Virus record (IMG/VR): IMGVR_UViG_3300025886_000160 | Coordinates: 1-24,026 of that record | DNA length: 24,026 nucleotides | Strand: one strand, 5' to 3' | DNA from: a virus | In this document: positions 1-24,026 of the stretch, piece after piece | How the letters are laid out: each line of letters starts with the position of its first letter | How positions within the stretch are numbered: the first letter of the stretch is position 1 | The notes under the pieces: model-generated | The model's input: only the letters and a program-made list of their open reading frames with translations | Told to the model about the DNA's origin: nothing | Databases searched by the model: none | Translations under genes and position numbers: made by a program

Positions 1-1269
1 GGCGCTGAACGTCATGTTGCCCACTGCCTGGGGTACGCTCTCATTTGGGGTAGCCGTTCCGGGAGGCTTGTCCGCAACTTGGAAGACAACATTACCGCTG
101 ACGCCCGTGACCGTGCGCACACCCAGCTGCGTGGCGACGTCGTTCGGGTGCAAGAACTCGGTGAACCCCTGGTCGGCCACACCAATCTTACCACCAAACG
201 CGTCAGCCGTGGAGCCTACCGTCGCGGTTCCGAGGGCGTCAACACGCTTCTCCGTAAGAAAACTCGGGACGCTGATGCCACCGGCGATGTTCACCTTAGA
301 GTCGGTAAACTCTGATCGAGCCTCTTGGTTCATCTCTGCTTCAAGGCCAGAGAGCTTACCTTGTGCGGCCTCACGAAGGGCCTTTCCAAAGCTGTAACGC
401 TGTTGGACATTTGACTGTTGGTCGCCCCGGCTTTGTACGATAGCCGGAGCATTCTTTTCGTTCTCCATGGTATGGGAATTTGAATTATTAGAATTGCGAG
501 CCTCCGGCTCAGGGATTATTTCTTCTAGTGCGTAAGGATGTGGAAGGATGGCGGGGTCAATGAGCTGGTCAACGCGCTCTTCTTCCTCCTCCTCTTCTTC
601 CTCGTCCTCCATCTTTTCCTCTTTCTCTTCCTCCTCGGCTTCGGATTTCTCCTCTTTCTCTTCCTCCTCGTCCTTGGCGCCATACGCCTTCTCTTCCTTC
701 TCCTCCTCCTCTTCTTCGGCGCGAACCTCCTCTTCCTCAATCAGTGCCACATCCTCATTAGCGAGAGCAGTCTCCATGCTGCGAAGGCCGACATCAGTGG
801 TTGGGTAGGCACCCTGGGTTGTGGGAGAAACGTCGAACAAAAGATCTACTTCTTTAATTGTACGCAAATTAACACCGTCATCCCTGCGTTCCCACTCATC
901 ATCACGGACAGTAAAACCAAAGGAGCTAGTGCTTACGTTGCCCATGCGAATGTTCTCTACGAGATCTTTTGCATAGGATTGATTTCCAATCTCAAAACGG
1001 TACTTGAGCCCACGTTTATCGACACTAAGCTCTAAGCCTCGCCCGACACGCGCCAAGGGTTGATTGATGTCGTGATTGAATAGCGCAACAGTGTTGTCCA
1101 TCCGAGCACCTTTAAATGCACCAGGGGCAACCCGTTCGGCGAACTGCCCACCGATGACCGTCTCATCGTTAAATACGGCAGCGTAGCCCTCAATGACAGG
1201 ATTCTTGTCGGCAGCCTCACGGACTTCTACAGATCCTGTTAGAATTCGAATTTCTTTCTTGTCTGACAT
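1..1269 (-). CDS. Prohead protease fused to major capsid protein (partial, C-terminus beyond window)
   Basis: One open frame runs from ATG at 1269 to the left edge (423 codons seen). Residues 1-165 resemble the HK97-type prohead protease (family U35): GYAAVFN, VAPGAFK, the NHD motif with likely catalytic His66, and STSSFGF with the likely catalytic Ser at 115/116. Residues 177-232 are almost only Glu and Lys. From residue 268 the chain resembles an HK97-type major capsid protein N-terminus (RYSFGKALREAAQGKLSGLE), with a delta-domain-like helix and the start of the fold. Most HK97-like phages carry these as two genes; fusions are known. An internal in-frame ATG at 468 lies exactly at the capsid start after an A/T-rich leader, so a separate capsid protein may also be made. 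It is the last gene seen of the leftward head operon. The acidic stretch may act as a scaffold (inference). Confidence 0.9.
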   Translation of the reverse strand, partial: MSDKKEIRILTGSVEVREAADKNPVIEGYAAVFNDETVIGGQFAERVAPGAFKGARMDNTVALFNHDINQPLARVGRGLELSVDKRGLKYRFEIGNQSYAKDLVENIRMGNVSTSSFGFTVRDDEWERRDDGVNLRTIKEVDLLFDVSPTTQGAYPTTDVGLRSMETALANEDVALIEEEEVRAEEEEEEKEEKAYGAKDEEEEKEEKSEAEEEEKEEKMEDEEEEEEEEERVDQLIDPAILPHPYALEEIIPEPEARNSNNSNSHTMENEKNAPAIVQSRGDQQSNVQQRYSFGKALREAAQGKLSGLEAEMNQEARSEFTDSKVNIAGGISVPSFLTEKRVDALGTATVGSTADAFGGKIGVADQGFTEFLHPNDVATQLGVRTVTGVSGNVVFQVADKPPGTATPNESVPQAVGNMTFSA

Positions 1270-1273
1270 GACT

Positions 1274-1600
1274 TTACTTTTTTCCTTCGACTTTATTAAT
1301 GACACCGCTACACCAGCTCTTCATGGAGCTCCCGCCCCACGCCGCATACATAACGCTACCGCAGATTTCTTTGCCATCTTTATCGTAAAACCCACCTGTA
1401 TTGTAAGTGGCACTTCGGCTCAAGAAGCTAAAGGTTCTTTTTATTGTAGACAGACTAAGCTTTTTTCCGGACGCGATTTGATTAGCACGTTGCCAGCCCA
1501 CATTCGTCCCGCAAGAAGACCCTTTGTCCTCTTTGTGTTTCAGTGCCTTGCGGGCCGCTGCCTTAGCCGAAGCTGGATATCCCCCGTAACTTTCAGCCAT
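1274..1600 (-). CDS. Small conserved phage protein of the head operon
   Basis: This 108-residue protein starts at ATG 1600, whose first base overlaps the TAA of the upstream gene, and ends 4 bases before the protease-capsid gene. An earlier in-frame ATG at 1612 is less likely. It is basic, with an Ala/Lys-rich N-terminal helix (ASAKAAARKALKHKE), then CGTNVGWQRANQIASGKKLS and TIKRTFSFLSR. From memory, this combination recurs in small phage proteins or domains encoded beside, or fused to, prohead proteases; I know of no assigned function. Position suggests a role in head assembly, perhaps as a protease partner (inference). Three cysteines occur (residues 30, 80 and 97), with no clear metal-binding spacing. 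Confidence 0.75.
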   Translation of the reverse strand: MAESYGGYPASAKAAARKALKHKEDKGSSCGTNVGWQRANQIASGKKLSLSTIKRTFSFLSRSATYNTGGFYDKDGKEICGSVMYAAWGGSSMKSWCSGVINKVEGKK

Positions 1601-2043
1601 TAGTCTTTCCAAGTAATGGTTGCCGTATCCGGGTTGATAGAAAGATTGGAGCTGTATGCGTATCCAAAAATGTAGATGCGCTTTCCAACGCGCAGTCGGA
1701 AGTCGTCGCCGGAGCTCACACTCGTAGCGGTGGTGGCGTCAAAAACCTGCTTCAGTTCATTAACGATGTGATTCGCATCAAAGCCAGTCGTTGGCTGTTG
1801 GGTAACGGCCAGTACAAGATTGGGGAATGCATTGGATAGCGCCAAATACGCCAAAGCCGCTTGAGTGGCAGCGGTCGTGCTGTTCCCAGTCAGACTGCTG
1901 GGCCACTGATAGAACATATGGTAGTTCTTACCACCAAAATCGGGAGTGCCAGCAAAGCCTACATCAATTGTGGTCGCGTCATTGGCAGCCGTAGGGTTGT
2001 CGTTCTCCCGAACATTCTTAATGAAGTAACCAATTCTAGGCAT
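1600..2043 (-). CDS. Hypothetical protein between portal and protease-capsid genes
   Basis: This protein has 147 residues and starts at ATG 2043, overlapping the 3' end of the portal gene by 8 bases. It is rich in Thr, Ala and Asn and shows no signal peptide or membrane segment. The C-terminal part (FRLRVGKRIYIFGYAYSSNLSI) looks like beta strands. I do not recognise the family. Its place between portal and protease in a tightly packed operon suggests a virion or head-assembly component, but nothing in the sequence proves it. Confidence 0.65.
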   Translation of the reverse strand: MPRIGYFIKNVRENDNPTAANDATTIDVGFAGTPDFGGKNYHMFYQWPSSLTGNSTTAATQAALAYLALSNAFPNLVLAVTQQPTTGFDANHIVNELKQVFDATTATSVSSGDDFRLRVGKRIYIFGYAYSSNLSINPDTATITWKD

Positions 2044-3265
2044 CGATTTTATTGTTATTAGTCACAGAAGAAGCGAAATCCTCCATCTTGTCCAAAGGTA
2101 TCATGTTCACTTGGAGGTGGTGGGCATCGCCTCCCTCAACAGGTCCGTACCCTTCTTTCTCTCTAATTTCATTTATTGAGAAAACTCCGTCCTGGAGGAG
2201 GGAATGATAATACTTAGCGCGAGTCTCAGTATCACCGCGAAGTAGCGTACTCACATCAAAATAACAGCCTAAGCTCTTGTCGTCGCGAAGTAGCTTGCGT
2301 TCAATCTCTAATTCAATACGCCGGACCCAAGGCAAGATGCAGCCCTGCTGAAACTGCAACACCTGCTGCTCGTAGTTGCTGTATGCCGTGTTGCCCTCTA
2401 GTCCAATCATAGCCGGAGGAACACCGTAGATGCGGGCGATTTCCTCGGTAGTGTACTTGCGCATTTCCAAGAACTGCAACTGATCAAGAGGGACTGTAAG
2501 GGGCTGGTACTGGAAGCCACCACCTAGAATAGCCATCTTGTGGGCATTAGCTACACCAGAGTACTCCCGCTCCCACATATCCTTTGCCTCCTGCATCTGC
2601 TCTACGCTAAGGTGCTCCTTGGTAGATAGGATGCCACCCATCATTCCTCCATTCTGGAAAAACCTTGAGCCAAAATCCTGTACAGCCTTTGCCGTCGATA
2701 GGTTCTGAAGCTGCTGATGCGTAGGATTAACCCCACGGAACGCTTTTATTTCCAAAACATCCGATGACGGTATCGGCCCTGGGCTATTCTCATAGCTATA
2801 GAAACGCTCACCGGTAAGGGGGTCGTCTTCATAGAAAACCCTGCTGCTTGGCAGGTAATAAATCTCTCCTTGATCCCTGTGGATGAATGCATAGCCGGTT
2901 CCGTAAAGCAGTGCGTCGCTAATAAGCATCTGCCAAAATTCATAAGCACCAATAAAAGGGTTTGGCTCTTTAGCAATCATCCTGTATGCAGGGTGGTCGT
3001 GACGCATAACGCGAGCGCCATGTGAGTCACCTTCAAACTGGACTACGTGCGCCTCTAGACTAGCAATTGTGTCAGCAATCTTACTGGTACAGGCGTATAC
3101 AGCGCTGAGTTCGAGCGCTCCGCTGCCTCCGCTAAAGCCATCTCCAAAGATGCGCATATAGTTTTGACCCCTCGCGAGCATGTAGTCCGCGTAGTTCTGG
3201 CGCTTCTCCGGGAATAAAGCCCGCAGTGCTCGTGAAAAAATACTCGGCTTGCTTTCTGATGCCAT
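2036..3265 (-). CDS. Phage portal protein, HK97 family
   Basis: The 409-residue length is normal for HK97-type portals, which form the dodecameric ring at the capsid vertex through which DNA enters and leaves. Family-like segments include an early AVYACTSKIADTIASL helix, HPAYRMIAKEPNPFIGAYEF, the LLYGTGYAFIHRD strand, and the conserved block near residues 265-315 with TTEEIARIYGVPPAMIG and YSNYEQQVLQFQQGCILPW. ATG at 3265 is the start; it lies 30 bases after the terminase stop. It is followed by an overlapping small gene. Order terminase, portal, protease-capsid is the standard head module. The identification rests on motifs and context and is solid. Confidence 0.93.
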   Translation of the reverse strand: MASESKPSIFSRALRALFPEKRQNYADYMLARGQNYMRIFGDGFSGGSGALELSAVYACTSKIADTIASLEAHVVQFEGDSHGARVMRHDHPAYRMIAKEPNPFIGAYEFWQMLISDALLYGTGYAFIHRDQGEIYYLPSSRVFYEDDPLTGERFYSYENSPGPIPSSDVLEIKAFRGVNPTHQQLQNLSTAKAVQDFGSRFFQNGGMMGGILSTKEHLSVEQMQEAKDMWEREYSGVANAHKMAILGGGFQYQPLTVPLDQLQFLEMRKYTTEEIARIYGVPPAMIGLEGNTAYSNYEQQVLQFQQGCILPWVRRIELEIERKLLRDDKSLGCYFDVSTLLRGDTETRAKYYHSLLQDGVFSINEIREKEGYGPVEGGDAHHLQVNMIPLDKMEDFASSVTNNNKIDA

Positions 3266-3295
3266 GACCGCAAAAGTCTGCGGTGCTCTGTGAGG

Positions 3296-5047
3296 TTATA
3301 GGTCCACGACAGCCATGAAAAAACTGAATCCATCCTCTTGCTCAAATGTTAGGGCTTCACCAATAGACATGATAGCAGCTACCACGCCGTCAATCTTGTC
3401 CCCACTCTTGCCTTTGTCAGGTTTAATATTGCCGCTAGGGTCCGTGCGCAGCACCACATTCCCCATCATCCATCGTAACACCGGGTCGCCACCGTGGTGA
3501 AGTTTATTGGTCCATAAAGCCTTAGAGAATTCCTTGCTTGGAAAGCTCATTGAGGCAAAACCCTGACCGTATGGGTCGCAAGTAATGCCGTCACCCTCTA
3601 AATCACGGATTAGGTTCAAGCTATTCCACCTATCATACGCCACGCCCATGATTTTGTACTTTTCACTTAGGTTGTCACTATCATACTCTACTTTTCCGTC
3701 CAATACATAATGACCACTTACAAGTCTACGTATGGAGTTGTAATCCGTTACATTGCCAGGGGTGATGGTAACGTTGTCCAAGTCAGTCAGGTCACCGTAA
3801 ATAGACGTTTCATCCTTTGCTAACCTGCGTTTAATTGACATTTCAGGTAGGAAATAGTGCATGCTTAAACCCCAGCCATTTTCAGCGTCACCAGTGCATA
3901 TGGCAAGGGCAGTCATGTCATCAGTAGAAGCTAGGTCTAATCCCATAAATGCTTTTGGTTTGCCTGTCGCACGGTCTATTTCCGCATAGGTATCTGGTGA
4001 ACAGCAGTTTTCCTCGCTCATAAACGTCGAATCCTCTACCCAAACCTCCTCTGTGCCCACAAATACGTTAAGGTGCTTGACCATAAACTCAGTTATGTTC
4101 CTGCCACCATACATCTGTGCGTTGGCAAATTGAGCACGAAGGTGTGACTCGCTGACGCTAACCCCAAGGTTTGGATTGGCCTTGTGCCATGCAGCCTGAT
4201 CGTCCCATTCGTCCTCCTCATCTACCTCATACGGCAAGATAAGCAGCCTGTCATTGGCCTTACTGCCATCTAACACTGCTTTGCCTGCCCGAATGAACTG
4301 AGCGCAGGGTCCATCCGGTACAAAACCAGCAGTCGTAATAGCCAGCATCAAGGGGCTCTTTCGGCTACCCATGGAGCTAGCAAGTACGCGATAAAGGTCA
4401 CCATTCTTCATGGCGTGAAACTCATCGACGACCGCGAGGTTTAGGTTCAAGCCGTCCAAAGTATTAGCATCCGAGCTCAATGGACGTATAGTACCATCCT
4501 TTGGGGCCAAAACCTCGCCTCTACGCACAGTAAAACGCTTGCCTAGGATTGGATTTGTCTTTATGCATCGACACACCTCATCAAACACCTCACGGGCTTG
4601 GTCCCGCTTTGTGGCAGCCGTTACCAACTGCGGAGCACCATCCTGGTCTAGTGTAGCCATCGCAAGTGCAATACCTGCTGCTAGCTGTGACTTGCCGTTT
4701 TTACGTGCAACAAACAGGTGCGCACTGCTAAATCGCCTGCGATGTGCGTCGGATCGGTCTACCCATCCAAAAATCTGCCCAACAAAGAAGCATTGCCAAG
4801 GCTCTAAAAGCATAGGCTGCCCTGCTAGCTCACCGCGTGTATGAACGCAGACCCGCTCAATAAAATTGATGTATCGCGCAGCAGATTCAAAGTTGAAGGT
4901 CCACTCCCAATCATCGCGCTGCAAGTCTGTAAGAAACCTCTGACCCGCTAATTGTATGTACTTACCGCATGGAATGCCACCAGTTGTGACTCCTTCCACG
5001 TAATTCCATATCCTATCTAGGGCAGAGGTGTCTGAGTTGCCTGCCAT
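3296..5047 (-). CDS. terL: Terminase large subunit
   Basis: This 583-residue protein is the ATPase/nuclease motor that packages phage DNA. The ATPase half has a Walker A-like ARKNGKS (residues 114-120) preceded by AHLFV, and a Walker B LAVVDEFH (204-211). The nuclease half has Asp371 in MGLDLASTDDMTAL and a late acidic motif GDKIDGVVA (Asp550/Asp553). The pattern matches Terminase_1-type (HK97/YmfN-like) large subunits. ATG 5047 overlaps the TAA of the small subunit gene by one base, so the two are probably translationally coupled. The portal gene follows. The motif set leaves little doubt. Confidence 0.95.
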   Translation of the reverse strand: MAGNSDTSALDRIWNYVEGVTTGGIPCGKYIQLAGQRFLTDLQRDDWEWTFNFESAARYINFIERVCVHTRGELAGQPMLLEPWQCFFVGQIFGWVDRSDAHRRRFSSAHLFVARKNGKSQLAAGIALAMATLDQDGAPQLVTAATKRDQAREVFDEVCRCIKTNPILGKRFTVRRGEVLAPKDGTIRPLSSDANTLDGLNLNLAVVDEFHAMKNGDLYRVLASSMGSRKSPLMLAITTAGFVPDGPCAQFIRAGKAVLDGSKANDRLLILPYEVDEEDEWDDQAAWHKANPNLGVSVSESHLRAQFANAQMYGGRNITEFMVKHLNVFVGTEEVWVEDSTFMSEENCCSPDTYAEIDRATGKPKAFMGLDLASTDDMTALAICTGDAENGWGLSMHYFLPEMSIKRRLAKDETSIYGDLTDLDNVTITPGNVTDYNSIRRLVSGHYVLDGKVEYDSDNLSEKYKIMGVAYDRWNSLNLIRDLEGDGITCDPYGQGFASMSFPSKEFSKALWTNKLHHGGDPVLRWMMGNVVLRTDPSGNIKPDKGKSGDKIDGVVAAIMSIGEALTFEQEDGFSFFMAVVDL

Positions 5048-5538
5048 TATGTTAAATCGTCAATAGCGTCACCCTCTTGGCTGCGGTCTACAGCTAGGCC
5101 ACCATTGACAACAGCGCCTAGTATCCTGGTCCTGTCCATTGGACTTAGGCCAAGCTTCGCACTTAACTTCATTACTTGATCCTGAGCCTTGGATAGCGCA
5201 GTAAATGCTCCGCTGACATTGCTAGTGCCGTTAGGATACACCTGAATCATGTCATCCACCCCCTGCACTTGCCTTGCAGCCGCTATGTACAAAGCAAGGG
5301 ACTTGGCTAGCATTGTGACTGTTATTACATCCACAGACTCAATTAAACCCCGGTCCTCTAGGTAGTCAACGACCATAGTAAACAAGCGGTCACCATCAGT
5401 GTCTAGGTTAAAAATGGGGCGTAGTTCTACCACTGGAGCCGCATCTTGCTTCTGTTCAGCGGTGGGTGTCAATGCTACCTCAGCGGCTTCACGCATTTGA
5501 CTTAATATGTCTTTTTTCGTATCAGACACTATATTCAA
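5047..5538 (-). CDS. terS: Terminase small subunit, P27-like
   Basis: This 163-residue protein lies directly upstream of the large subunit. The C-terminal half carries the P27/Terminase_4 signature: a helical LAKSLALYIAAARQV, then YPNGTSNVSGAFTALSKAQ and LGLSPMDRTRI. Small terminases bind the packaging site on the DNA and deliver it to the motor. The N-terminus (about 45 residues) is polar and probably flexible. The gene overlaps the upstream gene by 17 bases and the large subunit gene by one. The GGAGAC repeat array 750 bases upstream is a candidate binding target (inference). Confidence 0.85.
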   Translation of the reverse strand: MNIVSDTKKDILSQMREAAEVALTPTAEQKQDAAPVVELRPIFNLDTDGDRLFTMVVDYLEDRGLIESVDVITVTMLAKSLALYIAAARQVQGVDDMIQVYPNGTSNVSGAFTALSKAQDQVMKLSAKLGLSPMDRTRILGAVVNGGLAVDRSQEGDAIDDLT

Positions 5539-5905
5539 ATGTACAGCTTAATGTGCTACGGTGAATGAGGTCTACGTCTACAAAGTAAGACTCATCAAAT
5601 AAGCGAATAGTAAAATTGGCTGAATTGTAAGCTAAAGCCGCAGCCTTTACCGCCTCATGGATAAAAGCCGTCTGCTCGGCAGTATCTGAGTAAACCAAGT
5701 AGTCAACCCTGTATATTGTAGACGCAGTAGCATTTGTCATTGTAGCCTCATAGTCTACAGTACCCATATTGATGACGATGCCAGGCAACTGCTGCCCTTG
5801 GGCACGTTGACTAAATCCAATTTTTGTGGCGGGCACGTAAGCAGTCACGCCTGTGTTTTGGACTACAAGCCTTCGGGCATCGGGAATTAAAAGTGTCAGA
5901 CTCAT
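5522..5905 (-). CDS. Possible tail-completion / head-tail joining protein
   Basis: This is a 127-residue protein with no membrane segment. An N-terminal helix, RAQGQQLPGIVINMGTVDY, and a later helix AFIHEAVKAAALAY followed by beta strands suggest the fold of DUF3168-like tail terminator or HK97 gp10-like completion proteins. The resemblance is weak and based on pattern only. It sits between the HNH gene (4-base overlap) and the small terminase, unusually early for a tail-completion gene, so a packaging-related role is an alternative. Confidence 0.6.
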   Translation of the reverse strand: MSLTLLIPDARRLVVQNTGVTAYVPATKIGFSQRAQGQQLPGIVINMGTVDYEATMTNATASTIYRVDYLVYSDTAEQTAFIHEAVKAAALAYNSANFTIRLFDESYFVDVDLIHRSTLSCTFEYSV

Positions 5906-6291
5906 TGCGCAAAAAATTTCATCTTCAGGTATCTAGCCCACTCTTCTTTGGTTTCTAACCACACACCTTTAGCAGTGTAGCTAGCTCGTTTGCTGTTGCA
6001 TGACCGGCAGCTGCCGACAAGATTTTCTTGGTCAAAGAATGCAGACCTGCTGTGCAAAGATGATGATGGTTGGATGTGGTCAGCGTCGGTGCTTTCGGTC
6101 ATGATCCCAATGTGCTCGCACCAATAGCACACAGGGTACCGATCTAACACCGCTTGCCTAGTGGATTCCCATTCTGCCGTGCGGTACAGTGGGTTGGATG
6201 TGCTGACTGAAGCATTGGCGAAAGAGGGCCTGGTCCTGCCCTTCTTTTTTGCCATCCAAGGTTTGGGCTTTGCACGTCGTCGGATATACAT
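5902..6291 (-). CDS. HNH endonuclease next to terminase
   Basis: This 129-residue protein has a clear HNH nuclease core: CYWCEH (Cys55, Cys58), ADHIQPSS (Asp71-His72), then FFDQENLVGSCRSCNSKRA with Asn90 and Cys95/Cys98, a zinc-stabilised beta-beta-alpha-metal fold. The first 25 residues are very basic. In many cos-type phages an HNH protein encoded beside the terminase is needed for DNA cutting during packaging; the position here (first gene of the packaging operon) fits this better than a homing role. ATG 6291 touches the GGAGAC repeats upstream; a second in-frame ATG at 6255 is possible. Confidence 0.88.
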   Translation of the reverse strand: MYIRRRAKPKPWMAKKKGRTRPSFANASVSTSNPLYRTAEWESTRQAVLDRYPVCYWCEHIGIMTESTDADHIQPSSSLHSRSAFFDQENLVGSCRSCNSKRASYTAKGVWLETKEEWARYLKMKFFAQ

Positions 6292-6521
6292 GGGAGACTA
6301 GGAGACTAGGGATCGGGAAAGTTTCGTCCCAAGATACAAAGGGGCTGGCGTTCAGGGGTTTAGGTAAATGCCTCACGGATATTTTTTTTCATTACTCCTA
6401 GTCTCCATGTCTCCCACCCCCCTGTAACACCAGTAAACACAGGGCTTTGCGCCGGAGACTTACGGGAGACCAGGAGACTTATGATATGATCGGGAGACAT
6501 AGCGGGAGACATACGGGAGAC
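6292..6521 (+). repeat. GGAGAC repeat array (candidate packaging site)
   Basis: Eight plus-strand copies of GGAGAC start at 6293, 6301, 6454, 6465, 6473, 6493, 6505 and 6516, and two inverted copies (GTCTCC) at 6401 and 6409. Several are part of longer units such as GGGAGACATA. Spacing inside clusters is 8-20 bases. The array lies at the head of the HNH/terminase operon. Small terminases of cos and pac phages bind repeats in such positions, so a packaging site is a reasonable guess; an operator for the late promoter is the alternative. Confidence 0.6.
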
Positions 6522-6613
6522 CAAGAACCCCCCCTACCTAAAAATAGCTGTGATGTGCGAGAAATGACCCGCCGCCGGTCCTTCGACCAACGCGGTATAA
6601 TTATAGACCACCC

Positions 6614-6633
6614 CTTATATTCTATCGACGAAA
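6614..6633 (-). promoter_or_regulatory. Leftward copy of a TTTCGTC promoter-like motif
   Basis: Read on the minus strand this is TTTCGTCGATAGAATATAAG. It nearly matches a rightward copy at 7255-7272 (TTTCGTCTATAGAATAAG). Looser leftward copies lie at 7171-7184 and 7101-7113. The orientation fits promoters or operators for the leftward head operon, but no complete -33/-7 pair was found. Confidence 0.4.
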
Positions 6634-6649
6634 AATATTATATGTTATC

Positions 6650-6802
6650 TGTAGGATTATTCCTACACGAAATTGTAGGACGATTCCTACAAGATTTGTA
6701 AGAGGATTCCTACAAAAAAATGTAAGATTATTCCTACAGACGTGTAAGAGGATTCCTACAGTTGTAAGATAGTTCCTACAACATCATCAGAATTGTCCTA
6801 CA
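6650..6802 (+). repeat. Iteron array: seven 18-bp imperfect palindromes
   Basis: Six clear copies of TGTARGAnnrTTCCTACA start at 6650, 6674, 6697, 6721, 6743 and 6763, and a decayed seventh at 6785. Spacing is 20-24 bases, about two helical turns, so bound proteins would line up on one DNA face. Each unit is a dyad (TGTAGGA/TCCTACA), best kept in the first two units; later units keep the right half better. A perfect distal copy lies at 7355. The array leads into very A+T-rich DNA and a DnaA-box match, as in iteron-type replication origins. Repressor operators are the alternative. Confidence 0.8.
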
Positions 6803-6899
6803 CAAAAAATATCCAAAAAAATTAGGATAAATCCAGGGCGTTCACTATAGCCGTTGCCTTGAAGTCGCTATATGTAGAAAATTTGATATATACAAGCGT

Positions 6900-6908
6900 T
6901 GTGGATAA
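6900..6908 (-). promoter_or_regulatory. DnaA-box match (TTATCCACA)
   Basis: The minus strand reads TTATCCACA, a perfect match to the classical bacterial DnaA box, about 100 bases past the last iteron and within A+T-rich DNA. A chance 9-mer is possible, but the place is what an origin would need. Confidence 0.5.
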
Positions 6909-7254
6909 CTATTAAAAAATAAATATGTTAAATAATTAGGATAAACAAAAAACATATCAGGGGCGATTTAAGGGGTCATTTAGCCATTTAGGGGGTAATA
7001 TGGGCCCTAGGTATGCGAAGGAGTATAATAATCAAAATATGAAGGTTTGGGGTTCAAAAAGTGTATAATATGATATAATGTAACCGATGGATACCCGATT
7101 TTAATAGACTAAAAAAAATACGTTATACGTTGTTCGATAAATCGGTGTAATTGATAGATGGATTGCATATAATAATAGACGAAAAAAAAGTGTTAAAAAG
7201 CTTGTGCATGTCATTTTTTGGATTAAGGAAAACGGCCATAATAATATTATACAC

Positions 7255-7272
7255 TTTCGTCTATAGAATAAG
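7255..7272 (+). promoter_or_regulatory. Rightward copy of the TTTCGTC promoter-like motif
   Basis: TTTCGTCTATAGAATAAG follows TATACAC and mirrors the leftward copy at 6614-6633. Related rightward copies are at 7392-7407 (TTTCGTCGATATAATA) and about 7496-7512 (TTTTGGTCGATTTAATTAA). The promoter at 12937-12968 ends in TACATTTCGACC, a similar core. These may mark rightward early promoters. Confidence 0.4.
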
Positions 7273-7354
7273 TTAATTGGTCGTGTTATACCCAATATCT
7301 GTCAGGAACAATTCCCACCAAATTAGTATGATATGGATCAGCGGATGCGCTGTT

Positions 7355-7372
7355 TGTAGGAATATTCCTACA
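7355..7372. repeat. Perfect 18-bp palindrome, distal iteron copy
   Basis: TGTAGGAATATTCCTACA is its own reverse complement and has the consensus of the iteron array 550-700 bases upstream. It probably binds the same protein, and could support DNA looping between the two sites. Confidence 0.75.
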
Positions 7373-7775
7373 AGAAGCATTTTGGTCAATATTTCGTCGA
7401 TATAATACGGCAATTGGACCCCTGATTATCATATCTCTGCCATGGAAAATCCAGGTTTGGTCATAGATTATACAGTTTTCATAATTTATTATACATTTTG
7501 GTCGATTTAATTAACCTCTCTATCGATGATTATCAACTATCGGACCCAGAATCGAAAAGTTTATTTTTTTGTTCCGAAAAGTTGCCCCTACCTTTACAGC
7601 GTCGGAAGACAGGGAGCGCCCTGCATACGACATACCCCATTGGGGTCATGTATAAAGGGACCGCACACCGAACGACAAAGGTGCCCGTTGAAAGGACGTT
7701 CTAGGAACGTTGCGGTAAAAAGGACGGAACCCCTCCCCGGACCTACAAAATAGGTTAACCTACATGCAAAGTTTG

Positions 7776-7800
7776 AAGTTCTTTGACGTATTGAGATAAT
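7776..7800 (+). promoter_or_regulatory. boxA-like antitermination motif
   Basis: The core AGTTCTTTGACGTATTGAGA resembles, from memory, the boxA-like AGTTCTTTGACATATTG sequences in rRNA leaders and spacers of Bacteroidetes. In an early leader full of hairpins it could recruit the host Nus complex for antitermination. It also overlaps a weak TTTG-N19-TA promoter-like pattern (7782-7810). Confidence 0.4.
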
Positions 7801-8076
7801 CCAATAATGTGTAAAGTCTAACTTATTGATTAGGTATTGATTGAGAAGACAGGATGCGGAAACGCGAAGGTGTATAATTCCGGGCAAAGGTTCACCGATA
7901 CCCCCCCAATTGAGGGAGTGGGGGGCGAAGTTCCACAAGGTCAATATTGAAAACGGCGCCGCTTTATACTAGGATGGACAGGGCAATCCAAGAAACCCCC
8001 GATAGGTACAACACACGTTTTCCAAGGTTTGCATCCAAGGCCGGTCCTCGAGACTTACGAACCCGATGCAAAAACC

Positions 8077-8216
8077 CGTTTACAGGTGTACTATACAGAC
8101 AAGCGTTCTCTATGTGTAGTCGGAGGTTACCTATCCACGGCAAATTATCTAAGTAAGTAAACGCGATACGGGCCACCCCGGGATTGAGTCAGTATCCGGA
8201 CTCCGCGTTTACAGGT
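8077..8216 (+). repeat. 11-bp direct repeat competing for one complementary strand
   Basis: CGTTTACAGGT occurs at 8077-8087 and 8206-8216. The segment GTAAACG (8157-8163) can pair with either copy: the distal copy gives a 9-bp stem (GTAAACGCG/CGCGTTTAC), the proximal one a 7-bp stem. This allows two exclusive RNA folds. Confidence 0.55.
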
Positions 8217-8259
8217 CCCGTGTAGACACTTCGGGAGGGTGCAATTCCCTCCGGGACCG
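8214..8259 (+). ncRNA. tRNA-like minihelix 1 (acceptor stem + T-arm)
   Basis: A perfect 7-bp stem GGTCCCG/CGGGACC (8214-8220 and 8252-8258) encloses a 14-nt linker and a T-arm-like hairpin: GAGGG, 7-nt loop TGCAATT, CCCTC (8235-8251). This is the acceptor/T half of a tRNA with the D and anticodon arms replaced by 14 bases. It lies 41 bases before the first early gene. A simple GGAGGG/CCCTCC hairpin is an alternative fold. Confidence 0.5.
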
Positions 8260-8299
8260 CGACGTGGCAAGTTGCCATATCATTAATAAATTCAACATT

Positions 8300-8710
8300 A
8301 TGCAGGTTCGCATATACCAACCAACCATCGAGGGCGATACGTCCATCGAATCTAGCCTGACCATCAAGTTCGGCACATCCACGAGGAGCCTCAACACGCA
8401 ACTCGGCACACTACTCACGGAAATCTTCGAACGGATGGATTTCTACAAGTCCATGGGTTCACGGCTCTGCACGTGCAATGCCCCCCTGTTGGTCACCTTC
8501 AGCACGAAGAATCAGACCATAGACCTCGGGTCTATCGACGAGGAGCTCGTCCACAAGCTCAAGCCCTCGTACAATACCAAGGGTCGAATCCGGTATGCTC
8601 GACGCATCGTCAAGTCGGCGAAGTGGATGATTGAGACCCCTGACCGTCTCAACAATACCATCGGTGCCGACGAGCTGATTGCAGGTCTCGAGGCTCAGTT
8701 GAAGGACTGA
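8300..8710 (+). CDS. Hypothetical protein, first gene of the rightward operon
   Basis: This 136-residue protein starts at ATG 8300 after an A/T-rich leader (attcaacattATG); an in-frame ATG at 8264 is less likely because it lies next to the tRNA-like element. The N-terminal half is beta-rich (MQVRIYQPTIEGD, SLTIKFGTS), the C-terminal half helical and basic (KGRIRYARRIVKSAKWMIE). No known motif, membrane segment or signal peptide was seen. It is flanked on both sides by tRNA-like minihelices, so it may be excised as its own mRNA. Codons are C-rich in third position, unlike the A+T-rich DNA upstream. Confidence 0.75.
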   Translation: MQVRIYQPTIEGDTSIESSLTIKFGTSTRSLNTQLGTLLTEIFERMDFYKSMGSRLCTCNAPLLVTFSTKNQTIDLGSIDEELVHKLKPSYNTKGRIRYARRIVKSAKWMIETPDRLNNTIGADELIAGLEAQLKD

Positions 8711-8718
8711 TTCTGACA

Positions 8719-8772
8719 ATGGTACTTGGAGGGCACAACGTGCCGGGGGGCTCGATTCCCCCCTACCATCCA
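8719..8772 (+). ncRNA. tRNA-like minihelix 2 with a hairpin in the linker
   Basis: Outer stem ATGGTAC/CTACCAT (8719-8725, 8763-8769; six of seven pairs), T-arm GGGGG, loop CTCGATT, CCCCC (8746-8762), and CCA right after the stem (8770-8772). The 20-nt linker folds as GGCAC-AAC-GTGCC (8732-8744), like a tiny anticodon arm. It fills the gap between the first and second genes. Confidence 0.5.
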
Positions 8773-8790
8773 ACCCCAAAACAAAACAAC

Positions 8791-8862
8791 ATGTACCACA
8801 TCATCCTTTTCATCAGCGTCCCGGCAATCGTCGGGGCGCTCCACCTCTTAAGAAACCTTTAA
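8791..8862 (+). CDS. Very short membrane peptide
   Basis: This 23-residue reading frame starts at ATG 8791 after accccaaaacaaaacaac, the clearest A/C-rich Bacteroidetes-type leader in the operon. It is one hydrophobic segment (IILFISVPAIVGALHLL) with a short polar tail (RNL). It ends one base before the next start. It could be a membrane-acting early peptide; the leader and tight spacing are the main evidence that it is translated. Confidence 0.45.
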   Translation: MYHIILFISVPAIVGALHLLRNL

Positions 8863-8863
8863 A

Positions 8864-8995
8864 ATGCCACGTCCACGCATCAAGCGCCGCTCGAATGTTG
8901 ACCAACGTATCAACGCTGTACTCAAGCAACTCACCCGACACGAAGTTAAATCCGCACAGATCCGCCTGGACATGCGCAAAATTGCCACATCATGA
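8864..8995 (+). CDS. Short basic protein
   Basis: This 43-residue protein starts at ATG 8864 and its stop overlaps the next start (ATGA). It is strongly basic, with MPRPRIKRRS at the N-terminus and a predicted helix after it. Nucleic-acid binding is plausible, but no family is recognised. The stop/start overlap and shared C-rich codon use support it as a gene. Confidence 0.6.
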   Translation: MPRPRIKRRSNVDQRINAVLKQLTRHEVKSAQIRLDMRKIATS

Positions 8996-9204
8996 CCACC
9001 AATCCCGATTACCTCAACACCTCGAACAACTTGCTCAGGCTTCGGCGCTATCAGCGAGCCATCAAGCATCACGATAAGGAATTGTACAGGGAGAACCACG
9101 AGTACCTGCTTATCGAAACCTTCTTCTCCATGGACTCTAGCAGACGCCACAAGCTCGCAACCGCTTTCCCATGGCTCAACATGCAATACACAACTTGGAT
9201 TTGA
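8992..9204 (+). CDS. Small protein of the FF..D...L..AFP family
   Basis: This 70-residue helical, basic protein is translationally coupled by an ATGA overlap. Its C-terminal part, IETFFSMDSSRRHKLATAFP, matches the C-terminal part of the protein at 10418-10744 (IDAFFKADNNNKPRLVEAFP), so the two share a domain. From memory, similar short domains occur in other Bacteroidetes phages, without known function. Confidence 0.65.
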   Translation: MTTNPDYLNTSNNLLRLRRYQRAIKHHDKELYRENHEYLLIETFFSMDSSRRHKLATAFPWLNMQYTTWI

Positions 9205-9205
9205 C

Positions 9206-9523
9206 ATGAACCCTCTCAACCCCCGCCCGATGAGCAATCCCAAGCAAATCCAAAAGCAGTTGGCCCGTGAGAAGGCCCACGCGGAACGCATGGCCGCCCC
9301 GAACGGCTTCGTCATCTACAAGTACTCCTTCAGTGAGATGAAGCGGATGTACGTCAAGTCTATCTCCGACAGCCTGGACTACGTCGATGAGGTCGAGTAC
9401 ACCGAAGAGAAGTCCGAGGCCCTCGTTCACCCCAACTACGAATCCGCCCGGTGGGACACCGCAGGACGCGACCACCTCGAGTACGTCATCGTCGGCGAGG
9501 TCTTCCGCATCGAAAAACTTTAA
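9206..9523 (+). CDS. Hypothetical protein
   Basis: This 105-residue protein starts one base after the previous stop. The N-terminus is basic and helical (QIQKQLAREKAHAERMA), the rest acidic and mixed (SLDYVDEVEYTEEKSEAL), ending in a beta-like EYVIVGEVFRIEKL. The start region nearly duplicates that of the gene at 9540. A second in-frame ATG at 9230 is possible. Function unknown. Confidence 0.65.
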   Translation: MNPLNPRPMSNPKQIQKQLAREKAHAERMAAPNGFVIYKYSFSEMKRMYVKSISDSLDYVDEVEYTEEKSEALVHPNYESARWDTAGRDHLEYVIVGEVFRIEKL

Positions 9524-9539
9524 CCCCACATTACGAGAC

Positions 9540-9800
9540 ATGAACCTTATGAACCCCCGCACACGTCGGCGCTCATCACCTCTCGACAGGTTGGTGATGC
9601 GCAACTCCAATGGCGAGTACCTCGTCAGCTATCAGAGCAAATTGGGCAACTACTTCTTGGTCAAGAGCGACGACCTCGCCGATGCCCGCAGTTTCACAAG
9701 AGTACAACGCCGCTTCATCGAGAAAGTTCTCGGATTCACGACAGTAAGATACGGCGATTGTGTACACAACACGACCCCACATTACGACGACCAACGCTAA
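9540..9800 (+). CDS. Hypothetical protein
   Basis: This 86-residue basic protein begins at ATG 9540, 16 bases after the previous stop; a second ATG at 9549 is in frame. After a basic start (NPRTRRRSSPLDRLVMRN) it has GEYLVSYQSKLGNYFLVKSDDLADA and a basic helix (FTRVQRRFIEKVLGF). The mix of short strands then a helix could be a small nucleic-acid or protein-binding fold, but no family was recognised. Confidence 0.6.
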   Translation: MNLMNPRTRRRSSPLDRLVMRNSNGEYLVSYQSKLGNYFLVKSDDLADARSFTRVQRRFIEKVLGFTTVRYGDCVHNTTPHYDDQR

Positions 9801-9805
9801 TTACT

Positions 9806-10084
9806 ATGTATCAATACCGCCCCCTTTTCGTACAGATGGAGCAGAATAACGACGGCTCCGACCGCGTCTTCATCGCAGACCTCGACAGCGAGACCAATGA
9901 GCCCTGCGACGGCTTGACAATCTCTTACGACTACAGACTCAACACGGCTCGTCAGGTAGCTATCAAGTACCTGAACTCCATTGATGTCTACGTCCACGGC
10001 TACACGGTCAACGACGACCACTACATCCTGTACATCACAGACTTCGCATTCATCCTCAATAAACCAACCACCTCAAATGGCTAA
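9806..10084 (+). CDS. Hypothetical acidic protein
   Basis: This 92-residue acidic protein starts at ATG 9806, five bases after the previous stop. Alternating hydrophobic residues (RPLFVQMEQ, RVFIADLDSE, YILYITDFAFIL) suggest a small beta-sheet fold with one helix (NTARQVAIKYLNSI). The stop overlaps the start of the next gene by 8 bases. Function unknown; the acidic charge could suit a DNA mimic, which is speculation. Confidence 0.65.
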   Translation: MYQYRPLFVQMEQNNDGSDRVFIADLDSETNEPCDGLTISYDYRLNTARQVAIKYLNSIDVYVHGYTVNDDHYILYITDFAFILNKPTTSNG

Positions 10085-10421
10085 AGCAAATGGCCCCCTG
10101 GCATACGCCAAGCTGATTCAACAGTCGGGCGACATCAGTCCTGTACACTTCGCCTACCTCGTAGGAATCCTCCACACAGCTCTCGAGCATGCCTTCAAAA
10201 ATCGACAGGCAGAACTTGACGAGAAGATCCGCGCAGGTGTCAACTACATCGTCAACCCGCACTTCGAGAAGCGCATGATTGAGGAGTTGTACTTCTTGGT
10301 CAACCAAGCTCAAGAGCACATGGACGGCTCGAAGGGCTCTATCAGCAAAATCAATTACCGCGACCTCTTGCACGAGTACAATCTTGAGGAAGCACGAAAG
10401 CAACACCCCCTGAAATCATGA
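10077..10421 (+). CDS. Hypothetical helical protein
   Basis: This 114-residue protein starts at ATG 10077 (ctcaaATGGCT), overlapping the upstream gene by 8 bases. It is nearly all alpha-helical, with segments such as SPVHFAYLVGILHTALEHAF and KRMIEELYFLVNQAQEHMD. No motif or membrane segment. The stop overlaps the next start (ATGA). Function unknown. Confidence 0.7.
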   Translation: MAKANGPLAYAKLIQQSGDISPVHFAYLVGILHTALEHAFKNRQAELDEKIRAGVNYIVNPHFEKRMIEELYFLVNQAQEHMDGSKGSISKINYRDLLHEYNLEEARKQHPLKS

Positions 10422-10744
10422 GTAACAAACATCCCGACGGGTACATCCCGAAAATCAAGTATTGGAAGTCACGCCTCGAATCTGCTACGACCTCGTATGA
10501 CAAGGCAAAGGCAAACTCAAAGCTCGCCTACTTCGTCACTCAACACACCTCGAAGTACGGGCCTCTCAATACGGAAGAGCTCAGTCCCCCTGATTGGAAT
10601 ACACAAGCCAACTACGACAGGCTACGCCGAGAGGGCGGCGGGTCGTTTTACACAGCCCTCATCGACGCCTTCTTCAAGGCTGACAACAACAACAAGCCTC
10701 GCCTTGTCGAGGCATTCCCCGAAATCTTTATCCCTAAATCATGA
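10418..10744 (+). CDS. Paralogue carrying the FF..D...L..AFP domain
   Basis: This 108-residue protein is coupled by ATGA overlaps on both sides. The last third (YTALIDAFFKADNNNKPRLV, then EAFP) matches the C-terminal domain of the 70-residue protein at 8992-9204; the N-terminal part is different and contains KSRLESATTSYDKAKANSK, a probable helix. It looks like a two-part version of the same family. Function unknown. Confidence 0.7.
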   Translation: MSNKHPDGYIPKIKYWKSRLESATTSYDKAKANSKLAYFVTQHTSKYGPLNTEELSPPDWNTQANYDRLRREGGGSFYTALIDAFFKADNNNKPRLVEAFPEIFIPKS

Positions 10745-11004
10745 GCACCAACGACTACGACTTCAAAGTCAACGAAGCCCTGCTCGCCTACATCATCAAC
10801 GGTGACAACGGCGATATCACCAACGACGAAGCCGATCAAGTCGAAGCCTTCCTTACAGAGAACGACATCGAGACTGTCGAGCTACTGTACAACGGCGAAG
10901 ACCTCGACAAATCCTTCGCCCAATGCGACATCACAGGCGCATGGTGTATGGCTGTACAAATCCTGTGTTACAAGTACCGCAACTTCAAATGGACACGAGT
11001 ATGA
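10741..11004 (+). CDS. Hypothetical acidic protein with CDITG motif
   Basis: This 87-residue very acidic protein has ATGA overlaps at both ends. After a helical acidic body (EADQVEAFLTENDIETVELL) it ends in AQCDITGAWCMAVQILCYKY. From memory, a similar C-(D)-x-(T/N)-G ... C ... hydrophobic end is seen in small proteins of other Bacteroidetes phages. Three cysteines lie in the last third. Function unknown. Confidence 0.65.
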   Translation: MSTNDYDFKVNEALLAYIINGDNGDITNDEADQVEAFLTENDIETVELLYNGEDLDKSFAQCDITGAWCMAVQILCYKYRNFKWTRV

Positions 11005-11405
11005 ACCTACACTTCGAATTCAGCACAATGCAACTGACCTCCGACTTCGAGTACAACGACCACGAGACCTTTGTCGTCCGCTTCCTTGAGGCGCAGGGCC
11101 TGAAGTTCGAGTGTTGGACAGGCGGCAACGACGTATGCAAGTACCTGCATCACCCCGCGTCCGGCTACTGCTTCCATATCCCCAACTCGCACTTATACGA
11201 CGAGTCAGAGGAGCTCTTCAATACCTTCTCGATTGCGTGGGACAAGTGGAGCACGGGTCGTGGCATGTACACCTTCCTTGGTATACGACCGCTGCTCGCC
11301 CTGCTCAAGTTCGCCCCTCATATCGACACCGATACTGAGGAGGACATGAACAATTGGGAACGCGCCCTTCAAGATTACATCCAATCACACGACTATGCTA
11401 ACTGA
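11001..11405 (+). CDS. Hypothetical protein
   Basis: This 134-residue protein starts at ATG 11001 by ATGA overlap; an upstream in-frame ATG at 10989 exists but the overlap start matches the operon's habit. It has aromatic-rich segments (FVVRFLEAQGLKFECWTGGN, YLHHPASGYCFHIPN) and a C-terminal acidic helix. No known domain was recognised. Confidence 0.68.
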   Translation: MNLHFEFSTMQLTSDFEYNDHETFVVRFLEAQGLKFECWTGGNDVCKYLHHPASGYCFHIPNSHLYDESEELFNTFSIAWDKWSTGRGMYTFLGIRPLLALLKFAPHIDTDTEEDMNNWERALQDYIQSHDYAN

Positions 11406-11736
11406 CATGAACTTCCGACGAAGCCTTCAATCCAAACCCAAGTTAGTCGAGGAGCTATGCAACCTCTCGGAAGAGGCACTTGAGTGCATCGGCAGATGTG
11501 AATCCAAGGCGGCACACATCACCTCGAATCAGCTGAAAATGTTCTTAGAATTCCTTGACGACGACGACGATTGGTACCTCGATTGGAAAGACATCATAGA
11601 TTCAATATATGCACAAGCGAAGTTCGTCACGCGTTATGAGCACGGTCCCAATTGCCGTCGCAAGCAGATGTGGACTAACATAGAGCGCATTTGCTACCTC
11701 TTCTACCGCCACTCTCAAACCCCTCAAGACAAATGA
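11395..11736 (+). CDS. Hypothetical protein
   Basis: This 113-residue protein can start at ATG 11395 (overlapping the previous gene) or at 11407 just after its stop; the second start follows a GACATGAAC context seen at two other starts. Helical, with an acidic patch (FLEFLDDDDDWYLDWKDIID) and a basic Cys-containing end (GPNCRRKQMWTNIERICYLF). Function unknown. Confidence 0.65.
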   Translation: MLTDMNFRRSLQSKPKLVEELCNLSEEALECIGRCESKAAHITSNQLKMFLEFLDDDDDWYLDWKDIIDSIYAQAKFVTRYEHGPNCRRKQMWTNIERICYLFYRHSQTPQDK

Positions 11737-11969
11737 AGTACACACCTCAAGACATCGAGAATACAAGGCGCGTCATCCTGGACGAGCTGATTGACGAGAT
11801 GGTACGCACCTCTCGTGCAAAGAACCTGCACCCTGTCGATAGGGTCGCCGCACTTCAACTAACCTTAGACCTTGAGGGCATTCGTAATGAGTCCTTCGAC
11901 TCTGAGTACCGCCACGCACAAGCCATGCTTATGGAAGATTCCAATCAAAAACCCAAAGACAATGAGTAA
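11733..11969 (+). CDS. Hypothetical helical protein
   Basis: This 78-residue protein starts at ATG 11733 in an ATGA overlap. It is a continuous amphipathic helix pattern (TRRVILDELIDEMVRTSRAK, AALQLTLDLEGIR) without aromatic core residues, so dimerisation or binding to a partner is plausible. The end overlaps the GP88 gene by 8 bases. Function unknown. Confidence 0.65.
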   Translation: MKYTPQDIENTRRVILDELIDEMVRTSRAKNLHPVDRVAALQLTLDLEGIRNESFDSEYRHAQAMLMEDSNQKPKDNE

Positions 11970-12594
11970 GCTCAACCTTCTGACGCAGAACAGCAAGATG
12001 AAAAAGACCTCCGAGTACTTCGGGCTCGGGGTCTACAACTTCACGATTCCTGCACATCGAGACCCGGAGACGGGCCGCACGACCTGTCCTTTCGCCGGGG
12101 CATGCAAGTCCTTCTGTTACGCCAATTGGGAGACCCGATACGGCTACAGCTTCGACGCCTCGAAGGCTGCTTCTGCTCGCAAGTACGAGCTGACCAAGAC
12201 TGACGACTTCGTAGACGAGATGGTGTCCGCCATCCGCCGCAAGCGCAAGCTCGACGTGGTCCGCATCCATGACGCCGGCGACTTCTACTCTCCTGAGTAC
12301 AGAGACAAGTGGCTCGAGGTCATGCGCGTCTGCGACGACAAGCAATTCTATGCATACACTAAGTCCCTGCCGTTCTTCCGTGACATTGACCTGCCTGACA
12401 ACTGTAGCATCACCTTCAGCTTAGGCGGTACGCTCGACGAAACCATCGACTTCGATACCGAGCGCCACTCACGCATATTCGACACAGTTGACGACCTTTT
12501 AGAGGCCGGGTACGTGGACTGTAGTAAGCACGACCTCTATACAACACACTTTATTTCCCCGGACAATCACCGATCCGGCCTCATCAACCACTAA
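11962..12594 (+). CDS. GP88-family phage protein (Cys-cluster)
   Basis: This 210-residue protein starts at ATG 11962; the frame continues upstream to 11872, but 11962 follows the A-rich acccaaagaca leader. It has LLTQNSKMKKTSEYFGLGVY, then the cysteine cluster TCPFAGACKSFCYANWETRY (Cys42, Cys48, Cys52) and RIHDAGDFYSPEYRDKWLEV. This matches my memory of the 'gene product 88' family named after a mycobacteriophage protein. The Cys spacing C-x5-C-x3-C suggests a metal or iron-sulfur site, and the following AGDFYS..Y...W is the most conserved part. The function of the family is not known to me. It is the best conserved protein in the first half of this operon. Confidence 0.8.
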   Translation: MSKLNLLTQNSKMKKTSEYFGLGVYNFTIPAHRDPETGRTTCPFAGACKSFCYANWETRYGYSFDASKAASARKYELTKTDDFVDEMVSAIRRKRKLDVVRIHDAGDFYSPEYRDKWLEVMRVCDDKQFYAYTKSLPFFRDIDLPDNCSITFSLGGTLDETIDFDTERHSRIFDTVDDLLEAGYVDCSKHDLYTTHFISPDNHRSGLINH

Positions 12595-12601
12595 TCACAC
12601 A

Positions 12602-12859
12602 ATGCCTGACCCTAATCACATCCCCGGGTACGATGCCTGGAAGACCTCCGGCCCACCCGAACGAGACGAACTGCTCACCACCACAATCCAAATAACAGTA
12701 GACATAGAATTCTTACATGATAACCCTGATTCTCCTACAGACTGTGCGCAACAAGCGCAAGAAGCAATATCAGAAGCAATACGCACCAAGCTCGGCCTCA
12801 ACACAGCAGACTTCGAAGTCAATGTCGAGCTCGCAATACAAGAGACACATGAAGCGTAG
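12602..12859 (+). CDS. Hypothetical acidic protein
   Basis: This 85-residue acidic protein starts 7 bases after the GP88 gene. A strand (TTTIQITVDIEFLH), then a helix (DCAQQAQEAISEAIRTKLGL), then a strand (FEVNVELAIQE) suggests a small alpha/beta fold. No family recognised. The last 11 bases overlap the start of the short membrane peptide gene. Confidence 0.6.
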   Translation: MPDPNHIPGYDAWKTSGPPERDELLTTTIQITVDIEFLHDNPDSPTDCAQQAQEAISEAIRTKLGLNTADFEVNVELAIQETHEA

Positions 12860-12932
12860 CTCTTACTTCTGTGCAGCCTTTGGCCTCGTTGGTGTCGCCT
12901 TATGCATGCTCTATCTAATCATTACAGCTTGA
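12849..12932 (+). CDS. Short membrane peptide
   Basis: This 27-residue frame starts at ATG 12849 within the end of the previous gene. After MKRSSYF there is one transmembrane segment (CAAFGLVGVALCMLYLIITA), running to the C-terminus. It is followed by a promoter, so it closes the first part of the early operon. It could be a signal-peptide-like or membrane-acting peptide; real translation is likely but unproven. Confidence 0.5.
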   Translation: MKRSSYFCAAFGLVGVALCMLYLIITA

Positions 12933-12936
12933 GGAA

Positions 12937-12968
12937 TTTGGTCACATCCAAAAAGCTTTATACATTTC
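12937..12968 (+). promoter_or_regulatory. Bacteroidetes-type promoter
   Basis: TTTG (12937-12940), a 20-base spacer and TACATTTC (12961-12968) match the known Bacteroidetes sigma factor pattern TTTG-N19-21-TAnnTTTG with one mismatch. The start codon at 12987 follows 18 bases later, after aaataaaacaac. It lies in one of the few non-coding gaps of this operon. Confidence 0.7.
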
Positions 12969-12986
12969 GACCATAAATAAAACAAC

Positions 12987-13400
12987 ATGAACAAAGAACA
13001 ACTGCTCGAGACTCTCAAGGGTCTCACCACCGCTATCGAGAGCGGCAACAACACCGCCTCAAGCGAGGATCTGTATCAGTCCTTCTATGCGGGCATCCGG
13101 TACGTCCTTGATGAGCTTCGACACATGGACTGTGAGGAGAAGGAAGTTAACTGGTCTATCGGTAGCGACGACGGGGCCGATGAGTACGGTAGCCTTGCGA
13201 TTAAGTGGCAGCTCAGTAAGGAGTTCTTGCGGGACGTCGGTAATTGGAACGACACCTTCGAAGTGAAGAGTGAGAAGTATGTCGAGCACATTCCTAAGCG
13301 CGACATCTCCACCATCCTCAATGATATCGGCCTGGCTTGCGACCCACCGGCGCAGCCTACGACGACTGAAACCACTAACCCTGAAACCCCTAATGCCTAA
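12987..13400 (+). CDS. Hypothetical protein
   Basis: This 137-residue protein is the first gene after the promoter at 12937 and has the strong leader ataaaacaacATG. It is helical at the N-terminus (EQLLETLKGLTTAIESG, FYAGIRYVLDELRHMDCEEK) and ends in a Pro/Thr-rich low-complexity tail (PPAQPTTTETTNPETP). The tail is probably a flexible end. No family recognised. Its TAA shares a base with the next ATG. Confidence 0.7.
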   Translation: MNKEQLLETLKGLTTAIESGNNTASSEDLYQSFYAGIRYVLDELRHMDCEEKEVNWSIGSDDGADEYGSLAIKWQLSKEFLRDVGNWNDTFEVKSEKYVEHIPKRDISTILNDIGLACDPPAQPTTTETTNPETPNA

Positions 13401-13591
13401 TGCCTAGTATGGACTACTGCAAGTTCGAGAACACCGCGATTGATATGGCTAAGTGTGTCGAACACCTCGAAGATGACCGCCGGCTGCCTTCCGTAAGGGA
13501 GGTGGCTGCTTTCAAGCGTCTCGTAAAGTACTGTGAAGACTTTCTTGAGTACGCTGAAGACTATAACCTTGATACAGAAGACAATGACTGA
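13400..13591 (+). CDS. Small acidic helical protein
   Basis: This 63-residue protein starts by TAATG coupling at 13400 (13409 is an in-frame alternative). It is an acidic helical protein with two Cys (KFENTAIDMAKCVEHLEDDR; RLVKYCEDFLEYAEDYNLD). Function unknown. Confidence 0.6.
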   Translation: MPSMDYCKFENTAIDMAKCVEHLEDDRRLPSVREVAAFKRLVKYCEDFLEYAEDYNLDTEDND

Positions 13592-13778
13592 ACACGACTA
13601 CCTTGAACTGTGCTCTGATCTTGCCGACCTGATTGTCGCGGCGAGGCACGGGCGCGACTACTTAGTGCGAGAGGAGAACGGAGACATGCGTTACACACCT
13701 GCTGCCCAGCACACCTTTGACGACGCAATGTGTGACGTCGAGCGCCTCATTAAAAAAGCAACCAACTACAATGATTGA
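13584..13778 (+). CDS. Small acidic helical protein
   Basis: This 64-residue protein starts at ATG 13584 in an 8-base overlap. Two helices: HDYLELCSDLADLIVAARHG and FDDAMCDVERLIKKATNY. Size, charge and Cys positions resemble the preceding gene's product, so the two may be distant paralogues (weak inference). Function unknown. Confidence 0.6.
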   Translation: MTEHDYLELCSDLADLIVAARHGRDYLVREENGDMRYTPAAQHTFDDAMCDVERLIKKATNYND

Positions 13779-13968
13779 CCCTAACTCTGAAGAAACCTTA
13801 GTTGCCATTGGCAACGAGGTGGGCCGACTGCTCGAGCAGTACGGCGTAATTGAAACTGAGCCTATTGACGACGACGGTGGCTACGTCATGGAAGAGGACA
13901 TGTACGCCATCTATGAGGACTTCGTCTGTTGCATCCTCGATAGCATCCAAAAATTAGAAAAGCAATGA
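13771..13968 (+). CDS. Small very acidic protein
   Basis: This 65-residue protein starts at ATG 13771, overlapping the previous gene by 8 bases. It is dominated by Asp/Glu (GVIETEPIDDDGGYVMEEDM) between two helices, with FVCCIL near the end. Strong acidity in an early phage protein can indicate a DNA mimic or a host-enzyme inhibitor, but nothing here proves that. Confidence 0.6.
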   Translation: MIDPNSEETLVAIGNEVGRLLEQYGVIETEPIDDDGGYVMEEDMYAIYEDFVCCILDSIQKLEKQ

Positions 13969-14249
13969 TATCTGCACTCCAACGCACCAAGCACCTCGAC
14001 AAGCACATCGGCGCACTGCTGCGGGACAAAGCCAAGCGCCTCAAGAATTACAACGACCGTAGGGGATGGGACGATGCCTGTGGGGACATCAAGCGGACCA
14101 GGGCGTTCGCTAGTCTTTGGAATACCCATTGCTCGACCCGACAACTGCGGAACTTCTATCTTGACGGCGAGACGGCATGGCGAGATGCGATCCCCCGGTT
14201 TATCAACGAGGTCATCACTGAGAATCACAACCTAGAGAAAGAGCTATGA
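13965..14249 (+). CDS. Hypothetical basic protein
   Basis: This 94-residue basic protein has ATGA overlaps at both ends. The N-terminal half is rich in Lys and Arg (LQRTKHLDKHIGALLRDKAK RLKNYNDRRGW), followed by an aromatic helix region (FASLWNTHCSTRQLRNFYLD). Nucleic-acid binding is plausible. No family recognised. Confidence 0.63.
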   Translation: MISALQRTKHLDKHIGALLRDKAKRLKNYNDRRGWDDACGDIKRTRAFASLWNTHCSTRQLRNFYLDGETAWRDAIPRFINEVITENHNLEKEL

Positions 14250-14398
14250 GTAAACCAAGCCCAATGGGTGAAGCCCTAGTCAGATGGGGTATACAAAACG
14301 TCTCGATATGGCAGATTGCCGACCGCACTATGGGTCGAGAGTACGCGCTGCGTATCTACCCTGAGAGTGCTGAATTCTTTAAACACATGGAGCAATGA
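14246..14398 (+). CDS. Short protein before the methyltransferase
   Basis: This 50-residue frame starts at ATG 14246 (ATGA overlap) and ends in the ATGA that starts the methyltransferase. It has a compact pattern (GEALVRWGIQNVSIWQIADR, TMGREYALRIYP) with three aromatic residues. Perfect coupling on both sides supports it as a real gene. Function unknown; a regulator of the methyltransferase is one possibility. Confidence 0.6.
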   Translation: MSKPSPMGEALVRWGIQNVSIWQIADRTMGREYALRIYPESAEFFKHMEQ

Positions 14399-15402
14399 AT
14401 CACGCAAGTTTATTCAGCGGTATCGGGGGCTTCGACCTCGCTGCCGAGTGGATGGGGTGGACTAACCTCTTCCATGTAGAGCGCGACGAGTTCTGTCGCG
14501 ACATCCTTACACATCATTTCCCAAACTCACAGTCATATGAAGACATCAAACAGTTTAACGGATACCCATGGGCAGGACGCATCGACGTTCTCTCTGGAGG
14601 CTTTCCTTGTCAGCCGTTCTCCACAGCAGGACAACGTCAAGGGGTTGCCGACGATCGATATCTCTGGCCGGAAATGCTTAGAGTTGTCCGAGAAGCTCGC
14701 CCCACATGGGTCGTGGCAGAGAATGTTCGCGGGCTTACTTCATGGTCAGACGGGATGGTTTTCGACCAGGTGTGCTCTGATTTGGAAGGTGAAGGCTACA
14801 AAGTCTTCCCGACCGTTCTTCCAGCTGCTAGCGTCGCGAACTGCCCCCACAAGCGGGACCGAGTCTGGATTATTGCTTACGCCCACGGCAGCAGAAACCA
14901 TCGAGCACCCGGACAAGATGTGGGAACGCAGCCGCAAGGCAGGGTACCGGAATGGCACGAGGTGGTCTTCTCTGTGGAGTCAAGTCGTTTACGGGGACTT
15001 CCTGCCGACCCCGATAGCTTGGGATGGAATAGGTGGTGGGCCGAGGAAAATGAGCGAAGGCAAGGTGACACAGGGCAAGGGTTACAGCCCTCGACTGAAA
15101 GACCTAGCGGCAGCGGGAATGCTTCCGACACCGACGGCACGATGTTGGAATCAAGGCACAGAGAAGGAGCGACCGGAGGGTCAACCGACTCGCCGATCCG
15201 AACTGAATCATCTCGTGGCCCAAGAGGTTGGTCGGCCTTCCCAACTGAATCCCCGCTTTGTGGCGGAGATGATGGGCTTCCCACCGAATTGGACGGAATC
15301 ACCTTTCCAAAGTGGAGAAAAGAAAGTGTGAAGGCGTATGGCAATGCCATCGTCCCGCAAGTAGCGTATCAAATCTTTAAATCAATACAACAACATGGCT
15401 GA
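14395..15402 (+). CDS. dcm: DNA cytosine-C5 methyltransferase (Dcm-like)
   Basis: This 335-residue protein transfers a methyl group from S-adenosylmethionine to carbon 5 of cytosine in DNA. Motif I FSGIGGFDLA (residues 7-16) binds the cofactor; motif IV GGFPCQPFS has the catalytic Cys72; motif VI is ENV (109-111); motif VIII is PHKRDRVWII (151-160); motif X is YGNAIVPQVA (315-324). The region 165-305, where the target-recognition domain should be, is low in hydrophobic residues and rich in Gly, Ser, Arg, Glu and Pro, and is overlapped by another frame that looks better conserved. No restriction enzyme is seen nearby, so it is an orphan enzyme, probably protecting phage DNA from host restriction. 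It is coupled by ATGA to the gene before. Confidence 0.92.
   Translation: MNHASLFSGIGGFDLAAEWMGWTNLFHVERDEFCRDILTHHFPNSQSYEDIKQFNGYPWAGRIDVLSGGFPCQPFSTAGQRQGVADDRYLWPEMLRVVREARPTWVVAENVRGLTSWSDGMVFDQVCSDLEGEGYKVFPTVLPAASVANCPHKRDRVWIIAYAHGSRNHRAPGQDVGTQPQGRVPEWHEVVFSVESSRLRGLPADPDSLGWNRWWAEENERRQGDTGQGLQPSTERPSGSGNASDTDGTMLESRHREGATGGSTDSPIRTESSRGPRGWSAFPTESPLCGGDDGLPTELDGITFPKWRKESVKAYGNAIVPQVAYQIFKSIQQHG
14537..15331 (+). CDS. Overlapping +1-frame gene inside the methyltransferase (TPTA/MMGFP protein)
   Basis: A 264-codon open frame lies wholly inside the methyltransferase gene in the +1 frame. It has three spaced repeats (LLLTPTA at 112-118, FLPTPIAWD at 155-163, MLPTPTARCW at 195-204) and ends in QLNPRFVAEMMGFPPNWTES (236-255). 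From memory this layout, WxxxxAxIW-like region, several LPTPTA repeats and a final LNPxFVEEMMGFP motif, is common in phage proteins annotated as hypothetical or methyltransferase-associated and found beside Dcm genes. The N-terminal part may only mirror methyltransferase motif IV, but the second half falls where the methyltransferase itself is low-complexity, so the protein in this frame is likely the constrained one. Start is uncertain; no ribosome site was seen. Confidence 0.6.
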   Translation: MKTSNSLTDTHGQDASTFSLEAFLVSRSPQQDNVKGLPTIDISGRKCLELSEKLAPHGSWQRMFAGLLHGQTGWFSTRCALIWKVKATKSSRPFFQLLASRTAPTSGTESGLLLTPTAAETIEHPDKMWERSRKAGYRNGTRWSSLWSQVVYGDFLPTPIAWDGIGGGPRKMSEGKVTQGKGYSPRLKDLAAAGMLPTPTARCWNQGTEKERPEGQPTRRSELNHLVAQEVGRPSQLNPRFVAEMMGFPPNWTESPFQSGEKKV

Positions 15403-15616
15403 AAACAAGTTTCAACACTACCTCCCGGAGGAGGACGAGCTCATCATCAAGATGGCAAACCAAGGCTGTCCCACTTGGGAAATAGCTAACGCTCTTGGGC
15501 GTACCGAAACCGTTCTATATTACAGACGTACCAAGCTTGGCGTAGACCCTGGTCCGTGGCCCGGAAGCCGTAAGTATCAGCGTCTCAAGGCCCTTTCCGA
15601 AAAGAACTCTATATAA
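15395..15616 (+). CDS. Small SANT/Myb-like DNA-binding protein
   Basis: This 73-residue protein starts at ATG 15395, overlapping the methyltransferase end by 8 bases. The pattern YLPEEDELIIKMANQG, CPTWEIANALGRTE and VLYYRRTKLG is that of a SANT/Myb-like helix-turn-helix: an acidic first helix, a Trp-containing second helix and a recognition helix with basic residues. It may regulate the neighbouring genes or act in modification. Assigned by pattern only. Confidence 0.7.
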   Translation: MAENKFQHYLPEEDELIIKMANQGCPTWEIANALGRTETVLYYRRTKLGVDPGPWPGSRKYQRLKALSEKNSI

Positions 15617-15963
15617 TGCAATTCATTATCTCTCTCGTCTGCCTCAGCATTCTTCTCAATGCAATCAATTGGTTCTATGGCAAACCGAAAATACCACCAC
15701 GCCTTGACCAGATAGCAAGCCGTATTGCACAGGGTAATGTGCCTAAGAAATACGACTTGATTCTGAGAGAAAAAATTACAGGCTATCGCGAGCACTACAC
15801 GCTTGTGGCTGGTCGAATGTGCTGCCGCGCCGAGCCTTACTATGACAGGACGACCAAAGAAAGTGTGTACGCTTTGGTCATTGGGTTCAAGGAGCACGTG
15901 TCTAGCCCGGCAGACAAGTACATCACCATTCCCGTCTATAAAAACGGTAACCTTTACGAATAA
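15616..15963 (+). CDS. Membrane-anchored small protein, paralogue A
   Basis: This 115-residue protein starts by TAATG coupling. Residues 1-18 are one hydrophobic segment (MQFIISLVCLSILLNAINWF), followed by KPKIPPRLDQIASRIAQGNV and a beta-rich domain ending in PVYKNGNLYE. The protein at 16581 has the same layout. Probably anchored in the inner membrane with the domain on one side. Function unknown. Confidence 0.68.
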   Translation: MQFIISLVCLSILLNAINWFYGKPKIPPRLDQIASRIAQGNVPKKYDLILREKITGYREHYTLVAGRMCCRAEPYYDRTTKESVYALVIGFKEHVSSPADKYITIPVYKNGNLYE

Positions 15964-16226
15964 TGAGCCTATCAGTAGAAGTTTTTGACCATCACAAAGG
16001 AGGTGTTTACTACGTCCTCCTACAGCACGACACCTTGTACGAGATGGACGAGTTGAATCCTCAAGGAGTGTTGCGCTGCATTAAGCTAGGTTCTGTATGG
16101 CCTAAAGGCGAGATGCTTACGCTAGACAGTCACAAGTTTGGTCGGCTTCTTCAAATGTCTGAAGTACCCCCAGGCATAAGGAAGGAAGTCATGAATTTAA
16201 TCTCAAAAGAAATAACACATGTATGA
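15963..16226 (+). CDS. Hypothetical protein
   Basis: This 87-residue protein starts by TAATG coupling. A beta-rich first half (GGVYYVLLQHDTLYEMDEL, LRCIKLGSVWPKGEML) and a C-terminal helix (PPGIRKEVMNLISKEI). It ends 8 bases into the next gene. No family recognised. Confidence 0.65.
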   Translation: MSLSVEVFDHHKGGVYYVLLQHDTLYEMDELNPQGVLRCIKLGSVWPKGEMLTLDSHKFGRLLQMSEVPPGIRKEVMNLISKEITHV

Positions 16227-16578
16227 AACCACGCGCTTGTCGTATAAGATATTGATTGCAGACATTCGGATCTATATCGACAACATCGACAGAAACTCAA
16301 ATCAGCTTGAGCACAGGCTGAAAAGAATTGCTATTGCTGACAGTAACAGGCACCTGCATCACACGCTTAAGATGTTTAGAAATCACCTTGAACGTGACGA
16401 CTACAACACAGCGCTGATCATGCTCGCCATTTGTCGCAACAAACTGTACAAGTATATAGCCGAAGCGTTGCTTGCTGACGTAGACTTTGATATTAGCGGT
16501 GCAGCAGGTATCTTGAATGATATTGAACAGTACGCTAGGTCGTTGCAAATAAAAGAAGCCATCCAAAACCCCTGCTAA
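16219..16578 (+). CDS. Hypothetical helical protein
   Basis: This 119-residue protein starts at ATG 16219. It is all helical with many His, Arg and Asn residues (ILIADIRIYIDNIDRNSNQL, RHLHHTLKMFRNHLERDDYN, ALIMLAICRNKLYKYIAEAL). No domain recognised. Two bases separate it from the next gene. Confidence 0.65.
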   Translation: MYETTRLSYKILIADIRIYIDNIDRNSNQLEHRLKRIAIADSNRHLHHTLKMFRNHLERDDYNTALIMLAICRNKLYKYIAEALLADVDFDISGAAGILNDIEQYARSLQIKEAIQNPC

Positions 16579-16580
16579 CA

Positions 16581-16901
16581 ATGATATTCTTCTCATCACT
16601 CTGCCTAATCATCTCAGGCGGCATCCTGTTGCGTTACTGGTACACCTGTAGGCTCGACCCTCCGCTGCGGTTGAGCGTTGCTGCCGACCTCGTCAACAGG
16701 GGCGCGATACCGGAAGAGTTATTCTGCCACATACCTATGGAGTATGAACAGAGTGAGAGTCACAGCATGTCTGCCAAGCTAGAGCGTACATTTGTGCAAC
16801 GCGGTAGGCCCTTGTGGATTATCAGACTAGTCCTTGATGACGGGCATGTCATATCAGACCAGGCCGTACTGTTCGACAATAACGGAGACCTATATCAATA
16901 A
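16581..16901 (+). CDS. Membrane-anchored small protein, paralogue B
   Basis: This 106-residue protein shares the layout of the protein at 15616: N-terminal membrane segment (FFSSLCLIISGGILLRYWY), then PPLRLSVAADLVNRGAIPEE (compare PPRLDQIASRIAQGNVPKKY), a beta-rich domain and an end NNGDLYQ (compare KNGNLYE). The two are likely paralogues separated by two other genes. Function unknown. Confidence 0.68.
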   Translation: MIFFSSLCLIISGGILLRYWYTCRLDPPLRLSVAADLVNRGAIPEELFCHIPMEYEQSESHSMSAKLERTFVQRGRPLWIIRLVLDDGHVISDQAVLFDNNGDLYQ

Positions 16902-16905
16902 CATC

Positions 16906-17073
16906 ATGGAATTCATCTTGGAATATTGGGCTGAACTGCTCATCGCTGCAATGGCTTTTGGAAAAGTAATTGTGAACTTGACTCCTACGGAATCTGACAA
17001 TGCTGTCTTTGGCTATCTCGACATTATCATAACTGCCATTACCGGTGATCGGCGTAAGAAGCTTGACGAGTGA
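16906..17073 (+). CDS. Short membrane protein
   Basis: This 55-residue protein starts at ATG 16906 after taacatc. Residues 1-25 form a membrane segment (FILEYWAELLIAAMAFGKVI), followed by NLTPTESDNAVFGYLDIIIT and a basic end (GDRRKKLDE). Small membrane proteins of this kind can be holin-like or anchor replication complexes. The last bases give the GTG start of the next gene. Confidence 0.55.
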   Translation: MEFILEYWAELLIAAMAFGKVIVNLTPTESDNAVFGYLDIIITAITGDRRKKLDE

Positions 17074-17339
17074 ACCACGCTCAGTATTTACACCTTGTCA
17101 GCCGCATCGGAATAAAGCGGGCGGAGATTGATTTGTGGCTCATGGAAAATGAGGGCAAGCTACCGGAGAAAAGGGAGCAGGTTATGAGGGAAATAGGTGA
17201 GCTTTTTGAGGAGGCTGACCATGCTTTATTCCACCTAATGCGACGTTTTGAGGTTGTGAAAAACGAGATGTATGTCAAAGAGCTTGAGCTAAAAGAAAAG
17301 CGCAAGGGCATGGACCGACTTATGCAAACCATGTTATGA
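17070..17339 (+). CDS. Coiled-coil protein with GTG start
   Basis: This 89-residue protein starts at GTG 17070 in a GTGA overlap. It is almost entirely charged helix (KREQVMREIGELFEEADHAL, EMYVKELELKEKRKGMDRLM), typical of a coiled coil. It sits just before the recombination/replication genes. Function unknown. Confidence 0.62.
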   Translation: MNHAQYLHLVSRIGIKRAEIDLWLMENEGKLPEKREQVMREIGELFEEADHALFHLMRRFEVVKNEMYVKELELKEKRKGMDRLMQTML

Positions 17340-17725
17340 GAAGAGACCAGAAACAGAAGTTTACTGAGTTTGTAAAGCAGTATGGACTGACTAAGGAGGA
17401 TTTCTTCCGAGCCAAGCAGGGCTTTGTGTGCGTCACCCGTACTGGAATCGAAAAGATTCAGCGTCACTTGAAGCTGATTGTGCATTATGAGGTAGTTGCG
17501 GAGCTCTGTGACGTAGCATCTGGTATGTATGTCATCAAAGCCACTGGCGGAGTGGAGGTGGGTGATGAAATCGTACCGATGCTAGAAAGCTATGGTGAGT
17601 CGAGCCCAAAGAATAATCGCAATGCATACCCTGTAGCAATGGCTGAAAAGCGGGCCTTGTCTCGAGTAGTTCTCAAAGCTGCCGACCTGTATGAGCTTGG
17701 CGTGTACGGTGAAGATGAAGCCTGA
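17336..17725 (+). CDS. Candidate ssDNA annealing protein (Rad52/ERF/Sak3-like)
   Basis: This 129-residue protein has the C-terminal pattern ESYGESSPKNNRNAYPVAMA, EKRALSRVVLKAADLYELGV and YGEDEA. From memory the order 'GE.(S/N)P.N..NAYPVAMAEKRA.(D/S)R..LK....YSEDEA' recurs in phage proteins related to Rad52-fold annealing proteins (ERF, Sak3/DUF1071 types), which pair single strands in phage recombination. An SSB gene 270 bases downstream agrees. It is short for the family (usually about 150-250 residues). The exact family is not certain. Confidence 0.5.
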   Translation: MRRDQKQKFTEFVKQYGLTKEDFFRAKQGFVCVTRTGIEKIQRHLKLIVHYEVVAELCDVASGMYVIKATGGVEVGDEIVPMLESYGESSPKNNRNAYPVAMAEKRALSRVVLKAADLYELGVYGEDEA

Positions 17726-18008
17726 TTGGATTGATGAGCTTTTCGAGGATGGACAAGCGGGACAGGCGGACCCTTATGTTGAGCGTCGTTTGGATAGTGC
17801 TCTACGTCTCCTGGGTACAAGTGCTCTTGACGATACAGAGAGTCTTGAGTTAGAACTAGTCGATACATATCTTGACTTCGACAGGGACGATTGGGACAGG
17901 CTGTTTACTTATCTTAAAATTAATCAACTTCGTGTTGTTGATTTCTACGCGCCCTCTCAGCGTGAGATTTCGAAGTGGGTGCGCTTAATTGCATTCAATG
18001 AGTTATGA
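17715..18008 (+). CDS. Hypothetical acidic protein
   Basis: This 97-residue acidic protein starts at ATG 17715, overlapping the previous gene by 11 bases. It has a helical body (YVERRLDSALRLLGTSALDD), an acidic central part (LVDTYLDFDRDDWDRLFTYL) and a basic end. It overlaps the SSB gene by 11 bases. No family recognised; context suggests a role in replication or recombination. Confidence 0.6.
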   Translation: MKPDWIDELFEDGQAGQADPYVERRLDSALRLLGTSALDDTESLELELVDTYLDFDRDDWDRLFTYLKINQLRVVDFYAPSQREISKWVRLIAFNEL

Positions 18009-18327
18009 ATTGAAAGGCACGGTGAAACGTGTAATGGAGACTTGGAAGTCTGAGACAAGTGATTTTACCAAGCGGGAGTTTGTCATTACAGCAGGTGATG
18101 AATACCCAAATGACGTAAAGTTTACTGCAATTAAGGACAAGGCAAGTCAGTTAGAAGGACTGAAGGAAGGCGATGAAGTCTTGGTGCATTTCGACATTCG
18201 CGGTAGGGAATACGACGAGAGGTTCTACGTAGACCTGAATGCCTGGAAGATTGAGAAGCAGAAAGGTGCTCCGGCTGCCTCGAAGAGTAACGAACAACCC
18301 ATCGGAGAGGATGATTTACCTTTCTGA
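17998..18327 (+). CDS. ssb: ssDNA-binding protein, DUF3127 type
   Basis: This 109-residue protein starts at ATG 17998. LKGTVKRVMET, FTKREFVITAGDEYPNDVKF, DKASQLEGLKEGDEVLVHFD and IRGREYD are the pattern of DUF3127, an OB-fold ssDNA-binding family common in Bacteroidetes and their phages. The tail GEDDLPF is the acidic, Phe-ending tip that bacterial SSBs use to recruit partners. It coats single-stranded phage DNA during replication and recombination. It sits between the candidate annealing protein and the helicase. The family points to the host group. Confidence 0.85.
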   Translation: MSYELKGTVKRVMETWKSETSDFTKREFVITAGDEYPNDVKFTAIKDKASQLEGLKEGDEVLVHFDIRGREYDERFYVDLNAWKIEKQKGAPAASKSNEQPIGEDDLPF

Positions 18328-18328
18328 A

Positions 18329-18706
18329 ATGCTGGATTTGAGGGATGCATTTTACAAGTCGTTGAAGGAGGCGTTAGAGGTGTATTTTAATGCAGCTCAC
18401 AGCATTTCGGGGCAAAGCGATGCAGACACGATAATGGTTATTGTTGGTGACCATGTAGATCATTACTTTCCTGACGGTAAGCAGGGCAGCGACTACGGTA
18501 AGAACGCAAGCGTCAGCAATCCAGGCGTCACACTTATTGAAGGTGAGGGAATAAACATTGCATACTCTTACGGGGATGCATTGGAAAGTGACCTCTTAAA
18601 ATCGCTGTCCTTAGCTCAAAGGGTTGAGCTTTTAGAGGCTTGCATCTACGCACTGAATGAACGCTTGAACAGATTAGATTCAGGAGGTGAAGACGCAGCT
18701 AACTGA
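18329..18706 (+). CDS. Hypothetical protein of the replication module
   Basis: This 125-residue protein is placed to start at ATG 18329, one base after the SSB stop; ATG 18311 inside the SSB gene is an alternative. It starts with a helix (RDAFYKSLKEALEVYFNAAH), has a central stretch VSNPGVTLIEGEGINIAYSY that looks beta, and ends with SLAQRVELLEACIYALNERL, a probable coiled coil. No family recognised. It overlaps the helicase start by 20 bases. Confidence 0.62.
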   Translation: MLDLRDAFYKSLKEALEVYFNAAHSISGQSDADTIMVIVGDHVDHYFPDGKQGSDYGKNASVSNPGVTLIEGEGINIAYSYGDALESDLLKSLSLAQRVELLEACIYALNERLNRLDSGGEDAAN

Positions 18707-20165
18707 TAGCACAATTGAAAGGCTGTGCCACCTAGCCGAAACCATGGTGACCCCCTCGTTTATTGTATCGACCGTAGGAATTGATTATGATCCCGCAAAA
18801 ATCAGTGCTCGAAGTAGCGCTGCTCTTCTTGCGGCCTTCATACCTGCCTGTGCGAAAGACATGAACGTACCTGTCGTAGAGATGGGAGGGGTCACCATGG
18901 TATGGTGTGGCACTCACTTCAAACCGCTTACGGAACGGCAAAAGACTCGTGTAATGCGGGCCTTTGCTGCTCCGGCGGGACTGCTCCGACCAGTAGTGTT
19001 GACTCAAGAGTTTAATCGTGAGTATTCTCGAGGGTTCTCGATATACGCAAGTCCGCAAGAAGTCTTTGGTCAGGCTCAACCGCGAGCGGGCTTGAATTTT
19101 GAGGATGGCTTGGTTGTCTTTGATAACGGCGACCCTTTTCTGTGTGCGGGTCACGATCCGGAGTGGCTGACCACCTACTGCATTCCCTGCGACAGTACTC
19201 GAAACGTAGTGGACAAGAACTGGAATGTGTTTATGGAGGAGACTATACCGGATGCCGAGATAAGGCGGTATACAATTGCCATGATGGCGAACGCAGTTGC
19301 AGGAGACCCTGCTCGTGCGCAAAAAATATTGCTCTTGATTGGTGCTGCCGGGGCCGGAAAGAGCACACTGATTGAGGCCGTGGCCTCTGTGATAGGTGCT
19401 CACAACGTTATGCGCACAGACAACCTTGCTCAAATCACAAAGGACGACAGTAGGCACAGGATGAAGTTGGCTCAAGCCACCTTGTGTATCAGCGCCGACG
19501 CTAGCGACAATCTTGGGGACAAAGACGCGCTTAAGATGATAGTCTCGAAAGAGCCAATCATTGCAAGGAAACTTTATTCTGAGCCCGTTGAGGTTGTCCC
19601 TAGAGCAAGCTTGATTGTAGCATCGAATGAAGCGGGATTCACCTATGCGTTGAGCGACCCTGGTGTCGAGCGCAGGTTTGATATTGTAACCTTCAATCAT
19701 GCCAAGCCTGAGTCACAAAGGGATAGTAGTTTGATTGACAAGCTTAAAGACGTCCGATGCCAAGCTGCCATAGGTATTAGTCTAATGAATAGTCTGTCCT
19801 TGGAACTGAAGCAAGGCAACAGCAGGTTGGTCAGGCCAAGGGCAATGCAGGAAGAGCTGAATCAGTTACGTATTGAAGGCGACCCAATCATGAGCTGGAT
19901 AAATGACAGCGGTATAACTATTGAGATTAAGAAAGGTTCAATCGTTATTCATCAGACGGAGGCGCTTGAGAGTTTCCGCACGTTCTGTGTGCGTAGCGGA
20001 TATGCCTCTTGGTCAATGCGTAAATTTAAATCTCGATTGAGGGCATTAAAGGTTAAGGCTGTTGGTCGTAGGGGAAAGACTCATGATTATCAATTTGGTC
20101 TAGATGATGTGGATGCAGCTCGTCGAGCTATGCTAGTGTCCCCTCTTACTGTGATTGACTCTTAA
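18687..20165 (+). CDS. Superfamily 3 (D5-like) replicative helicase
   Basis: This 492-residue protein starts at GTG 18687 (other in-frame starts are internal). Residues 215-335 hold the SF3 AAA+ core: Walker A IGAAGAGKSTLIEA (Gly219-Thr227), Walker B TLCISADAS around 265-273, sensor-1 ASLIVASNE (Asn314) and the arginine finger ERRFD (Arg329/330). This is the pattern of poxvirus D5 / P4-type helicases used by many phages. An N-terminal D5_N-like domain (about 150-205) precedes it; no archaeo-eukaryotic primase motif was seen, so primase activity would need a separate protein. A C-terminal basic region (SMRKFKSRLRALKVKAVGRR) may bind DNA. Likely loads at the phage origin. Confidence 0.88.
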   Translation: MKTQLTDSTIERLCHLAETMVTPSFIVSTVGIDYDPAKISARSSAALLAAFIPACAKDMNVPVVEMGGVTMVWCGTHFKPLTERQKTRVMRAFAAPAGLLRPVVLTQEFNREYSRGFSIYASPQEVFGQAQPRAGLNFEDGLVVFDNGDPFLCAGHDPEWLTTYCIPCDSTRNVVDKNWNVFMEETIPDAEIRRYTIAMMANAVAGDPARAQKILLLIGAAGAGKSTLIEAVASVIGAHNVMRTDNLAQITKDDSRHRMKLAQATLCISADASDNLGDKDALKMIVSKEPIIARKLYSEPVEVVPRASLIVASNEAGFTYALSDPGVERRFDIVTFNHAKPESQRDSSLIDKLKDVRCQAAIGISLMNSLSLELKQGNSRLVRPRAMQEELNQLRIEGDPIMSWINDSGITIEIKKGSIVIHQTEALESFRTFCVRSGYASWSMRKFKSRLRALKVKAVGRRGKTHDYQFGLDDVDAARRAMLVSPLTVIDS

Positions 20166-20701
20166 TGGAATTAAGAACTAGGATTTTAAAGTGCAAGCAT
20201 CTTACAATGGATGAGGTGTCGGATCTAGTGAGGTCTTACATGCTCGGTCGGTTTGAGCTTGGGGGACAGCATGGTGCAGCAGTGCAGTATTACTTGAGGC
20301 ACTTCCTTTACATGCCATTCTCTGTAATTGCAGAAGTGTTTGGGAGAAAACCATGGCACGTTCGGCAAACGATTGAGAGGATGGAACAGAATGCTGAGTC
20401 CACTAGGGTTCCCGTCACTATGAACGAGGACTACCAGGTACACATTGAGAACTTTGATGACTACTGTCGAGACAAGTATGATGTGAGCAACGTTGAATTG
20501 GGTAGCCTAACGAATTATTTAGAGGCTGACTACCTAATGTGGCAAGCGCAAAAGGCAGTAGGCCGATACGAGGATACTTGTAACGACGATTCATCTCAAT
20601 TTGAGCTTTGGGCAGAGGCTCTAGCCTATTTGGAAATTGATGTAACGGAAGAGGTGGTTTTTGAGATGTGCCATACGTACACAATTAACAAAAATGCATA
20701 G
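20165..20701 (+). CDS. Hypothetical protein with possible HTH
   Basis: This 178-residue protein starts at ATG 20165 on the last base of the helicase stop. Residues 45-75 (YYLRHFLYMPFSVIAEVFGR, KPWHVRQTIERM) look like a sigma-region-4-type helix-turn-helix. The C-terminal half is acidic, with several Trp and Tyr residues. A DNA-binding role at the origin or in late transcription is possible, but the similarity is weak. It overlaps the phosphoesterase gene by 8 bases. Confidence 0.62.
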   Translation: MELRTRILKCKHLTMDEVSDLVRSYMLGRFELGGQHGAAVQYYLRHFLYMPFSVIAEVFGRKPWHVRQTIERMEQNAESTRVPVTMNEDYQVHIENFDDYCRDKYDVSNVELGSLTNYLEADYLMWQAQKAVGRYEDTCNDDSSQFELWAEALAYLEIDVTEEVVFEMCHTYTINKNA

Positions 20702-21401
20702 CAAAGACATAAGGATTAGTCGTGGTAGGAAAATTTTGGCGATATCGGATATCCACGTACCCTACCACGATAAGAGGGCCTTAGCTGAAGCCATGAAGTT
20801 AGGACGAGAAGCGGGTTGCAGTACCGTTATAGTCCTCGGTGACCTGTGTGACTTTCATAAGGTTAGCAAGTACAGGCATGACGCAACCGCTTTGGAAATT
20901 GACGAAGAGATTGCTCAGGCTGAAAGGGTACTCTTTGAGCTAGCAGATAAGTTCCCTCACCGATATTTTGTACCGGGCAATCATGAGGACAGGCTTAAGG
21001 CGTACATCCTAGATAATGCCCCAAGCTTGCAGCACCTCGAGCAACTAGAGCTAGACAAACTGCTTAAGCTAGAGGAGCATGGCTTTAAGTATGTACCAGG
21101 TGGCTTTATCCACTGTGGTGACATGACTTTCCTGCACGGTCACGAGATTAGGATCAGCGGAATGGACCCTGCGCGAAAGTTGTTTATGAAGATGAAGAAA
21201 AGTGCCATATGCGGGCATCTGCATAGACCAGATAGTCACTACACACGCGACGGGGCTGGTAACTTGCTACAGTGTCATGTACTTGGTCACTTAGGAGAGA
21301 AAAGCCCTGCATTTATGCCACGAAACGACTGGCAGCATGGGTTTGCAATTGTAAGTGTACCAAAATCAGGCAACGCAAAAGTTGAAACCCACATATTATG
21401 A
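20694..21401 (+). CDS. Calcineurin-like metallophosphoesterase
   Basis: This 235-residue protein starts at ATG 20694. All metal motifs are present in order: ISDIHVPYHD (Asp19, His21), LGDLCDF (Asp50), PGNHEDR (Asn96, His97), LHGHE (His148/His150) and CGHLHRPD (His175/His177). Such phage enzymes hydrolyse phosphodiesters or nucleotides; some act as nucleases or phosphatases in DNA processing. The position after the helicase fits a nucleic-acid role. It is the last gene of the rightward operon, followed by a strong terminator. Substrate not predictable from sequence. Confidence 0.9.
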   Translation: MHSKDIRISRGRKILAISDIHVPYHDKRALAEAMKLGREAGCSTVIVLGDLCDFHKVSKYRHDATALEIDEEIAQAERVLFELADKFPHRYFVPGNHEDRLKAYILDNAPSLQHLEQLELDKLLKLEEHGFKYVPGGFIHCGDMTFLHGHEIRISGMDPARKLFMKMKKSAICGHLHRPDSHYTRDGAGNLLQCHVLGHLGEKSPAFMPRNDWQHGFAIVSVPKSGNAKVETHIL

Positions 21402-21499
21402 ATTTACATCACGTACTCTCAGAAGCAGTTGGATTCCATTAATTTTTGATTACATTAGCTCTGCCGTAGGCAAGTGCGGCGTAGCAATTGGTTAAGTTG

Positions 21500-21532
21500 A
21501 GAGCCCCTAGAAAAGTCTGGGGGCTCTATTTT
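21500..21532. terminator. Strong intrinsic terminator between convergent operons
   Basis: A 12-bp stem (AGAGCCCCTAGA / TCTGGGGGCTCT, one wobble pair) with a four-base loop AAAG is followed by ATTTT on the plus strand. It stops the rightward operon 100 bases after its last gene; with fewer U residues on the other side it may also act on leftward transcripts. Confidence 0.8.
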
Positions 21533-21577
21533 GGAGAGAACGGTTTAGTCACTGGGGTTCGATTCCCCCCTCTCCAC
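21532..21577 (+). ncRNA. tRNA-like minihelix 3 (canonical T-loop)
   Basis: A perfect 7-bp stem TGGAGAG/CTCTCCA (21532-21538, 21570-21576) encloses a 14-nt linker and a T-arm with the fully canonical loop TTCGATT (21558-21564, four of five stem pairs). The architecture, 7-bp stem, 14-nt linker, 17-nt T-arm, is the same as at 8214. It begins where the terminator ends. Confidence 0.55.
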
Positions 21578-21607
21578 ATTTGGTTGTCATGTTCTAGACG
21601 TGACGTT

Positions 21608-21700
21608 TTTGGAAGAGATATGGTAGAATGGTGTGCAGGGAGAACCTGCAACAGGTAGTTCATAGTTATGCCTTTTGAAACACTACCTATCTCAACCAAA
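21608..21700 (+). ncRNA. Candidate branched RNA at the operon junction
   Basis: An outer stem (TTTGG-AA-GAGATA with TATCTC-AA-CCAAA; symmetrical internal loop) closes a three-way arrangement: hairpin TGCAG-GGAGAAC-CTGCA (21634-21650; 7-nt loop) and hairpin GGTAGT/ACTACC (21654-21687) with an inner CATA/TATG. The plus-strand 3' part overlaps the end of the leftward nuclease gene by nine bases. A minus-strand RNA could fold similarly. Confidence 0.4.
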
Positions 21701-22081
21701 GTATTCATCAATAACCTGCATGCATGATGCCAGGCCGTAACAAATCTCGGCTCGCCAACCATTAGAGTTGAGCCTCTTAATCCAATCCTTTTGGTAAGTA
21801 GATGGGCGGCCCTTTTCGGTCTTTACCTCAATGGCTAAACCGGAATACATTCCCCTTGGTTCAAAGATGAGTAGATCCGGGATACCCCTCTTGTACCCAG
21901 CTTGCTTCATCTTCTTTGCTGTATGCATGGCAAGCCTTACTCCTCCGACCGTCGCCGAGAAGAGCGGGCTTTGCGGATGCGCTTCAAGATAGCGCGTAAG
22001 AGCCACTTGAATATCGTGCTCAGGACTACGGTTTTTACGTCCCGTTTTGGACGGCGTGACTTGAAAATTCCCATTACTCAT
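21692..22081 (-). CDS. VRR-NUC domain nuclease
   Basis: This 129-residue protein is placed to start at ATG 22081, overlapping the endolysin gene by 8 bases; an earlier in-frame start at 22102 is less likely. It has the PD-(D/E)XK core of VRR-NUC nucleases: GIPDLLIF (Asp69), GLAIEVKTEKG (Glu85, Lys87) and later Gln97 in the helix YQKDWIKRLNSNGW. Stand-alone VRR-NUC proteins in phages are thought to cut branched or damaged DNA, such as junctions before packaging. It ends the leftward operon at the convergent junction. Confidence 0.88.
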   Translation of the reverse strand: MSNGNFQVTPSKTGRKNRSPEHDIQVALTRYLEAHPQSPLFSATVGGVRLAMHTAKKMKQAGYKRGIPDLLIFEPRGMYSGLAIEVKTEKGRPSTYQKDWIKRLNSNGWRAEICYGLASCMQVIDEYFG

Positions 22082-22490
22082 AATACCAGTCGCAAACATC
22101 AAAACATGGGCAGTCCTTTTTCACTTTAGGGAAGTCGTTGTGTCCCATAAGAACAGCATCGGGGAATGCACCAAGCATTCGGTCTATTAAGGCCCGCATC
22201 GCAGCCTTCTGCTCTTCAGTGCGGTTGTCCTCGGGTGCTTTAGTCTCTTCGTTGGCCCCACCAACCCAGCAGATTCCAATACTGTGGTTGTTAAAGCCCC
22301 TGACGTGGGCTCCAATACGAGTAATGTCCCTGCCTTCCTCTACAGTTCCATCTCTTCGGACTACAAAATGATACCCTACGTCTGACCATGAATTGTATGT
22401 GGTATGCCACCTGCGAATTTCTTTGACACCAATGTCCATAGACGGCATCGTGTCTGCGCAGTGAACCACTACGTAGTCAATCCTTCTCAT
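22074..22490 (-). CDS. N-acetylmuramoyl-L-alanine amidase endolysin (T7 lysozyme-like)
   Basis: This 138-residue protein cleaves the bond between muramic acid and the peptide stem of the cell wall at lysis. It has Amidase_2/T7-lysozyme features: VVVHCADT (zinc ligand His10), WSDVGYHFVVRRDG (Tyr40, His41), GAHVRGFNNHSIGICWVGG, and GHNDFPKVKKDCPCFDV with His117, Lys125 and Cys127/129. Its length is close to the 150 residues of T7 lysozyme. No signal peptide, so it needs a holin; the membrane protein just upstream overlaps it by 14 bases. Start ATG 22490. Confidence 0.92.
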   Translation of the reverse strand: MRRIDYVVVHCADTMPSMDIGVKEIRRWHTTYNSWSDVGYHFVVRRDGTVEEGRDITRIGAHVRGFNNHSIGICWVGGANEETKAPEDNRTEEQKAAMRALIDRMLGAFPDAVLMGHNDFPKVKKDCPCFDVCDWYYE

Positions 22491-22659
22491 TGTTTTTCAT
22501 TCGATTCTTTCGAGCAGCTACAGCCCTCTCCACATTGAACCATATCAGAGTTCCCACACCGAGTGCTTCTAGACCGAAGCTGACCACATCCTGTGTGGCA
22601 ATTGTCAGCCAAGCGACATTGGCAATGTTGAGTAGCTTCCATTTCATCTCCTCGATCAT
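22477..22659 (-). CDS. Probable holin
   Basis: This 60-residue protein starts at ATG 22659 and overlaps the endolysin gene. It has a hydrophobic segment (VAWLTIATQDVVSFGLEALG, VGTLIWF) that can form one or two membrane spans, followed by a basic tail (ERAVAARKNRMKNNEKD), the usual holin layout. Holins make the membrane pores that release endolysin. The family was not recognised, so size, topology and position carry the call. Confidence 0.65.
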   Translation of the reverse strand: MIEEMKWKLLNIANVAWLTIATQDVVSFGLEALGVGTLIWFNVERAVAARKNRMKNNEKD

Positions 22660-22717
22660 TATGTAAAAGTATTCCTACTTCCGCGTGTTGTAGTAAACCA
22701 TACACAGTGGTATGCAA

Positions 22718-22993
22718 TCAAATTCTGCGCTGTGAGTTTGCCTTAATACCGTATTCACCAGGGGCCAAGGTGTAGGTGATTGTTCCGCCGTTAAGCATAT
22801 CGAGATAGGTGAAATCAGTAGGCTCTGATACTGTCAGTGAAGTGTAGGTTGCCACGTAAGTGCCGTCATCGTTCTGAAAACACTCAGAAATTTCAACCTG
22901 GTCATACCTGAACCCAAAGTTTGGGCACCGCTCATCCTGCCAATTTTCATCTAATTCTTCTTGACCAGAGATTATAATAGAGTAGCTATTCAT
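22718..22993 (-). CDS. Hypothetical small protein after tail fibre gene
   Basis: This 91-residue protein starts at ATG 22993, one base after the upstream stop; a TTG start at 23008 is also in frame. It is acidic and beta-rich (YSIIISGQEELDENWQDERC, TYVATYTSLTVSEPTDFTYL, TITYTLAPGEYGIK). It may be a small virion or fibre-associated protein, given its place between the RCC1-repeat protein and the holin candidate. A 58-base gap separates it from the holin gene. Confidence 0.65.
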   Translation of the reverse strand: MNSYSIIISGQEELDENWQDERCPNFGFRYDQVEISECFQNDDGTYVATYTSLTVSEPTDFTYLDMLNGGTITYTLAPGEYGIKANSQRRI

Positions 22994-22994
22994 A

Positions 22995-24026
22995 TTAATA
23001 TTTTGCAATAAGGGTCATTTGAAGAGAAGAGACTTTGTTGCAGACATAGACCCATACGTTTCCTGCTGCCAAGTCTTGTGGCTTTATTTCTGTCCAGATT
23101 CTAGCCACAGTTCCTTGATTTAATACTCTACCATATTGAGCATAACCGGTTAGATAGAGGCGATTACCCTTTTGCGCTACCGCTGAGTATAGAGTTTGAT
23201 TGAGCCCTCCATCTTCCATAGTGACCCGCACCCAGTCTGTGTCTGTGCCAATCTGCACATGACTTCCATTCTTCGCATCGGTATTAGTGTTGTCGCCGCG
23301 CAAAAAATATTGCCCCTCGCCTGCGAAATACAGTTCGCCACTTGTGTTAATTAGGTAGCTATTAGTTCTACTTAAAGCAGCGCTCTGCCAATCAGTTTGT
23401 AATACACCCCCAACATATCCGATAGCCTGTGGCACTGTTTTGTCTGAAGAGTTGTTTAGACCAAACCTCTCATTACTATCATCATCACCCCAACCAAACG
23501 CTTCGCCGTTACTGCGAATAGCAATGCATCCATCGTAATCAACATGCACAAAGCTAAAGTTAGAGTTCGTCATGTTGGTGCTAGGTAAAAGAGTCCAGGT
23601 TGTGGTGTTTCCGCTATTGGTTCCTTGACCAGTCTGATACAAGTAATTCCTGCCGCAACTAAAAATTTGATTACCGCTACCTTTAATCCCCACACTATAG
23701 AAGCGGGATTTATGTACCGCAACCCAATCCGAATCAGTTCCTACTTGAGTATAGCTACCGTAACTAGAGGTTTGATTGCCCGTGCCTGCCTGCCCGTAAC
23801 TATTAGCACCTAGGTAATACAGCTTGCCGCTATTGATACCCATGGTTCCGTCATACCCCACTGATATGTCGGTCCACCCGGTATCAGAATCCCCAACGCT
23901 AGTTACCTGCTGGAATGTGGTGGTAGCGTTTCCATCTAAAAAAGAACTGGAATACCCCAGCTCCCATAGCTGTCCGCTAGCTGTAATTCCGCAAGCGGAA
24001 TACCTCCCGTAACTAATTTTAATGAA
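22995..24026 (-). CDS. RCC1-repeat beta-propeller tail/fibre protein (partial, N-terminus beyond window)
   Basis: The frame is open to the right edge (343 codons seen). It is built from repeats of about 50 residues with the RCC1 pattern: W..V.......S.GIK..G.(L/I)...G.N.YGQ.G, e.g. WTDISVGYDGTMGI, KLYYLGANSYGQAGTG, DWVAVHKSRFYSVGIKGSGN, AFGWGDDDSNERFGL and LYFAGEGQYFLRGD. Such repeats form a seven-bladed propeller; about six blades are visible. In phages these proteins are usually distal tail or receptor-binding parts. It is followed by the lysis genes. Contact with the host surface is inferred from location. Confidence 0.82.
   Translation of the reverse strand, partial: FIKISYGRYSACGITASGQLWELGYSSSFLDGNATTTFQQVTSVGDSDTGWTDISVGYDGTMGINSGKLYYLGANSYGQAGTGNQTSSYGSYTQVGTDSDWVAVHKSRFYSVGIKGSGNQIFSCGRNYLYQTGQGTNSGNTTTWTLLPSTNMTNSNFSFVHVDYDGCIAIRSNGEAFGWGDDDSNERFGLNNSSDKTVPQAIGYVGGVLQTDWQSAALSRTNSYLINTSGELYFAGEGQYFLRGDNTNTDAKNGSHVQIGTDTDWVRVTMEDGGLNQTLYSAVAQKGNRLYLTGYAQYGRVLNQGTVARIWTEIKPQDLAAGNVWVYVCNKVSSLQMTLIAKY

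Follow-up and report, generated by a model that had tools for sequence, protein, structure and literature searches.

The stretch of DNA analysed here, referred to throughout as the window, comprises 24,026 nt of a 24-kb virus record (IMGVR_UViG_3300025886_000160, positions 1 to 24,026). An operon of approximately 13 kb lies on its plus strand, and a structural scan (see below) indicated that gene 1 is the only gene of this operon to be flanked on both sides by tRNA-like elements, here termed E1 and E2 (Table 1). A search of Pfam and PHROG with the gene 1 protein returned no match. Gene 2, downstream of E2, is predicted to be expressed; its equivalent in a diverged relative, G005, is likewise a 23-aa hydrophobic peptide at the same location, with little sequence identity to it.

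Table 1. Features of the gene 1 region and of the far end of the operon, in window coordinates.
Feature	Position	Strand	Description
S0	8157..8212	+	Three-way-junction RNA of 56 nt that opens the operon leader; closed by a 9-bp helix
E1	8214..8258	+	12-bp stack, loop TGCAATT, 3-bp mini-hairpin, D and anticodon arms absent; part of the leader upstream of gene 1
H3	8261..8281	+	Small hairpin following E1, upstream of gene 1; from the folds of both phages
Gene 1	8300..8710	+	136-aa protein, first gene of the plus-strand operon; no known family
E2	8719..8769	+	12-bp acceptor/T-stem stack, loop CTCGATT, hairpin GGCAC-AAC-GTGCC; from sequence, fold and comparison with G005
CCA	8770..8772	+	Directly 3' of E2, no discriminator base; CTC in G005
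Gene 2	8791..8862	+	Encodes the hydrophobic 23-aa peptide MYHIILFISVPAIVGALHLLRNL; lies past E2
E3 (tentative)	21532..21576	+	Third element of the E1/E2 plan, loop TTCGATT (canonical); from the structural scan

A second IMG/VR record (IMGVR_UViG_3300009507_000137) represents the same phage as the window (99.8%) and is without any difference from it across positions 8000-9500. The diverged relative, G005 (IMGVR_UViG_3300031974_003661; 36 kb), was reached via relatives of the terminase. Its terminase and primase are 86% and 77% identical to those of the window, respectively, its gene 1 homologue shares 67% amino acid identity with window gene 1, and coding DNA is ~70-75% identical between the two phages. 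A further relative, G007, includes the later operon, and its record stops short of the gene 1 region. Searches of IMG/VR with the S0 core, gene 1, the neighbouring gene, and a 16-nt core of E2 recovered only the window phage and G005; four further matches to the E2 core lacked the structure. The diverged comparison for E1 and E2 is with this one relative, i.e., it comprises two sequences. Among named phages, neither a near DNA match to the window nor a match to the leader was found. A model of the leader (R1) gave 0 matches among 395 genomes from the phylum of a host-like genome (L126), a search for which no positive control was possible, and the primase, searched in bacterial genomes with regard to the prophage and host question, also gave no match. 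The best terminase relative in bacterial genomes was that of Xanthovirga aplysinae (39% identity). Genes of the window lack Shine-Dalgarno sites and often have an A at -3, as is likewise described for genes of Bacteroidota (PMC6847099). The terminase match and the absence of Shine-Dalgarno sites suggest, without proving, that the host of the phage belongs to the Bacteroidota.

Elsewhere in the window, a GP88-family gene (11956-12597) is 91% identical in DNA and 98% identical in protein to its counterpart in G005, with neighbouring genes at ~70-77% DNA identity, which likely reflects recent exchange or unusual constraint. Positions 6645-6780 and 7350-7372 hold seven copies of a ~23-nt repeat with the palindromic core TGTAGGAnnATTCCTACA. 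These repeats sit in a long AT-rich non-coding region near which several related contigs end, and they are possible replication origin iterons or repressor sites.

For positions 8719-8772, the initial annotation had described six of seven acceptor pairs, a 5-bp T-arm with loop CTCGATT, and a 20-nt linker containing the hairpin GGCAC-AAC-GTGCC, and all of these features were confirmed. The element reads ATGGTAC TTGGAGGGCACAACGTGCCG GGGGG CTCGATT CCCCC CTACCAT, followed by CCA. Six of its seven acceptor pairs form, both in the sequence and in RNAfold, with C.C at position 7, and when G8745-C8763 is counted as a sixth T-stem pair the stack is unbroken at 6+6 = 12 bp. The structure returned by RNAfold is exactly the described one, at an ordinary energy (z -0.79). 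The sequence of E1 is GGTCCCG TGTAGACACTTCGG GAGGG TGCAATT CCCTC CGGGACC; its fold was also recovered by RNAfold, with an energy better than that of shuffles (z -2.50). A covariance model of E1 found neither E2 nor E3, indicating that E1 and E2 are alike in plan and not in detectable sequence.

In all four copies of these elements (E1 and E2 in the window and in G005), the stack counts exactly 12 pairs and the loop 7 nt, and the T-arm signature G53-C61, C56, R57, and A58 is present. U54 is missing from E2, which has C54, and U55 is missing from E1, which has G55. The D arm, the 7-nt anticodon loop, the discriminator, and a conserved encoded CCA are missing from E1 and E2, with one mini-hairpin, within an insert of 14-21 nt, replacing the D and anticodon arms. 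This hairpin had been proposed to be an anticodon arm, an assignment that its 3-4-nt loop, which is not an anticodon loop, does not bear out. The CCA reported directly after the stem is indeed present, with no discriminator base, but is not conserved, being encoded in window E2 only. Because G005 has CTC at this place, the encoded CCA is probably a chance occurrence, and it was rejected as a mature tail.

ARAGORN in bacterial mode predicted 0 tRNA genes, and a canonical tRNA was rejected, while the mitochondrial mode of the program produced scattered low-specificity calls, none of them on E1 or E2, and a mitochondrial-type tRNA was rejected on that basis. The Rfam tRNA family (RF00005) had no match in the second record of the same phage, in G005, or in G007, with a control that matched in 14 of 14 genomes, and it was not accepted for E1 or E2 of the window. 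Matches of tRNA-Sec (RF01852) to E2, at 18.6 and 22.1 bits, were discarded as sub-threshold, with a 5' strand drawn from inside gene 1. The initial description of the element as tRNA-like therefore stands as far as the 12-bp stack, the 7-nt loop, and the signature bases are concerned, whereas ARAGORN and Rfam reject it as a tRNA. The top Rfam match of window E1 was mascRNA-menRNA (RF01684), which aligned end to end at 21.7 bits in a small search space, far under the gathering cut-off of 42.5. E1 of G005 had no match to this family.

The whole 5' leader of gene 1, comprising S0, E1, and H3, is structured in both phages; H3 keeps its shape in G005 with a different stem sequence. The 40-nt core of S0 is identical in the window and G005 despite the divergence of their coding DNA, its fold has an RNAfold z of -2.70, and its 3' end falls 1-2 nt short of E1. 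S0 matched no Rfam family, and no convincing promoter was found upstream of it. This junction may be of more interest than E1 and E2 themselves. Additionally, a pseudoknot could form within S0 between J2/3 (GGAU) and the P3 loop (AUCC).

Both E1 and E2 are kept in G005, where they flank the gene 1 homologue at the same positions. E2 starts 8 nt past the gene 1 stop codon in the window and G005 alike, and 44 of its 52 columns (85%) are identical between the two, as compared to ~70% in gene 1. The earlier claim that the pair of elements brackets gene 1 exactly thus holds in both phages with respect to the flanking itself, but "exactly" is loose given distances of 8 nt on the 3' side and 41 nt on the 5' side. 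The accompanying analogy to mitochondrial-style punctuation proved too strong: gene 1 alone is bracketed in this operon, most genes are without separating elements, and the CCA is not retained in G005.

The folds of E1 and E2 predate the comparison with G005 and were worked out on the window sequence by itself, and that of S0 was derived from the consensus of the two phages; the shuffles used to assess pairing keep the substitutions. Among the 15 pairs of E1, 6 have two-sided changes and 0 are broken, a result with P = 0.004 when taken alone. The 18 pairs of S0 include 3 with two-sided changes, all in the closing helix, and again 0 that are broken. For E2 (17 pairs), 1 two-sided change, 2 one-sided changes, and 0 broken pairs were recorded, and wobble pairs are present in the G005 copy. 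Covariation of E2 alone is weak, the probability of no broken pair being just 0.40 in a conservative shuffle because only four of its paired positions changed. When S0, E1, and E2 are pooled (50 pairs), 10 pairs show two-sided compensatory changes, 2 show one-sided changes, and 0 are broken. This was matched by 0 of 200,000 shuffles, which break 9.4 pairs on average, and these numbers should not be over-read since they come from two sequences only, with the S0 fold taken from their consensus; the signal is mostly that of S0 and E1. The case for E2 is made by strong conservation in a non-coding gap, the unbroken plan, the constant 8-nt spacing from the stop codon, and the architecture it has in common with E1. 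The initial annotation had offered a lack of conserved pairing in relatives as grounds for refutation, and in G005 such pairing was found for the E1 and E2 pair.

The structural scan sought an acceptor stem, an insert of 8-30 nt, and a T-arm with a T-like loop on both strands of 1.1 Mb of phage DNA, a background that came in part from an unselective, methylase-based search for relatives. E1 ranked 1st (window) and 2nd (G005), E3 5th, and E2 6th (window) and 10th (G005). A looser scan of the window alone found 6 candidates versus 6.6 expected from shuffles; with no excess, it is the comparison with relatives that decides. By that comparison, the pair of E1 and E2 is conserved, and its tRNA-like geometry is more than chance. 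Because G005 retains both, E1 and E2 are probably real RNA signals.

E3 sits between two terminator-like hairpins at the distal end of the operon, past the first of them. It is absent from G005 and G007, where nothing and a different insert, respectively, occupy its place. Its fold is weak and its T-arm resembles the 3' end of tmRNA, and E3 may alternatively be what is left of a tRNA or tmRNA 3' end at an attachment site. A conserved structured stretch (GGYGGCATGGTGTRCAGGGAGATCCTGYAAC...GTGAAACACCGCC; window 21618-21701) was also observed between the convergent operons of the window, G005, and G007. It shows several two-sided changes, could belong to either strand, and matched no Rfam family.

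Bacterial RNase P benefits from an RCCA sequence 3' of the acceptor stem but does not strictly require it. RNase P and RNase Z generate mascRNA, and elements of this type are cut by these two enzymes in the MALAT1 and MEN-beta transcripts. E1 and E2 would fall into this known class of tRNA-like processing elements, and we assign a probability of about 0.45 to the reading that around gene 1 they act as minimal processing signals of the RNase P type, akin to mascRNA or t-elements. Several observations favor this reading, including the flanking of gene 1 in two phages, the conservation of pairs, the 12-bp stacks, the T-arm signature, the position of mascRNA-menRNA as best Rfam match of window E1, and the constant spacing between the stop codon and E2. 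Moreover, in E1 and E2 of both phages the T loop stands 12 bp from the would-be cleavage site, a feature of RNase P substrates. The same reading is weakened by the lack of a conserved RCCA (GCGA follows E1 in both phages, and CCAA or CTCA follows E2), by G55 in E1 and C54 in E2, by the weak covariation of E2, by a mascRNA match that is below the cut-off and absent for G005 E1, and by the comparison being with one diverged relative.

RNase P makes use of the T loop and of the 12-bp distance, and model hairpins made of an acceptor and a T-arm are cleaved by it (PMC11143913, PMC4919913). In plant mitochondria, the enzyme also cuts a tRNA-like t-element within a transcript (PMC4919922). We infer that the operon is transcribed as one unit and that RNase P would recognize and cut E1 and E2 for the purpose of separating gene 1. 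Embedded in the phage operon transcript, each element would present the part of a tRNA that RNase P measures, with one small hairpin in place of the D and anticodon arms. Host RNase P would cut at the 5' edges of E1 and E2, and a host 3' tRNA-processing nuclease would possibly cut at their 3' edges. These cuts would separate the mRNA of gene 1, ending 8 nt past the stop codon, from the remaining operon transcript, and the cut at E1 would also free the upstream 56-nt leader RNA S0, its 3' end beside the closing helix. The double-stranded leader before E1 may hinder RNase P. The fuller proposal, in which two anticodon-less tRNA mimics make host tRNA-processing enzymes excise gene 1 and release a leader RNA, as a bacterial-virus counterpart of MALAT1/mascRNA or of mitochondrial t-elements, is put forward more tentatively.

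A somewhat unlikely alternative is that S0, E1, H3, and E2 are UTR structures that remain uncut and that, independent of tRNA enzymes, guard the mRNA of gene 1 against nucleases or adjust translation of gene 1 or gene 2. Strong and stable helices at both ends of gene 1, a 5' leader that is structured along its whole length in both phages, and the fixed position of E2 just past the stop codon are all consistent with such a role, which would nevertheless leave the exact 12 pairs, the 7-nt loop, and the G53-C61, C56, R57, and A58 signature unexplained in both elements. Placement around gene 1 is fixed in both phages, which points to a role in cis, and a conserved CCA, discriminator, and anticodon are all absent; it is therefore decidedly doubtful that the elements are released as small RNAs that act in trans by occupying RNase P, the CCA-adding enzyme, EF-Tu, a synthetase, or a tRNA-targeting defence enzyme of the host, despite two, perhaps three, copies with tRNA acceptor/T-arm geometry in one phage and the precedent of mascRNA as a released tRNA-like RNA acting in trans (PMC9976931).

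That the gene 1 protein binds E1 and E2 and thereby regulates its own operon is improbable. The elements occur solely in association with gene 1, on both sides of it, and the AlphaFold model of the protein (pLDDT 77) weakly resembles nucleic-acid binders, its neighbours including the dsRNA-binding p19 (Z 5.2, 88 residues, rmsd 3.4) and the little finger of Dpo4. However, these likenesses (Z about 5) are within noise by the structure tool's own note, Foldseek found nothing, no trustworthy fold match was obtained, and E1 and E2 have little in common in sequence. Finally, chance hairpins or a DNA-level signal unrelated to RNA (a cruciform, or a recombination or integration site) are highly improbable, for although E2 alone folds no better than shuffles, the loose scan shows no excess, the T-arm of E3 matches the tmRNA 3' end as a phage attachment core might, and a DNA cruciform too would be kept by compensatory change, place, plan, and pairing are conserved in the diverged G005, the wobble pairs of its E2 and the three-way-junction leader fit RNA better, and all elements lie on the coding strand.

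If E1 and E2 are RNase P-type processing signals, several known systems offer points of comparison. Like mascRNA and menRNA (RF01684), the tRNA-like ends of the MALAT1 and MEN-beta long RNAs, they combine a 7-bp acceptor with a 5-bp T arm inside a longer transcript, but their middle part is smaller, they occur in a bacterial virus, and their cleavage is only predicted here. Plant mitochondrial t-elements are similarly tRNA-like elements beside protein genes in a longer transcript (PMC4919922); these are organellar and their cutting has been demonstrated, whereas that of E1 and E2 is predicted, and the likeness does not derive from sequence comparison. Phage transcripts with non-tRNA RNase P substrates include the C4 antisense RNA precursor (P1/P7) and M3 RNA (PMC11143913). 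C4 is an antisense regulator, whereas E1 and E2 flank a coding gene and have no Rfam match to C4. Designed substrates of the AT1 type, consisting of an acceptor stem, T stem, and T loop, share the 12-bp stack and 7-nt T loop (PMC11143913); they are artificial and carry RCCA, in contrast to the natural E1 and E2, which have a hairpin insert of 14-21 nt and no conserved RCCA.

Such elements in phage genomes escape tRNA finders and Rfam. If cut as proposed, E1 and E2 would be natural minimal RNase P substrates that serve a phage as mRNA-end signals, and they would connect bacterial viruses with mascRNA and with the t-elements of organelles. They would also provide a simple RNA for studying how far tRNA mimicry can be reduced.

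Follow-up and report, generated by a model that had tools for sequence, protein, structure and literature searches.

Minimal tRNA-like elements in the early genes of a metagenomic phage group are candidate signals for transcript processing

Three intergenic, sense-strand elements with the outline of a reduced tRNA (el1, el2, and el3; Table 1) lie in the stretch of viral DNA analyzed here (the window, a 24,026-base virus record and apparently an incomplete genome), whose phosphoesterase, VRR-NUC, and primase genes place it in a phage group found here only as metagenomic contigs. All three keep a tRNA-length stack of acceptor and T-stem amounting to 12 positions (7+5 or 6+6, with single mismatches in el3 and in the element of relative G009), a length that was built into the scan for el1 to el3 and not into that for the elements of relative G016. 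By inspection, this is the geometry required of an RNase P substrate, from which we infer that the elements are processing sites for RNase P and perhaps also RNase Z. Comparison with relatives points to a small family of elements with evolutionary support at the head of the operon. For el3 itself, which lies at the operon's end, we consider it an even call whether it is a minimal tRNA-like element that, in the manner of t-elements or mascRNA, serves as a signal for transcript processing; it is the least supported member of the family, and the case for it is built on its structure, its rarity, and its sisters.

Table 1. Positions and makeup of the three elements and the features next to them in the window
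Feature	Positions	Strand	Description
Conserved RNA domain 5' of el1	8157–8212	+	8-bp closing stem (3 two-sided changes), putative pseudoknot inside
el1	8214–8258	+	GGTCCC-GTG-TAGA-CAC-TTCG-GGAGGG-TGCAATT-CCCTCC-GGGACC; tRNA-like, in the gene A 5' UTR
Gene A	8300–8710	+	Encodes a protein of unknown function; flanked by el1 and el2
el2	8719–8769	+	tRNA-like, including a hairpin that resembles a variable arm; separates gene A from the next small ORF
T1	21500–21532	+	Terminator-like hairpin, 12 bp (21500–21527, fold) with ATTTT tail; early operon end; equivalent in L018 to L020
el3	21532–21576	+	Acceptor TGGAGAG/CTCTCCA, 14-nt linker, T-arm TGGGG-TTCGATT-CCCCC
T2	21585–21610	+	Terminator-like hairpin listed by the terminator scanner; hairpin 21585–21605, then TTTTT; only with el3, absent from L018 to L020

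The original prediction described a perfect 7-bp acceptor stem and a canonical T-loop that begin right at the U-run of a terminator, and these features are present as described. Read from its 5' end, el3 consists of TGGAGAG (21532 to 21538), the linker AACGGTTTAGTCAC, TGGGG, the canonical loop TTCGATT, CCCCC, and CTCTCCA (21570 to 21576). All seven acceptor pairs are Watson-Crick, and four of the five T-stem positions are paired, the exception being a T-C mismatch at 49-65. The first base of el3 is the final T of the T1 tail, behind a real 12-bp hairpin; the U-run is short, and T1 is not listed by the terminator scanner. The base after the last one of el3, C at 21577, would be the discriminator, and an RCCA 3' end is encoded neither here nor at el1. 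The element lies 3' of the last early gene, and the sole ORF of at least 60 codons over it is a minus-strand frame of 78 codons, for which we know of no support. Its folding energy, taken alone, is unremarkable (z of −0.47), and its T-arm is identical to that of el2 at 17 of 18 bases. Just 5' of T1, a small hairpin with GGCAAG in its loop, followed by ATTGGTT, occupies positions 21462 to 21495 and is shared with L020.

El3 had been counted as the third element of its kind, and its two sisters were located on either side of gene A, with el2 directly behind the gene. Gene A (conserved start at 8300) had no match in Pfam or PHROGs, nor in a fold search of the PDB for which only one of five models reached moderate confidence. 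The gene A of relative G005 is 99% identical to that of the window; that of G001 shares 66 to 67% of its amino acids, and in G001 both el1 and el2 recur at matching positions, their pairing preserved. Across el1 and the domain upstream of it, all 33 proposed pairs are intact and 9 of them have changed on both sides, against at most 1 two-sided change in a control in which the strands were slid by 1 to 3 columns. El1 alone has six two-sided changes, none of its pairs is broken, and it is under selection for structure. El2 provides weaker evidence, because just one of its 17 pairs, all of them intact, has a two-sided change (two others have one-sided changes). The upstream domain ends 1 nt before el1, and its putative pseudoknot combines GATAC/GTATC with GAGTC/GACTC, both invariant in sequence; covariation support within the domain is limited to the closing stem, both inner helices being unchanged between the two sequences. 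About 40 bases of this domain (GATACGGGCCACCCCGGGATTGAGTCAGTATCCGGACTCC) are invariant, and apart from the window it was found only in G005 and G001. A large ornate phage RNA of the GOLLD or ROOL type upstream of el1 was considered and rejected, there being no Rfam match and an el1-adjacent alignment with G001 that begins only at 8142.

The more distant relatives G009 and G011 each carry one 45-nt element (GACCTG, ACGACAGGCGTTCA, CGCGG, TTCGAGT, CCGCG, CAGGTC) at the operon head, again intergenic and in the sense direction. That of G009 lies approximately 12.5 kb upstream of the phosphoesterase gene, the same distance as in the window, and has a 14-nt linker in common with el1 and el3. The operon head of G016 contains two larger tRNA-like elements, one without a D-arm and the other with a hairpin resembling a long variable arm. 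In total, each of the six records extending as far as the operon head has tRNA-like elements, and none has an ordinary tRNA; the remaining phosphoesterase-bearing relatives stop short of it, as judged by match positions and contig ends. Viral contigs searched with the el1, el2, and pseudoknot patterns returned only the two known relatives, and no such element was found in 805 kb of contigs from wider relatives, which need not all include the operon head; all 14 hits to a looser rule there overlap ORFs of at least 60 aa. Neither terminase or primase matches nor bacterial genomes assigned a host. Two other motifs were observed in the operon heads of G009, G011, and G016 (L059, L070, and L069, respectively): a palindrome, TTCTANNNNNNTAGAA, in 11 copies each, many of them intergenic, and a hairpin-plus-A-rich motif ending in AAAAACGGC, in two copies each, the second directly 5' of the tRNA-like element.

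No ortholog of el3 was found at this place in L018, L019, L020, or L003. In the first three of these, a conserved three-way-junction-like RNA follows only a few bases behind T1, and the window has approximately 80 extra bases, which contain el3 and T2. El3 looks like a recent addition, because it has no ortholog, because it lies within these extra bases, and because its T-arm so closely matches that of el2. Since the relatives lack el3 at the terminator, the conserved phenomenon is located at the operon head and not at the terminator. Processing had been proposed partly on the strength of the position at a transcript end; el3 is indeed tRNA-like, retains both acceptor strands, and lies at a transcript end, which suits a role in processing. 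The three-way-junction-like RNA (or double-stranded element) itself lies at 21614 to 21693 (+) in the window, just 3' of the VRR-NUC stop codon, and is conserved in L018, L019, and L020; its outer stem differs in sequence yet pairs, its loops ATGGTGTRCAGGGAGA and TGAAACAC are conserved, it has no match in Rfam, and its fold has a z of −3.5.

The mascRNA-menRNA model (RF01684) places el3 at exactly 21532 to 21576 (12.6 bits; E value of 0.17) and also finds the exact bounds of el1 (21.7 bits; E value of 6.7e-4) and of the G009 and G011 elements (E value of 1.1e-4). The scores of the phage elements (12.6 to 25.6 bits) are below the cutoff of 42.5, and we take them to show tRNA-likeness rather than membership, because the model also matches below its cutoff in 14 control genomes, presumably at tRNAs. 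Alignments and folds show the shape of this family, i.e., an acceptor and T-arm with a reduced D-arm, although the phage elements have no remnant of an anticodon-side arm. As with mascRNA, a conserved structured RNA lies directly 5' of el1. In MALAT1, the structure directly upstream of mascRNA is a triple helix, whereas that upstream of el1 looks pseudoknot-like. Common ancestry of the phage elements and mascRNA is very unlikely, and our literature search found no report of mascRNA-like elements in phages. An Rfam search of the whole window gave nothing meaningful; a match to BSnc120 (E value of 0.009; 22 bits versus 114) was the T1 hairpin on the opposite strand and was rejected.

RNase P measures the stack of T-arm and acceptor; it appears able to do without the D-loop but needs a loop resembling the T-loop (PMC4919913). 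Such structures in MALAT1 and MENbeta are processed by RNase P and RNase Z (PMC4919922), and the non-tRNA substrates of RNase P include tmRNA, MALAT1/MENbeta, and the phage C4 and M3 RNAs (PMC4919922, PMC11143913). The last two, C4 antisense RNA and bacteriophage M3 RNA, are phage transcripts processed by the host enzyme (PMC11143913); C4 is an antisense regulator, unlike the elements described here, and the comparison with C4 and M3 covers their processing as non-tRNA transcripts of phages. Plant mitochondrial t-elements can define the ends of mRNAs (PMC11658184). Like t-elements, el1, el2, el3, and the elements of G009, G011, and G016 are shaped like tRNAs and stand where protein genes end; they differ in their size (45 to 52 nt), in having no anticodon arm, in belonging to bacterial viruses, and in that their cleavage is a prediction. 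As regards homology to a tRNA gene, a further trait of t-elements, the tRNA model gave no match in seven records, and the likeness is confined to the T-arm and acceptor. The tRNA-like domain of tmRNA, an RNase P substrate, likewise corresponds to the top half of a tRNA in which the D-loop is reduced or has no stem, whereas the phage elements have no tag reading frame, pseudoknot ring, or encoded CCA and score under the tmRNA cutoff. In mitochondrial tRNA punctuation, intergenic tRNA shapes mark the cutting sites in polycistronic RNA; those are functional tRNAs, whereas the phage elements, without an anticodon arm, can have no decoding role.

For el3, with its acceptor stacked on the T-arm, its D-arm reduced, and its anticodon arm absent, host RNase P would recognize the stack and make the 5' cut, and the 3' edge would be cut by RNase Z or a different nuclease. 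Cuts at the operon head would part the gene A message from the pseudoknot leader on one side and from the remaining early transcript on the other. At the other end, el3 would trim transcripts that had run past T1: after cleavage at 21531/21532, the mRNA would finish with the T1 hairpin and its U tail, just as it would after termination. A cut at el1 would release an upstream RNA ending in the conserved domain, which, as a speculation, may protect the released 3' end. A fuller picture, in which minimal tRNA-like elements punctuate the early mRNA of a clade of double-stranded DNA phages and a pseudoknot guards the 3' end upstream of el1, as a counterpart of MALAT1/mascRNA reached independently, is tentative, and we regard it as possible but doubtful. 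Against processing, we count the missing el3 ortholog, the performance of a covariance model trained without el3 (see below), the lack of an encoded RCCA at el1 and el3, and the absence of elements from the wider relatives scanned; given the conserved pseudoknot upstream, el1 could also belong to a larger RNA that does something else.

Among the alternatives, the elements may be released as stable small tRNA-like RNAs, a phage version of mascRNA, whose role would be regulatory or would lie in tying up tRNA-binding proteins, mRNA cutting being a by-product. El3 could conceivably be an independent short RNA, as it stands behind T1 and has its own terminator-like hairpin, T2, downstream, and the mascRNA model gave the best independent match. 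The linkers and acceptors vary between elements, however, which better fits a generic shape read by a ruler-like enzyme, and el3 showed no convincing promoter; we consider this explanation unlikely. A little less probable still, the elements may be cis-acting regulatory hairpins whose resemblance to half a tRNA is superficial and which, for instance, protect an end or are bound by the gene A product. The immediate proximity of el1 to a strongly conserved pseudoknot-like domain and the framing of gene A by el1 and el2 in both phages are consistent with such hairpins, which would nevertheless leave the T-loop consensus and the 12-position length unexplained across the unrelated sequences and neighbors of G009, G011, G016, and el3.

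It is also rather improbable, by a shade more, that el3 alone is a chance hairpin and only el1 and el2 are real. The missing ortholog, the unremarkable folding energy, and the T-stem mismatch would fit this explanation, as would the result that a covariance model trained without el3 did not recover it significantly (E value of 0.38, in the wrong register); a model trained with el3 finds it by construction and is no evidence. On the other side are the linker length and T-arm that el3 shares with other elements, its exact recovery by the mascRNA model, and its rarity. A strict rule (loop TTCRANY, acceptor 7/7, T-stem of at least 4, and linker of 8 to 30) has an expectation of 0.0013 per window in locally shuffled windows (2 in 1,500), and three or more looser elements were found in none of 1,500 shuffles, versus three, all on the plus strand, in the window; the pattern was fixed after the first example had been seen and was tuned on known cases, so these numbers are indicative. 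Origin of el3 by chance is unlikely.

Searches with the tRNA model (RF00005) gave nothing at E values of up to 1 in seven records, and ARAGORN predicted no tRNA gene in the window or the head-bearing relatives. Its mitochondrial and intron modes proposed a tRNA-Gln over el3, which was rejected, the acceptor of the intron-mode candidate (21474 to 21578) pairing improperly; a permuted tmRNA at 21553 to 21624 (12.4 bits versus 47) was likewise discarded. The tmRNA model (RF00023) matched el3 with 18 bits over 47 bases (21533 to 21579), far under its cutoff of 47 and with most of the 374 model positions missing, and its E values cannot be trusted when a local match is short, a score of 9.4 bits having yielded an E value of 0.08. 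Within the tyrosine family, the one covered, no integrase (PF00589) was found in nine related, mostly partial records, and because of this an attachment site seems unlikely. The original prediction had doubted that el3 is a plain attP remnant, because the 5' acceptor strand is kept next to the T-arm; the integrase and tRNA searches agree with that doubt, and el1 conserves both strands with compensatory change. That the elements are functionless leftovers of tRNA or tmRNA genes, whether from phage or host, or an attachment site is the least probable explanation, since the tRNA-like T-arm of el3, the subthreshold tmRNA match, and the larger G016 elements that would suit it are set against these searches and against the preserved pairing of el1, which is not expected of decay. 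An origin from tRNA genes is possible and is compatible with a present role in processing.

If the elements are processing signals and are cut, these phages would use the host's essential tRNA-maturation enzymes on their early transcripts by means of tags of approximately 45 nt, thereby providing a natural test of the minimal needs of RNase P and a case of convergent evolution alongside mammalian mascRNA and the t-elements of plant mitochondria. More such elements may lie unseen in phage genomes, because ARAGORN and the Rfam tRNA model miss them.

Several other features of the window were recorded. A 23-nt repeat family with an 18-nt palindrome-like core (TGTAGGAATATTCCTACA) occurs seven times in a long noncoding stretch (6645 to 6780 and 7350 to 7372) and possibly represents a replication origin or operators. 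The Gp88-family gene (11968 to 12591) is 98.6% identical to that of G001, with neighbors at roughly 30 to 77%, and this may reflect either recent exchange or unusual constraint. The C5-methylase gene (14395 to 15402, +) contains a nested second frame of 264 codons (14537 to 15331, +); the protein identities of the gene and the nested frame are 71% and 74%, respectively, in G001 and 61% and 63% in G003, and the two are likely an overlapping gene pair. A protein resembling RCC1 repeats is encoded at 22998 to 23861 (−), among the minus-strand (late) genes.
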